Assembly (NCBI GenBank): GCA_018660825.1
Contig: JABJJO010000169.1
Location: forward strand, 1 to 64,000
Length of the DNA stretch: 64,000 nt
Source of the DNA: Planctomycetaceae bacterium
GTDB taxonomy: Bacteria; Planctomycetota; Planctomycetia; Pirellulales; Pirellulaceae
Reading direction: 5' to 3'
Below are positions 1 to 64,000 of the stretch, one piece after another; the first letter of the stretch is position 1, and each line of letters opens with the position of its first letter. A program made the position numbers and the translations under genes. The notes beneath the pieces were generated by a model that was given only the letters and a program-made list of their open reading frames with translations, was not told where the DNA came from and did no database searches.

Positions 1-735
1 CATCCACGAGACGCTGAACCGCTAGGCAATTTACTGGGCCTAAGCACACTCAAAGGTATCCGAAAAATCGAGACGACCGATACTAACAAGTTTAAATTGA
101 TCCACGAGACGATCGAACTACCCCGAGCAAACCTAGCGCCTAAAATCGTTGAGTTACAGCAAACACAACAAGTGCTACTCAAGTCTCTCGCAGGAACCAC
201 ACTCAACTTGCGGCAATTCATGCAACTCACCGCTAAGCACAACCTCGATCCTGATTTCCCATCCTATCATGCCAGTCGATATTTGCACGATGAAAGCCTG
301 GGGCACTCCGACTTAAAAAACATGGACGCGGCCAACCGCGGAAACATGAGGGCCTATTTGCGTAACGTCTACACGATGGAGGAACTCACTCGACTCGGAG
401 CAAACCTGCGACTACTCATCATGCACCAGCAACAGAATCTAGCTGCCGAAAAACGCACAATCACCGTTGAAACAATTGGCATCAAAATTGGCGAATTTGA
501 GATGGTCACCTTTCCTGGTGAGCTCACCGTACGCATCGGCCTGGGCATCAAGGAGCGATCCAACCCACACACGTTTGTGGCAGGGTACACTAATGGATAC
601 ATCTATTACGCTCCGACCGCCAAACAATTACTCAATGTGGGCGGCGCGCAGGAAGACAGCGATTGCATCCTCGATCCCGCTTGGCAGGCAATTTTTGAAA
701 AGCAAGTTACATCACTACTGCTACGATTACAGTGA
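1..735 (+). CDS. C-terminal part of a neutral/alkaline ceramidase-like protein (5' truncated by window edge)
   Basis: The frame is open from base 1 with no stop before the TGA at 733-735, so the true start lies upstream; an internal TTG at 97 is not a convincing start. About 244 codons are visible. Near the C-terminus the segments EFEMVTFPGELTVRIG, GYTNGYIYYAPT and GGAQEDS resemble the end of the neutral/alkaline non-lysosomal ceramidase N-terminal domain found in many secreted planctomycete proteins (FPGE, then a GYxNxxxGYxPT-like block). From that family the inferred role is amide hydrolysis of a lipid or related substrate, but the catalytic residues would lie upstream of the window. The gene converges with the minus-strand thioredoxin-like gene ending at 774. 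The family call is from motif resemblance only. Confidence 0.6.
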   Translation, partial: HPRDAEPLGNLLGLSTLKGIRKIETTDTNKFKLIHETIELPRANLAPKIVELQQTQQVLLKSLAGTTLNLRQFMQLTAKHNLDPDFPSYHASRYLHDESLGHSDLKNMDAANRGNMRAYLRNVYTMEELTRLGANLRLLIMHQQQNLAAEKRTITVETIGIKIGEFEMVTFPGELTVRIGLGIKERSNPHTFVAGYTNGYIYYAPTAKQLLNVGGAQEDSDCILDPAWQAIFEKQVTSLLLRLQ

Positions 736-773
736 CTGATGATTTTTTCATTTGCGGTAATTAGTGGCCCTGA

Positions 774-1310
774 CTATTTACCCTTTTTCATTTCCGCTAA
801 TAACTTATCCACCGCTTCGTCCATGCGTTCTCCGCGGACGTTTTTGTATCGAATTACACCCTTGTGATCCAAGACATAAATCGTCGGCCAGCTGCGGACA
901 TTCCACGCGCTGGAAATTGGGCCACCAGTACTGCCACCGTTCCAGAATGATCGCCAAGTAATCCCTTGCTTTTTCATAACTTTCTTCAACGCTTCGCGAT
1001 CGCGATCACTATTAATCCCAAGTAACGCAAATGGTTGACCTTCAAGACGCTTTACGAGCGACCGCTCGTGCGGGTACATAGCCCGACAAGGAGGTCACCA
1101 ATCGCCCCAAAAATCCAGCACCACAACTTTTCCCCGATAATCGCTCAATTTGAACTTCACGCCGTCGATGTCTTCGGCTTCAATTTCTGGTGCAACCTTG
1201 CCAATACTAAGTGCTTTCGCGGGAACTACAGCGGTGCAAGCTGATGTTTGCAAGAACACCGCAGAGCTCAAAATCGCAAACAGCACCAACGTCTTATCTT
1301 TTATTCGCAT
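774..1310 (-). CDS. TlpA/thioredoxin-like selenoprotein, short form (in-frame UGA read as Sec)
   Basis: A single 178-residue protein is obtained if the UGA at 1095-1097 is read through. The N-terminus has a signal peptide (about residues 1-24). It is followed by a TlpA/AhpC-like fold: the entry segment GKVAPEIEAEDIDG, then VVVLDFWGDW, then UGA, then PPCRAMYPHERS, and later the cis-proline segment SWPTIYVLD. The UGA sits exactly at the first Cys of the family's WCPPC motif, giving U72-P-P-C75. The ATG is preceded by AGAGG about 10 nt upstream. The terminal stop is UAG at 774-776. The likely role is thiol/selenol redox chemistry outside the cytoplasm. The gene is a tandem paralogue of the one ending at 1408, which has the UGA at the same place. 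The alternative is a nonsense-disrupted pseudogene, argued against by synonymous-biased divergence downstream of the UGA. No selenocysteine machinery is visible in the window. Confidence 0.75.
982..1121. repeat. 140-bp block identical to 1616-1755 (selenoprotein active-site region)
   Basis: This block matches 1616-1755 base for base, while sequence on both sides differs at many third codon positions. It encodes the segment from VLDFWGDW through the UGA, PPC and about 38 following residues, and so contains the UGA and the SECIS candidate. Identity at synonymous sites over about 46 codons suggests either RNA-level constraint or recent gene conversion limited to this patch. Confidence 0.9.
1054..1069 (-). 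promoter_or_regulatory. Candidate bacterial SECIS hairpin, copy 1
   Basis: In the mRNA, 25 nt after the UGA, ACGAGC and GCUCGU form a perfect 6-bp stem closed by a GGUC loop. Three more pairs (CGC with GCG) extend the stem below an AAA bulge. The loop begins 31 nt after the UGA and opens with GG. This fits what is known of bacterial SECIS elements (stem-loop inside the coding region, G in the first loop bases, roughly 16-37 nt from UGA) and resembles the GGUCU loop of E. coli fdhF. An alternative overlapping hairpin, CUUGUCGGG with CCCGCACGAG, could form closer to the UGA. Confidence 0.6.
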
Positions 1311-1407
1311 CTCAATATGCCTCTACTATTTAAATGGGGAGTGGGGAATGTCCCAATAGGTATTTCGTGTTATTATACGCATCCACAATAAAGAACAACA
1401 AGCATGA

Positions 1408-2508
1408 CTACTTGGTTTCCTCAATTTCTTTCAGCAACGCATCAACCGCTTCATCCATCCGTTCTCCACGGACGTTTTTATAACGAATAACGCCATTGTG
1501 GTCCAACACGTAAATTGTTGGCCAGCTGTGGACATCCCACTTAGTAGAAATCGGCCCGCCAGTGCTACCGCCGTTCCAGAATGATCGCCAAGTAATCCCC
1601 TGCTCTTTCATAACCTTCTTCAACGCTTCGCGATCGCGATCACTATTAATCCCAAGTAACGCAAATGGTTGACCTTCAAGACGCTTTACGAGCGACCGCT
1701 CGTGCGGGTACATAGCCCGACAAGGAGGTCACCAATCGCCCCAAAAATCCAGCACGACTACTTTTCCTCGGTAGTCACTAAGCTTGAATTTCACACCGTC
1801 AATATCTTCAGCTGCAATTTCGGGCGCAACCTTGCCAATACCGATATTTTTCGTGGCATACAATGCCCCTGCCGCGCGGTCACCTAGATTACCACGCAGA
1901 TAGCTAACATCGGCATACTTGTCGACCACTTGCTGGTATAGTTTTTCTGCTATAGCTTGATTCCCAGGCGCACGATCCGCGCTTTTTTGCATTTGATAAG
2001 CTAACGAGAAGCAAGCAATCCCACGGGCGTCACGGTGAGGACTACGATCAATAACTGCCTGTAAAAAGGTTTGCACATCCGCTGTAATCGTGCGTTGCAA
2101 CCCTTGGCACAACAAAGCCAATCGTTCGTCTTTCACGTAATGTTCAGCCAACAGTTTAAGTGCCGGTCCCGTATCACGACTACCAATTCTATTTCCCATC
2201 TGCACGACCCACACCAATGAATCCACAGCAGCCTTGCTATCAGGATAATCCGTCGCGACTTTCATAAAACGCGGAGAATAATCAAGCCCCATCGTCGTCA
2301 TGCGTTTACGAATCTTAAGCTGTTCGGCTTTGTCCTTTGTTTCTCGAAAATCCTTAGACAACTGTAGTTGCTCAACTCGGAACTCCGCGACCATTTCACT
2401 GTATTGTGTATCTGGTGTTTTTCCCGTTTCGGTTGCCTGACCAAACACCTCCGTGGTCGTCAACGCTACCAGAATCAATAGAACTGAAGTTATACTCTTT
2501 ACTCGCAT
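1408..2508 (-). CDS. TlpA/thioredoxin-like selenoprotein, long form with helical N-terminal domain (in-frame UGA read as Sec)
   Basis: Reading the UGA at 1729-1731 as an amino acid gives one 366-residue protein. A signal peptide (about 1-23, ending near VFG-QA) is followed by a mostly helical region of about 200 residues without a recognised family. This region has planctomycete redoxin-type spacing, including the segment DYPDSKAAVDSLVW. The thioredoxin-like domain starts near residue 226 (GKVAPEIAAEDIDG) and carries U260-P-P-C263 and the cis-Pro segment SWPTIYVLD. The start ATG has AGGG 9 nt upstream; the terminal stop is UAG. The C-terminal half is about 88% identical to the neighbouring 178-residue paralogue, which lacks the helical domain. 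Inferred role: extracytoplasmic thiol/disulfide reductase with a selenol nucleophile. The alternatives are a pseudogene or readthrough with another amino acid. Confidence 0.75.
1616..1755. repeat. 140-bp block identical to 982-1121
   Basis: Second copy of the perfectly identical block around the UGA and SECIS candidate, offset by 634 bp. Outside it the two paralogues diverge; for example, over 20 downstream codons around SWPTIYVLD there are 10 synonymous differences and 1 replacement. Confidence 0.9.
1688..1703 (-). promoter_or_regulatory. Candidate bacterial SECIS hairpin, copy 2
   Basis: Same hairpin as at 1054-1069: 6-bp stem ACGAGC/GCUCGU, GGUC loop, loop starting 31 nt after the UGA at 1729-1731. 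It lies inside the coding region, as bacterial SECIS elements do. Confidence 0.6.
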
Positions 2509-2621
2509 TGTGCATCACCCTTTTTTCATTGACGGAAATAGCTAAGACCACTAACCATTGTTTACAGCCAACATTATATCCACCCCAATATCCAAACAAC
2601 AAGTTTTTAAATATAAATCTT

Positions 2622-3962
2622 TTATTTAGGCAGCCTATCCTGGTTTACTAACGACTTTCGTTTTCCATACTTTAATAGCATCTGCCCATAGGCCGGCATA
2701 GTTTTGAGCGCTTCACCTAATAGCGTTTTTGCATCTATCGCTTGACGACTTAAACCACTCGTACCTAATGAACTTTCTTCTTTGACATCATTTAAAACAT
2801 CATAAAAACGGCCATCACGATACAGCTTATACCGCTGAGTTCGCACGAACGCGAGTGCCATTCCCTTTTCAGGTCTAGGATGATAGAAGATGTGAATCCA
2901 TTTTCTGGGCTCACCCGTTTTTCCGCGTAACTGCCACAGGAAAGACTGACCATCGATATTTTGGGGAGGGACTACACCAACTGCCTCGAGTGTTGTTGGT
3001 AAGAAGTCCGAAAAATCAATCAAATTTGAGTTAATCTGACCAGCGTCTACACTTCCAGGTTGATAGGCAACGAATGGAACGCGTGTTCCGGCGTCGGTCA
3101 TTTTCCCTTTCCCTCCCCGTATCGCGACACCGTTAAGACGTGACCGAATCGCTACATTGGTACCGTTGTCACCGACAAATAGAATTAGTGTATTCTCGGC
3201 GATACCAACTTCGCGGGTCTTATCAACAATCCGCCCGACAAGCGTATCCATATAGGTCGTCATATCCTCGAAGTTCTTTTGCTTATCCTGGGACATCCGA
3301 TTTTCACTAGCGGGCGTAGGCACAAAGGGATTGTGGGTAAGAATCATCGGGTAATACACAAAGAATGGTTTGTTGCGATTGTCCTCGATAAAATCGGTAA
3401 TGTGCTTAGTTGCAATATCGGGTCCATACTCAGTGGCACCGAACTGCTTATTCTCGCCATCTACATACAACAGTGGATTCCAAAAGCGACCGCCAAGTTT
3501 ATCAACCTGCCACAGACACATGGAGTCGAATCCTGCGTCCTCAGGCATCGTGCCTTTGCCCCGGAACCGTTCTGCATAATGTTCAGCACCGTAGAGTTGC
3601 CATTTCCCAGCAATGCAAGTGCGATAACCGTTCTCCTGAAAATACTGTCCGAGGGTTTTCTGATCCTGCCGGAGGACTGAAAATGCGGCGTAGTTACGTA
3701 CGTTCGATAAGCCAGTCATAAGTTTCACTCGACTCGGCGTACATAACGGCTGCGAATAGCAATGCGTAAAGGACATGCCTTCCGCTACCAACTGATCTAA
3801 CCGCGGTGTCTTGTATTGATTACTACCAGCAAAGCCAAAACACTCATAACCAATATCATCGGCCATAATTAAAATAATGTTGGTTTTTGGCGCCGCCACC
3901 AGAGGAAGTACACTGAAACACAACGCCAGAGATGCCGAAACTAATTTTTTATGAATTTCCAT
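2622..3962 (-). CDS. Secreted type I (formylglycine) sulfatase
   Basis: This 446-residue protein is an alkaline-phosphatase-superfamily sulfatase with a signal peptide (about 1-23). The metal-binding ADD is at residues 34-36. The sulfatase signature CTPSR begins at C74, the Cys converted to formylglycine by a maturase, and is followed by GKWQLYG. HNPF and GDNG (second metal site) come later. AAAAGGA precedes the ATG. The known reaction of the family is sulfate-ester hydrolysis, in planctomycetes usually on sulfated algal polysaccharides; the exact substrate cannot be read here. A formylglycine-generating enzyme is not seen in the window. The length is slightly short for the family but all core motifs are present. 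Confidence 0.92.
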   Translation of the reverse strand: MEIHKKLVSASLALCFSVLPLVAAPKTNIILIMADDIGYECFGFAGSNQYKTPRLDQLVAEGMSFTHCYSQPLCTPSRVKLMTGLSNVRNYAAFSVLRQDQKTLGQYFQENGYRTCIAGKWQLYGAEHYAERFRGKGTMPEDAGFDSMCLWQVDKLGGRFWNPLLYVDGENKQFGATEYGPDIATKHITDFIEDNRNKPFFVYYPMILTHNPFVPTPASENRMSQDKQKNFEDMTTYMDTLVGRIVDKTREVGIAENTLILFVGDNGTNVAIRSRLNGVAIRGGKGKMTDAGTRVPFVAYQPGSVDAGQINSNLIDFSDFLPTTLEAVGVVPPQNIDGQSFLWQLRGKTGEPRKWIHIFYHPRPEKGMALAFVRTQRYKLYRDGRFYDVLNDVKEESSLGTSGLSRQAIDAKTLLGEALKTMPAYGQMLLKYGKRKSLVNQDRLPK

Positions 3963-4036
3963 CTTTCCTTTTGGTCCTTAAAACGAAATAATCAACGAGG
4001 TTCATTTACCAATACTAGTTACCTAGGAAATGCAGC

Positions 4037-4606
4037 ATGCCCACCCGCAAGACGATCTCCATTCTAACTCTTGTTTTAGTCGCCTCTTCGCTCAGTCACC
4101 ATAACTCCGTCTTTGCCGAGGCCGAACAAGAACAGTTGCAAGCGAGCCAATTGAAGTGGGAGCAATTGCGGGCGTCATGCGAAGGTAATTATTCATACAC
4201 TGTTACCACGTTTAGTTTTACTGGGTATCGCACTACTACCACAGTAACAATACGAGATAACAAAGTCCACCAACGTAAGTATGAAGCGTTTGGAGGCGCG
4301 CCACCAGTGCCGCTTCCCGTAAATCCCAACGGAAAGCCTCCGGTTATCAAACCACTAAAAAGTTGGACGGAAACCGGCGCTAAACTGGGAACTCACAAAG
4401 AAGGTGCTAAACCACAAACGCTTGATGTCTTATATCAATTTGCCGCTAAAATCATCCAACGTGACCTCGCACCCCATGAGAAACGATACGTTCGATTCTT
4501 CAAGAATGGCTTGCTAAAGTCATGCTTCACGATTGACAATCGTATTGCCGATGACGCACCGATCAACGGAGTAAGTATCAATTCGATCACACCAAGCGAC
4601 AAATAG
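4037..4606 (+). CDS. Secreted protein of unknown function, DUF6174-like pattern
   Basis: 189 residues with a signal peptide (about 1-28, ending at FAEA). The mature part has GNYSYTVTTFSF, a VTIRDNKV strand pair, a proline-rich loop (APPVPLPVNPNGKPP), then TLDVLYQFAAKII and a final FFKNGLLKSCFTIDNRIADD segment. The order Y-x-Y, V-x-V-x-D-x-x-V, LY, then G-x-x-x-x-C-x-x-D is reminiscent of DUF6174 proteins, but I would not assign it firmly. It converges with the PVC cytochrome gene 16 bp downstream. No function is proposed. Confidence 0.6.
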   Translation: MPTRKTISILTLVLVASSLSHHNSVFAEAEQEQLQASQLKWEQLRASCEGNYSYTVTTFSFTGYRTTTTVTIRDNKVHQRKYEAFGGAPPVPLPVNPNGKPPVIKPLKSWTETGAKLGTHKEGAKPQTLDVLYQFAAKIIQRDLAPHEKRYVRFFKNGLLKSCFTIDNRIADDAPINGVSINSITPSDK

Positions 4607-4622
4607 CACTTCGGAGCCACAA

Positions 4623-7600
4623 TCAATTACCGTTTGAGTTACTGGGCAGGGTGACTTGCGTGTCACCACCAAGATACAGAAACAAGTCGCGAATCTGACC
4701 GTCTGAAAACACTTGCATCATGCCGTCGGGCATCATCGATCGTTTTTGTGTAGCCATCTCATCAATATCGTTCATCGCTAACTTAACCGCAGACTGCTGC
4801 GTTCGTATCACTACAGCACGATCGTCTTGATAGGTGATGTACCCGCTGAGTAGACGTCCTTGTGTGGTAATGATTGTAGTCAGTCGATAGGCTGGGTCGA
4901 TTACAGCACTTGGGTCCGTCAGGTTATTGATCAGATAATCCACATTTTTGCGTCCTGAGCCAGTCAAGTCTGGACCGACGCGTCCCCCCTCGCTGAACAA
5001 AGTGTGGCAGCGAACGCACGTCCGCTCGAAAATCAACCGGCCCTGCTCGGCATTGCCTTGCGCAATGAATTCGTTCGAGAGCAATCTCTTCAGACGCACA
5101 ATTTCCGCTGCGCGTTTCGAAACTCCGCTCTCAACAGGCCAAATTGTCGCAATTCGATCGGCCACATCGGATAATTCAAACGAACGCAATTGTTGCAGCG
5201 CGAAGGATGAGATGTCCGTTTTATCAATAACGTCCGCTTCAATAGCGGTCAGCATTCGTTTTACAAATCCCTGTCGTGTCACCAACACATCGATTGCCGC
5301 TTGTTTGGCGGCGTCAGAATACGCGGCGTACCTCTGCAGCAAAATACTCGGTGTCATTTCGTCATTCCGGTTGACCAACGCCTGCAACGCTGCCAGACGC
5401 AAACCTTCCGAATCACCTCTCGCATTTCCTTTTTGAACAAGCGAGTGCAACAATTCGACCGTAACTGCATCAGGCACCTGCAATAATGATTCCAATGCAT
5501 AGGCTCGCTTTGCTATGGACAACGTGTCATCGTCGACCAACGCCCGCAACGCTGCAATAGATTGTTTATCGCCAAACAACGTAGATAACTGAGCGACCAA
5601 GAGTTGCGAGCTTTGGGTCCCGTCGCGCGCCACTAGTGCCATCATTGTTTTCCAAGCTAAGGGCATGGGTTGAGCTCCGTGCTTGGTTATTGATGACAAC
5701 AACCCCCGCAACATATGTTTCCTCATCGTTCCGTTAGGGGCGCCTAGGATCGTATCGACAACATCATCAAGTTGTGGGCGTACAGCATCCGCTGCCCGTC
5801 GCACGATATATTGCGACAACAAGGGATTTTCCGAGGTTGTGGCGTATTTGAGGAATGCCGCACGGTTCAATTCAATCATGGGTTCCAACGCGTACCAAAT
5901 CATCAATGTCAACAATCGATCGTCGAGGTGGTCACCGTGAGATAGCAAACCTGACAAAATAGATGCTCTGTCTTCTAAAGCAAACCGCTGAACGGCGCTG
6001 GCGAGGGCGAGTCGAACTGTCGGCGATGATTCACTTCTGGCAAGCTTCGCTAATTCAACGTGCGTGTCCGAAAGTGCTGGGTCCATTTCCACTAGCAACC
6101 GGACAGCCCAACGTCTCACATGCTCGTCCTCTGAATAAAGTAGCCGAACCAATTTCCGTTCATTAAGGTCACCTACAAGATTGAGGGTCCACATAGCCCG
6201 TAGGCGCTGAACCGTCGAGCTAGAAAATTCAAACTGTTTTTTTAACAATACTCGGACATCACGTAATTCCTGCCCTGCTATGTATCGCTCGTGCAATATC
6301 CGCCGCGCGTGCCGCACTAGCCATTCATTGGTTGCACTATGCAGTTCCCCCAGTTCTAGGTTGGTCATCTTACGCAAATCGCCTTGGAAGGTTTTCGGCG
6401 TGCCGTAGGAAATCCGGTAAATGCGCCCACTTGATCGATGACTGCCATCACTGTCGTGGCATTCGCCAAAATCATGCCAATCCGATACAAACACCGTTCC
6501 GTCAGGACCATACTTTATGGTGAGCCCGCGGAACCAAGGATCATTGCCAAACAAAAAATCGTCGGCATGTTCTGCGACGTACGTCGAATCGTGTGGCACT
6601 AGCACGTCGCTGTTGACTCGATTGCCGTGCAAATTATTAGTGAACAATGCACCACGGTACTTCGCTGGCCAATTATCACCCAGATATATCATCGCTCCGC
6701 AATGCGCATGTCCGCCACCAGCGACGCTGTGTAAATCAGTAGATTCCCGCGAACTTGTCCACGCCCCACCACCCCAATGCAGGTGGTTGGCATTGGACTG
6801 TACACGTTCATAGACGTATTGATAATCACCTTCCGTCGCCCTCCGCTGACAATACATCCCTGGCACGATGTGCCACAAATGAGCAATCACGGTGTTGGTC
6901 GTAAATAGATCGCCATATTGATTGAAGTCCGCCCCCCAAGGGTTTACCATCCCATCCGCTATTACTTCGAAATCATGGGTTATGGGATCCATTCGCCACA
7001 ATCCCCGCGAAATTACTGTTCGCTGTTTGTCGTTACTCCCCGGCTTACCGATTTTGGATTTTTCCGACAAACCAATGGCGCCATAGAGCATTCCATCTGG
7101 CCCCCAATGAAAATTATTAAGTACGTTATTGGACGAAATCTGGAATCCATCTAGTACAGTAACCGCCGGGCCATCTGGAACGTCATCTCCGTCCTTGTCC
7201 GCAATGAAGATCAACTCCGGAGTGTTACCGAGCCACACTCCACCATGCCCAACCGCAATTGCGGATAGATAACGCCCCTTGTCCCAGAATACTTTACGCG
7301 TATCAAAAGTTCCGTCGTTATCTGTGTCTTGGAAGATCAAAACTCGATCGGATTGATTATCTTTGTCCCACACGGGGTGGGCGTAATTCTCGACGACCCA
7401 CAAGCGACCGCGATCATCGAAATCAAATGCTATCGGTCGTCGCAAGTCAGGTTCACCCGCAAATAAAGTGACATTAAATCCTGCGGGTACGGTTATCTTT
7501 TCGAGCGACTGCTGTGGCGTCAGTGAAATATCTGCCGGGTTTTGCGTATTCGTTACCCCAGCAGGTAATTCATCGGCGATGCATAAACGAGTCGATATTC

Positions 7601-7658
7601 CATCAGCGATAACTAACACGAGTAGGCATTGATAGATCATTGTTCGATTAGATTTCAT
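4623..7658 (-). CDS. PVC-type haem-binding CxxCH protein (propeller, HEAT repeats, cytochrome c)
   Basis: A 1011-residue secreted protein with a signal peptide. Residues about 45-420 form a soluble-dehydrogenase-like beta-propeller (PAGFNVTLFAGEP, RPIAFDFDDRGRLWVVENY, DRVLIFQDTDNDG). Residues about 440-850 are helical with HEAT-like periodicity. A C-terminal cytochrome c module carries C881-V-R-C-H885, GPDLTGSGRK and MMPDGM with the probable axial Met. This architecture is characteristic of planctomycetes and related PVC bacteria. It is thought to be an extracytoplasmic dehydrogenase passing electrons to c-type cytochromes, with the substrate usually unknown. The gene stands alone between convergent and divergent neighbours. 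Confidence 0.92.
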   Translation of the reverse strand: MKSNRTMIYQCLLVLVIADGISTRLCIADELPAGVTNTQNPADISLTPQQSLEKITVPAGFNVTLFAGEPDLRRPIAFDFDDRGRLWVVENYAHPVWDKDNQSDRVLIFQDTDNDGTFDTRKVFWDKGRYLSAIAVGHGGVWLGNTPELIFIADKDGDDVPDGPAVTVLDGFQISSNNVLNNFHWGPDGMLYGAIGLSEKSKIGKPGSNDKQRTVISRGLWRMDPITHDFEVIADGMVNPWGADFNQYGDLFTTNTVIAHLWHIVPGMYCQRRATEGDYQYVYERVQSNANHLHWGGGAWTSSRESTDLHSVAGGGHAHCGAMIYLGDNWPAKYRGALFTNNLHGNRVNSDVLVPHDSTYVAEHADDFLFGNDPWFRGLTIKYGPDGTVFVSDWHDFGECHDSDGSHRSSGRIYRISYGTPKTFQGDLRKMTNLELGELHSATNEWLVRHARRILHERYIAGQELRDVRVLLKKQFEFSSSTVQRLRAMWTLNLVGDLNERKLVRLLYSEDEHVRRWAVRLLVEMDPALSDTHVELAKLARSESSPTVRLALASAVQRFALEDRASILSGLLSHGDHLDDRLLTLMIWYALEPMIELNRAAFLKYATTSENPLLSQYIVRRAADAVRPQLDDVVDTILGAPNGTMRKHMLRGLLSSITKHGAQPMPLAWKTMMALVARDGTQSSQLLVAQLSTLFGDKQSIAALRALVDDDTLSIAKRAYALESLLQVPDAVTVELLHSLVQKGNARGDSEGLRLAALQALVNRNDEMTPSILLQRYAAYSDAAKQAAIDVLVTRQGFVKRMLTAIEADVIDKTDISSFALQQLRSFELSDVADRIATIWPVESGVSKRAAEIVRLKRLLSNEFIAQGNAEQGRLIFERTCVRCHTLFSEGGRVGPDLTGSGRKNVDYLINNLTDPSAVIDPAYRLTTIITTQGRLLSGYITYQDDRAVVIRTQQSAVKLAMNDIDEMATQKRSMMPDGMMQVFSDGQIRDLFLYLGGDTQVTLPSNSNGN

Positions 7659-7850
7659 AAACGTATTCTAACATTAATGCATCGGCGGGGAAACTTCCCT
7701 GCTATTTCGTCACCAAAACCCCTCTCCTGTATAATCTCGTTGTGTGCATCGGTGATAATTAGCGGGACAAGTTAACCCACGAATACGCCACGCAGGATGG
7801 CCCCTACGGCTATAATTGATTCTTTAACTACTGAATAACGACTGCTAAAC

Positions 7851-8867
7851 ATGAACGACGCGACCAACAATTCCCTGTTAACAATAGACATCGACTTAGA
7901 CGCCGACGGTATTCATTTTGGCAACCTCAAGGTACCGCGATCCACGAATAGCGCCGGATGGGCTCAATACTACATCCCCATAGTGGTCATTAAAAACGGC
8001 GCTGGTCCAACCGCAGTCTTTTCCGGCGGTAACCACGGAGATGAATACGAGGGTCAGGTCACCCTGATGAACCTCGCGCGGACCATTGACATTGCAAACG
8101 TGCGCGGCCGTATTATTGTGATCCCCATGCTCAATAAACCCGCCGCGATGGCCGGTACGCGATTATCGCCTATCGACGGCAAAAACATGAACCGCGCTTT
8201 TCCAGGCTCTGCGGATGACGACATCACCGGACAAATCGCCCACTATGTTGCCCACAACATTATCCCACTTGCAGATCTCGTCGTTGATATACATTCTGGC
8301 GGGAGCTCAATGCACTTCCTCCCTTCGGTCAACATGCACGAACTCGACGATAAGGAGCAAATGCAGTCCATGCTTGAAGCAGGCAAGGCCGCCGGCGCAC
8401 CCTATGTATTTCTTTATGCTGACGTCGCTGGCAGTGGACTTCTCCCCTCGTACGCGGAAGGGCTCGGGAAAATTACTCTCGGTACAGAGATGGGAAGTAA
8501 AGCGCAATTCGGCAAAGAAACACTCGCCACAACCCGCGATTGCATTCATAATTTGCTTGTCTGGATTGGCATCTTAGACGAACCGAGCATCACTCTTTGC
8601 GACAAGCCACCGCTTGTTGTCAAAGGGACGGATACGCGCGACTATGTTATGGCACCTTGCAGTGGTATCCTCGAACCATTTGTTGAATTAGGTGATACCG
8701 TAACGACTGGTGATGTCATCGCACAAATTCATAACCCCGAAGACATTTCCGCTCCTGCCATTGAAGTACGAGTGGAGTCAAACGGAATGATCATGTGTCG
8801 ACGCAGCAATCCATTAACTAGCCAAGGTGAAGTTGTCGTGACGATTGTTCGCGAAGTTCAAGAATAG
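7851..8867 (+). CDS. Succinylglutamate desuccinylase/aspartoacylase family deacylase, DoeB-like
   Basis: 338 residues. Zinc-peptidase M14-like motif NHGDEYEG (H62, E65), third ligand in DIHSGG (H148) and catalytic Glu in GTEMGS (about E213). The block GTRLSPIDGKNMNRAFPG is typical of the aspartoacylase/DoeB branch. A C-terminal lipoyl-like beta barrel follows (MAPCSGILEPFVELGD). Closest remembered relatives are N-acetyl-diaminobutyrate deacetylases of ectoine degradation (DoeB/EutE), but related family members act on other N-acyl amino acids and no other ectoine gene adjoins it. No strong ribosome-binding site is seen; the start was chosen because no other ATG precedes the conserved region. 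Probably cytoplasmic, as there is no signal peptide. Confidence 0.8.
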   Translation: MNDATNNSLLTIDIDLDADGIHFGNLKVPRSTNSAGWAQYYIPIVVIKNGAGPTAVFSGGNHGDEYEGQVTLMNLARTIDIANVRGRIIVIPMLNKPAAMAGTRLSPIDGKNMNRAFPGSADDDITGQIAHYVAHNIIPLADLVVDIHSGGSSMHFLPSVNMHELDDKEQMQSMLEAGKAAGAPYVFLYADVAGSGLLPSYAEGLGKITLGTEMGSKAQFGKETLATTRDCIHNLLVWIGILDEPSITLCDKPPLVVKGTDTRDYVMAPCSGILEPFVELGDTVTTGDVIAQIHNPEDISAPAIEVRVESNGMIMCRRSNPLTSQGEVVVTIVREVQE

Positions 8868-8954
8868 ACCACACTCCAGATTTCCCACAATATATAATTG
8901 AATTTGGTATAATCCAGTCAAGCTAAACTCCACCCACCAATAAAGGACGATGAT

Positions 8955-10004
8955 ATGTGCATTTCCGAAACAACAGGCAATCTACTCGAATCGTGTCAAC
9001 ACACCGGTACAGCAGCCACTCAATTCCCGCCGGTCGCGCGACGTGCTTTTCTAGGCAGCCTAGCAACAATCGGAATTGCCAGTAGCATCGCATCGCAAAC
9101 CCAAGCCTTTGACGAACCCGCGGCCACAGATGCTACTCCAGCAAAACCTGCCGAATCACTCATCAAAGAACTGTATGCATCGCTATCTACGAAGCAACGA
9201 AACGACAATGTATATGCATACAATAAAAAGTCCGACGGTGGGCTGACTCGCCACGGTATGTACAACGCACCTTATGGCGGCAAAAAAATTGGTGATCAAT
9301 ACAGTAAAACGCAGCAAGAACTGATCGACCGTATCCTAAAAGCCATGACGCGCGATGAAGAAGGCTATGTCAAAATTACACGTGGCGGTCGCTTTGACAG
9401 CAGTAATAATCTACAGGGCTGTGGCGCATCTTTTTTCGGCAATGCTACAGATGAAAACAAATATTGTTTCATGTTCACCTCACACCACCTGACAATCCGC
9501 TGTGATGGGAACTCAGCGCCAGGCGCAGCCTTTGCTGGTCCGCTATATTATGGTCACTCAGCTGACGGCTACTCAACGGGCAACGTGTACCATTATCAAA
9601 CGCAACAAGTCCACGAATTCTTTGATGCGTTGGATTCCAAACAACGGAAAATTGGTCTCACCAACGGCAACCCTGGCGAACGAGCTCCATCCATAAAGTT
9701 CCGCGAAAACACGGCAAATATCCCCGGCATCGGAGTAGACCAACTGTCAGCTGATCAAAAAGAACTAATGCAAGCGGTTATGCAAAGTGTCTTATCACCT
9801 TATCGCCAGGAAGACGCTGACGAAGTGATGGAGATTATCGAGCACAACGGTGGCATGGATAAACTACGACTTGCCTTCTACAAAGATTCCGACACAACGG
9901 ATTCCCTGCGATGGCACTTCTGGCGAATCGAAGGGCCTGGTCTCGTATGGAACTACCGAGCACTACCGCACGTCCACACCTTTGTGAATATCGCAAAAGT
10001 GTAA
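8955..10004 (+). CDS. DUF3500 family protein, Tat-exported
   Basis: 349 residues with a twin-arginine signal (ARRAFLGSLATIG, residues about 29-41) and Ala-rich cleavage region. The C-terminal hallmark LVWNYRALPHVHTFVNI and the central GCGASFFG, FTSHHLTIRCDG and FAGPLYYGH segments identify the DUF3500 family, common in planctomycetes and often annotated only by that name. AAAGGA lies 7 nt before the ATG. Conserved His, Arg and Asp residues suggest an enzyme, but the reaction is unknown to me. Located 87 bp after the DoeB-like gene on the same strand and possibly cotranscribed. Confidence 0.85.
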   Translation: MCISETTGNLLESCQHTGTAATQFPPVARRAFLGSLATIGIASSIASQTQAFDEPAATDATPAKPAESLIKELYASLSTKQRNDNVYAYNKKSDGGLTRHGMYNAPYGGKKIGDQYSKTQQELIDRILKAMTRDEEGYVKITRGGRFDSSNNLQGCGASFFGNATDENKYCFMFTSHHLTIRCDGNSAPGAAFAGPLYYGHSADGYSTGNVYHYQTQQVHEFFDALDSKQRKIGLTNGNPGERAPSIKFRENTANIPGIGVDQLSADQKELMQAVMQSVLSPYRQEDADEVMEIIEHNGGMDKLRLAFYKDSDTTDSLRWHFWRIEGPGLVWNYRALPHVHTFVNIAKV

Positions 10005-10078
10005 CGACCTTCGCATTCTTTTCGTGTTTGCAACTTGCCCGTTCTGAAGCCGATCTCGGATTTGTGCTATTAACGGTA

Positions 10079-10348
10079 TTAAGGCGCTGACCACGAAGAA
10101 CACATAGCTTTCTTGGCTGTCCTCGTCAGCTTTTTGATTGCCAGTTCTCGTCGCAGGGCATCGCCATGTGAGGCGACGGTTTCCTGATAGACCAGCACTA
10201 CAGGTAGACGCGCACGAGTATACTTTGAGGCGATGGCGTTGTTATGTTGTTTGCAGCGTCGCTCGATATCCTTAGTGATGCCGGTATAGAGCGTGTTGTC
10301 AGCGCAGCGCAATATGTAGACAAACCAATCTTCTACCAATTCCGACAC
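10079..10348 (-). CDS. Small GIY-YIG nuclease superfamily protein (UPF0213 type)
   Basis: 89 residues forming a single GIY-YIG domain: WFVYILRCADNTLYTGIT, then ERRCKQHN and the usual KYTRARLPVVLVY segment. Its start is 3 bp after the stop of the upstream oxidoreductase gene, so it is probably in the same transcript. Stand-alone proteins of this type are common in bacteria with little-known function, presumed DNA nicking or repair. The C-terminal tail (about 10 residues) is divergent. Confidence 0.88.
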   Translation of the reverse strand: MSELVEDWFVYILRCADNTLYTGITKDIERRCKQHNNAIASKYTRARLPVVLVYQETVASHGDALRRELAIKKLTRTAKKAMCSSWSAP

Positions 10349-10351
10349 CTA

Positions 10352-11692
10352 TTAACCCAACTTCCACCCGGAACGGTATTCACGATGGATAAACTGGTCC
10401 GCATTGGGGCAGTTTGTGGCTTGCATCGTCTCGGCATCCCATGTTAGTTTCTGGCCAGCGCGGTAGGCGACATTCCCCAGATGATTCGCTTCAGTCAACC
10501 AACCTGCATACTCAAAATTGCAAGTCGTTGGCGCGCCAGTTTTACAGGCGTGAATCCACTCCGCGTGATGACCACGTGAAGCGGGAATTGTTTGTTCGGG
10601 ACGTGTAAAATCAGCAAATTCGTCCGTCGGCAGGAGCACGTGCTTACCATAGTCCGACAACAACATCCCCTTGGTTCCTACGAATAGCATTCCGCTGCCC
10701 CACTGGGGTATCTTTTTGTCGATCCAAATTTGCGGTTTATAGGTTCCTTGATACCACTTTAGCGTGGTAGCTGGTTGTTCGCCTTGTTTTTCATATGTGT
10801 AGGTCGCAGTCATCGATGCGGGTGCAATTTCTCGATTTACCGCCGGTCCAGTAGCCTCGATAGTCGTGGGAGCTTTCAGTTTCAAAGCCCAAAATGGTAA
10901 GTCTACAAAGTGACTACCGAGGTCGGACATTGTACCGTTGCCAAAATCCCACCAGCGATACCATTTAGGACCTGGGAAGTAGACGTTATTAAACGCCCGC
11001 TTGGGTGCAGGTCCTAACCACAAATCCCAATTTAGTCCTTTTGGCACCTCATCCGCTTTAGCCGGACGATTTTGTGCAAACACGATATCGTTGTGTTTAC
11101 GCGCGACTTCTGCAGAAGGTTGCCATCCCCAAGCACGACCCACCCATACGTGTGTTTCAGTTACATCACCAATCGCTCCCGCTTGGATCAATTCCACCAC
11201 TCGCCGGAAGTTATTGCCCGCATGAATCTGAGTTCCCATTTGGGTGGCAACCCCAGCGTGACTGGCAGCTTCGCGAATAACTCGGCATTCCGCGATATTG
11301 TAGGCTAACGGTTTTTCACAATACACGTGTTTTTTCATTTGCAGCGCTGGCAATGTCGCAAACGCATGTGTATGTTCACAAGTACTAACGACCGCAGCGT
11401 CAAAACTCTTAACGGAGTCATACAATCTTCGGAAATCATTGAACGCTGCCGCGTTTGGATGTCGGTTGCGACCAAATGCGAGGTTGTTTTCGTTCACGTC
11501 ACACACGCCCACAATATTCTCTGACTCAACACTGCGAAGATTAGATCCTCCGCGACCGCCAGTCCCGATCACCACAATATCTAATTTCTCGTTCAGGTTT
11601 CGCCCACGAAGAATTGCTGGCGCTGCAAACAGAGTCGAAGCGGCTACGGTTGTTTTAGTAAATTGACGTCGAGTGATTTTTGTTTTGGGCAC
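10352..11692 (-). CDS. Gfo/Idh/MocA family oxidoreductase, Tat-exported
   Basis: 446 residues with a twin-arginine signal ([13 protein letters not shown]). The Rossmann fold begins at [13 protein letters not shown], followed by [16 protein letters not shown] and the catalytic EKP in [13 protein letters not shown]. The C-terminal alpha/beta domain ([13 protein letters not shown]) completes the family layout. NAD(P)-dependent oxidation or reduction of a sugar or cyclitol is the known family role. Export by Tat of a folded cofactor-bound enzyme is a recurrent planctomycete feature. Followed directly by the GIY-YIG gene. Confidence 0.92.
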
Positions 11693-11888
11693 GATTTTAG
11701 ATTCCTGCTTATATATCTTATATCTGTTTTTTAGAGTCCAGAGGAGGCAAGCCCCCTCATCCGTGGTGCAACTAAACCATTACAACCTATTGCCTCTACA
11801 AATGCAAACATTGCGTGCCGGTTATAGTCCATCAATCCAAGTCAGAAGCTAGGTATATACTCGCGGTTAAACACCTTACAATACGGCT

Positions 11889-13889
11889 ATGAGAACTCTA
11901 CTAACTACCACTATCGTCGTTCTATTTCTGCCTGTCATTAGTGCTGCTCAGCAACTACAGCCTTTGAAGTACAACAATCCCGGACTGGCCGTCGACCTGG
12001 GCGTCGGACTTTGGGCATGGCCAGTACCCTGCGACGCGGATGGTGATGGCGATTATGACCTGCTTGTAGCGTGTCCAGACAAACCGTCCAACGGAGTTTG
12101 GTTTTTCGAGAACACGTCGGGCGATACGGCTACGAATCCATTTCCAGTTTTCAAACCAGCCAAGCGTCTTAGCCACGCTGTTCATTATGTAATGCCTAGT
12201 TACGTTGACGGCAAATTACACGTGCTCACACCAGGCTTTGAATATACCGATTTCATTAAATCTGGTTTGACACAACGAATTAAACTTTCGGTGGAATCCA
12301 ATTTTTACAAAACTACGGGACCGCAGAAAAAGGGGCCCAAGGTTCGGCACAATCAATGGCGTTACGTCGATTACGACGGCGACGCCAATCTTGATTTAGT
12401 TGTCGGTATTGAAGACTGGAGTTATTACGGCTGGGATGATGCCTGGGATAGCAGCGGCAAATGGACCAATGGCAAACTGCATGGTTTTGTGCTGCTATTT
12501 CGCAACGAGGGCACCACTGACGACCCTAAATACGCGGAACCACGAAAGCTAACAACCACCAACGGGCTTATCGACACCTACGGCTGTCCCTCGCCGAACT
12601 TTGTTGACTTCGATAACGACGGTGACCTAGACTTGTTGTGTGGCGAATTTATCGACGGATTCACCTATTTCCAAAACACCGGAACTCGTACTGCTCCGGT
12701 TTACGCCAACGGTACCCGCCTACGTCAAAAAAACGGCGATCCCTTAACGATGGATCTGCAAATGATTGTTCCCGTTGCGTTTGATTGGGACAACGACGGT
12801 GATGCCGACCTGATTGTTGGCGACGAGGATGGCCGCGTCGCTCTCGTCGAAAACACCGGTACTCACGACGATCACAATACTCCTATATTTGCGCCTGCTA
12901 AATATTTTCAACAAGAAGCGGATACTCTGAAGTGCGGTGCCCTAGCCACACCCGTTGGATATGACTGGGATAGCGACGGTGACATGGATCTCCTATCGGG
13001 GAACACCGCAGGATATATTGAATTCTTCGAGAACCTAAGCGGTCCAAATGTCGAATCACCAAAATGGGCTGCACCCCTACGACTGCAGGCCGGCGGGAAA
13101 ACGTTCCGCATCATGGCGGGCCCCAACGGCAGTATCCAAGGACCCGCGGAAGCAAAGTGGGGTTACTCGACGCTGAGTGTTGCCGATTGGGACGGAGACA
13201 AATTGCCAGATATCTTGGTCAACGGCATCTGGGGACAAGTTATGCTGCTGACGAATACTGGCACTGCAAGCGAACCACAACTAGCTGCGCCGCAGGTTTT
13301 GCAGGTCGCGTGGACGGACGCACCCACCAAACCTGCCTGGATGTGGTGGAACCCCAAAGACAACGAACTCGCTACGCAATGGCGAACGACCCCGATTGGT
13401 ATCGACTGGAACAGAGATGGACTCACCGACCTGTTGTCACTTGATCACGAAGGTTATTTTTGTCTTTACAAGCGCAAAAGACAAAACGGAAAACTAATTC
13501 TACTTCCTCCACAACGAGTGTTTTACGGCGACAACAACTCCATTACGGACCCGAACCACCGAGTGCAAAATGCTGTTGCGGGCCCGTTACAACTCAACTA
13601 CCGAATGGCCGGAGGCAGTGGGCGACGAAAAATATGGACAACTGATTGGGACGGTGATGGCCACGTCGACCTGTTAGTAAATTCCAGTAATGCGAATTTA
13701 CTATTGCAAGTCAAAGCCACGGACAATCGCTGGACGTTTCACGATACTGGACCACTAGTCAAACAAAGTATCCAAGGACACACAACAAGTCCTACCGTTG
13801 TCGACTTTAACGGTGATGGAATTCCCGATTACTTAGGTGGGGCTGAAGATGGGCGTCTTTACTACCAGCGAAACCCGCGCTCGAACTGA
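11889..13889 (+). CDS. Secreted FG-GAP/VCBS-type propeller protein
   Basis: 666 residues with a signal peptide (about 1-20, ending SAAQQ). At least nine calcium-loop repeats of the form D-x-D-x-D-G-x-x-D-L/I-L are visible, among them DADGDGDYDLL, DFDNDGDLDLL, DWDNDGDADLI, DWDSDGDMDLL, DWDGDGHVDLL and DFNGDGIPDYL. This indicates a multi-bladed integrin-alpha-like beta-propeller. Conserved FENTSG/FFENLSG turns recur between repeats. Probably extracellular or periplasmic; binding or scaffold role by analogy, with no enzymatic motif recognised. Followed 55 bp later by the DapA-like gene on the same strand. Confidence 0.9.
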   Translation: MRTLLTTTIVVLFLPVISAAQQLQPLKYNNPGLAVDLGVGLWAWPVPCDADGDGDYDLLVACPDKPSNGVWFFENTSGDTATNPFPVFKPAKRLSHAVHYVMPSYVDGKLHVLTPGFEYTDFIKSGLTQRIKLSVESNFYKTTGPQKKGPKVRHNQWRYVDYDGDANLDLVVGIEDWSYYGWDDAWDSSGKWTNGKLHGFVLLFRNEGTTDDPKYAEPRKLTTTNGLIDTYGCPSPNFVDFDNDGDLDLLCGEFIDGFTYFQNTGTRTAPVYANGTRLRQKNGDPLTMDLQMIVPVAFDWDNDGDADLIVGDEDGRVALVENTGTHDDHNTPIFAPAKYFQQEADTLKCGALATPVGYDWDSDGDMDLLSGNTAGYIEFFENLSGPNVESPKWAAPLRLQAGGKTFRIMAGPNGSIQGPAEAKWGYSTLSVADWDGDKLPDILVNGIWGQVMLLTNTGTASEPQLAAPQVLQVAWTDAPTKPAWMWWNPKDNELATQWRTTPIGIDWNRDGLTDLLSLDHEGYFCLYKRKRQNGKLILLPPQRVFYGDNNSITDPNHRVQNAVAGPLQLNYRMAGGSGRRKIWTTDWDGDGHVDLLVNSSNANLLLQVKATDNRWTFHDTGPLVKQSIQGHTTSPTVVDFNGDGIPDYLGGAEDGRLYYQRNPRSN

Positions 13890-13944
13890 TCCACGCTGAG
13901 CAAATCCATAACACCCCAGCAAAACCAACCGGACAAAAGCCAGC

Positions 13945-14838
13945 ATGCCAATTCCACCTAATGACCCGATGGTGACCCTCCCCATGGTCAGCCCATTTGA
14001 TGCTCATGGTAAATTGGATTTGGATGCAGCTGAACGTAATGTTCAGCGTTGGCTAAAGACGCCGATTTCCGGGTACTTGGTCGGCAGTCAGTCCGGCGAA
14101 GAATTCATGATGAACGAGCAGGAACGGGTTTCCCTACTGCGAACCGTTACCGACAGCCTGACGGGTGAAACCTTCAGCATCGGTGGAATTGACTGCCCCT
14201 CCGCAATCGAGACGCTGCGACAGGCGGAAAACTACGTCGAGGCTGGGGCGGAAATGTTACGGATACGGTTTCCTCGAGAGGAAGCACTCGTAACAGATTA
14301 CTTCCATGAAATCCTGCCCCGCTGTCCTGCTCCCGTATTATTGATGCACCAGACGTCCCCCGCTAGTTTTGGAATTGCTGCAAGGCCGGCCGCAACGCCG
14401 AAAGTCCTTGGGGAAATCGCGGGACTTGATAACGTCTTTGGGTATGTAACGGATCACGACATGCGGTTCGAAGCTCAGGTCCGCCGTTATGTCCCTGCGG
14501 ACAAGCGATTTTGGATTTGTAACGGTAGCATGATTTTGTCCGGCACACTGATCGGATGCAATGGAACCACGACTGCTTTTTCAAATATCTGGCCAGCCGC
14601 CCTAAAAGACCTTCTCGATTTAGGCATGGCCGGAAACTACGATCAGGGGCAACCGCTACAGGAACAAATCAGGTTGATTGATGAGATTATGCTCCCCTAT
14701 CTAGCAGGCGGCATTAAGACCTGTCTCCAACTGATGGGATTCGAAGGCATGAACCCCCGAAATCCAACCAGGGGGATGTCCACCGAAAAACTTCGCAGAT
14801 TGGAAATCGCCCTGCGCGATGCCGGACTCATTCAGTAA
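13945..14838 (+). CDS. Dihydrodipicolinate synthase/N-acetylneuraminate lyase superfamily protein without the Schiff-base lysine
   Basis: 297 residues with a DapA-like TIM barrel. The start resembles the family (VTLPMVSPFDAHGKLDL, then GYLVGSQSGEEFMMNEQER in place of the usual GxTGE block). Where the catalytic Lys is expected (the IVGIKEA-type strand) the sequence is DNVFGYVTDHD, so position 168 is Val, and the preceding YNxP segment is LMHQTSP. The family's aldolase chemistry through a Lys Schiff base is therefore doubtful; it may be a pseudoenzyme or use different chemistry. No export signal. The gene follows the FG-GAP gene; the next gene converges. Confidence 0.85.
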   Translation: MPIPPNDPMVTLPMVSPFDAHGKLDLDAAERNVQRWLKTPISGYLVGSQSGEEFMMNEQERVSLLRTVTDSLTGETFSIGGIDCPSAIETLRQAENYVEAGAEMLRIRFPREEALVTDYFHEILPRCPAPVLLMHQTSPASFGIAARPAATPKVLGEIAGLDNVFGYVTDHDMRFEAQVRRYVPADKRFWICNGSMILSGTLIGCNGTTTAFSNIWPAALKDLLDLGMAGNYDQGQPLQEQIRLIDEIMLPYLAGGIKTCLQLMGFEGMNPRNPTRGMSTEKLRRLEIALRDAGLIQ

Positions 14839-14878
14839 TGACCCAGCGGAGTCTGACTGTCTCCTGATACTACCTGAG

Positions 14879-16207
14879 CTATTTCTCGATGCAGTACAAC
14901 GTTTTATCGGTACGAATCAGTAATCTGCCATCGACCGCCGACGGACTTGCGAACAACGTTCCGCCTAGTTCATTTTTTCCGAGCTCAGTGTATTTGACGC
15001 CCGGTTCAATCACCGTAGTGACTCCGTCCCGTTCAAAGAAATAGATTTTTCCATCCGCGTATAATGGCGATGCCCAAAATCTCGCTCCCATACGATGGAC
15101 CCAATGCACCTCGCCGGTCCGTGAGTCGAGGCACGTGACAATCCCATTATCCGACGAAAAATATATTTCATTACCGACGACCACGGGACTCGACACATTC
15201 GGCACTTGCCGATCGAATCGCCATTTTACCACCGCTTTTTGTTGACTGCCTACGGTTTGGACCTCTAACGCTAACATCGCGGCCTTCATGTAGCCAGTCG
15301 TGACGAACACCAGGCCATTTCCGCTGACCGGGCGAGCGGCATTGGAGAAACCTAGTTGGCCATAGTGATGCTTCCATAGTTCCTTGCCCGATTCTGGATC
15401 ATAGCCATAAACCCAATCTGCCGAGGGTGAAACAATTTGATCGTTCCCATTGATCTCCACGACCACCGGCGTGCAATAAGATTTCCGTAACTGAGGATTA
15501 TCATTCAGTTCGCCCGACCGTTCTGTCTTCCATGCAATTTTGCCCGTTTTTTTATCCAACGCAACGATATACTGTTGGTCGATGCCATCGCAATGCAGGA
15601 TCAACAAATCATTCCACAAAACTGGCGAGCTCCCTGGGCCATTTTCCAACTTCACCGAGAGATTTCTATTGCTCCAAACAACTTGTAAGGATTTTGTGTT
15701 CAATCCGATCATGCCTAAGGCCCCAAAATGGCAATACAGCATCTCACCCTCTAAGATTGGGGTGGGTGTGGCATATGAATTTGTGCGATGTATTATCTGC
15801 GGATCATCCACCGCCAGCACTTCTATATTATGCAATTCTTTTCCGGTCGCTAACTCAAAACAGATCGCTCGCAAACTGACATGCTTAGAAATAATCAACG
15901 GTTGAGAATTCGTAGTTAACTTACGTCGTCTCGCTTGCTCTTCAGCGGACGCTGGTGTGTGAATTCCGGTCGTGATCCAAACTTTCCCATCTCCCACAAT
16001 CGGAGTTGACCAACCCAGTCCCTCGACCGTTGCCGCCCAAGCAATCCCAGTGGTGGCATTCCATTTCACGGGCAGGTTTTTCGCGTCTGCATGACCGACA
16101 CCGCCCTTGCCACGCCATTCGCTGAAACTATCCTGGGCAAAACTGTCAGGCGTCATCGTCAACGCACAAACCATAATTGCAAATGTCGTAGTTAGAATGG
16201 TTTTCAT
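14879..16207 (-). CDS. Secreted PQQ-like beta-propeller repeat protein
   Basis: 442 residues with a signal peptide (about 1-24, ending SFAQD). PQQ-type propeller blades are visible as repeated W-x-x-x and ALDKKTGKIAWKT, GYDPESGKELWKH and CLDSRTGEVHWVH segments. The N-terminal block WRGKGGVGHADAKNLPVKW is common in planctomycete PQQ-like outer-membrane assembly/BamB-like proteins. No PQQ-binding enzyme residues are identified, so a structural or binding role is as likely as a dehydrogenase one. Lies 65 bp downstream of the esterase gene on the same strand. Confidence 0.88.
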   Translation of the reverse strand: MKTILTTTFAIMVCALTMTPDSFAQDSFSEWRGKGGVGHADAKNLPVKWNATTGIAWAATVEGLGWSTPIVGDGKVWITTGIHTPASAEEQARRRKLTTNSQPLIISKHVSLRAICFELATGKELHNIEVLAVDDPQIIHRTNSYATPTPILEGEMLYCHFGALGMIGLNTKSLQVVWSNRNLSVKLENGPGSSPVLWNDLLILHCDGIDQQYIVALDKKTGKIAWKTERSGELNDNPQLRKSYCTPVVVEINGNDQIVSPSADWVYGYDPESGKELWKHHYGQLGFSNAARPVSGNGLVFVTTGYMKAAMLALEVQTVGSQQKAVVKWRFDRQVPNVSSPVVVGNEIYFSSDNGIVTCLDSRTGEVHWVHRMGARFWASPLYADGKIYFFERDGVTTVIEPGVKYTELGKNELGGTLFASPSAVDGRLLIRTDKTLYCIEK

Positions 16208-16272
16208 CGAGTTCCTTTTTAACGGACTATTGGAGTTTTTGCTCGTGTCTACTGAGTTAATTCGTGGCCCTA

Positions 16273-17703
16273 TTACAAACGACCCCGTATAAACTCAGTC
16301 ACATCGTTTAGCACTTCTGGCGAAATTGTTTCTTCAATCGTACCATATTCACCTACAGCGCCGGTTTTGGAATGCTGCAATAAATGATTCAGCTGCGGAT
16401 AGATTTTGACTTGATAGTCTCGGCACTTTCCAAATTGCAATGCAGTTTCGAACGGCCCCGCACTCTGTTTAGGAGGCACTTGCAAATCATTCTCTCCAAA
16501 CACTGCAAACACTGGACAGCGAGTATTCTGGATGGCTGGGACTGGGTCGAGGGACAAAAAATACCGCATCCAGGGACTACTCAACTGTTTACCGATCGCT
16601 TCGATTTCTGTATTTATCTGGGCTGCTGCCAGCTTGATGAGCACCGGCGCGGATTTCATGTGTTTTGCGACTAATGTCTTCCTGTTTTCAATAAACGTTG
16701 CATCAGCTGCATCCTTTGGATTTGCCAACACTAAATCAATCGTTTCCTTGAACAACGGCATAAACCAATCCAGAGTTTTCTTATCGACCCCAGCAGCTCC
16801 CCGCAGCAAACGATTTTGTTCAACCAGAATATCCGCTCCGGACACCCCAGGCCCCGCCAAGCACACAATCCCCGTTAGTCGGCGGTCATTTACGGCAACC
16901 ATCGGCGCGATCATGCCACCCTCGCTATGACCGATCAACCACACGGCACGTTTATCAACTCGGGGATGGCCTCGCAAGAACTCAACTCCAGCCTCGACGT
17001 CTGTTACCAATTCCAATGTTGTATCTCCCGAGGAAACTTTAGAACTTCCCCCTACTCCTCGATCATCCACCCGCAGCACCCCGATCCCCGCACGTGTTAA
17101 ATGGTCCGCGATCACCCAAAACGGACGGTGTCCCAAAATTGTCTCATCCCGATCCTGAGATCCTGAACCGGTTATCAACAGTGCTACTGGGACTCGTTCA
17201 CGTCCCGGTGGTAACGTCAACGTACCCGCCAGGGTTCCACCAGACTCTTTGTTAATATACTCGACTTCGATGATGTCATAGGGAAAGGGCGCTTGCGGTT
17301 CTTGCGGCCGATTAGGCCGGGGAAATTCGTCAACCCTTTTAAGAATTAGGGCGATTGGGATCCCCTGAACAAACAAACCCTTCATTTCATTTCCGGAATC
17401 TTTAACCTCGGCCGTATAACTTGCCTTGAGGGCTGTTATTTGAAATGAAAAATGCTCACCATCATACGTTACTTTTTCCAACGCAATCGGCGCACTTCCT
17501 TGATCAAAACTGTACATATTTCCATTGAGCGAATTTCCGGTGTGCACAATTTCTAAACCAATCCGCAACTTTGCCCCACCAACAGCAAGTGTGCCGTGCC
17601 ATTTTCCGGACAGATTAATTTCCGTTTCAACAGCGTGCAAGGGCAGGCAGAACAGTACAATCATCAGCAAAGAGGTAATCATATTTCGCATCGTGTTGAG
17701 CAT
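16273..17703 (-). CDS. Secreted alpha/beta hydrolase (prolyl-oligopeptidase/esterase type)
   Basis: 476 residues with a signal peptide (about 1-24). An N-terminal beta domain (about 28-125; LSGKWHGTLAVGGAKLR) is followed by an alpha/beta hydrolase domain. The oxyanion segment is LLITGSGSQDRDE, the nucleophile elbow is GHSEGG, the acid lies near FGENDLQVP and the His in PQLNHLLQ. Arrangement matches bacterial secreted alpha/beta hydrolases often annotated as S9-related esterases. Substrate unknown. Gene order suggests cotranscription with the PQQ-like gene downstream. Confidence 0.88.
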   Translation of the reverse strand: MLNTMRNMITSLLMIVLFCLPLHAVETEINLSGKWHGTLAVGGAKLRIGLEIVHTGNSLNGNMYSFDQGSAPIALEKVTYDGEHFSFQITALKASYTAEVKDSGNEMKGLFVQGIPIALILKRVDEFPRPNRPQEPQAPFPYDIIEVEYINKESGGTLAGTLTLPPGRERVPVALLITGSGSQDRDETILGHRPFWVIADHLTRAGIGVLRVDDRGVGGSSKVSSGDTTLELVTDVEAGVEFLRGHPRVDKRAVWLIGHSEGGMIAPMVAVNDRRLTGIVCLAGPGVSGADILVEQNRLLRGAAGVDKKTLDWFMPLFKETIDLVLANPKDAADATFIENRKTLVAKHMKSAPVLIKLAAAQINTEIEAIGKQLSSPWMRYFLSLDPVPAIQNTRCPVFAVFGENDLQVPPKQSAGPFETALQFGKCRDYQVKIYPQLNHLLQHSKTGAVGEYGTIEETISPEVLNDVTEFIRGRL

Positions 17704-17829
17704 CCTCGTTCCAAAAAAACTTAACGGGTCTGATAGTTATACGTTTATCTGTGGATTATATTGCATCAAAGGATGCCCAACCAATAAAAAACCTGCGATG
17801 GTTACCTCCCCCCAGCTACGGCGAAAATT

Positions 17830-18603
17830 ATGCTGATAACTCTATCACCCGCAAAAACACTCAATTACGAACCGCAATCACTTACCTGCGAATTTACGAC
17901 CCCTCGACTATTGGAATACTCACAGCGCATTATAAACGATATGCAACGTTTTAATTCAGACGAAATCGCGGGGCTAATGGGCGTGAGCGACAAGATCGCG
18001 GACTTGACCTATAACAGATTTCAATCGTGGGTAACGCCTTTCAGTAAAACCAATGCTAAGCAAGCCGTACTCGCATTTCAGGGCCAAGCCTACGATGGAA
18101 TGGATGCAGCCCAGTGGAGTCCCGACGACTTTACTGCATCACAAGATATGCTCCGCATCCTCTCCGGATTGTATGGAATATTGCGTCCGCTCGATTTGAT
18201 GCAAGCCTATCGTTTGGAAATGGGGACTCGGGTTGCGATCGAAAAAGAAAAGAACCTGTATTTGTTTTGGGGTTCTACGCTAACTGATTTACTCAACTCA
18301 GATCTGGCGGATACCAACTCGGATACGCTTATTAATTTAGCATCTAACGAGTACTTCAAAGCGATCAAAAAGAAAGAACTCAACGCCCAGATCATCACGC
18401 CCGCCTTTAAGGAAGAACGTGATGGAACCTTCAAGATGATTTCATTTTACGCAAAGGTTGCGCGTGGCCAAATGACCTCCTACATAATCCGTAACCGCTT
18501 AACAGACCCCGAACAAATTAAGCAATTTGACAAAGATGGCTATAAGTATAACTCATCCGAATCGAACGATACCGATTGGGTATTTACACGCAAGTCTGCC
18601 TAA
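17830..18603 (+). CDS. yaaA: YaaA family protein (peroxide-stress, UPF0246/DUF328)
   Basis: 257 residues, the usual family length. The N-terminus MLITLSPAKTLNYE and the internal blocks QSWVTPF, AVLAFQGQAYDGMDA, LSGLYGILRPLDLMQAYRLEM, INLASNEYFKA and FYAKVARGQM are diagnostic. In E. coli YaaA lowers intracellular free iron during hydrogen peroxide stress and binds DNA. Cytoplasmic; no signal. Its own upstream region is short (126 bp) and divergent from the esterase gene, so a shared control region is possible. Confidence 0.95.
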   Translation: MLITLSPAKTLNYEPQSLTCEFTTPRLLEYSQRIINDMQRFNSDEIAGLMGVSDKIADLTYNRFQSWVTPFSKTNAKQAVLAFQGQAYDGMDAAQWSPDDFTASQDMLRILSGLYGILRPLDLMQAYRLEMGTRVAIEKEKNLYLFWGSTLTDLLNSDLADTNSDTLINLASNEYFKAIKKKELNAQIITPAFKEERDGTFKMISFYAKVARGQMTSYIIRNRLTDPEQIKQFDKDGYKYNSSESNDTDWVFTRKSA

Positions 18604-18751
18604 TAGCCAGCTACTATAAATTGTGCTGCCCAAGCACGATCAACGGTTGGATTTTCAGCGGGTCGACATCAGCCCTACCTCTACAATTCGCACGTAATAT
18701 ATACCATAATAATAATTAAACATTTCACACTTTTAGTATTCGGATCAAACC

Positions 18752-19459
18752 ATGAAAACCATTCGCCTTTTTTGCATTCCTCTGCTACTCATTGCCTTCA
18801 CGACCATCACAGGGGCAGAGCCCCATTCTGCTATCAAGCCGGTGCCTCGCAACGGTGGCTGGATGACTCGACACGAAAGTTTCAATAAACGTGTTGCTCA
18901 AGGCAAGGTAGATCTCGTATTTATCGGCGATTCGATTACCCAAGCATGGGAAGGCAATGGCAAAGACGTCTGGGCAAAATACTATGGCAAACGTAATGCA
19001 GTAAACCTTGGCATCGGTGGCGATCGTACTCAACACGTCATCTGGCGACTTGACAACGGCAACCTAAAGGACATCGCGCCAAAAGCCGCTGTGATTATGA
19101 TTGGCACAAACAACTCTGGCAGCAACAGTCCAGCGGAGATTGCAGACGGCGTTAAAGTCATCGTCGAACAAATTCGCAAGAAATCACCAAACACTAAAAT
19201 CCTGTTGCTCGCAGTATTCCCACGAGGCACCAACAACGACGATACTCGACGCAAAGTAAACCAAGGCGCTAACGCGATCTTTGAGAAACTTGCAGATTCA
19301 AAACACGTGCATTACCTTGATATCGGACAACATTTTCTGACCGACGACGGCACACTCACTCGGGAAATAATGCCAGACCTGTTGCATCTCAGCCCCAAAG
19401 GATACACTATCTGGGCCGAGTCGATCGAAAAATCATTAGCCAAGCTATTGGGCGAGTAA
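18752..19459 (+). CDS. Secreted SGNH/GDSL hydrolase
   Basis: 235 residues with a signal peptide (about 1-22). SGNH blocks: VFIGDSITQAWEG (Ser nucleophile), NLGIGGDRTQHV (Gly), MIGTNNSG (Asn) and a late DLLHLSPKGYTIW with the catalytic Asp and His. This matches the platelet-activating-factor acetylhydrolase beta/gamma-like branch of GDSL esterases. Probable extracytoplasmic deacetylase or esterase on carbohydrate or lipid substrates. The next hydrolase gene begins 6 bp after its stop, indicating an operon. Confidence 0.92.
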   Translation: MKTIRLFCIPLLLIAFTTITGAEPHSAIKPVPRNGGWMTRHESFNKRVAQGKVDLVFIGDSITQAWEGNGKDVWAKYYGKRNAVNLGIGGDRTQHVIWRLDNGNLKDIAPKAAVIMIGTNNSGSNSPAEIADGVKVIVEQIRKKSPNTKILLLAVFPRGTNNDDTRRKVNQGANAIFEKLADSKHVHYLDIGQHFLTDDGTLTREIMPDLLHLSPKGYTIWAESIEKSLAKLLGE

Positions 19460-19465
19460 CGGTAT

Positions 19466-20284
19466 ATGAGAGTTACAAAAGTTTTTACTGTTCTGACTGT
19501 GTTGTTCGCACTAGTGACAACTAACTTCGCCGCTGAATTCCCCGGTAAACTATCCGATTGGCATGGTTTTCAGAAATATGACTTTGTCGTCGGCGCACAA
19601 CCTGTCTTGGTTGTGTGTCCCGCTAAGGTAGCCGCAGGGAAACCGTGGGTCTGGCATGGCGAGTTTTTCGGCCACAAGCCCGCTCCGGACATCGCTTTGC
19701 TAAAACAGGGATTCCATATCGTTTACATGCGGGTGCCTAATTTGTTTGGCAGTCCCCAAGCTGTCAAACATTGGGACGGATTCTATAAGGTACTAACAAC
19801 AGAATACGGATTTTCTGCTAAACCCGCCTTGGTGGGACTCAGCCGTGGAGGTTTTTACTGCTACAACTGGGCGACGGCAAATCCCACTCGAGTCGCTTGC
19901 ATTTATGGCGACGCTCCCGCGTTGGATCTTAAAAGCTGGCCTGGCGGCAAGGGGAGCGGCAAAGGGTCTGCCAGTGAATGGGCGCGTGTTCAACGCGTAT
20001 TCGGTTTTAAGACGGAACAAGAAGCAATCGACTACAAGCTAAACCCCGTCGACACGTTGGGCCCACTGGCCAAAGCCGGCGTACCCTTATTACATGTCTA
20101 CGGTGACGCAGACATTGTGGTTCCTTGGAAAGAGAATACCGGATTGATCGCCGAGCGATACAAAGAACTGGGAGGTGATATCACACTTATTGGAAAACCT
20201 GGCATCGGACATCACCCACATGGTCTAACGGACTCGACGCCCATTGTCGAATTCATACTTAAACATTCACAACTTGACCAGTAG
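19466..20284 (+). CDS. Secreted alpha/beta hydrolase
   Basis: 272 residues with a signal peptide (about 1-22, ending FAAEF). The nucleophile elbow is GLSRGG, the acid lies in YGDADIVVP and the His in GIGHHPHG. The preceding block GKPWVWHGEFFGH is shared with planctomycete proteins annotated only as alpha/beta hydrolases or sialidase-associated proteins. It lies 6 bp downstream of the GDSL gene and they are probably cotranscribed, suggesting joint removal of ester groups from a polymer. Its 3' end overlaps the convergent Gfo/Idh/MocA gene by 26 bp. Confidence 0.85.
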   Translation: MRVTKVFTVLTVLFALVTTNFAAEFPGKLSDWHGFQKYDFVVGAQPVLVVCPAKVAAGKPWVWHGEFFGHKPAPDIALLKQGFHIVYMRVPNLFGSPQAVKHWDGFYKVLTTEYGFSAKPALVGLSRGGFYCYNWATANPTRVACIYGDAPALDLKSWPGGKGSGKGSASEWARVQRVFGFKTEQEAIDYKLNPVDTLGPLAKAGVPLLHVYGDADIVVPWKENTGLIAERYKELGGDITLIGKPGIGHHPHGLTDSTPIVEFILKHSQLDQ

Positions 20285-21311
20285 CAGAAGCCTGCAACAT
20301 TGCCTCAATCGTGACGACCGCTTGTCGCCCATCCTCAGCTGTTCCACACAGTGTCGAGCGACCTTGAATTCTATCTACAAACGCTTGCAATTGCTCCGTA
20401 TAGGCCTGCATCCTCGCGTCGGAGACAAACGCTAGGTCCGGATCAGACACTGGTACTGGGGGTTGCTCGTAAACGTCCTCCCATCCTCCGTTTTTACCAA
20501 GGCGGATCTTACCAAAAGGCGATGCGTCAATAATCCCCTCATCGCCCATCAACCGAAAGCGAAAGTCTTCGCCGTCAAACCCCGGTGCAGGCAGCACACT
20601 GGACGACCAAAAACTAGCCATCGTGCCGTCGGCAAACGTCCACAAGGACATCGTCGTATTTTCATTAGGGTTGTCCTCACGAAACGTGCCACAATTTGCG
20701 GCGACGGACACAACGTCACTACCTATCCACCAGCGACATAAATCAATATTATGTGGACCGCTGTTCATGATATGCCCTTTGCTCGCCGGATCAGTCCACC
20801 AACTCCATTTTCCTCCAAACCCGTCTGCTGCCCGCATTTCAGTAATGTCAAATAGCGCCGACATCTGAATACACCGAACACGTCCGATCGCACCTTCAGC
20901 CAATAACCGTTTAACCGTTGCATTGGATCCGCGGAAACGTTGATGATATCCAACTGCCAATGTTAGATCGGCATCTGCGAAAGTACTTATCAATGCATCA
21001 CAAGCAGCCACATCAGTAGCCAACGGCTTTTCAACAAGGCAATGTTTTCGATTGTTAGCAGCGTCTATGGCTTGCGAATAATGCAGATGGTGTGGAGTGC
21101 TAATCACAATCGCGTCAATGTCATCACGACTTATTAACGCCTCAACGGACGCCTCGAATGTAACGCCATAGTCAGCAGCCAAGCCGACCGCACGGGAGCC
21201 ACCTGCGATCGCAACAAGTTTGGCCCCTGCAGCACGACGAGTCGCTTCCGCATGCGTCCGCCCCATGAATCCCGACCCGACAATTCCAATCCTAGTAACA
21301 CTCATGAGCAA
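20259..21311 (-). CDS. Gfo/Idh/MocA family oxidoreductase
   Basis: 350 residues. Rossmann motif RIGIVGSGFMGRTHAEA, then VISTPHHLHYSQA and EKP in KHCLVEKPLATDV. C-terminal domain with SGPHNIDLCRWWIG. No signal peptide, so cytoplasmic, unlike the Tat-exported homologue at 10352. It is third in a minus-strand operon after the HExxH protein and a sulfatase, with only 5 bp to the sulfatase stop. This suggests it handles a sugar derived from a desulfated glycan (inference). Confidence 0.93.
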   Translation of the reverse strand: MLMSVTRIGIVGSGFMGRTHAEATRRAAGAKLVAIAGGSRAVGLAADYGVTFEASVEALISRDDIDAIVISTPHHLHYSQAIDAANNRKHCLVEKPLATDVAACDALISTFADADLTLAVGYHQRFRGSNATVKRLLAEGAIGRVRCIQMSALFDITEMRAADGFGGKWSWWTDPASKGHIMNSGPHNIDLCRWWIGSDVVSVAANCGTFREDNPNENTTMSLWTFADGTMASFWSSSVLPAPGFDGEDFRFRLMGDEGIIDASPFGKIRLGKNGGWEDVYEQPPVPVSDPDLAFVSDARMQAYTEQLQAFVDRIQGRSTLCGTAEDGRQAVVTIEAMLQASATGQVVNV

Positions 21312-21316
21312 ATCAC

Positions 21317-22840
21317 TTAGTTATCCAAAATGGGAATCGGATACCATTCACTCGCTGTGTGTTGATCTTTCATCAATTTGCGGATCTGCTCCACAACTTC
21401 AGGATGAGCAGAAGCAACGTCTTTCGTTTCATTGGAATCTTTATCTAAGTTATATAGTTCGATTTTCAACGGGTTCTTATTGTTCTTACGCAATAGGTTT
21501 TGTCGAACACCTTTCCACGGCCCCATCCACACCGCTTGTTGGCCACCGTACCCCGAGAACTCGCGATACATAAACTCACGTTCCTCTTGCCCTTTACCAA
21601 GCAACGTCGGAGCGACACTCATACCATCGAGTCCTTGAGGAACCGACGCCGTTTGGCCGATTAAGTCTGCAATCGTTGGTAGCCAATCCTCTAATCCGGT
21701 CACTAGAGAACTGTTGGTCCCCGCTGCGATTTTTCCGGGCCATTTAACAATCAGTGGCACACGAATTCCGCCTTCGTAGAGTGAACCTTTGAGGCCACGC
21801 AACTTTCCTACGCTATTAAAAAAATCATAATCAACTTCTTGCTTCAAGTGCGTTGTACCGTTATCCGAGGTAAACACAACAATTGTGTCATCCTCGAGTC
21901 CAAGCTCTTTGACGAGATTAAGAACATTGCCGATATAGCGGTCCATCCGCGTAATCATGGCAGCATAGGCCGCGCGGGGGGTAAAATGTGGTGTATAGCC
22001 ATAGCCATTTTTCTTGGTAAAGGGCGGATCGTTCCAGTTAAGCTTCAAATAGGGTTTCAATTCTTCGTCCGGTACGTGCAAAGCAACGTGCGGAATAACG
22101 GTGGGATAATATAGAAAAAAAGGACGATCCTTGTTCGTTCGAATAAAATTCAATGCCTGTTCGTTGATGCGGTCCGGTGCATAGTCTTGCCCCTTAAACT
22201 GGTCATAACTACGGGGGTCACTGCGATCCACATCGGCGCCAAAATCGTCGTGCCCTCCGACTGCAGGACTATTGTTTAACTGCACACGCTTTCTATTGCT
22301 CCACAAATACGAAGGGTAGTAAGAATGAGCGTGCCGTTGACAGTTATAGCCAAAAAATCGATCGAAGCCCTGAAAAACTGGATCGCCTTCTGAACCTGGA
22401 AAACCTAGACCCCATTTGCCGAAAGCGCCGCAGGCATAACCATGCTTGCCCAATACTTCAGCAATCGTTACTTCACTGGCCGGGATAGGACGCTGCCCTT
22501 CCGGTTTTACCTCGCCATTGTTACGCACCCAAGCGTGTCCCGGGTGGCGACCTGTTAACAATACACATCGAGATGGTGCGCAGACGGCGTTGCCTGCATA
22601 ACCACGGGTAAACCGCATGCCATCTTTGGCTAGTTGATCGAGATATGGAGTTTTGATTAACTTCTGACCATAGCTGCCCAATTCTTTATAGCCGAGGTCA
22701 TCCGCCATGATCAAAATAACATTGGGCTTGGCGCGAACTGACTCAGCTGCCCCAGCACCGCTGATTGAATTTGTTGACGTTAAAACACACGCTACCAGAG
22801 CGACCGCCAAACCAACCTGTAGTCTAAAAATTCGAACCAT
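21317..22840 (-). CDS. Secreted arylsulfatase-type sulfatase
   Basis: 507 residues with a signal peptide (about 1-28). Metal site in LIMADDLGYKELG (residues 44-56), formylglycine signature CAPSR at C87, then GKWGLGFPG, HVALHVP and TSDNGTTH. This is the arylsulfatase A-like (S1) branch. Sulfate-ester hydrolysis after Cys-to-formylglycine conversion is the known chemistry; the substrate is not readable. Middle gene of a three-gene run: HExxH protein, sulfatase, Gfo/Idh/MocA, with gaps of 15 and 5 bp. Confidence 0.94.
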   Translation of the reverse strand: MVRIFRLQVGLAVALVACVLTSTNSISGAGAAESVRAKPNVILIMADDLGYKELGSYGQKLIKTPYLDQLAKDGMRFTRGYAGNAVCAPSRCVLLTGRHPGHAWVRNNGEVKPEGQRPIPASEVTIAEVLGKHGYACGAFGKWGLGFPGSEGDPVFQGFDRFFGYNCQRHAHSYYPSYLWSNRKRVQLNNSPAVGGHDDFGADVDRSDPRSYDQFKGQDYAPDRINEQALNFIRTNKDRPFFLYYPTVIPHVALHVPDEELKPYLKLNWNDPPFTKKNGYGYTPHFTPRAAYAAMITRMDRYIGNVLNLVKELGLEDDTIVVFTSDNGTTHLKQEVDYDFFNSVGKLRGLKGSLYEGGIRVPLIVKWPGKIAAGTNSSLVTGLEDWLPTIADLIGQTASVPQGLDGMSVAPTLLGKGQEEREFMYREFSGYGGQQAVWMGPWKGVRQNLLRKNNKNPLKIELYNLDKDSNETKDVASAHPEVVEQIRKLMKDQHTASEWYPIPILDN

Positions 22841-22855
22841 CTAATTCACTCACTC

Positions 22856-23767
22856 CTATTTATTCTTGCCACGATTCGCGGCATCTTGTTGAATTTCCAA
22901 ACGCACTTTATCCAGACTAGCTGGCCAGCGGAATGTTGGCAACTTATCGGGTTCAAACCCTTTTAAGTGCGCTCGAATACGCGTTGCTGGACGAGTATAT
23001 TCCAGCTTAGTACGGCCAAACACTTCCTCACATAATGACGCCAAGGCCGGATCATATTCCTTGAGCTCCGCACGGGTGTTTACATGATTATGGTCATGGT
23101 CGTTCTCACGATTATTATTGAACCAGCACTGCACTCCTTCGGCAAAGTATTCATTTTTGTTGACCGACGCATATTTCGGCTTCCACAGCCCTGCTTTCAT
23201 CGCAGACTCATAGGCTTTAATGACTCGCGCGTCAAATGTATCATCCACTCGTACCATTCCCCGCAAGTGTATGTTGTGCGCCAATTCATGAATCAGAATA
23301 TTTTCTTTGAAATATGGATCACCAGGCATGCACAATAGATTTTCTTCGCCGCAAGAACAAACAGGATCTGTTTTCGATCCTCCCAAACCACGAGCGCGAG
23401 CATCCCACCAGTCCTTGGGTGTCATTTTAGAATGCTCGGGAATGTCCGTCGTGAATTCATTGTGCGCCATCACTACTAATCGAGAACCGCTGGCGATCAT
23501 TGCTTCCCGCACATCTGGTCGCTGCCGCAGCATCATATTTACGAGGTAAGCAGCTTCACGCAACGCATAATCGTCGACCTTTTCCGAACCAAGGATAGGA
23601 AACCCGTTAGCGCTGACATATTTTTTGTAGAACGAGTCGAAGCCTAACTTCTGCGGAACCGTAGTCACTCGATAGGAAGTTTGTTTTTCAACCGCGTGGG
23701 CTGAACTTCCCCCAGTCGCCACCAAGCAACCAATAACAGCAACTACTAACCACCACCGCTTATTCAT
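22856..23767 (-). CDS. Secreted HExxH putative zinc metalloprotein
   Basis: 303 residues with a signal peptide (about 1-25). A zinc motif ILIHELAHNIHLRG gives H160, E161 and H164, and the downstream block EYFAEGVQCWFN offers a third ligand at E210, a gluzincin-like arrangement. A Cys cluster, VCSCGEENLLC (C137, C139, C146), sits just before the motif and may form disulfides. I do not recognise a named family; planctomycete proteins of this type are usually hypothetical. It leads the operon with the sulfatase and Gfo/Idh/MocA genes and diverges from the cupin gene. Role unknown, peptidase inferred from motif only. Confidence 0.75.
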   Translation of the reverse strand: MNKRWWLVVAVIGCLVATGGSSAHAVEKQTSYRVTTVPQKLGFDSFYKKYVSANGFPILGSEKVDDYALREAAYLVNMMLRQRPDVREAMIASGSRLVVMAHNEFTTDIPEHSKMTPKDWWDARARGLGGSKTDPVCSCGEENLLCMPGDPYFKENILIHELAHNIHLRGMVRVDDTFDARVIKAYESAMKAGLWKPKYASVNKNEYFAEGVQCWFNNNRENDHDHNHVNTRAELKEYDPALASLCEEVFGRTKLEYTRPATRIRAHLKGFEPDKLPTFRWPASLDKVRLEIQQDAANRGKNK

Positions 23768-23852
23768 CCGTTACTCCCAACCAAATTTAGACTAAACTAA
23801 ATCTAAGTTTAGCAGATGCAAATCTTAAATTGCAGCCCCCAAAGGACCCCTC

Positions 23853-24206
23853 ATGCCATTCATAGACATCAATGAATTTCAAGCACAAGAAGTAACTCCT
23901 GGATGCCGATTACGTACTCCCTACGGGGAAAACATGATGCTTTCATATCTGGAGATGGATGAAGGTGGTGAAATACCACTGCATCACCATCCCCACGAAC
24001 AGGGTGGCATGCTCATCAAGGGTAATGTGCAACTAACCATCGGCGATGAAACACGTATTTGTCATGCCGGTGACATGTTCCTAATACCGCCTAACGTCCC
24101 CCATCGAGCGGTTGCCGTTGACGGTCCTGCTGTAGTCATGGATGTATTTTCGCCCGTCCGCGAAGATTACGTTGAACTAATGAACAATTACATTCCAACC
24201 GAATAA
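23853..24206 (+). CDS. Small cupin-domain protein
   Basis: 117 residues making a single cupin barrel. Motif 1 is LHHHPHEQGGMLIKG with three His and a Glu position; motif 2 is GDMFLIPPNVPHRAV with the fourth His. AAAGGA precedes the ATG. Single-domain cupins bind a metal and act as isomerases, dioxygenases or ligand sensors; nothing here distinguishes these. Monocistronic, divergent from the HExxH-sulfatase operon and convergent with the RidA-like gene. Confidence 0.9.
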   Translation: MPFIDINEFQAQEVTPGCRLRTPYGENMMLSYLEMDEGGEIPLHHHPHEQGGMLIKGNVQLTIGDETRICHAGDMFLIPPNVPHRAVAVDGPAVVMDVFSPVREDYVELMNNYIPTE

Positions 24207-24248
24207 TTAATGGTTGGCTATATCTTCATTGCTGTGGATTTTGTGTTG

Positions 24249-25010
24249 TTAAGCAGTGGCCATATCCACGACCCGCTCTTGCCGCACGCCGCGCATATCC
24301 ATCTCGAATTCGATGTCGATGATCGGCGGTCTCGTGTAGAACCATTGTAACCCGCGTCGAGTAATCGCGCCGATCTCTTCGGCAATCGCCCCTTCGATCA
24401 GTGGAAAAAGACTGTGGGCTGTGTAGACATTGATCGTGGATAAACGCTGACCGTTAGCCCCTAATCCGTCCAAGCGAGTTTTCATTAACCGCGCGACAGT
24501 TCGTGCCTTTTCTAACATTGCCGTGTTGTCGGTTTCCCCTTCACAAACAATATTGCCTGCTCGCAAACTTCCCACTAATTCGCCACCCCCTGCAATCACA
24601 AACGTGTTCCAACTGCCTTGGCTTTCCTGGCAGACTGAGAAGCCATAAAGCAGCGTTTCGCTAGGAGGATTTAGCACCGGTGCAACATTGGTCCGCGCAA
24701 TTGGATTCTCGCCGTCAACATACATATCCCAATCTTGCAGCACAGCCCGATAACTAGCATTAAAGTCAATAAATCCATCCATGGTGTGTGGCTGTGGGCA
24801 TCTCAATTCAAATCCACACAATGACCACTGCGATAACCCCATGCTTTCCACATATTTGCGCGCGGCATGCATCCCCGCTTCCCATGGCAACGATACCGCC
24901 AAGGTAATATGGGTGATTTCATACCCATCAGCGGCAATTACTCCCGAACTATAGGGCGCGATCCCCTCGAGGAATGAATATCCCGCTCGCGTGTTTTCAA
25001 CTAATCGCAT
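24249..25010 (-). CDS. Conserved protein with RidA/YjgF-like C-terminal pattern
   Basis: 253 residues from the ATG at 25010, chosen because GAGGAAGAGG lies just before it; an upstream ATG at 25055 has no such site and would add a poorly plausible Cys/Arg-rich leader. The C-terminal half (AGNIVCEGETDNTAMLEKA, LGANGQRLSTINVYTAH, WFYTRPPIIDIEFEMDMRG) follows the strand-helix pattern of RidA-fold proteins, including their chorismatase-like relatives. The N-terminal half could be a second such domain. No catalytic call is made; a deaminase or chorismatase-like role is only a possibility. Confidence 0.55.
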   Translation of the reverse strand: MRLVENTRAGYSFLEGIAPYSSGVIAADGYEITHITLAVSLPWEAGMHAARKYVESMGLSQWSLCGFELRCPQPHTMDGFIDFNASYRAVLQDWDMYVDGENPIARTNVAPVLNPPSETLLYGFSVCQESQGSWNTFVIAGGGELVGSLRAGNIVCEGETDNTAMLEKARTVARLMKTRLDGLGANGQRLSTINVYTAHSLFPLIEGAIAEEIGAITRRGLQWFYTRPPIIDIEFEMDMRGVRQERVVDMATA

Positions 25011-25066
25011 CAATGACCTCTTCCTCGAGCAACTTTTACACAAATATGCAAACAATCGCCGTTGAT

Positions 25067-25109
25067 CCCCCCCCCCTTCTAGGGCTGGCTACCCCCCCCC
25101 AAAAAAAAA
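25067..25109. repeat. Homopolymer tracts C10, C9 and A9 in an intergenic region
   Basis: Ten C at 25067-25076, nine C at 25092-25100 directly joined to nine A at 25101-25109. They sit upstream of the RidA-like gene (minus) and 205 bp before the DUF1501 gene (plus). Nothing else is recognised in 25011-25313. Such tracts slip easily and could be assembly- or phase-variable. Confidence 0.85.
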
Positions 25110-25313
25110 GCAAGCAATACGGCGTGGCGATATAGCTATTATTATAGCATCAATACCGTGCATCCTTAATCCAAGGGTTATGGATAAGATATAATGAGCG
25201 TTGCCTTTGCTGATCCTATTCTGGTATGATGTCTAGGACGATAATATTAATAGTGAAGTGCATGATTCGCTCCGTTTTGAATTGTTGTTGCAACTCTCAT
25301 ATGGGACAATGGA

Positions 25314-26705
25314 ATGTTACGTTTATATGCAAAACATAATTCTCACTCACCGCAATATTGTGATGGTGTATCGCGCCGAAGTTTTGTCCAACTTGGTGTC
25401 GCTGGCATGGCAGGTTTAGGACTCGGGGATATTCTGCGAGCCAAGGCTGCATCATCCAACGCCGACTCTGACACCAAAAAGGTTTCCACCATTCTGATCT
25501 GGCTCGACGGTGGACCCGGACATATGGATATGTACGATATGAAGCCACATGCTCCGGTTGAATACCGTGGCATGTGGCGACCGATACCTACAAATGTACC
25601 CGGATTTGACATCACCGAGTTATATCCTAAGCAAGCAAAGCACGCTGACAAGTTTTCCATCGTACGTTCTTTGTCGCACGGAACTGGAGATCACTTTGCC
25701 GGAGCTCACCGCATGCTTACCAGTAAAGCGATGGGGGTCAGTGGTGCCAACAAAATCGGTAAGTTCCCTGGCCTCGGCGCTGTCGTCGCTCAACAGCGGG
25801 AACATATGCAGCACGATGTCCCACCCTACGTGTCCGTACCCGTAGCCTCAAGTGTTGCATTGAAACCTGGTTATTTCGGTGGAAAGTTCTTAGGAGTCCA
25901 ATACGATCCATTCCAAACGCAAGGCGATCCGAATCGAGACAACTTCAAAGTGCAAAACATGGTGTTGCCGTCAGGTTTGACTGTTGACCGCTTAGACGAT
26001 CGCACGGCACTCAGAGGGCAACTTGACAAGATTTCACGACAAGTTGAATCACGGGGCACCTTCGACGCGCTCGACCGTTTTGACCAACAAGCCTATTCGT
26101 TCGTTACGGGTGAAAAATCACGAGTTGCGTTTGACATGAGTTTGGAAGACGATAAATTGCGTGACCAATACGGTCGTCATACCTGGGGCCAAAGCACATT
26201 GCTCGCTCGCCGACTGGTCGAAGCCGGTGCGTCGTTTGTGACCGTGCACTTTGGCGGCTGGGATCACCACTGGAATCTAGAGTCCGGTTACGAAAATAAC
26301 TTGCCCCGCGTGGATGCAGCCGTCGCCAGTCTGTTTGAAGACCTAGAGCAACGTGGAATGCTAGAAACGACATTGGTCATGTTGTGCGGAGAATTCAGCC
26401 GAACCCCAAGACTTAATAATGGTGGCAACGGTGGTCCTCCTTTAAGCAAAGGCACACCAGGCCGCGACCATTGGGGTAATTCGATGTTTTGTCTAATGGG
26501 TGGAGGTGGAGTCAAAGGGGGGCAGATTGTAGGCTCGACCAATGCCAAGGGCGAAAGTCCGCAGGACCGGCCGCTAACCCCAGCGAACGTCCATGCCACC
26601 GTATATAAATGCATGGGTATTAACCCTGCGTTACAAATCCTCGATTTAGCCGGCCGCCCTACGTCAGTACTTGATGACCCAGAACCTATCCATGAGTTGC
26701 TCTGA
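25314..26705 (+). CDS. DUF1501 family protein, Tat-exported
   Basis: 463 residues. Tat-type signal with SRRSFVQLGVAGMAGLG (about 20-36). DUF1501 blocks: ILIWLDGGPGHMDMYDMKP, VRSLSHGTGDHFAGAHRML, FVTVHFGGWDHHW, LCGEFSRTPR and GRDHWGNSMFCLMGGGG. The DUF1501 fold is related to the alkaline phosphatase/sulfatase superfamily, and conserved Asp/His sites are kept, but the reaction is unknown. Unlike most planctomycete DUF1501 genes this one has no adjacent DUF1549/DUF1553 partner. Instead an M81 peptidase starts 9 bp after its stop. Confidence 0.92.
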   Translation: MLRLYAKHNSHSPQYCDGVSRRSFVQLGVAGMAGLGLGDILRAKAASSNADSDTKKVSTILIWLDGGPGHMDMYDMKPHAPVEYRGMWRPIPTNVPGFDITELYPKQAKHADKFSIVRSLSHGTGDHFAGAHRMLTSKAMGVSGANKIGKFPGLGAVVAQQREHMQHDVPPYVSVPVASSVALKPGYFGGKFLGVQYDPFQTQGDPNRDNFKVQNMVLPSGLTVDRLDDRTALRGQLDKISRQVESRGTFDALDRFDQQAYSFVTGEKSRVAFDMSLEDDKLRDQYGRHTWGQSTLLARRLVEAGASFVTVHFGGWDHHWNLESGYENNLPRVDAAVASLFEDLEQRGMLETTLVMLCGEFSRTPRLNNGGNGGPPLSKGTPGRDHWGNSMFCLMGGGGVKGGQIVGSTNAKGESPQDRPLTPANVHATVYKCMGINPALQILDLAGRPTSVLDDPEPIHELL

Positions 26706-26714
26706 TTGCTACTT

Positions 26715-28208
26715 ATGCCAGCACTGAAAATCGCCATCGCTCAATTTGGGCAAGAAACCAGCAGCTTTAGCTCAACTAAAACCACACTTGCTACCTTCAA
26801 GAAGTTTGGACTGTATGAAGGAGACGTATTCCGTAAAAAAGGGTTTGCTGCGGGCGGCGTTGGTGGTTTCATGGAAACCGCTAGTAAAGTTGATCTCGCT
26901 TGGGAACCAATCCCTATCATCCGCGGTTGGGCAGGTGCAAGTGGCCCATTAACCGATGAAACCCTCGCACATTTTGTTGGCACAATCACAAACGCCTTAA
27001 AACGGGCTGACCGAGTTGACGCTTTATACCTAGATTTGCACGGTGCTGCGGTAGCGTGCTCTCATTCCGATTGTGAAGGACATTTATTGCAAGCCTGCCG
27101 CGGCGTTCTCGGTGATTCCGTTCCAATCGTGTTAGCACTGGACCACCATGCCAACCTCACCCATGCCATGGTTGAACATTGTGATGCCCTAGTCGCTCAT
27201 CGGACGCAACCGCATCACCCCTGGGAAACAGGCCAGCTCGCTGCCACATTATTGTTCAACATTCTACTGGGCAAGTTAACTCCGACGATTGCCTGGAAGA
27301 AGATACCACTCATCACTCACCAGGAACAATTTTTAACATCGCCCGCCGGACCCATGCGAGAGTGGTTTGAACTTGCCCGTGAAATTGAAACGCTCGCAGG
27401 TGTGGTTTCGGCTTCCACATTTCCGATGCAGCCATGGATTGACGTCCCTGAAGGTGGCTGGGCAGTCTCGGTCGTTACAAACAATGACATCGCTTTAGCC
27501 GAAAAACACGCTAATCGCTTGGCACAGTTTGCCTGGGACCAGCGCGACAGATTTTTGCTGCAGGAGAGCATTTCACCGGCAGATGCCATTCGACAAGCAC
27601 TAGAAACCGACAACGGCTTAGTCGTTTTATCAGACACCGGAGACAGCGTCTTTGGCGGAGCAGCAGGAGATTCCACGATTTTGTTGAAGGAAATGATTCG
27701 GCAAGAAGTACAACAACCTGTATTGCTGACGATGGTTGACCCCGAAGTTGTTGAACAAGCAATAAAGGCCGGAATTGAGAGCACTATTAAAATTAAACTC
27801 GGTGGTAAACAGAGCGGCGATTACAGCACCCCCGTCCAACTAACTGCACAAGTCAACGCCATAGGAGGCGGTGAAATCCAGGCAAACTGCATTGGTATGG
27901 ACTCATTTAGTGCGGGGCGCGCGGTTGTGCTAAGCTGTGGCTGTATTAAGATCGTCGTCAGTGAAACAGCGGGGGTGGGCGGCAATCACCCCGCCACGTA
28001 TGAACATTTCGGCATTGATCCCAGCGGCGCAAAAATGATCGTCTTGAAGACAGCGAGCAATTTTCAATACTACGCCGACTGGGCCTCTCAAATCATTCGC
28101 GTCGACACGCAGGGTGCTACCATGAGCGACATCTCAGGCTTTAACTGGCAACAACTACCACGACCAATTTACCCACTCGACCCAACAACCACTTTTAATG
28201 TCGAGTAG
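26715..28208 (+). CDS. M81 family (MlrC-like) metallopeptidase
   Basis: 497 residues from the ATG at 26715, preferred over an in-frame TTG at 26706. MlrC blocks: IAIAQFGQETSSFS, YLDLHGAAVA, ALDHHANLTHAM, VAHRTQPHHPWETG, DTGDSVFGGAAGD and a C-terminal MlrC C domain beginning near GGGEIQAN. MlrC proteins are zinc enzymes first known for degrading linearised microcystin; many homologues act on unknown amides. No signal peptide, so cytoplasmic. Coupled to the DUF1501 gene (9 bp gap) and convergent with the esterase gene 4 bp beyond its stop. Confidence 0.92.
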   Translation: MPALKIAIAQFGQETSSFSSTKTTLATFKKFGLYEGDVFRKKGFAAGGVGGFMETASKVDLAWEPIPIIRGWAGASGPLTDETLAHFVGTITNALKRADRVDALYLDLHGAAVACSHSDCEGHLLQACRGVLGDSVPIVLALDHHANLTHAMVEHCDALVAHRTQPHHPWETGQLAATLLFNILLGKLTPTIAWKKIPLITHQEQFLTSPAGPMREWFELAREIETLAGVVSASTFPMQPWIDVPEGGWAVSVVTNNDIALAEKHANRLAQFAWDQRDRFLLQESISPADAIRQALETDNGLVVLSDTGDSVFGGAAGDSTILLKEMIRQEVQQPVLLTMVDPEVVEQAIKAGIESTIKIKLGGKQSGDYSTPVQLTAQVNAIGGGEIQANCIGMDSFSAGRAVVLSCGCIKIVVSETAGVGGNHPATYEHFGIDPSGAKMIVLKTASNFQYYADWASQIIRVDTQGATMSDISGFNWQQLPRPIYPLDPTTTFNVE

Positions 28209-28212
28209 CGGT

Positions 28213-29034
28213 TTACCATAGGCCTTTGATCCACGGGATAGAGGCTTTCTGCCAAGCATCCCACGAAGTCCCTTGGTAACCGTTAAGACCATGCCCTCCG
28301 TTGGGCAACTCCAAATATTCAACCGGCACTCCATGTTCACGACAGGCGTCCCGATACATTTCACTGTTGATCTTGCGGACCACTGTATCATCGACAGCAT
28401 GTGTCAAGAATGCCGGAGGAGTTTTACGATTCACTCGCAGTTCATTCGAATACTGGGCAATCAATTCGTCGCTAGGTTCGTTTCCGAGTAGATTTCTTCG
28501 TGATCCGCCGTGTGTGTGCTCACCCAAACTAATCACTGGATATACCAAAACGCTAAAAGCGGGACGTTCATTTCGATTGCGAGCATGGGTTGCTACTGTA
28601 GATGCCAAATGACCCCCAGCAGAGAATCCCATCACACCAATTTTACGAGGATTTATACTCCACTGTTTGGCCTGCTTTCGAATCATCGCTAGCGCCATTT
28701 GCGCATCCTCGAGGGGAACAGTATTCCGCCCCTTCGGCATCCGATATTGCAATACGAAACCGCTGATTCCATGTTGATTTAGCCACCGAGCAATACCATG
28801 TCCCTCGGGTTGGATTGCCAATCCCCCGTAGCCTCCACCTGGGCATATAAGCACCGAGATCCCGTTAGGTTCGTCAGCGAGGTAAGTGGTCAATACAGCT
28901 TGAGTTTGCGGCGAATTACCCCGATGTAATTCAATAGTTATTGGTGCGCTCATGGCATTTGAGTTAACCAACGTCATATTAACCAACGCCACCAATAAAA
29001 CCCAAATAGCATGCTTGCAGAATCTTCTATTCAT
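28213..29034 (-). CDS. Secreted alpha/beta hydrolase (acetyl esterase/xylanase-esterase type)
   Basis: 273 residues with a signal peptide (about 1-29). Oxyanion block LICPGGGYGGLAIQPEGH, nucleophile elbow GFSAGGHLAS, acid in THAVDDTVV and His in PNGGHGLNGY. This pattern is typical of the BD-FAE/Axe-like esterases that deacetylate plant or algal polysaccharides. 38 bp downstream of a DUF1501 gene on the same strand. Confidence 0.9.
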   Translation of the reverse strand: MNRRFCKHAIWVLLVALVNMTLVNSNAMSAPITIELHRGNSPQTQAVLTTYLADEPNGISVLICPGGGYGGLAIQPEGHGIARWLNQHGISGFVLQYRMPKGRNTVPLEDAQMALAMIRKQAKQWSINPRKIGVMGFSAGGHLASTVATHARNRNERPAFSVLVYPVISLGEHTHGGSRRNLLGNEPSDELIAQYSNELRVNRKTPPAFLTHAVDDTVVRKINSEMYRDACREHGVPVEYLELPNGGHGLNGYQGTSWDAWQKASIPWIKGLW

Positions 29035-29072
29035 CCGAATCCCTCTCCGAAATTAAACCGGCTGCGAAAACC

Positions 29073-30455
29073 CTAGACTAATTCTGCAATCGCTTCTTGC
29101 CCAGGATCCACCAGATACTGCGGACGACCATGCAGGTCTGGAACTGTCGCTGTGCGAACGTCAATTCCCAAATGACGGTACAGCGTTGCAAACACTTCCT
29201 GAAAAGAAACGGGGCGATCCACGGGTTCCCCAGCTATACGATCGGTCTTTCCGATGACTTGCCCGTGCCGCATACCGCCGCCTGCCATCAGAGCACAAGC
29301 AACTCGTGGCCAATGGTCGCGACCGACTTTGGCGCTAATCTTAGGCGTTCTACCAAATTCACCCCATACAAGTACGGCCGTATCTTTGTCCAATCCACGT
29401 TCATACAAATCATCAATTAGCGCTGTTATGCCTTTATCAAAAATAGGGAAATCCTCTTTTTCGCGAAGGAAGATTGAGTTGTTTGCGCGGCCTTCCGCAT
29501 TGAGTCCGCCGTGCCAATCCCACTTGCTGTAATTGACGGTCACGATACGCGCGCCAGCTTCGATCAGTCGCCGGGCAGCTAGAAAACTCTGGGGAACGCG
29601 TGGCGCACCATTGGCATCGATGAACTTTTTCGGATTACCCGTGCCATATCGTTCACGTGTTGCTTCGCTTTCATTGGAAAGATCGAGCGCTTCCGCTAAA
29701 TGTGAGGCAGTCAAGATACCCATCGCCTGTTCCGTAAATGCATCAACACCCTTGAGTGTACCACTGGCATCCGTATCGCGGCGGAACTGATCGAAGCTAG
29801 CGAGCAGTGCTTTGCGATTTGACAAACGGTCCGTTGTAATCCCATTGAGGATCATATCTTTACGGGTTGGGCCAAGAGGCCGAAATCCCGCGTGAGCTGG
29901 TCCAAGATATCCTGGGCCGGGTTCGTTATATGGACCGTGCGTACAAGGGTAGCAGAGGCTAATAAAACCTGGAGTCGTAAGAACGTGCTGGCCTTGAATT
30001 TTGTTGACGAGGGATCCAAATTGAGGCCAACCGCCGGCCGGTTTCTGACCGGCATTGGTTCTTCCGGTATAACATTGAACAGCGTCGTGGCCAGCTTGGG
30101 CGTCGCTTAACGAGCGAATCACAGTGAACTTGTCCATGCGCTGTGCCATCAGCGGCAAAGCTTCGCAAATTTCGATTCCATTTACGTTGGTTGCCGTCGG
30201 TTTCCACGGACCCGCTATTTCTCGCGGTGCGTCTGGTTTGAGGTCAAACATATCTTGATGCGGCGGACCGCCGACCAAGTAAACCAAGATGACTGATTTG
30301 GGGTTATTGCGAATCCCTTGTTTTGCCTCGAGTGAAAGCAAACCTGGCAATGTAAGTCCACCAGCACCTAGCGCCCCGACTTGCAGGAAGTTACGCCGCG
30401 ACACTCCGTCACAATGTGTTTTCCCAGTATCACTTGGATCCAAAATTTTAAGCAT
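29073..30455 (-). CDS. DUF1501 family protein
   Basis: 460 residues. N-terminal SRRNFLQVGALGAGGLTLPG is a Tat-type signal. Family blocks: ILVYLVGGPPHQDMFDLKP, VIRSLSDAQAGHDAVQCYTG, IVTVNYSKWDWHGG, VWGEFGRTPK and VGRDHWPRVACALMAGGG. Role unknown. It sits between the threonine-synthase-like gene (110 bp upstream) and an esterase gene (38 bp downstream). Confidence 0.93.
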   Translation of the reverse strand: MLKILDPSDTGKTHCDGVSRRNFLQVGALGAGGLTLPGLLSLEAKQGIRNNPKSVILVYLVGGPPHQDMFDLKPDAPREIAGPWKPTATNVNGIEICEALPLMAQRMDKFTVIRSLSDAQAGHDAVQCYTGRTNAGQKPAGGWPQFGSLVNKIQGQHVLTTPGFISLCYPCTHGPYNEPGPGYLGPAHAGFRPLGPTRKDMILNGITTDRLSNRKALLASFDQFRRDTDASGTLKGVDAFTEQAMGILTASHLAEALDLSNESEATRERYGTGNPKKFIDANGAPRVPQSFLAARRLIEAGARIVTVNYSKWDWHGGLNAEGRANNSIFLREKEDFPIFDKGITALIDDLYERGLDKDTAVLVWGEFGRTPKISAKVGRDHWPRVACALMAGGGMRHGQVIGKTDRIAGEPVDRPVSFQEVFATLYRHLGIDVRTATVPDLHGRPQYLVDPGQEAIAELV

Positions 30456-30565
30456 AGTCCAACAACCTTAGTTCTTAGTGCAATCGTTGACATATCAATT
30501 TTTATTATACACGTATTCTACCGTGAATATCGCATTTATCAAAAGACGAAAATTAGTCTTTCCCA

Positions 30566-31651
30566 TCATTGTTCGAAGAGTTGTTGGAAATTCTCCAGAG
30601 ACAAGCTGGGACAATCTCTATTTTGGTTCATCCGACTCACGCTCGCCGGGTCCTTAAACCCGCTCCCGGTGATGGGACAAACAACGATATCATCCGCTTG
30701 TACGTGCCCCATCTGGAATGCCGTGATCGCTCCCACAACCGACACCGCACCAGCAGGTTCACAAAACACCCCCTCCGTATCAGCCAATGTGCGCTGACAC
30801 TCCCACACAGTGTCATCGATAACAAGAAACCCATTGCCCTCAGTTTTGTGACAAGCGTCGACCGCCTCCTGGCCATCAACCACGCTAGCAACCTGTAGTC
30901 CGCTGATGCGCGTCCAACAATCGACAGCTCGTGGCGAATCATCTGGAAATCGTAAAGCTGATGCCATTGTGTCATTCCCCTCGGGTTGTACTATATGAAC
31001 CCTTGGTGGCGAGAACGTACCGGCGGACTTTTCTATATCTAGAAACCCCAGAGCCACGCCTAACGCTAGACCACCGCCGCCCGCTTGGCAAAATACGTGG
31101 TCGATACCGTCTGGTAATTGCGTTTGCAATTCATAGCTTAATGACTTAAGTCCGTTCATGCCGACGGGACTGTACCGAAAGGCACTAATTTGAAGTGCCG
31201 CATTGTCTGCCGAAGAAGCCGTTTCCAGTTCGTCAAAAACCGCTTGCGTGGTTTCCGGTTGCGTGCCAAATCCTTCAATTCGATGGACCGTCGCGCCGTA
31301 GGCGTGCATTTGTTGAAGCTTGCCAAGGGGAGCATCTTCGACAACGGCGATGTGACATTCTATGTTTGCTAACGCACAGTAAGCAGCCAACGCCGCCCCT
31401 GTGTTGCCACTGGACGTCGCTAAGCATTTGGTCTGTTCATTGGCCAACATGTGAGAAACCGCAACTGCAGCATACCGGTCTTTAAAGCTTCCTGTCGGAT
31501 TCGCTGACTCAATCTTAAAATAGAGATTTTTCAGTCCGACCCGCGGCCCAATAAATCGCGACTTCAATATCGGAGTGTCGGCTTCACCGAGTGAAATTTG
31601 ATAGCCTGCTGCAACTCCGTCAAACGCTTGTTGCCAGTTCCAAATACTCAT
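30566..31651 (-). CDS. Threonine synthase-like PLP enzyme
   Basis: 361 residues of the fold-type II PLP family. The PLP lysine is K57 in NPTGSFKDRYA, the phosphate-binding loop of the substrate is SSGNTGAALAAY, and the cofactor phosphate loop is QAGGGGLALG. Threonine synthases convert O-phosphohomoserine to threonine. Relatives act as diaminopropionate or cysteate-type enzymes, so the exact substrate is uncertain. No neighbouring hom or thrB gene. Cytoplasmic. Confidence 0.82.
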   Translation of the reverse strand: MSIWNWQQAFDGVAAGYQISLGEADTPILKSRFIGPRVGLKNLYFKIESANPTGSFKDRYAAVAVSHMLANEQTKCLATSSGNTGAALAAYCALANIECHIAVVEDAPLGKLQQMHAYGATVHRIEGFGTQPETTQAVFDELETASSADNAALQISAFRYSPVGMNGLKSLSYELQTQLPDGIDHVFCQAGGGGLALGVALGFLDIEKSAGTFSPPRVHIVQPEGNDTMASALRFPDDSPRAVDCWTRISGLQVASVVDGQEAVDACHKTEGNGFLVIDDTVWECQRTLADTEGVFCEPAGAVSVVGAITAFQMGHVQADDIVVCPITGSGFKDPASVSRMNQNRDCPSLSLENFQQLFEQ

Positions 31652-31760
31652 GTCGCTGCTTTAATTTTTGCGCTATTTCATAATACGGTGCACCACCAAC
31701 AGAATAGCAGAAACGATCCAAAATACCAAAAATCATTTGCGTCAATTTATGGTTGAGCTA

Positions 31761-32657
31761 TCAACATTTGACTTGTTCGATGACCAATTCTTGGTACAGG
31801 TTGGGGCGGCGAGTTTTTAACGTGTAGTTTGGCAGGCTACGTTCCTGGGCGATACGTTCTTGCAACAAATCAACAACGATCATTTCGTCCTGAATAACGT
31901 CCGTTTGTGTGCTACCTATTAAGTCTCCGTCTGGTGCAAATACCAATGCCCCGCCACAATGGTGAGGTTGCGCTGGAGAATTCCGCGGGTACGTGTCTAC
32001 ATAACCCGCACGCCCGGCTTGATTTGCCAACACAGCGAAACATGCATTTTCCCGCGCTCGCTGCGCATAACAGGAAGTAAAATATTCATGCGTATGCTGC
32101 CGCGCTGTTGCCATAGAATCCGCCGTCTCATCCCACATCTTTACTCGAGCGGCATGCGGCATCAACAACACATCCGCTCCACGCAACGCCTGGATTCGCG
32201 CCACCTCGGGTAATTGATTGTCGTAACAAATAATCATCCCCACTCGACATTTACCAATATCAAAGACGGGTATATCTCGGCCACCCTTGTAAAACAATAC
32301 CTCATCACGAGACAGGTGTATTTTTCGCTGTTTCCCGATGAAACCATTTGGCCCAACTAAAAACTGTGTATTGAAAACTACCTCATCTTCTTTTTCACTG
32401 ATTCCAACACAAATCGTTGCCGAATGCTTTTTGGCAATTGCAATCGTCCTTTGTGTCGCTTCGCCAGCAGGCACAGATTCCGCTAATTCCCACGTGCGAG
32501 GATTACAATGACCAAACAATTGTAACTCGGGAAACAAAATCAACTCTGCCCCTTGTGCAACCGCTTTACCGGTCCATTCATCGAGGCAATCAAGCATCGT
32601 TGAACCCGCATCAAGTGGACTATTGATACTTACAGCGGCAACCCGAATGTCCTGCAT
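31761..32657 (-). CDS. Carbon-nitrogen hydrolase (nitrilase superfamily)
   Basis: 298 residues with the nitrilase catalytic triad: E44 in LILFPELQLFG, K112 in GKQRKIHLSRDE and C144 in GMIICYDNQLPE. The family hydrolyses amides (amidase, carbamoylase, ureidopropionase types); nothing fixes the substrate. Cytoplasmic. Lies 51 bp downstream of a DUF1501 gene. Confidence 0.92.
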   Translation of the reverse strand: MQDIRVAAVSINSPLDAGSTMLDCLDEWTGKAVAQGAELILFPELQLFGHCNPRTWELAESVPAGEATQRTIAIAKKHSATICVGISEKEDEVVFNTQFLVGPNGFIGKQRKIHLSRDEVLFYKGGRDIPVFDIGKCRVGMIICYDNQLPEVARIQALRGADVLLMPHAARVKMWDETADSMATARQHTHEYFTSCYAQRARENACFAVLANQAGRAGYVDTYPRNSPAQPHHCGGALVFAPDGDLIGSTQTDVIQDEMIVVDLLQERIAQERSLPNYTLKTRRPNLYQELVIEQVKC

Positions 32658-32708
32658 GAGTATTCCTTAAACGAAGGGAAAAGTGAACCCGAAGGCAAAA
32701 GCTATTTT

Positions 32709-34157
32709 CTACGAAAGCAGTTCATGCACTACATTGCCATGCACATCGGTTAGGCGGTAATCGCGGCCTTGAAAACGATGGGTCAAACGCTCATGGTCCA
32801 TACCGAGGCAGTGCAATATTGTCGCTTGCAAGTCATGTATATGTACTTTGTTTTCCGCAACCGTGAATCCAAGTTCATCACTGCTACCGTAACTGAGACC
32901 TGGCTTCGTCCCGCCGCCAGCCATGAACATCGTAAAGCAATCTGGAAAATGGTCGCGTCCGAGTACTTTGCTTTTCGCGGTACGACCTTCTCTGAAAGGT
33001 GTCCGCCCAAACTCACCTCCCCAAACCACCAACGTTTCCTCATACATTCCGCGAGCTTTGAGGTCTTTAATCAACGCAGCCACCGCTTGGTCCATTGGTT
33101 TACAACGCGTCCGTAATCCTTCTCTAATCCCCATGGCAGCACTCGTCCCATGGAAATCCCAGCCCCAATCGAATAACTGAATAAACCGAACGCCACTTTC
33201 GGCTAGGCGACGGGCCAGCAGACAATTGTTCGCAAAACTCGATTCACCTGGCTTCGCTCCGTATTCTTCGAGCGTATGTTGTGTCTCTTGTGAAATATCC
33301 ATTACTCCGGGTACAGACACTTGCATGCGAAATGCCAATTCATACTGTGCAATCCGCGTTTGGGTTTCTGCATCGCCTAGTTCCTCGGACTGCAACTGAT
33401 TCAAGTCCCTCAGTGCATCGAGACTAATGCGGCGCATATTGCGATCCAAACCTTTAGGATTGGATACGTACAGGACTGGATCTCCTTTACTACGACACTG
33501 TACGCCCTGATAGACCGATGGCAAAAACCCACTGCCCCAATTATCAGCTCCACCGCTCGGCGCGACACCACCAGAAATTAGCACGACAAACCCTGGTAAA
33601 TTTTTGTTTTCGCTGCCAAGGCCGTACGCAGTCCAGGCTCCCATCGACGGGCGACCCGAACGAGGTGAACCGGTGTATATCAGCAACTGAGCTGGGGCGT
33701 GATTGAACTGCTCGGTATTCATCGATTTGACAATCGTTAGATCGTCAGCAATTTCCGACAACTTGGGCAAAGCTTCGGACATCCACTGCCCACTGTCACC
33801 GTGCTGCCGAAATTTCTGAGGTGTCCCTAACAACAACGGACGCCCACTGGTAAATGCGAACCTTTTGCCTTCGTAATATTCGTCTGGACAAGGCTCATCA
33901 TTGCGTTTTACAAGTTCAGGTTTGTAGTCAAAAAGGTCGAGGTGTGGTGGGGATCCCGCACAATGCAAATAAATCACTCGTTTTGCTTTACCAGCAAAAT
34001 GCGATATTTTGGCGGCAACCGGGTTGGGAATCTCGTCCGCCTGAACCACTTCGTTTCCCCCGAGCGAATTCATTGCCATCGCCCCGAGACCCACTCCGCA
34101 ATTCTGCATAAAGTGACGCCGAGTTCGGATTTGTAAATTTTTGGTAAATGGATTCAT
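32709..34157 (-). CDS. DUF1501 family protein paired with PSD1 protein
   Basis: 482 residues from the ATG at 34157, chosen because AAAAGGTAA precedes it and it begins 4 bp after the stop of the upstream PSD1 gene; a start at 34184 would overlap that gene. Tat signal TRRHFMQNCGVGLGAMAM. Family blocks: VIYLHCAGSPPHLDLFDYKP, FNHAPAQLLIYTG, LFDWGWDFHG, VWGGEFGRTPF and GRDHFPDCFTMFMAGGG. With the DUF1549/DUF1553 gene it forms the typical planctomycete two-gene module. Confidence 0.93.
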   Translation of the reverse strand: MNPFTKNLQIRTRRHFMQNCGVGLGAMAMNSLGGNEVVQADEIPNPVAAKISHFAGKAKRVIYLHCAGSPPHLDLFDYKPELVKRNDEPCPDEYYEGKRFAFTSGRPLLLGTPQKFRQHGDSGQWMSEALPKLSEIADDLTIVKSMNTEQFNHAPAQLLIYTGSPRSGRPSMGAWTAYGLGSENKNLPGFVVLISGGVAPSGGADNWGSGFLPSVYQGVQCRSKGDPVLYVSNPKGLDRNMRRISLDALRDLNQLQSEELGDAETQTRIAQYELAFRMQVSVPGVMDISQETQHTLEEYGAKPGESSFANNCLLARRLAESGVRFIQLFDWGWDFHGTSAAMGIREGLRTRCKPMDQAVAALIKDLKARGMYEETLVVWGGEFGRTPFREGRTAKSKVLGRDHFPDCFTMFMAGGGTKPGLSYGSSDELGFTVAENKVHIHDLQATILHCLGMDHERLTHRFQGRDYRLTDVHGNVVHELLS

Positions 34158-34161
34158 TGAA

Positions 34162-37100
34162 TTACCTTTTCGCCAATGTTTCATCTAGATTCAATAGTAC
34201 ATTGCCTACCACAGTCCACGCAGCCGCCGAAATCATATCGACACCCTCTGTTAGCGGTCCAATCGGCACCGTCGCAATATCTTGCGCACTTCGCGGATCA
34301 TCCGCATACTGCTTAGCGACTCGCTCATATAAAGCAATTATCCTCTTGCGTTCCGCTTCATAAGGTGGTCGTGCGAGCACCAAACGGAAACCATAAATCG
34401 CTTGGGACTCGATGCTGTTGCCACCTTCGGCAATAATGCGCCGAGCCAAGGACTGTGCGGTTTCGATGTAGACTGGATCGTTGAGTGTAACAAGCGCTTG
34501 CAGCGGAGTATTCGTACGGCCGCGGCTGATTGTACAGACGTTTCGGTTAGGAGCGTCAAACGTAGCCATCGACGGATACGGCAAGCTTCGGCGCCATTGG
34601 GTATAGACGCCGCGCCTAAATTTATCCTCACCGTCGCTTGTGGCCCAGTCCGTCGAACCACCAAACGCCGCTTTTAATCCCAACTGCGGACGGGGCGGTC
34701 GTACCGACGGCCCATACATCTTGTCGCTCAACAAACCGCTAACCGATAACGCTTGGTCGCGAATCATCTCGGCGCTAAGTCGAAATCTAGGCCCACGGGC
34801 CAAATATAGATTAAACGGATCAATTTCATTGTGATCTGTCGTGACCTCTGCGCTCTGGCGATAGGTTGCCGACATAACAATTGTTTTCAATAATCGTTTA
34901 ACGTCCCACGCGTAATCTTTTGTGAACGTCACTGCCAGCCAGTCCAGCAACTGCGGATGCGTTGGCATGGCTCCTTGGATGCCAAACTCTTCACTCGTGC
35001 CCACAATACCCTGCCCAAACAACTGCTCCCAATAACGATTAACCACCACGCGACCCGTTAATGGATTTTCCGCAGCAACAAGCCAGCGGGCAAGTTCCAA
35101 GCGATTTCGAGATGCATCGTCAGGGAAAGGGTGAAATGCCGATGGAGTCCCTTCAGTTACTTCGCCTTCAATCACTTCAAAATTCCCCCGCAACTGAATA
35201 TTCGTTTTGCGACGCTTTTTCCCAGTCAATTCTTTCATCACCGGGACTGTTGTAGGTCGCATATCCGTTATGGCTTTTTCTAACTCAGCAACTTTTTTGG
35301 TAACTGCCGCATCAGGTGGAATGTTACGCTGGTAATACTCCCGTACCAGATCCTGTTCAAGCACTTCCAGTTGGTCCCAACTGCGGTCGCCTAGCACGGA
35401 GATACTCTTGGGAAGTACGGCCACGTTTCCCGTGGAGCCCGTTACTGATATCCGAAACTTTCCCAGGGGATGGTTGGGATAAGACTGCGACAATGTCAAC
35501 TTAAGCGTCGTGTCCAATTTGGGTTTAAGGGGTTTTTTGATGACGAAGACGGCGATATTATCTTGACCGATTTCACCGCCAACGGCCCAACCAGCGGATA
35601 CGTGCGTACGATCACCATCAATGGCCTTCTCCACCGAGAATTGGCCGATTTTTCCGCTCTCACGTTGTTCAAATGTCGCTGAAGCGGATGCAAATACGAC
35701 TGGCAGCAATCCACTAATCTCGACATCAACGTTTTTATCAGGAGCTTTTGCGAAAACCTTTTTCCACACCAAGTCGCGTTGCGCATCTAGAATCGATATT
35801 TCGAACCCATCGAGGCGTTTTTGCACATTGTTATCTGTGCGATTCCAAATGGAAATTGAGTCGATAGCCATCGCTTCTTTTAACTCAATTTCGATCCAAG
35901 GATTGTCCTCGATCTCCGTGTGAGTAACAGAACCGGCATCATATCTTCCATCAGTGTTTCCATCGTTGGCTCGTTTTACCTCCCCGCCAAATCCGGTGGA
36001 CGATTGTTTTGCCACTCCCTGCAACGCAATATTTGAACCCTTACTAAACACCTCAATTTCCGCCACATGAATCATCTTCTGTTTGCCCGGCAAATCGATG
36101 CGCACTATTTTGCCGACGGGAGCTTCATCTGCTGGCGCTCCGACTGAGGCTGACAATTCCGTCAGCACAAAGTTCCCGTTACCAGCCCGACCAGGTCCCC
36201 CGGCAGGCAACACCTCAGCAGTTAAAGCTTCTAAGCGAATTGCGGTAATGGATTTAGGCAACGAACTAAACGTCAGTTCATACGACTCAGTCGTTTGCGT
36301 TTCTCCGCTAGAGTTAATTACACCGTCGGAAGACACTGTCAATTCAGTTTTGCCGCTAGTTGATTTTTGAGTAGTAGGAATCAATCCCTGCCACTGCACC
36401 TCTTCATTGGAAGCACTGCGCCAACTTGCTAGTTGTTCAGCGAGTTGCTTAACGGACGGTTGAGTTTTCCCTTTCCACGATTCCAGTTCATCCTGCAAGC
36501 GACTTTTTGATTCTTTTTGTACAGCGGTAAACAAACTCAACAACGGCTGTTCGTCGGCACGGTCAGCGTCTTCGGTATTGTTGAAAAATGCGAAGAACTT
36601 AAAATACTCCTCTTGTGAAATCGGGTCGTATTTATGGTTATGACACTGTGCACATCGAATCGTAGTTCCCATCCACACCTGCATGGTCGTGTTAACTCTA
36701 TCGACTACGGCTGAATTTCGGAATTCTTCATCATTTGTTCCTCCCTCGCTTTGCGTCAGGGTATTGCGATGAAAGGCGGTTGCCACAATGTTTTGCTCGC
36801 TTGCATCTTCCAGCAAATCCCCGCCAATTTGTTCAATCGTGAACTGATCAAATGGCATGTTGGTGTTGAACGCGTTAATAACCCAGTCACGATAGAGCCA
36901 AATCGTCCGCTGCGGATCGTTGGCGTAACCAGCAGAATCTGCGTAGCGCGCTAGGTCTAGCCACATCGCCGCCCACCGCTCGCCATATTTATTAGACGCT
37001 AGCAATCGATCAACGAGGTTTTCATATGCCTGCTTGCTTGAATCAGTAACAAACGCATCCACTTCCTGTAATGTTGGAGGCAAGCCGGTTAGATCCAGCG

Positions 37101-37638
37101 ACAGTCTCCGAATTAAGGCGTAGCGATCAGCCTCGCTGTTGGGTTTGAGCCCCTGAGTTTTCATCCGCGCGAGAACAAATGTATCAATCTCGTTGCGCAT
37201 CCATTTGGATTTTTCCAACTTGGTAGTATCTGGTTTAGTCGGAGCAGCATAGGACCAATGCCGTTTATATTCAGCTCCCGATTCAATCCATTGCTTTAGG
37301 ATGTCCAACTCTTCGGCTGATACTCCCTGGCCAAAATCTACCGGCGGCATCCGCTCATCGGGGTCGGTTGATTGAATCCGTCGTAGTAACTCGCCTGCGA
37401 GCGGTTTACCCGGCGTCAGCACCGAATGCGAACCTGCTTGGTCACCTACCGTGTTTGGAATATCTAACCGTAAATCTCCTTGTCGTTCTGCGGGGTCTGG
37501 GCCATGGCACGTGAAACATTGGCTCGACAAGATTGCCCGCACCCGGTTGAAATCGACAGACGGTTGCTCCGCAGCAGAAACCCCCGTCGCCAAGCAACTA
37601 ACTAACAACAAAACTCGTAATTCGCTTTGCATCTTCAT
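34162..37638 (-). CDS. PSCyt1-PSCyt2-PSD1 (DUF1549/DUF1553) protein with embedded discoidin-like domain
   Basis: About 1158 residues from the ATG at 37638, which starts directly before the signal peptide; an in-frame ATG at 37677 would add 13 residues. The cytochrome-like module has [15 protein letters not shown]1549 follows ([31 protein letters not shown]) with a second haem-type motif, [18 protein letters not shown]. The middle holds an F5/8 type C-like beta domain ([32 protein letters not shown]), probably carbohydrate binding. DUF1553 closes the protein ([15 protein letters not shown]). Function is unknown in general; c-type haem electron transfer is likely from the motifs. Two DUF1501 genes flank it on the same strand. 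Confidence 0.93.
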
Positions 37639-37756
37639 CAAACGACCGCCGTAACCTTTCCAACTCGTGATCAACATTCTTAGCTTTCAGTATAGCACAA
37701 ATGGCTGTTCGCACACATTCATGGCCTGAGTGTCGTTAGCCACTAAAGATGCGGCC

Positions 37757-39217
37757 TCAAAACAACTCGCGGATTGGTTCACCATCAGTCAATATTGGAA
37801 TGGGACGACCATTGTTATTTAAAAAAGAACGTGAAGTATCGATGCCAAACTTCTTGTAAATAGTAGCAAGCAAACAGTTACTATCCATAATCCGCTCAAC
37901 CGGTTCTTCAGCTCGAGGTCCCGTGGCGCCGATCACTTGTCCCATCTCCAACCCACCACCCGCCAAGAGCACACTCATTGCCTGTGGCCAATGATCACGC
38001 CCAGGGCGACCGCTAGCATCTTGATTACGAATCAACGGTGTTCTACCGAATTCACCACAAAACACAAAGAGCACTCGTTGATCTAATCCTCGGCGCGAAA
38101 GGTCTTCGATCAACGCCGAAATAGCGCAATCTAATACCGGTATTTTTTCGCCATACGATTTAAAAATATCGGCGTTTACACTGTGGTCATCCCAAGTCGT
38201 CGTTCTGCCGTGTTTGGCCTGCAACCGAAACGTGGCTTGGCATTGCACAAATCGCGCCCCCGCTTCGACCAATCGCCGACACGTCAAAAGACTTTTTCCC
38301 CAGTGCGTATCCCCGTAACGCGCGCGGGTTGCTTTTTTCTCAAATGACAGGTCGAACGCCTTTTTTGTTTTTGGGCTCGCTAACATCGCCATCGCACGTT
38401 GTTGAAACAAGTCCATCGAATCCATCATTTGCGTGCTATCCATGTCACGAGACATGCGGTCCAGGCTATTCAAGATACGACTGCGCCGTGACAAATTGGC
38501 GAGGCCATCGCGGGAGATCGTTAAGTCGTTTTCTGAGTTCGTCGTCCGATATATTGGAACGGGGGTATATTGATTTGCGCCACTTGCCGTTTGCATATCG
38601 GGACTCGGCATGTAGGCTTCACAGGAGGGCCCCAGATACGCTGCACCCGCACCATAGCTTGGGGTGTTGGCCACATACAGTGGGCTGCCTGTAATCTCCG
38701 CTTCACCATGTTTCGCGATCACACTACCCATATCTGGAAACTCGGATCTAGGCAGGTTGGCCTGGTCGGATGAATACCCCGTCAAAAAACGGTTTGTGCC
38801 GCCAGAATGTTCCGCGCGTTGGTGCTGCATACTACGCACAAGCGTAAATTTGTCCGCGGACTTGGCTAACAATGGCATTTGCTCTGATATCTCGATGCCT
38901 GGAACATTGGTTTGGATTGGCCGTAAAGGGCCGCGATACTCACTCGGAGCGTCCGGCTTCAGATCAAACATATCAATGTGACTCGGACCACCGTTTGCCC
39001 AAAACAAAATCACCGAAAAATCGTCGTTGAGCCGAGGTAGCGTTAATCCATTGCCGTCGACGACAGATACTCGACTCTCGCCCAACACCCGCATTGATGG
39101 AGCGAACCCTGAACAGAGCGCACCGACGCCTAGGCCCCCAAGTTTCAGCCAACTGCGGCGATCTAACGGGCCAACACAGTGACTTTCAGTATTTTCTTGT
39201 TTTCGCATTTTCATCAT
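37757..39217 (-). CDS. DUF1501 family protein
   Basis: 486 residues. Tat-like signal DRRSWLKLGGLGVGALCSG. Family blocks: VILFWANGGPSHIDMFDLKP, VRSMQHQRAEHSGGTNRFL, FCGEFGRTPL and GRDHWPQAMSVLLAGGG. It lies 119 bp upstream of the PSD1 gene, so PSD1 has a DUF1501 gene on each side. The first of several close Met codons was taken; the exact start is uncertain. Confidence 0.93.
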   Translation of the reverse strand: MMKMRKQENTESHCVGPLDRRSWLKLGGLGVGALCSGFAPSMRVLGESRVSVVDGNGLTLPRLNDDFSVILFWANGGPSHIDMFDLKPDAPSEYRGPLRPIQTNVPGIEISEQMPLLAKSADKFTLVRSMQHQRAEHSGGTNRFLTGYSSDQANLPRSEFPDMGSVIAKHGEAEITGSPLYVANTPSYGAGAAYLGPSCEAYMPSPDMQTASGANQYTPVPIYRTTNSENDLTISRDGLANLSRRSRILNSLDRMSRDMDSTQMMDSMDLFQQRAMAMLASPKTKKAFDLSFEKKATRARYGDTHWGKSLLTCRRLVEAGARFVQCQATFRLQAKHGRTTTWDDHSVNADIFKSYGEKIPVLDCAISALIEDLSRRGLDQRVLFVFCGEFGRTPLIRNQDASGRPGRDHWPQAMSVLLAGGGLEMGQVIGATGPRAEEPVERIMDSNCLLATIYKKFGIDTSRSFLNNNGRPIPILTDGEPIRELF

Positions 39218-39358
39218 AATTACGCTACATTATACAGAAACCGACACAATACGGTAAAACCAATTTGGGGGGGAGGACAGGCATTAAACATGCTTTACTC
39301 TTTCCAGCCCAGATACATTCTATTTCAACGGTCTTGATAAACATCCGAGCTTTAACAC

Positions 39359-40348
39359 GTGCAACGCGAATTTGATGAATTCGAAATGAAAACCGTAATT
39401 GGTATCGGCACGGCCGGTTCCGTTTACAACGCCATCGAGAAGTCGACACAGCGCCCCTGCGCGCTGAAATTATTGCTTCCTGGACTGTCCGACGATGCGA
39501 ATATGGCCTCACGGTTTGAACGGGAAATGCTCATTCTCAGTAAACTAGATCACCCTAACATTGTGCAATACTATGGTGGTGGTAAACACGAGGGCCGTTT
39601 ATTTTACGTCATGGAAGCAGTGCCGGGTGGCTCGATGACGCAGATGCTGCAAACACACGGTAAACTAACATGGCAAGAGACCATCCGCTACGGAATTCAA
39701 CTAAGTTCAGCGTTGCAACATGCCCATAACCATGGGATTGTACATCGCGATATTAAACCGTCCAACCTATTCATAACGTATCAAGGCGATATCAAACTTG
39801 GCGATTTCGGGATTGCACTTGACCGAGCGGAATCCGACCTGACCCAAAATGGAATGACGGTCGGCTCTTGGCTCTACATGGCGCCTGAACAAATACGAGG
39901 TGCAAGCGGCATAACTGGGCAAGCAGACCTGTACTCCCTCGGGTGTCTACTCTATGAATTGCTAACAGGACGACCACCGTTCACCGGCGAACATTTTGCT
40001 GAAATATTTGATCAGCACCTAAAGGATGACCCCAAACCGTTGGCGGATCTTGTGCCAGATTGTCCTAAGTCATTACGCGAAATCATTGCAACCCTTTTAC
40101 ACAAAGACCCCTATCAACGTCCCCACAATGCGCGGGCCGTTCAGGGCGTGATGTCAGAACTGAAACTCGATTGGGCCGAAGACGAGACACGTTATCAACT
40201 GGAATTAAACCGATTACAACTCGCATTCGATTCCCACTCCGCCGCAGCTCAAGGAATCTCGCGCGACATTCCATTCAAACAACTGTTGCCTTGGCTTCTT
40301 TTAGCCATAGCCGCTGCCGTCATCGCGACTCTATTGACCACGCCCTAA
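39359..40348 (+). CDS. Membrane-anchored Hanks-type Ser/Thr protein kinase
   Basis: 329 residues. A GTG start at 39359 is forced: an in-frame TAA lies at 39353-39355 and the next Met would remove part of the kinase. Kinase motifs: glycine loop GIGTAGSVYNA, VAIK-like Lys in CALKLLLPG, HRDIKPSN, GDFGIAL and MAPEQIRG. The kinase domain ends near residue 265, followed by a linker with helix-forming content and a single C-terminal membrane segment (LPWLLLAIAAAVIATLL) that leaves almost nothing outside. It is thus tail-anchored, without the usual extracellular sensor. Substrate unknown. Confidence 0.94.
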   Translation: MQREFDEFEMKTVIGIGTAGSVYNAIEKSTQRPCALKLLLPGLSDDANMASRFEREMLILSKLDHPNIVQYYGGGKHEGRLFYVMEAVPGGSMTQMLQTHGKLTWQETIRYGIQLSSALQHAHNHGIVHRDIKPSNLFITYQGDIKLGDFGIALDRAESDLTQNGMTVGSWLYMAPEQIRGASGITGQADLYSLGCLLYELLTGRPPFTGEHFAEIFDQHLKDDPKPLADLVPDCPKSLREIIATLLHKDPYQRPHNARAVQGVMSELKLDWAEDETRYQLELNRLQLAFDSHSAAAQGISRDIPFKQLLPWLLLAIAAAVIATLLTTP

Positions 40349-40390
40349 TGAGGGTGTCCGATTCAATTCGTGACTGCAATGTAATTTGTG

Positions 40391-41374
40391 TTAATTCACG
40401 GTTTGCCAAGGCATTTTATTTAAATCAAGATTCCCGCCGCTGGCAATGACAGCCACTCGACCCAAACTAAGCTGATCGGGCAAGTCTCTAAAAGCCTGGC
40501 TACAAACTGCAGCATAGGCAACCGCCCCGGACGGCTCTACCACTAATTTAGCGCGCTCCAACATCAGCCGCATTGCGATTGCTATTTCATCGTCTTTCAC
40601 ACAAATGATATCGTCTACTAAGTCGCGTACTACCGGCCAAGTCAAATCTCCCAAGCTCGTTAACAAACCGTCTGCGATCGTGACCGGGTTCAGTTGAGGA
40701 ATTAACTCCCCGGCTTGCTTACTGCGCCAAGCGTCATCCGCTCCTGTTGGTTCCGCACCATACACTCGGATCGAGGGGTTAATCTCCTTAGCGGCTAGTG
40801 TTATCCCAGCCAGCAACCCACCTCCGCCAACCGGCGCAACAATCGCATCAAGTTGTGGAACTTGCTTTAGTATCTCAACGCCAACCGTCGCTTGACCAGC
40901 AATCACACGAGCATTGTTATAAGGATGAATAAATGTCGCTCTCTGCCGTGCCACAATCTCCGCTGCGGTTGTTTCACGCGCTGCCAAGGTCGGTTCGCAA
41001 AGTACAATCGTGGCACCATAATCCGCAACCGCGTCTTGTTTGATTTGGGGCGCATTCGATGGCATAACTATCCACGCAGGGATGCTGCGCTGCCGCGCCG
41101 CAAGTGCCAAAGCCTGCGCATGATTTCCTGAACTATGCGTCACCACCCCCGCTGATGCTTGTTCTGAATTCAATTGCAATACGGCGTTACTAGCGCCACG
41201 GTATTTGAACGCACCCGCTTTTTGAATATTTTCGCACTTTACAAATACTTCTCGACCAGCGACCTCGTCAAGTTGCTGGCACGTCGAAATTGGCGTGCGG
41301 TGAACCACTCCCGTCAAACGCTTAACCGCATCTTCAATCTCTGGCTTAGATATTACATATTGCTCGTTAGGCAT
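40391..41374 (-). CDS. Threonine/serine dehydratase-family PLP enzyme
   Basis: 327 residues from the ATG at 41374, chosen for the GAAGGG site 8 nt upstream and a normal family length; an upstream ATG at 41536 would lie inside tctA. PLP lysine K57 in QKAGAFKYRGA, then SSGNHAQALALA and the phosphate loop GGGGLLAG. Family members deaminate threonine or serine, or act on hydroxyaspartate; EutB of ectoine use is a related branch. It overlaps the tctA stop by 8 bp, so translation is coupled to the transporter. This suggests the imported compound or its product is its substrate (inference). Confidence 0.88.
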   Translation of the reverse strand: MPNEQYVISKPEIEDAVKRLTGVVHRTPISTCQQLDEVAGREVFVKCENIQKAGAFKYRGASNAVLQLNSEQASAGVVTHSSGNHAQALALAARQRSIPAWIVMPSNAPQIKQDAVADYGATIVLCEPTLAARETTAAEIVARQRATFIHPYNNARVIAGQATVGVEILKQVPQLDAIVAPVGGGGLLAGITLAAKEINPSIRVYGAEPTGADDAWRSKQAGELIPQLNPVTIADGLLTSLGDLTWPVVRDLVDDIICVKDDEIAIAMRLMLERAKLVVEPSGAVAYAAVCSQAFRDLPDQLSLGRVAVIASGGNLDLNKMPWQTVN

Positions 41375-42875
41375 CGACATCACCCTTCTGTTTTTTTCCG
41401 GTGGAAACAGCAGTCTGCCACGCCTTAACGATCGGATAAATAGCAAGTCCAAACGCAACCAACAATAACACCAACGAGACCGGACTCGATAACAGCGGGA
41501 AATAACTGCCTCCTGATGCTTGCAATGCGGATCCAAGTTTCTCTTCAGCGATCGGGGCTAATACAAATCCAATCACAAAAGGTGCGAGGGGAATTTTAGT
41601 GCGGTCCAATAAGAACCCGAGCAACCCAAACCCTAACATCACCCATACATCGAATAATCGATTGTTCAATGCAAATGAACCAACAACACAAAATACCATC
41701 ACTATCGGCAGCAAAAGATGACGGGGGATTACTGCCAGCTTAGCAATCCAGCGCGCGGTACCCACCATAATCACAAACATCGCTATGTTCGCCAACAGCA
41801 TCGTCATGATAATCGTGTAGACAATCTCGGGATCATTCTGGAACAACAACGCCCCAGGTTGCAAGCCGTGGAGCACCAAAGCTCCAAGCAATATTGCATC
41901 GATGACGCTACCAGGAATCCCCATTGCTACCAAGGGAATCAAGGCACCGCCAATGGTCGCGTTATTGGCAGCCTCACTGGCAATAATCCCCTCTTCGGAA
42001 CCATGGCCAAACAACTCCGGATTTTTCGACATGCCCTTAGCCGCTGAATAAGCCATCACGCTACCAACATTGGCACCCACCCCTGGTAAAATGCCAACCC
42101 AAGTGCCTATTACCGAACTACGAAACATATTGTACAAATGTCGCCGCCAATCAGTTAGCCGCAGGAAAACGCCATCGGTGTTCCCCGCGATCGCCGCTAC
42201 CTTAGTGACTGGCCTAGATGCTTCATGAATAATTTGGCTAACCGCGAACATGCCAATTAATACAGGAAGCACCGCAAAACCACCATTAAGTTGCTCAATA
42301 CCTAGCGTCCAGCGAGTCTCGCCTGTGGCTGGCGACTCGCCGGGAATGGTGACAAGCATCCCGAGCATTCCGGCAAACAAACCACGAATCAACGACTTTC
42401 CAGATACTGCAGCGATTAATACGAGTGCAACCGCCACCAACGCAAAATAGTCAAAAGGACTGAGCTTCATTGAAATTACGGAAATCGGCTTTGCCAGGGA
42501 CAACAAAAACGCCCACGAGATCATCCCTCCCACAAATGAAGACATGATCCCCAATCCCAGAGCGCGACCAGGTTGTCCAGCCTGTGCCAACGGGTATCCA
42601 TCGAGGGTGGTAATAACGGATGCGGGGGTACCCGGCATCCGCAACAAAGTCGCGGTGATTAAACCACCGGAAATCGATCCAACGTACATCGAAATCAGCA
42701 ATACCATCGCTTCCGCTGGGGCCATGGAATAGGTGAGCGGTAACGTTAGCGCGATTAACATTGCCCCGGTCAGCCCTGGAATAGCACCGATCGCTATCCC
42801 CAACGCTGTGCCCACCACAACCCACAACAGGTTTATGGGTGATCCCCAAATCAAATCTAATAAAACATCAAACAA
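41367..42875 (-). CDS. tctA: Tripartite tricarboxylate transporter large permease subunit (TctA)
   Basis: 502 residues with about 11-12 membrane segments. TctA hallmarks: IAIGAIPGLTGAMLIAL, YVGSISGGLITATLL and PGTPASVITTLDGYPLAQAG, repeated in variant form in the second half (GTWVGILPGVGANVGSVMAY, ALIPLVAMGIPGS). It forms the main channel of a secondary TTT importer for carboxylates or similar solutes, driven by ion gradients. The gene follows the fused TctC-TctB gene by 12 bp and overlaps the dehydratase gene. Confidence 0.95.
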   Translation of the reverse strand: MFDVLLDLIWGSPINLLWVVVGTALGIAIGAIPGLTGAMLIALTLPLTYSMAPAEAMVLLISMYVGSISGGLITATLLRMPGTPASVITTLDGYPLAQAGQPGRALGLGIMSSFVGGMISWAFLLSLAKPISVISMKLSPFDYFALVAVALVLIAAVSGKSLIRGLFAGMLGMLVTIPGESPATGETRWTLGIEQLNGGFAVLPVLIGMFAVSQIIHEASRPVTKVAAIAGNTDGVFLRLTDWRRHLYNMFRSSVIGTWVGILPGVGANVGSVMAYSAAKGMSKNPELFGHGSEEGIIASEAANNATIGGALIPLVAMGIPGSVIDAILLGALVLHGLQPGALLFQNDPEIVYTIIMTMLLANIAMFVIMVGTARWIAKLAVIPRHLLLPIVMVFCVVGSFALNNRLFDVWVMLGFGLLGFLLDRTKIPLAPFVIGFVLAPIAEEKLGSALQASGGSYFPLLSSPVSLVLLLVAFGLAIYPIVKAWQTAVSTGKKQKGDVDA

Positions 42876-42887
42876 CGTTCATCCCTT

Positions 42888-44399
42888 TTATGGTAATTCA
42901 ATATGCAATCCAGATTGGAATACGGCATAGATCCAAAATGGCACGAGGACAACAACGTCAAGGAATATTGGAAAAGGACGTGCCCGACGAAAAACTGTAC
43001 TCCGTGGCCCAATCACTAATCCAAACAAACAAATGAAACACATCGTAAGCCACCGATAATCCCAGGGTAAATATTCTAGACTCAGGACGTAAAGGACCAT
43101 CAGCACAGCCACTTTCGTTACTGTAATCCAATACTTTCTTTTATTTTTATGAGACAGTGGAGGTTCGACATCTTCTATTTCTGTTTTCGACTGCCAATCA
43201 CCCCTCGGCGCATCCTGATTAATAACATCACTGCGACCACTGCTTCGCGACGTTTCTAAAAACAGCAGCACCCGCAAAAACAACATCCCGACTAGACATA
43301 GACCGGTAGCCGCTAGAATAATCCGTGGGATATTTGGCAATACGTCAGGAGAAGTTGAATCAACGCTTTGAATCTCCGAAATACGTTCTGCCAATTCACC
43401 CTGCATTTCGTCACCAGTTAGAATCAAAGGGTCACTAAGCCGAAGCGCTAGTTGATTTCGCACAATCTCGGTTTTCATGCAATCCTCAAGTAATTTTGCA
43501 ATTCGATCGATCTTGGCCTGGTCAGTTCCTTTGGGAAACCACCAAAAATGCATGTTGGCATGCACAAAATCAAATCCTTGTTCGCGCGCGGTTAGTATTT
43601 CTGGCACCCGGGGATCCCGTTCCGGAGCACTAATGGCAATCGCTCTCAGTCCACCAGCTTTGAACGCAATATATTCCCCAAGTGAAAACGCAGAAACATC
43701 AGCATGTCCGCCTACGACTGCTTCAAATCGTTGTGCTCCACCACCCGTTTGCGTATAGCGAAACGCCGAGCCGGGCAGTTGACGCTCTAAAATCAATCCG
43801 GCGTAGTGGACAGGAGCGCCCAGATTAGCTGCAAAGACTAGCTGATCTGGATTTTCGGCAGCGGCGGCCATGATTTCGGACAATGTCTGATACGGTGAGT
43901 CATCTCGGACAGCGATAATCAACCGCGTTTTCCCAGTAGCGGCAATGGGCTCGAAAGATTCTGAGCCGTAGGATACCTTGCCGGAAGATTGCGCCGTCAG
44001 CATCGCCTCATGCAAGATCATCATCGTGTAACCGTCCGGAGCTGCCTTGCGTGCGCGCCCACTGCCAATCGTTGCTCCCGCACCGCCTATGTTTTGGATG
44101 ACTAACTCTTGCCCTAGCAACTTATGCTCAGCGGCTGCGTGTTGAATCATTCGCGCAAATGCATCACTCTCACCACCGGTATTGAATGGCACAATAACCG
44201 TAATGGGCTTGAGCGGATAAACACTTTCAGATCCGCTTGTCGGATTTGAACGCTGGTATACGACAAATAGAATACAGGAAATAATCCAAACCGCAGTACG
44301 CACAACTACCCACGGTCTTAATCGTCGCCAGGCATTAATCGTTGCTGAACCAATCTGACTTACCATCGAATGCATTATATCTATTCCGCGAACGCCCAA
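42888..44399 (-). CDS. TctC-TctB fusion: TTT transporter binding protein joined to small membrane subunit
   Basis: 503 residues. An uncleaved N-terminal membrane helix (about 30-49) leads into a TctC/Bug-type binding domain at about 60-355: YPLKPITVIVPFNTGGESDA, NIGGAGATIGSG, AAPDGYTMMILHE and TQTGGGAQRFEAVVGGHAD. A second membrane helix (about 357-383) and a charged linker follow. Then a TctB-like region with further helices closes with the typical FQSGLHIELP tail. Normally TctC is a free periplasmic protein and TctB a separate four-helix protein. Here no other tctB or tctC is present and tctA follows at once, so this one gene seems to supply both. Confidence 0.85.
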   Translation of the reverse strand: MGVRGIDIMHSMVSQIGSATINAWRRLRPWVVVRTAVWIISCILFVVYQRSNPTSGSESVYPLKPITVIVPFNTGGESDAFARMIQHAAAEHKLLGQELVIQNIGGAGATIGSGRARKAAPDGYTMMILHEAMLTAQSSGKVSYGSESFEPIAATGKTRLIIAVRDDSPYQTLSEIMAAAAENPDQLVFAANLGAPVHYAGLILERQLPGSAFRYTQTGGGAQRFEAVVGGHADVSAFSLGEYIAFKAGGLRAIAISAPERDPRVPEILTAREQGFDFVHANMHFWWFPKGTDQAKIDRIAKLLEDCMKTEIVRNQLALRLSDPLILTGDEMQGELAERISEIQSVDSTSPDVLPNIPRIILAATGLCLVGMLFLRVLLFLETSRSSGRSDVINQDAPRGDWQSKTEIEDVEPPLSHKNKRKYWITVTKVAVLMVLYVLSLEYLPWDYRWLTMCFICLFGLVIGPRSTVFRRARPFPIFLDVVVLVPFWIYAVFQSGLHIELP

Positions 44400-44405
44400 C
44401 GTTTA

Positions 44406-45338
44406 CTACTGAAAAAACACGCGTTCTGCTGTGCCGCGTAAAAGTAAATCTTTATCGCCCGCTGACAGGAAATCTGCCTGCTTGATGAGGTCGATCGACG
44501 GCGCGTATTCGTGTCCTTCAACGACCTGAAACGGACCATCGCTGGCCCACATCAATCGCTCGGGTCCAAAAGCATCCAAACATCGCTTGATCATCGGCAA
44601 CAAATCTTTGTAGGGTGCCTGTTTCTTACCCAGCGCGTAGTACGCTGAAATCTTAACGGACACGTTTTTGTGTTTTGCCAAGGCACAGAGGGCATCTAGG
44701 TCTGTTTTACGAATTTCGCCGTCTATTCCAACACGGCCAAAATGATCAATTACAACGGGCGTATCCGGATGCTGTTTGCACATTGCACCAACGCTTGGCA
44801 AATGCTCGACATTAATTAAGGGACACATCGCTAAACCATGTTTCGCACCAGCTTGCCACATCGCATTCATGCCATCGCCGTTAAGCCATTGATTGGCAGA
44901 TCGACCCTTTGGTTGAATCCTAAAGCCCCGCACACCGCGACGCGCTTGCTTGAGCATATTACGCACCGGTTGATTGTTTTCATCAACAATGCCGACCCCA
45001 CCAAATACACCCCTAAATTTTTTCATCATGTCGAGCATGTAACTGTTATCAAACTTGTAGAAACTCATTTGGATCAGCACAATCCGAGTGACCCCTGTGG
45101 GGCGACAATGGGCAAACAGTTGTTCCGGTGTGAAACTAACGGGCTTTATGTCCGATTTTTTGTAGCCGACGGCCAAAGGATATCGTTCCGTATCCGGAGT
45201 CCAGACGTGAACATGCGCGTCGATAAATTCAGGCGGTTTAGCTTCAGCAAACAATGGATTTCCTAGACTCGTGGCGACTGGTAATGCTGTCGACAAACAT
45301 GATGTTGTTATAAACTTGCGGCGATTAAACAAAAACAC
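44406..45338 (-). CDS. Exported amidohydrolase family (LigI-like) hydrolase
   Basis: 310 residues. N-terminal NRRKFITTSCLSTALPVA looks like a Tat or Sec signal. The TIM-barrel amidohydrolase starts at FIDAHVHVWTPD (HxH metal motif), continues through PVVIDHFGRVGIDG and ends with the acid in LMWASDGPFQV. This resembles 2-pyrone-4,6-dicarboxylate lactonase-type members. 6 bp upstream of the TctC-TctB gene, it leads the operon, so it probably converts an external lactone or amide to the compound taken up (inference). Confidence 0.88.
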   Translation of the reverse strand: MFLFNRRKFITTSCLSTALPVATSLGNPLFAEAKPPEFIDAHVHVWTPDTERYPLAVGYKKSDIKPVSFTPEQLFAHCRPTGVTRIVLIQMSFYKFDNSYMLDMMKKFRGVFGGVGIVDENNQPVRNMLKQARRGVRGFRIQPKGRSANQWLNGDGMNAMWQAGAKHGLAMCPLINVEHLPSVGAMCKQHPDTPVVIDHFGRVGIDGEIRKTDLDALCALAKHKNVSVKISAYYALGKKQAPYKDLLPMIKRCLDAFGPERLMWASDGPFQVVEGHEYAPSIDLIKQADFLSAGDKDLLLRGTAERVFFQ

Positions 45339-45481
45339 GACAATTCTCCTGTAGGGTAGCTTAACTAGTTGTTTGGTCTGTTCTCGGAAATAACTATCTT
45401 CCGATATCTTACACCATCGGTAACTCAGAAATCAAACCACTATTAATACTGCGGTGAGTATACGTCCGCAGGCTCTCGGTG

Positions 45482-46561
45482 CTAGCGAATACTGTTCGTG
45501 CCGACGACGGATTTATTCCATTCAAGACCGAGCATGATGCAATTAATACCCGACCCGATACCGAGCAGGGCTAATTTATCGCCAGATTCAATTTTATTTG
45601 CTTTAGCGGCGAAGGCCCAAGTGACCGGTAAGGCAGCGGAGCCCGTGTTACCTAACCATTGGAATGTGGTAGAGTCCTTTTCAGGTGGCAAGCCCAGCGA
45701 TTCTAACATCAGCTTACGATGGCCAGATCCGACTTGGTGGCAAACGGTTTTATCAATGTCAGCGCGTGTCCAGTTTGACTCATCGAGAAAACGCGCGAAC
45801 GTGATTACTCCTGTTTCGATACCTCGAACCATTAACGTCTCAGAATCTGTGTGCATAAAAGGCTTCATGTTGTCAGCGACCGCTTCATCTTTGCCACTTT
45901 GACACAGGGTATGGTGTTGCGTATTTGCCTGTGCGGTGGCAGTGCAAAGGCGGTTTCCGGTGGTGGTGGTGGCTTCATTAGTGAGCAAGATTGCCGAGCT
46001 TGCCGAGCCAATTGTCAGCGAGGCAACGGCCTTTTTGATCGTTTTTCGAGTCCAGTGCGAACCACTGTTGAGAGATTCAATCGTGTTTTCAACCAACGCA
46101 CGGCTATCTTCAGTTCCGACGACTAGTGCGGCGGCCACTTGCCCCAGTTCGATTGCATTCGCAGCCGAGATGATTCCGTTGAGCTGACCCAAACATGCGT
46201 TGGAAACATCGTAAATAGTGCATTCAGATGGCAATCCCAGAGCATGGTGTACTCGACAAGAAGTGGCCGGTTCTAAGTGATCTCGGCAAACGCTGCCATG
46301 AATCAACATACCGATATTATTGACATCAAAATCAGCAGCTGCGATCGCTTGTTGTCCACTTTCAATGCTCTTATCGCCAGGCAACACCCCCGATTGCCAA
46401 AAACGGCGTTCCTTAATTCCGGTCATCAATTCCAGACGACCAACGGGAAGACTGAGTCGTTGATACACTGGATCCAGGCGTTTCTCTAAGTCAGCGGTGC
46501 TCAACACTTGCGCGGGCAACGTGTAACCTAGTGATTCGACAAAGACGTTATTGTATTGCAT
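45482..46561 (-). CDS. Thiolase-superfamily FabH/OleA-like 3-oxoacyl synthase
   Basis: 359 residues. Active-site Cys C123 in SNACLGQLNG, His in VCHQVGSGH and Asn in WLGNTGSAALP give the Cys-His-Asn set of ketoacyl synthase III. E97 in HLEPATS is where OleA enzymes carry a second acidic residue from the partner subunit. The sequence resembles OleA (head-to-head fatty acyl condensation) at least as much as FabH. No oleB, oleC or oleD lies nearby. Cytoplasmic. It lies 143 bp before the amidohydrolase operon on the same strand. Confidence 0.82.
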   Translation of the reverse strand: MQYNNVFVESLGYTLPAQVLSTADLEKRLDPVYQRLSLPVGRLELMTGIKERRFWQSGVLPGDKSIESGQQAIAAADFDVNNIGMLIHGSVCRDHLEPATSCRVHHALGLPSECTIYDVSNACLGQLNGIISAANAIELGQVAAALVVGTEDSRALVENTIESLNSGSHWTRKTIKKAVASLTIGSASSAILLTNEATTTTGNRLCTATAQANTQHHTLCQSGKDEAVADNMKPFMHTDSETLMVRGIETGVITFARFLDESNWTRADIDKTVCHQVGSGHRKLMLESLGLPPEKDSTTFQWLGNTGSAALPVTWAFAAKANKIESGDKLALLGIGSGINCIMLGLEWNKSVVGTNSIR

Positions 46562-47303
46562 GGGCTGGTTGATTGCTAAACTGATCTAATTGCAGTAAGT
46601 TCGCCCTACGAGACGTTAATACCGACTGCAACAATTTACCATTTCTATGAGTAAGTCGTACAGTAGGCAGGGAATCCAAAATCATCTTGCTCAATATGGT
46701 GAGTTTTGATCAAAATAACTTTCCCCAGATTTGGTAGGTCGAGACATCGCCAATACCAGATGTAGTGGTTGGTGTTTTTTTTTCAAATTTTTTTCTCCAG
46801 ACGTTTGATATTTTCACTGGAACTTGTCACAATTTCACCTTCTTGCTTCCCACAAGAATATTCAGGTATTGCATTAACCGTTTAAGGAGAAAACAGAACG
46901 GTCACCGAAAAGGATTTCGCTCCCGGACGAGGTACAATTTTTGTATGCGGGGGAGAAACCGAAGCGGAACGCAATTTGCCTTGATCTCGAAGTCAATGAT
47001 TGACTTGAACGAACGGATTCGTAGCAACAGACTTTATGCCTGCTGCATGAGATTAACGATAAATGTGTTCTAGGCAACACCTGAAGTTATAAGCAATCAT
47101 TCAAATGGATTTGTTTGTATTTGTATTCTTTCTTTAAGCGATGCCTGTTCAGTTTCATTTGTGGCAAGACCCTAAACTCTTGTAGTTTTCCTTGTCCCAA
47201 CAATATCTCGTACTTTGCCGGGCCGTTCTGCTTCTCTCTTAAAACATCTTACGCTTCCAGCGCATTTTTTTCTGGAGGCTTGAGTATCTGAAAGGGATTA
47301 CAG
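46562..47303. other. 742-bp intergenic region without a convincing gene
   Basis: It separates the divergent OleA-like and PuuD-like genes. Open frames here (for example 46765-47073, plus) lack plausible composition and family features. An AGGAG-like site at 46884-46889 is not followed by a start codon. The central part holds a cluster of compact hairpins, listed separately. T-rich runs occur at 46774-46797. Just before the PuuD-like gene a CUUCCAG/CUGGAGG hairpin is followed by AAAGGGA, a good ribosome site. Confidence 0.7.
46906..47022. ncRNA. Candidate structured RNA: four consecutive hairpins
   Basis: Four hairpins lie within 117 bp. CGAAA/TTTCG with loop AGGA is at 46906-46919. A nested one has outer stem CTCCC/GGGAG and inner stem TACAA/TTGTA at 46920-46955. 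AAGTCAA/TTGACTT with loop TGA is at 46990-47006. ACGAA/TTCGT with loop CGGA is at 47009-47022. The first and last share the loop form NGGA. The region has no coding gene. It could be a small RNA or the leader of the PuuD-like gene; orientation is not settled and no known RNA family was recognised. Confidence 0.3.
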
Positions 47304-48071
47304 ATGCAGAAGAAACCACTTATTGGACTCAACTTAGATTTCAAATCGAAAACACGCGATACCGCAGCGTACTATTTCCTAGCCGCGGGTTACGTCGAAG
47401 GAATTCTCCGCGGGGGCGGCATTCCTGTGATTGTGCCGATTATGGAGGATGAAGAGGATATCGCAGCCGCATTGAAAAACCTTGATGGGTTTATCCTCGT
47501 AGGCGGACTTGACCTAGATCCTCACCGTGACGGTTTCATGCGACACACGTCGTGTAAAATCATGAGCGCTGAACGCGAACTTTTCGATCGCACCCTTTGT
47601 CGTCAAATCTGCGACAAACGCCTCAATGTGTTCGGCATCGGTGCTGGGATGCAATTATTGAATCTAACGATGGGTGGCAATCTTCACCTGCATATTCCGG
47701 AAGCGTTACCTAATGCCGTGCCGCATCGAGATCCTCTGTGTCTCGATCACCGACATGGCTTGGACATCACGCCCGGTTCATTGCTCGAACGCATTTATGG
47801 CGATGGCGAAATCCGCGTTAACAGCAACCACCACATGTCCGTGGATGAAGTCGCTGCGGGATTCAACATTACGGCTCGCTGTCCGGATGGAGTGATCGAG
47901 GGGATTGAAGCAGATGCAGAGGATTGGGTTGCCATCGGCACGCAATTCCACCCAGAAGCCCCATCGGCAACCGCCATGGACTTCCGTGTCATTGAAGAGT
48001 TCATCGAAGACGTGAAGGCAATCAAAGCAACCGGCACTCGATTCGTCGAAGAAGTCGCCGCCGCTGCATAA
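47304..48071 (+). CDS. PuuD-family (class I glutamine amidotransferase-like) protein lacking the nucleophile Cys
   Basis: 255 residues with the gamma-glutamyl-GABA hydrolase (peptidase C26) layout: GFILVGGLDLDPHRDG, the nucleophile region, HRHGLDITPGSLLERIYG, VNSNHHMSVDEVAAGF and GTQFHPEAPSA with His216 and Glu218 of the triad. At the nucleophile elbow, where the family has GICRGMQ, this protein reads GIGAGMQ: G113 replaces Cys and A114 replaces Arg. Hydrolysis by the standard mechanism should be impossible. It may be a binding or regulatory protein. AGGGA lies 7 nt before the ATG. No signal peptide. Confidence 0.88.
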   Translation: MQKKPLIGLNLDFKSKTRDTAAYYFLAAGYVEGILRGGGIPVIVPIMEDEEDIAAALKNLDGFILVGGLDLDPHRDGFMRHTSCKIMSAERELFDRTLCRQICDKRLNVFGIGAGMQLLNLTMGGNLHLHIPEALPNAVPHRDPLCLDHRHGLDITPGSLLERIYGDGEIRVNSNHHMSVDEVAAGFNITARCPDGVIEGIEADAEDWVAIGTQFHPEAPSATAMDFRVIEEFIEDVKAIKATGTRFVEEVAAAA

Positions 48072-48267
48072 GCACTTCACACTCGATCGATAATCCCACC
48101 ACTACAGCACTGGTGTAGTCCGGAGTCGCCATCGATTTCAGACTACGCCATGCTCAGTGGTTTAGTTACCAAACCTTTCGCTGTGCGCAAATACAATTAC
48201 CGTTTGAAAATTACCTCCAACGATACCCAATTTTGACATCGGTGATAATTAGTATTAATTCGTGAAC

Positions 48268-50979
48268 TTACAGCAACTTTCGTAATACCGTTTGTAAAAT
48301 ACCACCATTGCGATAGTAGTCCATTTCTACTGGCGTATCGATGCGAACGACCGTTGCCAACTCGACAACTCTGCCGTCTTCTCTAGTCGCCTTTACGGTT
48401 AACTGCGATAGGGGTTTGAGCGAATCGTCAAGTCCAACGACTTCGAATACTTCCTCACCGGTCAGACCTAAACTTTGATGAGTTTGACCATCTAATAACT
48501 CCAACGGCAAGACGCCCATCATCACTAAGTTACTGCGGTGAATGCGTTCATAACTAGCCGCAATAACCGCTCGAACGCCTAGCAACTGCGTCCCCTTCGC
48601 GGCCCAATCACGACTACTACCCGTGCCATATTCCGTGCCAGCTAAAACCACCAATGGCACGCCAGCGCTTTGGTACTTCATCGACGCGTCGTAAATGGAC
48701 ATACCTTCGCCAGAAGGCAAATGACGAGTCACTCCGCCTTCCGTACCGGGGGCCAATTTATTGCGTATACGAATGTTCGCAAACGTCCCTCGCAACATCA
48801 CGCGGTCATTTCCACGCCGTGAACCATAGCTATTAAAGTCTGCTTGTTCAACGCCCCGTTCTAGCAAAAAACTTCCCGCTGGGCTGTCTTTGGCAATTGC
48901 ACCGGCAGGTGAAATATGATCGGTTGTCGTGCTATCGCCCAAGAACGCTAGCACTCGAGCACCAACAATCGGTTCAATCGATGGTACTTCCACAGGTAAA
49001 TCCACCAGGAACGGCGGTTCTTGAATATAGGACGATTCATCATTCCAAACGTAAATGTCACTATCACTGGTCTCGATCGCATTCCATTTTTCATTGGAAT
49101 CAAACGCATTTCCATAACGTTGCTTGAACATCTCGCTGTTAACCGCGTGATCCAAAACATCCTGCACCTCTTCGCGACTAGGCCAAATATCTTTCAAGAA
49201 CACCTCGTTACCTGCCTTATCAATACCCAACGATTGAGTATCAAAATCAAATCTAGTGGTTCCTGCTATGGCATAGGCGACAACCAATGGTGGACTTGCC
49301 AAATAGTTCGCCTTCACGTGCTGGTTCACTCGCCCTTCAAAATTACGATTTCCTGACAAGACCGAACAGGCGACTAGGTCACCCGCTTCGATGGCAGCGG
49401 AAACCGCTGCTGGCAATGGTCCGCTATTGCCAATACAAGTCGTGCAACCATACCCCACAACATTGAAGCCGAGTTGGTTCAATGCATCACTCAGCCCAGC
49501 CTTATCCAAGTAGTCCGTTACGACACGAGATCCTGGGGCAAGACTCGTCTTCACATGCGACTGAACTTGCAGACCCTTGGCCGCAGCTTTTTGAGCTACT
49601 AAACCAGCAGCGACCATGACCGATGGATTACTTGTATTCGTGCAACTGGTGATGGCAGCGATCACGACCGCGCCATGAGTCAATTCTGAGTCACCACTGG
49701 GCAAAGCGGCGACTGCCGAAGTTTGCAACGCATCGCCGGACAATTCAAATCCTCCCCCGCTGATCGGTGTTTCCAGCACTTCACTGAAGGCTTGTTTCAT
49801 ATCAACAAGTGCGATGCGATCTTGAGGTCGTTTTGGCCCGGCTAGTGACGGCACAACAGCGGATAAATCTAACGTGACGTAAGACGAATAGGTGGGTGTT
49901 GGTGCGTCGGCACTACAGAACAAGCCTTGCTCCTGCGTATAGCGTTTTACCAGCTCAACGTTTTCGTCGCTACGACCCGTCTGTCGTAGATACCGCAATG
50001 TTTCATCGTCGACAGGAAAAAATCCCATTGTTGCGCCGTATTCGGGAGCCATATTGGCTAATGTCGCGCGGTCTGCCAAGCTCATACCTCGGACACCAGC
50101 ACCATAAAATTCTACAAATTTGCCAACAACACCTTCTTTGCGTAGTATTTCGACTACTAGCAGCACTAGGTCAGTGGCTGTAGCCCCGGCCGGCATTTCA
50201 CCAGTTAACTCGAACCCGACAACTTCGGGCATCAACATATAGATCGGTTGTCCCAGCATTACGCCTTCCGCTTCGATACCCCCAACTCCCCAACCAACGA
50301 CGCCCAGACCATTGATCATCGTTGTATGACTGTCCGTTCCGACTAGTGTATCGGGGATAGCAATTGGGCCTTGCGCATCCTCAGAGCGACAAACGCCACT
50401 AGCCAAAAACTCTAAGTTGACTTGATGAACGATGCCAACGTTGGGCGGTACCACTCGAAAATTATCAAATGCTCCTTGGCCCCAACGCAAGAATTCATAT
50501 CGCTCACCGTTGCGAATAAACTCTAATTCAACGTTTGCCCCGAGAGCATCGAGTGATGCGAAATTGTCAACTTGAACCGAATGATCGATGACCAAGTCCA
50601 CTGGGATCAACGGATTAATTTTACGGGGATCACCACCCAGTCGCTCCATCGCGGAACGCATTGCCGCCAAGTCCACAACAGCTGGTACGCCGGTAAAGTC
50701 CTGTAGCACCACTCGAGCAGGTTTAAACGGGATCTCATGGTTGCCCGGATCGACAGCATTCCAATTGGCTAAGCACCGTACATCTTCTTCGGTGACGACA
50801 TATCCATCGCAATTCCGTAGAACAGATTCTAACAATACCCGAATCGAATACGGCAATTTGCTAACATCACCAATGCCCTGCTCTGTCAACTTTGACAATC
50901 GGTAGATGCCAATTTCGCCATTACCGCTATCGAAATTGTCGCGTGTATTGAAGGGGTCAAAAGTAGTGGCATCACTCAT
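48268..50979 (-). CDS. acnA: Aconitate hydratase A
   Basis: 903 residues, the normal length for AcnA/IRP1-type aconitase. The 4Fe-4S cysteines are in [14 protein letters not shown] and [15 protein letters not shown]. Substrate-binding blocks include [20 protein letters not shown]-type sequence near residue 207 and a C-terminal swivel domain with [17 protein letters not shown]. It isomerises citrate to isocitrate in the TCA cycle; apo-enzymes of this family can bind mRNA. Monocistronic, cytoplasmic. Confidence 0.98.
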
Positions 50980-51025
50980 GTATCTATTCTTCCGTTAAAC
51001 GTTGAGAGTTCGGTGCTTATGTACT

Positions 51026-51166
51026 TTACAGTTTACCGTTGCCGGTGCATCTTTGACAGTCACCCATTGTAGGCCGGTAGACACCAGCGGACACCGACAA
51101 CTTTTTCGTGGTCGTGACGGGTCGCGTTAGTCGCCGAGAGCCTGATTGTCCTACCAAGCCAGTCAT
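51026..51166 (-). CDS. Possible 46-residue protein with a CxxCxGxG motif
   Basis: An open frame starts 7 bp after the dcd stop, with GGA close upstream, and ends with TAA at 51026-51028. Its C-terminus reads GDCQRCTGNGKL, a half DnaJ-type CxxCxGxG zinc-binding motif; the rest is basic and unremarkable (MTGLVGQSGSRRLTRP). Position right after dcd supports cotranslation, but the frame is short and may be chance. No family recognised. Confidence 0.25.
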   Translation of the reverse strand: MTGLVGQSGSRRLTRPVTTTKKLSVSAGVYRPTMGDCQRCTGNGKL

Positions 51167-51173
51167 CCATTTC

Positions 51174-51761
51174 CTACGAACCGTTGGGGTTCGGCTTCTT
51201 GATAAAATCAAGCGTCATCTGGGGCGAATCGAATTCCGCGTCAGGGTTTAATTCACGATATAGCAAACTTGGCTGAATATCTCGGCTGTTTTGATATTTC
51301 CCGTTTTCGTAATTAGTAATGTCGCCGGCGACTTCGTGATAGAAAATCTGGCAAATCTGAATTCCCGGGTAGATTTTCACCGGTTGGACCGCAAACATCT
51401 CCAACGTCCAAAATCCTTTAAATCCCACGTCGCCAAATCCGGCGGTCACATGTACAAACAACCCCAAGCGACCAATCGAAGAACGACCTTCTATCATCGG
51501 CACTAGTCCGTGTGTCTCAGTTCGTTCTACAGTCCGAGCCAAGAACAACTGATTCGGCGTCAGTACCATCCCGCTCTCAGGAATCTTCAAACGCCGCACT
51601 CGGTTAACTTGTCGCATGTCCAACACAACTTCCTCGTAAACCATCACTTCGTCGTGCAGCGTGAGATTATAGCTATTGGGATTCAAATGGTCTTCATTGA
51701 ACGGGTCAATTACAATCGCATCACCCATTCGTTTCTTGATTTCTTGACCGGAAAGAATCAT
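51174..51761 (-). CDS. dcd: dCTP deaminase
   Basis: 195 residues, family length. The trimeric dUTPase-fold blocks are clear: EGRSSIGRLGLFVHVTAGFG (substrate site with the Arg, Ser and the catalytic Glu region), GFKGFWTLEMFAVQPVKIY and QICQIFYHEV. It converts dCTP to dUTP (or dUMP in bifunctional forms) for thymidylate synthesis. Cytoplasmic. 84 bp downstream of endonuclease III on the same strand. Confidence 0.96.
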   Translation of the reverse strand: MILSGQEIKKRMGDAIVIDPFNEDHLNPNSYNLTLHDEVMVYEEVVLDMRQVNRVRRLKIPESGMVLTPNQLFLARTVERTETHGLVPMIEGRSSIGRLGLFVHVTAGFGDVGFKGFWTLEMFAVQPVKIYPGIQICQIFYHEVAGDITNYENGKYQNSRDIQPSLLYRELNPDAEFDSPQMTLDFIKKPNPNGS

Positions 51762-51845
51762 TACTGTTTTACCCTATCTATCTTAGATACTAACACCACG
51801 CAAAACCAACGCACCCATTACAGATGCACCATTCGATACCAAACC

Positions 51846-52499
51846 CTAATTTATACCAATTCGCGGGCAAAACCGCTTCATGGAACACTCTTCGCACAAA
51901 GGTTTCCTCGCATCACACACTTGCCGACCGTGATGAATCATTCGATGGGAATAATATATCCAGTCTTTCTTGGCAACGACTTGCATCAACTCCCGTTCTA
52001 CCTTCACCGCATCCGTTTCACTCGTCAATCCTAACCGGCGACTTATTCTACCAACATGCGTGTCCACGACGACCCCCGCAGCAATACCAAATTCTGTTCC
52101 GAGCAACACATTGGCCGTCTTGCGACCGACCCCTGGCAATTTCACCAAATCATCTAGGCACTGCGGTGGATCTCCATCGAATTTTTCCACCAACTGACTG
52201 GCGCACCCTCGGATGTTCTTGGCCTTTACCCTGAAGAATCCGGCACTTTTCACAATCCGTTCAATCTGAGATTGAGTCGCTACTGCCAAATCAAATGCAG
52301 TTGGATATTTTTCAAACAACTTCTTAGTCACAATATTCACGCGTTCATCAGTGCATTGTGCCGAAAGAATCGTTGCGATCAACAACTGAAACGGCGATTC
52401 ATAATACAAAGCGCATTTTGCATCCGGATAGCCCTTCACCAGATGCCGAACGATACGGCGGGCGTAGTTCTTCTCTTCACGAGTAGCAGTCATTGGCAT
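51846..52499 (-). CDS. nth: Endonuclease III
   Basis: 217 residues from the ATG at 52499; upstream TTG and downstream ATG at 52493 are alternatives, and no strong ribosome site decides. Motifs: LSAQCTDERVN, helix-hairpin-helix LVKLPGVGRKTANVLLG with the catalytic Lys, VVVDTHVGRISRRLGL with the catalytic Asp, and the C-terminal 4Fe-4S loop with spacing C-x6-C-x2-C-x5-C (CDARKPLCEECSMKRFC). It excises oxidised pyrimidines in base-excision repair. Confidence 0.96.
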   Translation of the reverse strand: MPMTATREEKNYARRIVRHLVKGYPDAKCALYYESPFQLLIATILSAQCTDERVNIVTKKLFEKYPTAFDLAVATQSQIERIVKSAGFFRVKAKNIRGCASQLVEKFDGDPPQCLDDLVKLPGVGRKTANVLLGTEFGIAAGVVVDTHVGRISRRLGLTSETDAVKVERELMQVVAKKDWIYYSHRMIHHGRQVCDARKPLCEECSMKRFCPRIGIN

Positions 52500-52825
52500 C
52501 CACGAATAGGCAAGCAAATTACAAGTTGTTAGCAGGCTATAGTGTTACGCACCGTGCCACAGAAGGCAAATGATTTTGAGCAGAAACAGCTAGATTAAAC
52601 TAATTTTTTTCTCTACCGCACCACCACACTTCGCTGTTGAAAAACGGTGAACATCCAAACGGACAGTTGCGTTAAACGCCCCTATCACCCTCCCCCCAAT
52701 CCGTCGCCCATTGACTAGTTAACTATTCTCGACATAACATAAAGCTAGACGACTAATTCTGTTGCCTTTACTGCGGTACACAAGATCCTATTTTACTTCA
52801 AGCGTCCTCACAAACCGATTCAAAC
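52500..52825. other. Intergenic region between nth and folE
   Basis: 326 bp between divergent genes. No gene is seen. A TTGACT at about 52706 followed by an A/T-rich stretch could be a promoter for folE, but no good -10 box can be set. A C-rich stretch (CCCTCCCCCC) lies at about 52687-52698. Confidence 0.5.
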
Positions 52826-53434
52826 ATGTCTGACTCTCCTGCTCAAAACACCGCACCTGTCACCAGCGAAGTGGACTTGCCTCGCATTGAAAAGGCCGTT
52901 CGTGAAATTCTCATTGGCATTGGTGAGGATCCAGATCGCGATGGACTGCTAGAAACTCCCGCTCGAGTCGCCCGCATGTACGCGGAAATGTTCAGCGGTC
53001 TGCGCCAAGATCCACATGAACACACTGACAAATTCTTTGAAGAGAAATATGACGAAGTTGTTCTAGTTCGGGACATCAGTTTTTGCAGTATGTGCGAACA
53101 TCACCTATTACCATTTGTCGGCAAAGCACACATTGGTTACATGCCCAATGGGAAGGTGATCGGACTGAGCAAACTGGCTCGAGTCGTAGAAGTCGTTGCG
53201 CGTCGCCCTCAAGTCCAAGAACGTCTAACCGAAACAGTTGCCGACCTGCTACTCGACGCACTCGATGCTAAAGGGGTAGCAGTTATTATCGAAGCGGATC
53301 ATAGTTGTATGACAATTCGCGGCGTTCGCAAACCTGGCAGTTTGACCATCACATCGGCGATGCGAGGGATTTTCCGCAGCAACCTGTCGAGTCGGTCTGA
53401 AATCATGCAACTCATCTACGGCAATCGCCGGTAA
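52826..53434 (+). CDS. folE: GTP cyclohydrolase I
   Basis: 202 residues. Motifs: [19 protein letters not shown], zinc and substrate block [20 protein letters not shown] (C90, H93) and third zinc Cys C161 in [15 protein letters not shown]. It forms dihydroneopterin triphosphate from GTP, the entry to folate or to 7-deazaguanine and biopterin synthesis. Cytoplasmic decamer in known members. The membrane-protein gene begins 10 bp after its stop. Confidence 0.97.
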
Positions 53435-53444
53435 GAGGATTGTT

Positions 53445-54227
53445 GTGACACTACTCTGGGAAATACTCCAGTTTGTACTGAGGCTTAGCTTCGGCATGTC
53501 CTTAGCAATGCTGCTAACGAGTTCTAAAATCGTTACTAGCGGATTTTTTCGAGTCCACCTGTGGGTCATCATGGGGCTTAACGTATTTGGCGTATTGGTG
53601 ATCTGGACCGCCGGGGCAGAACACGTCCCGACACAACACGTAAGTTTACTGACGCTTGTTATCGTGAACGCGATTACAAGTTATGTTGCTGCGAGCATCT
53701 GGATCTACGAGAAAGCTCGAGCGGGCAAGTTAGCCCTGCTCGTAGTCACCATCCTTATGCTGACTTCAGCCTATTTGACAACTGATTTTCCAGAAAACCA
53801 TACGACCCCCCAAATCATCTCCGTCCTCTTGGAAATTGTCAGTTCCGGGGCATTGGTGGGCGCCGTCATGATGAGCATGCTGCTGGGACACTGGTACCTC
53901 AACACGCCAGGCATGAAACATGACCCCCTGCACAAACTACTGGCTTTCTGCCTATTGGCACTGGCCATTCGCACGGTTATTTCAGCAACCGGAACATATT
54001 TCTACGTTGCTGCAAACGAAGTTGCTACAAGTTGGTGGATTTTTGTGTCTCTTCGCTGGGTCACGGGCATCGCGGCCACATTGATCATGGTGATATTGGC
54101 TCAATTAACTTTGCGCGTACCGAACACTCAAAGCGCTACCGGAATTCTGTACGCGGCCACGGTCGTCGTGCTTGTTGGCGAACTTACTGCTCAACTGCTC
54201 TCGGAAAACGTGCTCTACCCTCTCTAA
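53445..54227 (+). CDS. Polytopic membrane protein of unknown function
   Basis: 260 residues starting with GTG at 53445 after an AAGAGG site in the folE stop region. About eight membrane helices are visible, for example GLNVFGVLVIWTAG, LLVVTILMLTSAYLTTD, VSSGALVGAVMMSMLLGHWY and GIAATLIMVILAQLTL. His in helix 5 (GHWYL) and an Arg in helix 6 (LAIRTVI) are notable polar residues in membranes. No family recognised. Cotranscription with folE is likely. Confidence 0.8.
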   Translation: MTLLWEILQFVLRLSFGMSLAMLLTSSKIVTSGFFRVHLWVIMGLNVFGVLVIWTAGAEHVPTQHVSLLTLVIVNAITSYVAASIWIYEKARAGKLALLVVTILMLTSAYLTTDFPENHTTPQIISVLLEIVSSGALVGAVMMSMLLGHWYLNTPGMKHDPLHKLLAFCLLALAIRTVISATGTYFYVAANEVATSWWIFVSLRWVTGIAATLIMVILAQLTLRVPNTQSATGILYAATVVVLVGELTAQLLSENVLYPL

Positions 54228-54335
54228 TCTGACCCAACCACGGTACAATCCAAGATGGCTTAAAGACACCTGCTTCACAGCGACACTATTGTCCCGATTT
54301 TACTGACCTTCCTTTACCCAAACCACTACCATCCA

Positions 54336-54881
54336 ATGAACGTTACCTTCCGCTGTCGAAACTGTGATTCTATTACGCGCGAGTTATACCAAACGGATAC
54401 CACGATATTCACGTGCCCTGCTTGTCAGACTGCCCACGAAATCCCGGTTGATGCAATCGGCGCCGACGCAACTAACCAAATAGTCGTCACTCGCTGCATG
54501 GTTTGCCCTGGCAAAGAACTCTATTTCCGCAAGCAATTCAATCAACGACTTGGAATCACGATCATTGGACTCGGTTTCGCAGCAAGCACTGTTGCCTACT
54601 ACAACCACCACTTGATTTGGGTCTATGGGATTCTTTTTTTCACGGCGGGCATCGATCTCTTATTCTACATTTTTACCGGTAACCTATTACAATGTTATAA
54701 ATGTAATAGCGAGTATCGTGGTTTTGAAGAGTCAATTGAATATGAACCATTCAACCTTGAAATCCACGAAAAGTATCATCAACAGCGTATTCGACTGGAA
54801 CGTGAACAGCAGGACGCCAAGTGGATTGCCACGCACGCCCCCCCTCAAACCACGACAACTGACGAAACGCCCAGCCATTGA
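54336..54881 (+). CDS. Zinc-ribbon membrane protein of unknown function
   Basis: 181 residues. Two N-terminal CxxC pairs (CRNC and CPAC, about residues 7-32) form a zinc ribbon, a third pair is CMVC near residue 55, and a fourth, CYKC, follows the membrane region. Two membrane helices (about 72-112: ITIIGLGFAASTVAYY and WVYGILFFTAGIDLLFYIF) separate them. The C-terminal third is charged and helical (EIHEKYHQQRIRLEREQQD). Known zinc-ribbon membrane proteins of planctomycetes are unassigned. It lies between the membrane protein and the FAD/Fe-S gene. Confidence 0.78.
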   Translation: MNVTFRCRNCDSITRELYQTDTTIFTCPACQTAHEIPVDAIGADATNQIVVTRCMVCPGKELYFRKQFNQRLGITIIGLGFAASTVAYYNHHLIWVYGILFFTAGIDLLFYIFTGNLLQCYKCNSEYRGFEESIEYEPFNLEIHEKYHQQRIRLEREQQDAKWIATHAPPQTTTTDETPSH

Positions 54882-54947
54882 ATTCGTTTGCGTTAAACAG
54901 CAACAGCAGTTTAAGACCGCCCCGATTACACCAATAAGGGTTTCATT

Positions 54948-57900
54948 ATGGATCAAGAACGAGCCCGCATTCAGGAAGACCTGCGCGGCGTTATCGATGG
55001 CGAAGTTCGCTGCGACGACTTGTTCTTACAATTGTATTCCAGTGATGCCAGCATTTATCAAATCAAACCACGCGCGGTCATTCGCCCACGGCATGTTCAA
55101 GATGTAGTCGCTACGGTTCAATACGCTACGGAACACGGCATTGCAATACACGCCCGCGGTGCCGGCAGTGGACTCGCCGGAGAATCACTTGGCAGCGGAA
55201 TTGTAATCGATTTCTCCCATTTCATGCGACGGATCATCGATTTTGACGGGGAAACTGTGCACGTGCAACCTGGTGTTGTCTACGCGCACCTCAATAAATA
55301 CTTAGCAAAGCACAACCGACTGTTCGGTCCCGACCCTAGCACAGGCCAAGTCACAACGATGGGCAGCGTGTTAGCGCTGGACAACAGTGGAAGTCATTGG
55401 TTGCGTTACGGCAGCGCGCGAACGCATGTGGAAGAGTTGGAAGTCGTGTTGGCTGACGGTACAGTTTTGCGATTAGGTCAAAATGACAATCTGGAAACCC
55501 TCTGTGCGGTCCCTCATCGTCGCGGACTTACCCAGTTTTCCGAAACACCAACCGTGGGGAGATTAGATGATATCCAGCAGCGACTCAACACGATCCTCGC
55601 AACCCACCACGCCAACATAGCCGAGCACACTCCAAAATCACTCGTGCACCGTTGCGGCTACCACTTGAACAACCTTCGCCAAGGTGAACACCTCAAGTTG
55701 GCCCAATTGATAACCGGCTCGGAGGGGACATTGGGACTGATCACCGCAGCGAAGTTGCGCACCGTGCCGCTGCCACCTCACGTTGGTGTTTTGTTATTGT
55801 TCTTTGACAAAATGGAAAAAGCAATCCAAGCGTCCGCCCATGCCGTCAACATGGATGTCAGTGCCTGCGATCTCCTTGACCGGCGATTGTTGATCCTCGC
55901 GCGCGATACAGACCCTCGTTTCATACAAACAATCCCCAGTGATGCCGAAGCAATGCTGCTCGTGGAAGTGACTGCCGATACGCGTGCCGCAGTGCGAGAT
56001 CGCCTGGCGGACATTACCGAACAAATCCACAAATCAAAACGATTAGCCTTTGCGTCACGAATCGCACTGGAAAAAAAAGAAATCGCCCAAGCTTGGTCGA
56101 TCACACAAAATGTCATCCCCACTCTGTATCGCCTCAAAGGAAATTCCCGCGCCATTCCGTTTGTCGAAGACATCACCGTGCCTCCCGCAGCGATACCGAC
56201 GGTCTTGCCACAACTACAGGAAATTTTACGCAAACACCAAGTGACCGCTTCGATATTTGGGCACATCGGACATGGACAATTTCATATCCGCCCCTTCCTT
56301 GACGTAAATAACCAAGACGACATCCGCAAACTGCATGCCCTCGCCAGTGAGCTGTATGAACCGGTAGTCCAAGCTCAAGGTAGCATCAGTGGTGAACACG
56401 GTGCCGGCTTGAGCCGCACCTGGTTTATGCGGAAACAATTTGGTCCCTTGTACGAAGCCTTTGCGGAAGTGAAACGACTCTTCGACCCGCAGCACATCCT
56501 CAATCCCGGTAAAGTTATCGCCGAGATGCCGCAACCGATCCACAATAACCTCAGGCCCGTGACTCATAACGAACAAAACACAGAACAGGCAACCGAGGAT
56601 GCGCCACCCGTTGGCCCCACGCCTAACACTGTCGAACTTCAACTCGCTTGGTCGCACGAAGAGCTTGCCTACGCCGCCCGTAATTGCAACGGCTGTGCTC
56701 GCTGTAGAACTGAAGATGAAAATTCGCGGATGTGCCCCATCTTCCGCTTCGCACCCCAAGAAGAATCTAGCCCTCGTGCGAAAGCCAATTTAGTGCGTGG
56801 CATCATCACTGGGCGAATGCCCTTGTCAACGATCAATGAGGACCAATTCAAACAGGTCGTCGATTTGTGCGTGAATTGCCATCAATGCCGAATCGAGTGC
56901 CCTGCCGGTGTGGATATTCCACGACTGGTCACCGAAGCCAAAGCTCAATATGTCGCCACCAACGGAATTAGTTTTTCGGACTCACTTTTCACTCGCCTTG
57001 ATCGCACTGCACGCTGGGCCAGCCGATTTAGCCGTTTTTACAATTATGCCATTGCCAATCGAACGCTCCGCTGGATCGCTCAAAAAACCACTGGACTAGC
57101 GCAGGGACGTAAATTGCCCGCCGTAGCCAAATCGAGTTTTCTAAAGTGGGCCGAGCAACAACGACTAGATCGACCTTCACGGGAAGACGGTGACAAAGTT
57201 GTCTATTTCACCGATGTCTTCGCAACTTGGTTTGATACTAACTTAGCCAAAGCGGTCGTCAAAACACTGCAGCACAACGGCATCTCTGTCTATGTGCCCA
57301 CTCAACAGTTATGGTCTGCTGCCGCCGCAATCGCTGAAGGCGATCTGCAGTATGCACGCAAGGTTGCCCAAGTCAACGTCACCATTCTCGCCGATGCCAT
57401 TCGCCAGGGTTATACGGTCGTCACCACCGAACCGGCTGCTGCAATGTGCCTCTCCCAAGAGTACCCGGCACTGCTCGATGATGATGATACGGCACTCGTA
57501 GCAAATCATACGCAAGATGTCTGCCATTATCTTTGGAACTTGCACCGACGCGGTAAATTGGAATTAACATTTCAACCACAAAATTATCAAGTGGGCTATC
57601 ATCTGCCGTGCCACTTACGTGCGCTCCAGGACCATACACCGGGTGAGCATCTGCTACGACTAATCCCCGGCGTCCGAGTGCACCGCATTGAAAAAGGTTG
57701 TTCGGGCATGGCAGGTGTTTTTGGCTTAAAATCGAAAAACTATCGTAACAGTCTTCGCAGCGGTTGGGGTTTATTAAGTACGATGCGAGATTCGGAGATT
57801 CAAGTCGGGACAACTGAATGCAGTGCCTGCAAAATACAAATGGAACAAGGCACCTCTAAACCGACACTGCATCCACTTAAACTCCTAGCACTGGCTTACA

Positions 57901-57962
57901 ATATTATGCCAGAACTCGAGGAACAATTACGAGGCGCCACGCGAGACCTAATCGTATCATGA
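54948..57962 (+). CDS. FAD-binding and Fe-S oxidoreductase (YdiJ/GlcD-GlcF-like fusion)
   Basis: 1004 residues. The FAD_binding_4 domain (about 40-260) has RGAGSGLAGESLGSG, VQPGVVYAHLNKYL and TTMGSVLALDNSGSHWLRYG, with RCGYHLNNL after an insert. The FAD-oxidase C domain has FGHIGHGQFHIRP and GSISGEHGAGLSR. Two 4Fe-4S motifs follow (CNGCARC with MCPIF; CVNCHQCRIECPAG), then two CCG domains (GYHLPCHLRAL, EKGCSGMAG, TECSACKIQM). Known relatives oxidise D-lactate or D-2-hydroxyglutarate and pass electrons to quinones. Its stop overlaps the moaD start (ATGA), coupling it to molybdopterin genes. Confidence 0.93.
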   Translation: MDQERARIQEDLRGVIDGEVRCDDLFLQLYSSDASIYQIKPRAVIRPRHVQDVVATVQYATEHGIAIHARGAGSGLAGESLGSGIVIDFSHFMRRIIDFDGETVHVQPGVVYAHLNKYLAKHNRLFGPDPSTGQVTTMGSVLALDNSGSHWLRYGSARTHVEELEVVLADGTVLRLGQNDNLETLCAVPHRRGLTQFSETPTVGRLDDIQQRLNTILATHHANIAEHTPKSLVHRCGYHLNNLRQGEHLKLAQLITGSEGTLGLITAAKLRTVPLPPHVGVLLLFFDKMEKAIQASAHAVNMDVSACDLLDRRLLILARDTDPRFIQTIPSDAEAMLLVEVTADTRAAVRDRLADITEQIHKSKRLAFASRIALEKKEIAQAWSITQNVIPTLYRLKGNSRAIPFVEDITVPPAAIPTVLPQLQEILRKHQVTASIFGHIGHGQFHIRPFLDVNNQDDIRKLHALASELYEPVVQAQGSISGEHGAGLSRTWFMRKQFGPLYEAFAEVKRLFDPQHILNPGKVIAEMPQPIHNNLRPVTHNEQNTEQATEDAPPVGPTPNTVELQLAWSHEELAYAARNCNGCARCRTEDENSRMCPIFRFAPQEESSPRAKANLVRGIITGRMPLSTINEDQFKQVVDLCVNCHQCRIECPAGVDIPRLVTEAKAQYVATNGISFSDSLFTRLDRTARWASRFSRFYNYAIANRTLRWIAQKTTGLAQGRKLPAVAKSSFLKWAEQQRLDRPSREDGDKVVYFTDVFATWFDTNLAKAVVKTLQHNGISVYVPTQQLWSAAAAIAEGDLQYARKVAQVNVTILADAIRQGYTVVTTEPAAAMCLSQEYPALLDDDDTALVANHTQDVCHYLWNLHRRGKLELTFQPQNYQVGYHLPCHLRALQDHTPGEHLLRLIPGVRVHRIEKGCSGMAGVFGLKSKNYRNSLRSGWGLLSTMRDSEIQVGTTECSACKIQMEQGTSKPTLHPLKLLALAYNIMPELEEQLRGATRDLIVS

Positions 57963-58204
57963 CACTTAAAATCAAACTCTTCGCCGCCGCTGCTCAGGCC
58001 ATCGGCAACGATCACGTCCGTGTTGCGAGCGAAACGCCAGTCACCATCCAAACGTTAAAACTGTTGCTAGCCGAGCAACATCCATCGCTTGAATCGATAT
58101 TACCCTATTGCCGCTTTGCGGTTAATCATGAATTTGCTTTAGACGAAGACGCGGTTTCCGCAGACCATGAACTTGCACTCATCCCACCTGTCAGCGGAGG
58201 GTGA
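57959..58204 (+). CDS. moaD: Molybdopterin synthase sulfur carrier subunit
   Basis: 81 residues with the ubiquitin-like beta-grasp pattern and the diagnostic C-terminus IPPVSGG, whose terminal Gly carries the thiocarboxylate used to sulfurate precursor Z. The ATG overlaps the preceding gene's TGA. MoaE follows after 12 bp. Confidence 0.95.
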   Translation: MTLKIKLFAAAAQAIGNDHVRVASETPVTIQTLKLLLAEQHPSLESILPYCRFAVNHEFALDEDAVSADHELALIPPVSGG

Positions 58205-58216
58205 ACAGGACTCATC

Positions 58217-58651
58217 ATGGCAATACATATCATACATCTCGAAATTGACACACAACGGATGCTCACTGCCGTCAGTAAAACCAACGCCGGTGCGCAATTG
58301 TTGTTCATCGGCACGACGCGCGACATCACTGGCGACCGAGTGACGCAATGGCTAGATTACGAAGCCTACAAACCTATGGCGATCAGCAAACTGCAACAAT
58401 TAGAATCCGCTGCCTATCAACGCTGGGATATTTGTGCTATCGAAATAGTACACCGCCTCGGAAAGATTCTCCCAGGCGAAGCTAGTGTAGCGATTGCCGT
58501 CAGTTCTCCACACAGGGAAGATGCCTTTGCGTGTGGCAGATGGCTAATCGACACGCTCAAACAGGACGTGCCTATCTGGAAACAGGAACATTGGCTCGAC
58601 GAGCAACCACAATGGATTCACCCTGCCAATAAAACACTCGGCAAACAATGA
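58217..58651 (+). CDS. moaE: Molybdopterin synthase catalytic subunit
   Basis: 144 residues. MoaE blocks: LLFIGTTRDITGDRVTQWLDYEAY, IEIVHRLGKILPGEASVAIAV-type sequence, SPHREDAFACGRWLIDTLK and VPIWKQEHW with the catalytic Lys. Together with MoaD it converts precursor Z (cPMP) to molybdopterin. The next gene starts within its stop codon (ATGA at 58648). Confidence 0.96.
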   Translation: MAIHIIHLEIDTQRMLTAVSKTNAGAQLLFIGTTRDITGDRVTQWLDYEAYKPMAISKLQQLESAAYQRWDICAIEIVHRLGKILPGEASVAIAVSSPHREDAFACGRWLIDTLKQDVPIWKQEHWLDEQPQWIHPANKTLGKQ

Positions 58652-59649
58652 ACAAACCAACACCACTTATCGATTCCCATGGCCGCATTCATACGAGTTT
58701 GCGGATCAGCATCACTGATCGCTGTAACATTCGTTGCTTTTATTGCATGCCCGCAGAAAACGTGAAATTTCGGCCCCGTGATGAAATCCTGACTTATGAA
58801 GAAATTGCACGATTCGCCTCAGTAGCTGCTCGCCTTGGTATCAACCGCTTGAGAATCACCGGTGGGGAACCTCTTATACGAAACGATCTTGCCGGCCTGA
58901 TAAAACGGCTATCGGCGATCCCTGGAATCGACGACATTGCGCTCACCACCAATGGCGTTCTGCTAACAGAGCAAGCTGCGGCGCTTAAAAACGCTGGCTT
59001 GCAACGTCTTAATGTCAGTTTGGACACGCTCGACGACGACGTCTTCTTCCGGCTTTCCCGTCGCCGCGGTATTGACCAGATTATTGCGGGAATTCAGCAG
59101 GCGAACAAGTTAGGCTTCGACAAAATCCGACTCAATGCGATCGCCATCAAGTCGATCACCGAGCAAGAAATTGTGCCACTTGCAACGTTCGCTCGACAGC
59201 ACGACCTCGAATTGAGATTCATTGAGTTCATGCCATTAGATGCGGATGATCAGTGGCAACGTCAACAGGTTTTGACAGGAGATGAAATCAAAAATATCTT
59301 GGAAACGGCATTCTGCGAACTGTTGCCAGTCACTCGTGACGATGCCAGTCAACCGGCGGTCGATTTTCAATTTTCCGACAACCAAGGGAGGATTGGATTT
59401 ATCAATCCACTGTCGCAGCCATTTTGTCACCATTGCAATCGCATCCGCATTACCGCGGAGGGTCAATTGCGAAACTGTCTATTTTCAACAACCGAATGGG
59501 ATGTTCGCCAACTATTGCGAAACAAAGGTTCCGACGATGAACTGGAAACACTGATCCGTAGTTGCGTCAGCGGCAAGAACGCCGCTCATGGTATCGACTC
59601 GGATTCATTCATTAAACCGCAACGCGCAATGTATCAAATCGGCGGTTGA
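58648..59649 (+). CDS. moaA: GTP 3',8-cyclase
   Basis: 333 residues. N-terminal radical-SAM cluster C26-x3-C30-x2-C33 in ITDRCNIRCFYCMPAE, SAM-binding GGEPLIR and a C-terminal second cluster C260-x2-C263 and C277 in PFCHHCNRIRITAEG and RNCLFS. The protein ends in the required GG tail. It starts molybdenum-cofactor synthesis from GTP. Overlaps moaE by 4 bp, so moaDEA form one unit downstream of the FAD/Fe-S gene. Confidence 0.97.
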   Translation: MNKPTPLIDSHGRIHTSLRISITDRCNIRCFYCMPAENVKFRPRDEILTYEEIARFASVAARLGINRLRITGGEPLIRNDLAGLIKRLSAIPGIDDIALTTNGVLLTEQAAALKNAGLQRLNVSLDTLDDDVFFRLSRRRGIDQIIAGIQQANKLGFDKIRLNAIAIKSITEQEIVPLATFARQHDLELRFIEFMPLDADDQWQRQQVLTGDEIKNILETAFCELLPVTRDDASQPAVDFQFSDNQGRIGFINPLSQPFCHHCNRIRITAEGQLRNCLFSTTEWDVRQLLRNKGSDDELETLIRSCVSGKNAAHGIDSDSFIKPQRAMYQIGG

Positions 59650-59679
59650 AAAAATCCGCAATTTGTATTGAGCAAGGGC

Positions 59680-60102
59680 TCAGAGTTTAACTTCACGACG
59701 TTGCATCTCGATATCTTCGAGGCGCACGACTGGGCCCCGTCCACTACCAGGGCAGTCACGACAGGTTGCTTGCCAGGTTTCCGCTGATTCAAGGTTGGAA
59801 TCCCAAAACGGCCAAGTCCGACATTGCCTAGGCCGAGCTTCATAGACACCGCAAGAAGTCTTTTCGGAATCAAAGAAAACGCAATCACCATTTGGAAACT
59901 CTACCAAAGACCAACGTACCCCGATACGGCGCGTGTAAGTGTCCTGAAATTCTCCTAACGGCATGTTAATCAACTTTGCTAAGGTCGCGATTTCCCCCTC
60001 ATCGAGCCAAACAAAACCGGGCGCACCGGTACAGCAATCGCCGCAGCCGGTGCACTGAAATTGTAAGCCAGCGTGATACCATTTTTCACTTTCCTGAGTC
60101 AT
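59680..60102 (-). CDS. YkgJ-type Cys-cluster protein
   Basis: 140 residues from the ATG at 60102, chosen because it precedes the conserved Cys box after a CAGGG site; an upstream ATG at 60183 would add an unconserved leader. The family pattern is FQCTGCGDCCTGAPG, WLDEGEIATLA and CGVYEARPRQCRTWPFW, with further Cys at TCRDCPGSG. YkgJ-like proteins bind zinc or an Fe-S cluster and are of unknown function. Convergent with moaA. Confidence 0.9.
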   Translation of the reverse strand: MTQESEKWYHAGLQFQCTGCGDCCTGAPGFVWLDEGEIATLAKLINMPLGEFQDTYTRRIGVRWSLVEFPNGDCVFFDSEKTSCGVYEARPRQCRTWPFWDSNLESAETWQATCRDCPGSGRGPVVRLEDIEMQRREVKL

Positions 60103-60341
60103 GGCCCTGCTAATCCCTTCGGTTTTGTTCGATGTAGTTGGGCCTGGTGCCCTTTTGTTGATCGTAAATGGCTCTGCAGCCAAAAACCCATTGCTGTAGA
60201 TGTACTGATTATACCAATTGCGTAGAATTTGACGATTACCTCAAGTTACTACTTATATGAATCGATAGTAAGAACAAGGTGCAATGCGCTGTATGCCTGT
60301 CTAACAAATGACCAAAATGCCTTGCTAGACCCCATCAATCA

Positions 60342-60635
60342 ATGTCCCAATCCACCACAAAAAAAGATATTGCAAATGCCATCGCCAGAGACCTTGGCAT
60401 CACCCAAGCACAATCCAAACAATTTGTTCAAAAGACCCTCGATGCCATTACTAATGTACTACGTGACAAGGGGCGACTCGAATTACGCGATTTTGGCGTC
60501 TTTGAATGCAAGACAAGGAAAGCTCGCAAAGGCAGGAACCCCAAAACAGGGGATCCGGTAAACGTACCCGAAAAGCTGGTCGTAACTTTTCGAGCTGGCA
60601 AACAAATGGAGCGGACTGTGCGACGCAACAAATAG
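60342..60635 (+). CDS. hup: HU-family DNA-binding protein
   Basis: 97 residues. HU/IHF helices and arm: TKKDIANAIARDLGITQAQS, ELRDFGVFECK, then the DNA-grasping arm RKGRNPKTGDPVNVPE (with the wedge Pro) and VVTFRAGKQM. Small, basic nucleoid protein. Monocistronic; a 158-bp leader precedes it. The exact paralogue (HU or IHF-like) cannot be told. Confidence 0.95.
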   Translation: MSQSTTKKDIANAIARDLGITQAQSKQFVQKTLDAITNVLRDKGRLELRDFGVFECKTRKARKGRNPKTGDPVNVPEKLVVTFRAGKQMERTVRRNK

Positions 60636-60868
60636 CCGGAAATAGCATAATTATAAAAACTCATATTGCGGCAAATCACGAGATTATGTACTTATAGCCA
60701 ACTGAAATTTATTCAGCTAACAACGTTCGACAGCAAGTACACGTTTTAAACGTATTCACACTTAACTTTCAGCTACCACACACAAATACTTTTTAGGGTT
60801 CAACCAATCGTTTATCGTCTCGGCTAACGTACTCGAGAGCCCGATAAATTAGGTCTAGGAGAATTTCA

Positions 60869-61087
60869 ATGCGACGCCTGTTTTACGCAATAGTTTTAAC
60901 TGCCATTTTGAGCACCAGTATCGGTTGCATTATACCTGCCTTCTCCGGCGATCGAGCTCGACGAACCCAGCAGTTGATTTTCACTTCCGAAAACCAGCGG
61001 CAGATTCTAAACTTCTGGGAACGCTTATGGCATTTAGATCAACCTGACCACATGTCGCCACAACGTGTTCATGGCGGTGTTATTTAA
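60869..61087 (+). CDS. Small predicted lipoprotein
   Basis: 72 residues. AGGAG lies 7 nt before the ATG. The signal MRRLFYAIVLTAILSTSIGC has a lipobox-like end, so Cys20 may be lipidated. The remaining 50 residues (TQQLIFTSENQRQILNFWERLWHLDQPDH) look helical and amphipathic. Short proteins of this type are common in planctomycetes; no function is known to me. Confidence 0.65.
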   Translation: MRRLFYAIVLTAILSTSIGCIIPAFSGDRARRTQQLIFTSENQRQILNFWERLWHLDQPDHMSPQRVHGGVI

Positions 61088-61147
61088 GCTGCCGATTAAG
61101 GCCTCCAGCAGGTTCACCCAATTGCTGCGGACCTCTCGTTAAGTACT

Positions 61148-61177
61148 GCAAACTTTTGTCATTACAAAAGTAGTTGC
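61148..61177. promoter_or_regulatory. Perfect inverted repeat upstream of pyrD
   Basis: ACTTTTGT and ACAAAAGT pair over 8 bp around a CATT loop (61152-61171), extended by GCAA/TTGC with an AG bulge. There is no T-run after it on the plus strand, so it is not a standard terminator. It could be an operator or part of the lipoprotein-gene 3' end. Confidence 0.35.
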
Positions 61178-61316
61178 TGCGCTAGGGAATTGTGCTCTAA
61201 TTTATACAAGCAGAATCCATTCCATGAATTGAGGAATCGGCCTTTGCCGGTTAAAGTACTGTGTAGGGGATTCAACAAACAGACCTACACCGCTTGAACA
61301 CGAAGAGATCATATCC

Positions 61317-62246
61317 TTGACACTCGATACCGATACCGTTGATTTGCAAGTTTGCCTTGGCAGACTGACGCTTCCGAATCCGATCATGGTTGCCTCAGGT
61401 ACTTTTGGCTACGCACGTGAAATGGAACAAATTGTCGATCTCTCACGCCTCGGTGGAATCGTTCCCAAAACTATCACGTCGCAGATGCGAAAGGGAAATG
61501 CACCTTGGCGAACCATCGAAACGTCTTCGGGGTTGCTAAACTCAATCGGACTCGACAACGACGGACTCGACGCTTTCATTGAGAATCACTTGCCGTATCT
61601 TGTTGCCTTAGACGCACCGGTGATTGTCAGTATTGCCGGTGAAAATCAGGCGGATTACGTCGGCATCGCGCAACGTTTGGATGCCTGTGGGGGTGTGGCA
61701 GCACTGGAGCTTAACATCTCCTGCCCAAATGTAGCTCACGGTGTCGATTTTGGCAGTAACCCAGAGTTGTGTGAAAAAGTTGTCCGCGATGTTCGGGAAA
61801 ATTGTGCCTTGCCAGTCCTAACCAAGCTTACGCCAAACGTTACGAACATCGTTGAACTCGCAGCGGCGGCCGCAGCTGGTGGCACCGATGCGGTCTGCCT
61901 GACCAACACCTTGTTGGGTATGGCCGTCGACTGGAGAAAACAACGCCCACTTCTTGGCAATAATGTCGGCGGATTGAGCGGTCCAGCTATCAAACCGGTA
62001 TCATTGCGCTGCGTATACCAAGTAGCACAGGCGGTCGATATTCCAATCATTGGGATTGGCGGAATCGCAAATCTCAATGATTGCATGGAATTTTTTGTGG
62101 CGGGTGCTTCTGCGATACAGATCGGGACGGCCAACTATTACGACCCAACGGTCACGATGAGGATACTCGACGAACTACCGACCGCAGTCACTGAACTCGG
62201 AACCAACAAATTTTCTGATGTTCCAGGATCCGTCAAGCCGAACTAG
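61317..62246 (+). CDS. pyrD: Dihydroorotate dehydrogenase (class 1B type)
   Basis: 309 residues from a TTG at 61317; AAGAG lies upstream and the conserved N-terminus (LGRLTLPNPIMVASGTFGY) starts soon after, so a later ATG at 61386 would cut it. Motifs: ASGTFGYAREM, ELNISCPNVAHG with the class 1 catalytic Cys, LTKLTPNV, CLTNTLLGMAVD and GIGGIANLNDCMEF. It oxidises dihydroorotate to orotate in pyrimidine synthesis. Class 1B enzymes use a PyrK partner, not seen here. Confidence 0.95.
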   Translation: MTLDTDTVDLQVCLGRLTLPNPIMVASGTFGYAREMEQIVDLSRLGGIVPKTITSQMRKGNAPWRTIETSSGLLNSIGLDNDGLDAFIENHLPYLVALDAPVIVSIAGENQADYVGIAQRLDACGGVAALELNISCPNVAHGVDFGSNPELCEKVVRDVRENCALPVLTKLTPNVTNIVELAAAAAAGGTDAVCLTNTLLGMAVDWRKQRPLLGNNVGGLSGPAIKPVSLRCVYQVAQAVDIPIIGIGGIANLNDCMEFFVAGASAIQIGTANYYDPTVTMRILDELPTAVTELGTNKFSDVPGSVKPN

Positions 62247-62306
62247 ACTCAAGAGAATCACCAATACAAAACGCAACAACAATAAGTGAATCAACAAAGG
62301 GACATC

Positions 62307-63272
62307 ATGCGAGTACTGTCGGGCATTCAACCAACAGGCCGATTTCACTGGGGAAATTACTTCGGTGCAATTCGACAATATATTCAACTCCAGCACGAGG
62401 ACGAGGCGTTTTATTTCATCGCCAACCTACACGCTTTAACGACCATTCGCGATCCTCAACAACTCAGCCAACTTACGCTCGATGCCGCCCTAGATCTACT
62501 GGCACTTGGACTCGACCCCGATGCAGCGACGTTATTCGTTCAATCTGATATCCCTCAGATATCCGAATTAACATGGATTTTGATGACCGGCACACCCCTC
62601 GGGTTACTTGAACGTTGTCATGCATTCAAGGAAAAAAAATCCAAAGGTATTTCCGCGGACGCTGGGCTATTCACCTACCCAGTGCTCATGGCCGCAGATA
62701 TTCTGGGATATGATTCCAATTGCGTGCCTGTTGGGCAAGACCAGGTGCAGCATATCGAAGTCGCCCGAGATATTGCTCGCAGTTTCAACCATCACTACGG
62801 CGATTGCTTCGTGCAGCCTGAAGCCCGTATTTTGGATGAATCCGCCAAGGTACCAGGTACCGATGGCGAAAAAATGTCAAAGAGTTACGACAACATTATC
62901 CCCGTTTTCGAAGAAGAAAAGGCACTCCAAAAACAGATCATGCGTATCTCCACGGACTCGCGTGCGATGGAAGACGCCAAACAACCGGAGACTGACCACC
63001 TGTATCAATTGTTTTGCCTCTTTGGCAAGTCAGCGCAGCAACAGGAAATGGCTGCTATATATCGCCGCGGCGGATTTGGCTACGGCGATATAAAAAAACA
63101 GCTTGCCCAAGCCGCTGAGGGCTATTTCGGGCCCGCCCGTGAACGTCGCGAAAAATTGACGCTGGACCCTGACTTTGTTCAAGACATCCTGGCAGCGGGT
63201 GCGGCAAAGGCTCGCTTAAAAGCCGCCGAAGTTCTCGATCGAGTCCAGCATGCGACGGGGCTAGTGCGATGA
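62307..63272 (+). CDS. trpS: Tryptophanyl-tRNA synthetase
   Basis: 321 residues from the ATG at 62307, chosen because AAGGGA precedes it and the family begins [11 protein letters not shown]; an in-frame GTG at 62286 is less likely. Class I signatures: HIGH-like FHWGNYFGA and KMSKS in [11 protein letters not shown]. Also [11 protein letters not shown] and [12 protein letters not shown]. Charges tRNA-Trp. The stop overlaps the start of acpS (ATGA). Confidence 0.97.
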
Positions 63273-63655
63273 ATGTACTGGGGTTAGGAACCGATATTAT
63301 CGAATGCTTGCGTATCGCGAAGATGATAGAGAAGCATGGCGAGTTGTTTTTGCAACGTGTTTACACCGAACATGAGGTGGGTTATTGCAGTAGTCGCAAG
63401 GCCGCCAACCAACACTACGCAGGCCGCTGGGCCGCCAAGGAAGCGGTTCTCAAAGCAATGGGAACTGGTTGGTCTCGCGGAATCCGCTGGCGCGACATCG
63501 AAGTAAAGGTAGAACTCGGAGGAAAACCGCATGTACATATTCACGGCACCGCAAGAGAAATCTGTGACGAACTGGGTATCACCGACATGCTCATCTCAAT
63601 TTCTCATTGCCGCTCACATGCAACGGCGACCGCGATCGCCGTTGGTGAAGATTAA
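63269..63655 (+). CDS. acpS: Holo-[acyl-carrier-protein] synthase
   Basis: 128 residues. N-terminal GLGTDIIEC with the magnesium Asp, then [17 protein letters not shown] with the catalytic Glu/Lys, and [16 protein letters not shown]. It transfers the 4'-phosphopantetheine group from CoA to acyl carrier protein. Overlaps trpS by 4 bp, so it is translationally coupled. Confidence 0.96.
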
Positions 63656-63701
63656 TGCCGCGGGCCCTATTCCAGGCTAATGCCAAACCAGCCTCAAGCT
63701 C

Positions 63702-64000
63702 TTAGGCGGTGGAATCCGATTCACCGGCGGCTACGAACTCTTCGCCTAACGTTTCCGGTTGGTACCCAGATTCAACGACTTTACCTTCAATCGTCTGAAT
63801 GACAGGGGGTGGATTCTCAGCTTCGTGGTTATCTAAGGCTGCCGCCCACTTGTTACGCACGTCATCTTCAAGCTTCTTCCAAGCGCCACGTCCGCGGCAT
63901 TTGGGGAACTTGGAACAACCGAGCCACGGGCCTCGAGCACCATTTCGCAGGTTGAGATGCGAATCACATTTATTGCATTCAATATCGGTTGCTAGCGGTG
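63702..64000 (-). CDS. topA: C-terminal part of DNA topoisomerase I (5' part beyond window)
   Basis: The minus-strand frame is open from the window edge to TAA at 63702-63704, about 98 codons. A topoisomerase zinc-finger repeat is visible: DIECNKCDSHLNLRNG, then PWLGCSKFPKCRGRGAW, the C-x2-C-x-n-C-x5-C form seen in TopA C-terminal domains. An acidic, proline-containing tail (about 50 residues) follows. The catalytic core would lie to the right of the window. Identification rests on this finger alone. Confidence 0.8.
   Translation of the reverse strand, partial: PLATDIECNKCDSHLNLRNGARGPWLGCSKFPKCRGRGAWKKLEDDVRNKWAAALDNHEAENPPPVIQTIEGKVVESGYQPETLGEEFVAAGESDSTA

Follow-up and report, generated by a model that had tools for sequence, protein, structure and literature searches.

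A receptor of the tripartite tricarboxylate transporter fused to its small membrane subunit recurs in Planctomycetota

We analysed a stretch of 64,000 nucleotides (the window) from a draft genome of Planctomycetaceae bacterium (assembly GCA_018660825.1, contig JABJJO010000169.1, positions 1 to 64,000), in which one open reading frame joins the TctC receptor and the small membrane subunit TctB of a tripartite tricarboxylate transporter (TTT), followed by tctA (Table 1). This fusion is a genuine rearrangement within a known transporter family, one that recurs and is frequent; it is common in Planctomycetota and found in several planctomycete families. We regard it as quite likely that the fusion forms the receptor and small-membrane-subunit half of a TTT, with a fixed receptor that would deliver its substrate in cis.

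Table 1. Features of the fusion locus in the window.
Feature	Position	Strand	Basis or remark
3-oxoacyl-ACP synthase III-like (KAS III-like) protein	45482..46561	-	Conserved neighbour
Amidohydro_2 protein	44406..45338	-	6 bp upstream of the fusion frame; N terminus twin-Arg-like by eye
tctC-tctB fusion gene	42888..44399	-	503 aa counted from TTG 44399
N-terminal hydrophobic helix, residues 29-50	44250..44315	-	Model helix; hydrophobic peak 31-47
TctC (Bug-type) receptor domain, residues 60-347	43359..44222	-	Pfam, PDB relatives, Foldseek
TctB domain, residues 350-503, four model helices	42891..43352	-	Pfam; profile positions 1-24 (helix 1) missing
tctA, large membrane subunit	41367..42875	-	PF01970, E 2.4e-142; starts 12 bp past the fusion stop
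PLP enzyme	40391..41536	-	Best NCBIfam match beta-hydroxyaspartate dehydratase BhcB, below equivalog cut-off

The fusion occupies a single stop-free frame, and both of its Pfam domains lie above their cut-offs: TctC (PF03401) at residues 83-315 (E 4.2e-27, 95.8 bits, cut-off 27) and TctB (PF07331) at residues 347-503 (E 6e-9, 36.6 bits, cut-off 29.1), the latter covering profile positions 25-137 of 137. The AlphaFold2 model (mean pLDDT 78) shows the N-terminal helix, an alpha/beta receptor at a pLDDT of about 90 and, less surely (pLDDT about 55-82), helices at 357-386, 417-443, 448-463 and 477-497. Bug/TctC proteins of the PDB align inside residues 53-340 (phmmer), and in Foldseek the receptor resembles Bug27 (2qpq; target TM-score 0.89). 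The initial annotation had proposed a TctC-TctB fusion with a Bug-type binding protein at about residues 60-355 and with tctA 12 bp beyond; domains, model and frame spacing confirm it, and the TctB profile match spans residues 357-503, the part on which the proposal depended. A Pfam search for the TRAP components DctP, DctQ and DctM gave no match at E<=10 in the fusion or in TctA. The locus thus combines in one gene cluster the TctC/Bug receptor, the small membrane subunit and the large membrane subunit of a TTT; the usual, non-defining trait of three separate subunits with a diffusible receptor is not found in the fusion. Compared with the relative L038, dN/dS is 0.06 in TctC (strong constraint), 0.27 in TctB helices 3-5, 0.67 in TctB helix 2 and about 1.1 in residues 1-59, which are hardly constrained. 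Because this N-terminal stretch is unconserved and an ATG lies at 44375, the TTG start is probably eight codons too early and the ATG the likelier start.

In six of the seven relatives (L038-L044) the order KAS III-like gene, amidohydrolase, fusion, tctA, PLP enzyme is kept (the contig of L041 starts inside the amidohydrolase gene), and three scanned members add an aldo/keto reductase to the block. The likely start of the PLP enzyme is M53 at 41380 (own count), overlapping the end of tctA, a placement based in part on the length of its relatives. A serine/threonine kinase-like gene on the opposite strand (39359-40348) adjoins the cluster and is in place in all seven relatives, its kinase domain being confirmed by scan in L038 and L042. 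In the unfused alphaproteobacterial relatives the order tctC-tctB-tctA is kept. A sulfatase gene follows the TTT in two scanned loci (L046:10480-11886 and L050:9244-10638) of f4, another family holding close relatives, and also follows the nearest unfused tree relative, on a Chelativorans plasmid. In this clade sulfatase genes, with L098:6388-7806 among them, lie behind fused as well as unfused TTT systems, a hint that the substrate may come from a sulfate ester. The substrate is probably a carboxylate, but the neighbours vary from clade to clade and do not name it. The annotation had also stated that no separate tctB or tctC is present, which is true of this locus but not of the genome: a second TTT (G000:C32:46379-49067; L001, L006, L059) consists of tctA, a separate tctB of 194 aa and a tctC that is cut by the contig end.

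We surveyed the fusion at three levels, with Pfam profiles and with our own HMMs, which were built from 22 fused rows including some of the tested proteins. Among 392 genomes of the phylum, TctB was matched at E<=1e-4 in 35 and above the cut-off in 31, of which 23 hold at least one fusion-sized frame. At least 69 rows lie above the cut-off (own count), comprising 24 frames of 448-535 aa, eight of 983-984 aa, and at least 37 rows in frames of 138-398 aa, at least 29 of them from G260, G286 and G330 (best ten candidates per genome); our HMMs found TctC and TctB together in 24/24 fusion-sized and 8/8 longer, three-way frames. Among 296 genomes of the window's order, 34 TctB rows pass, six separate and 28 in long frames, and TctC and TctB share one frame in 27 of the 28, that is, in 27 of the 34 passing rows (own HMMs). 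Below the cut-off, G620:C50 and G632 proved to be fusions; our HMMs found neither TctC nor TctB in G394:C61, G552, G657 and G448 (G434:C8 was left out). In 170 genomes of f4, 75 rows pass (own count): 55 frames of 444-533 aa, 11 of 974-984 aa, four of 130-393 aa with a late TctB start and five separate, TctC having been checked in only some of these frames. When 14 two-domain fusions were scanned with Pfam, both domains were above cut-off in 13, the remaining one (L039) having TctB at 24.0 bits. In a survey across phyla, a plasmid collection contained one place covering >=80% of the query in 2/793 (group A, see below) and 3/853 (group B) matching records; no fusion was seen in the records fetched (one of two for A, three of three for B), a search that a fusion with a diverged TctB could escape. 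In the A record, from Cupriavidus CH34, tctC is a frame of 341 aa; in all three B records tctC and tctB are separate.

Fused TctB lacks its first helix, with a single exception (L182). In the phylum survey, matches to separate TctB start at profile positions 2-8 in 36 of 37 rows (the exception lies at a contig edge) and those to fused TctB at 17-32. In f4, five matches start at 2-7, all in short frames (141-252 aa), and the other 70 above the cut-off start at 16-35; of these 70, 66 lie in frames of 444-984 aa. In the order, five of the six separate rows start at 2-7 and one at 15 (G614), while the 28 long frames start at 10-35. Dropping helix 1 solves a problem of orientation: TctC already ends outside, and TctB would be inverted if it still began with the usual N-in helix 1. 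The exception, L182:4958-6541, keeps helix 1 (profile 10-137) and adds a linking helix between the two domains, which would restore the same topology and is, to judge from the sequence, a second topological solution. The charges beside the first helix behind TctC, helices being set by a crude rule, agree with a passage from outside to inside: summed over 63 fused proteins, the 12 residues after this helix hold 127 K/R vs 53 D/E and the 25 residues before it 162 K/R vs 221 D/E. The repeated loss suggests that helix 1 can be replaced and so limits the possible roles of TctB.

Since helix 1 is lost in the fusions, its position is taken in the window protein by the N-terminal helix, which is flanked N-terminally by Arg residues and probably carries the chain outside instead. 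The annotation had called this helix uncleaved. It has no AxA motif, no lipobox by our simple rule (a hydrophobic stretch with a small residue before Cys, cruder than SignalP) and no SPase I site evident by eye, so that retention is likely but unproven. The helix might instead be a cleaved signal peptide, the mature TctC having a free N terminus and being held by TctB alone, so that anchoring on the N side would be incidental. We consider this rather unlikely for the window protein, in view of the missing motifs, and the three-way fusions, which carry a helix without lipobox between TctA and TctC, need that helix to cross the membrane. In its favour, L156, L182 and L183 have SPase I-like N termini by eye, and many relatives have a lipobox that would be cleaved, so that a retained N-terminal helix is evidently not needed. 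By the same rule, a lipobox occurs in 38 of 54 distinct TctC-TctB fusions (31/34 in group B and 7/20 in group A, assigned by likeness to reference rows), in 0/9 three-way fusions, in 9 of 32 separate TctC and in every complete separate TctC from the order of the window (five genomes); it was found neither in the seven relatives L038-L044 nor in nine plasmid TctC relatives. Tethering of the receptor to the membrane, which the annotation had deduced, follows from the architecture and is as good as shown.

We propose that the N-terminal helix inserts N-in/C-out and sets the topology in place of TctB helix 1, that the receptor would then fold on the periplasmic side, and that TctB helix 2 would lead the chain back into the membrane. 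In this way the receptor would be fixed 1:1 beside its own TctAB translocator, where it could catch a carboxylate, dock onto TctA in cis and pass the substrate on for ion-coupled uptake. Delivery in cis would be the likeliest consequence of the tether, and a kinetic advantage might follow from it. TctC may also be released by proteolysis after membrane insertion. Three observations weigh against the proposed transporter half, namely the modest TctB match, the weak constraint on helix 2 and on the N-terminal stretch, and one fusion (L187:4304-5758) for which TctA was not found in the 11 kb fetched. That locus, and the TctB helices being the least conserved domain, would also suit a substrate sensor or scaffold, in which a membrane-fixed TctC reports its ligand and the TctB remnants merely anchor it; receptors of the TctC type used in sensing are known. 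A sensor is, however, very improbable: tctA adjoins the fusion in all seven relatives (L038-L044) and in 11 of 12 further two-domain loci (the twelfth, L045, has tctA by a separate analysis), 26 of the 27 fusion loci from the survey of the order (L168-L190, L192-L195) have a TctA frame, one genus fuses TctA itself into the chain, and a Pfam scan found no kinase or regulator domain in the window fusion. The genome is a draft of 221 contigs, but an assembly or frameshift artefact joining two genes, which the annotation had named as a risk, is refuted by seven MAG contigs that keep the same joint at 52-84% identity together with the gene order as far as they reach, by the strong constraint on TctC, and by fusion-sized frames in dozens more genomes, some of them single-contig.

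The joining of TctC and TctB seems to have arisen more than once. In a careful TctC tree of 62 rows the fusions split into two clades (A and B), each beside unfused receptors, the neighbour of group A being L098 on a long branch. Placing all 38 fused rows, a group named by architecture and not taken from the tree, in one clade was rejected by 117 log units (AU p 2.9e-61). The same two clades came out of a quick tree of 69 TctA rows, some of them duplicates (SH-aLRT 91 for A and 100 for B). A quick TctC tree of 95 rows is less tidy. Here L156 groups with separate lipoproteins, a long branch sets L182 apart, and group B includes, at a position without support, three alphaproteobacterial receptors that are not fused; a minimum of four changes is required by the starred branches. 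Either a number of fusions above two or, in some lines, a return to separate genes by fission would account for this.

In the genus g10 the three subunits form a single TctA-TctC-TctB chain of about 984 aa, found by protein search in nine genomes (frames of 983-984 aa; three-way loci L013-L021, L049-L051 and L114-L117). Pfam matched TctA and TctC in both g10 proteins scanned whole and TctB in one, at 28.0 bits vs the cut-off of 29.1; our HMMs found TctC and TctB in all nine three-way fusions, and the genome search gave TctB over the cut-off in eight three-way frames, in one of them only with in-frame neighbours. The matches listed for f4, which leave out 85 match-less genomes, include 17 g10 genomes, with 11 frames of three-way size in that survey. 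The model of one three-way protein (L050) has a mean pLDDT of 48, with TctA mostly below 50, and no docking pose was taken from it. In the quick TctC tree the three-way TctC is sister (SH-aLRT 94) to that of L167/L181, L189, L192 and L195, where tctA lies upstream in another frame and the likely ATG of the fusion overlaps the tctA stop (by hand); such an upstream overlapping tctA is a plausible step before the full three-way fusion. Two odd variants were seen besides. L191:3-2171, the 28th long frame of the order survey, lies at a contig edge; its single frame runs from the final part of TctC through a TctB that lacks the usual terminal residues into TctA (TctB by Pfam, TctC and TctA by our own searches). 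Either a C-B-A fusion or an assembly error may explain it. L188:4943-6596, counted among the 27 fusions of the order survey, has TctC-TctB in two overlapping frames with a lipobox in the second, which looks like a frameshift near the N terminus in a draft genome.

We tentatively suggest, as a possibility to which we give less than even weight, that planctomycetes have several times independently made a diffusible-receptor importer receptor-fixed. Extant genomes would preserve the steps of this change, from free TctC and then lipid-anchored TctC to TctC-TctB without helix 1, an upstream overlapping tctA, and the single TctA-TctC-TctB chain. The machine would then always be 1:1 in cis, which could suit the unusual size of the planctomycete periplasm, in which an unattached receptor would become dilute; an enlarged planctomycete periplasm is described in PMC5394234. 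This explanation is a guess, and a control with TRAP receptors showed no fusion: in 199 genomes of the phylum, none of 30 DctP loci has a C-terminal extension >100 aa (L140 ends at a contig edge). A lipobox is present in 8 of the 30, by a rule that visibly misses some (L135, L137, L146), and several other N termini resemble membrane anchors by eye. Since only one of the 50 matching genomes belongs to the window's class, the control neither supports nor refutes a general tethering of receptors. Beyond the DctP domain, 13 of the 15 longest frames continue for <=44 aa; of the two longer ones, L209 ends in a second binding-protein domain and L214 in an unscanned stretch. The former (L209:1675-3849) joins DctP and Peripla_BP_6, two different binding proteins, in one frame of 725 aa. 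A fused receptor, above all in the one-chain TctA-TctC-TctB form, would fix the stoichiometry and keep the receptor at the translocator, and would suit cryo-EM and transport assays; PDB searches with a single TctB sequence and with a single TctA sequence gave no relatives of either, so that, as far as seen here, the engagement of the receptor by TctAB is without a solved structure.

Receptors fused to a membrane domain occur in ABC importers such as OpuA, which resemble the TctC-TctB fusion in the fixed receptor but are ATP-driven. GlnPQ (PMC8025302) has the same arrangement. Among ion-driven importers, work on TRAP transporters reports natural Q-P fusions, rarer still than Q-M (PMC8276074), and names a natural M-P fusion in Acidaminococcus intestini (PMC9352664); there, too, a receptor is covalently joined to a membrane subunit, but without sequence homology, and these fusions are described as rare, whereas TctC-TctB turns up in several planctomycete families. 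TAXI receptors fused to GltS, or anchored as lipoproteins, are described in PMC12344293 (whose reference list includes Roden 2023); here, likewise, a receptor for a secondary transporter is tethered to the membrane, but the pair is a TAXI receptor and GltS, with no TctB-like subunit. No TctC-TctB or TctA-TctC-TctB fusion in print was seen among the matches listed for open-licence PMC papers or in excerpts of them. Within the TTT family, PMC5812351 reports a TctAB fusion in Paraburkholderia caribensis, counted as TTT, which is alike in having two subunits fused but joins the two membrane subunits and leaves the receptor free. With the classical TTT (TC 2.A.80; tctCBA of Salmonella and the Bug systems) the locus shares adjacent homologues of TctA, TctB and TctC in the same order; it differs in that TctC and TctB form one chain, in which TctB lacks helix 1 and TctC would no longer be diffusible.
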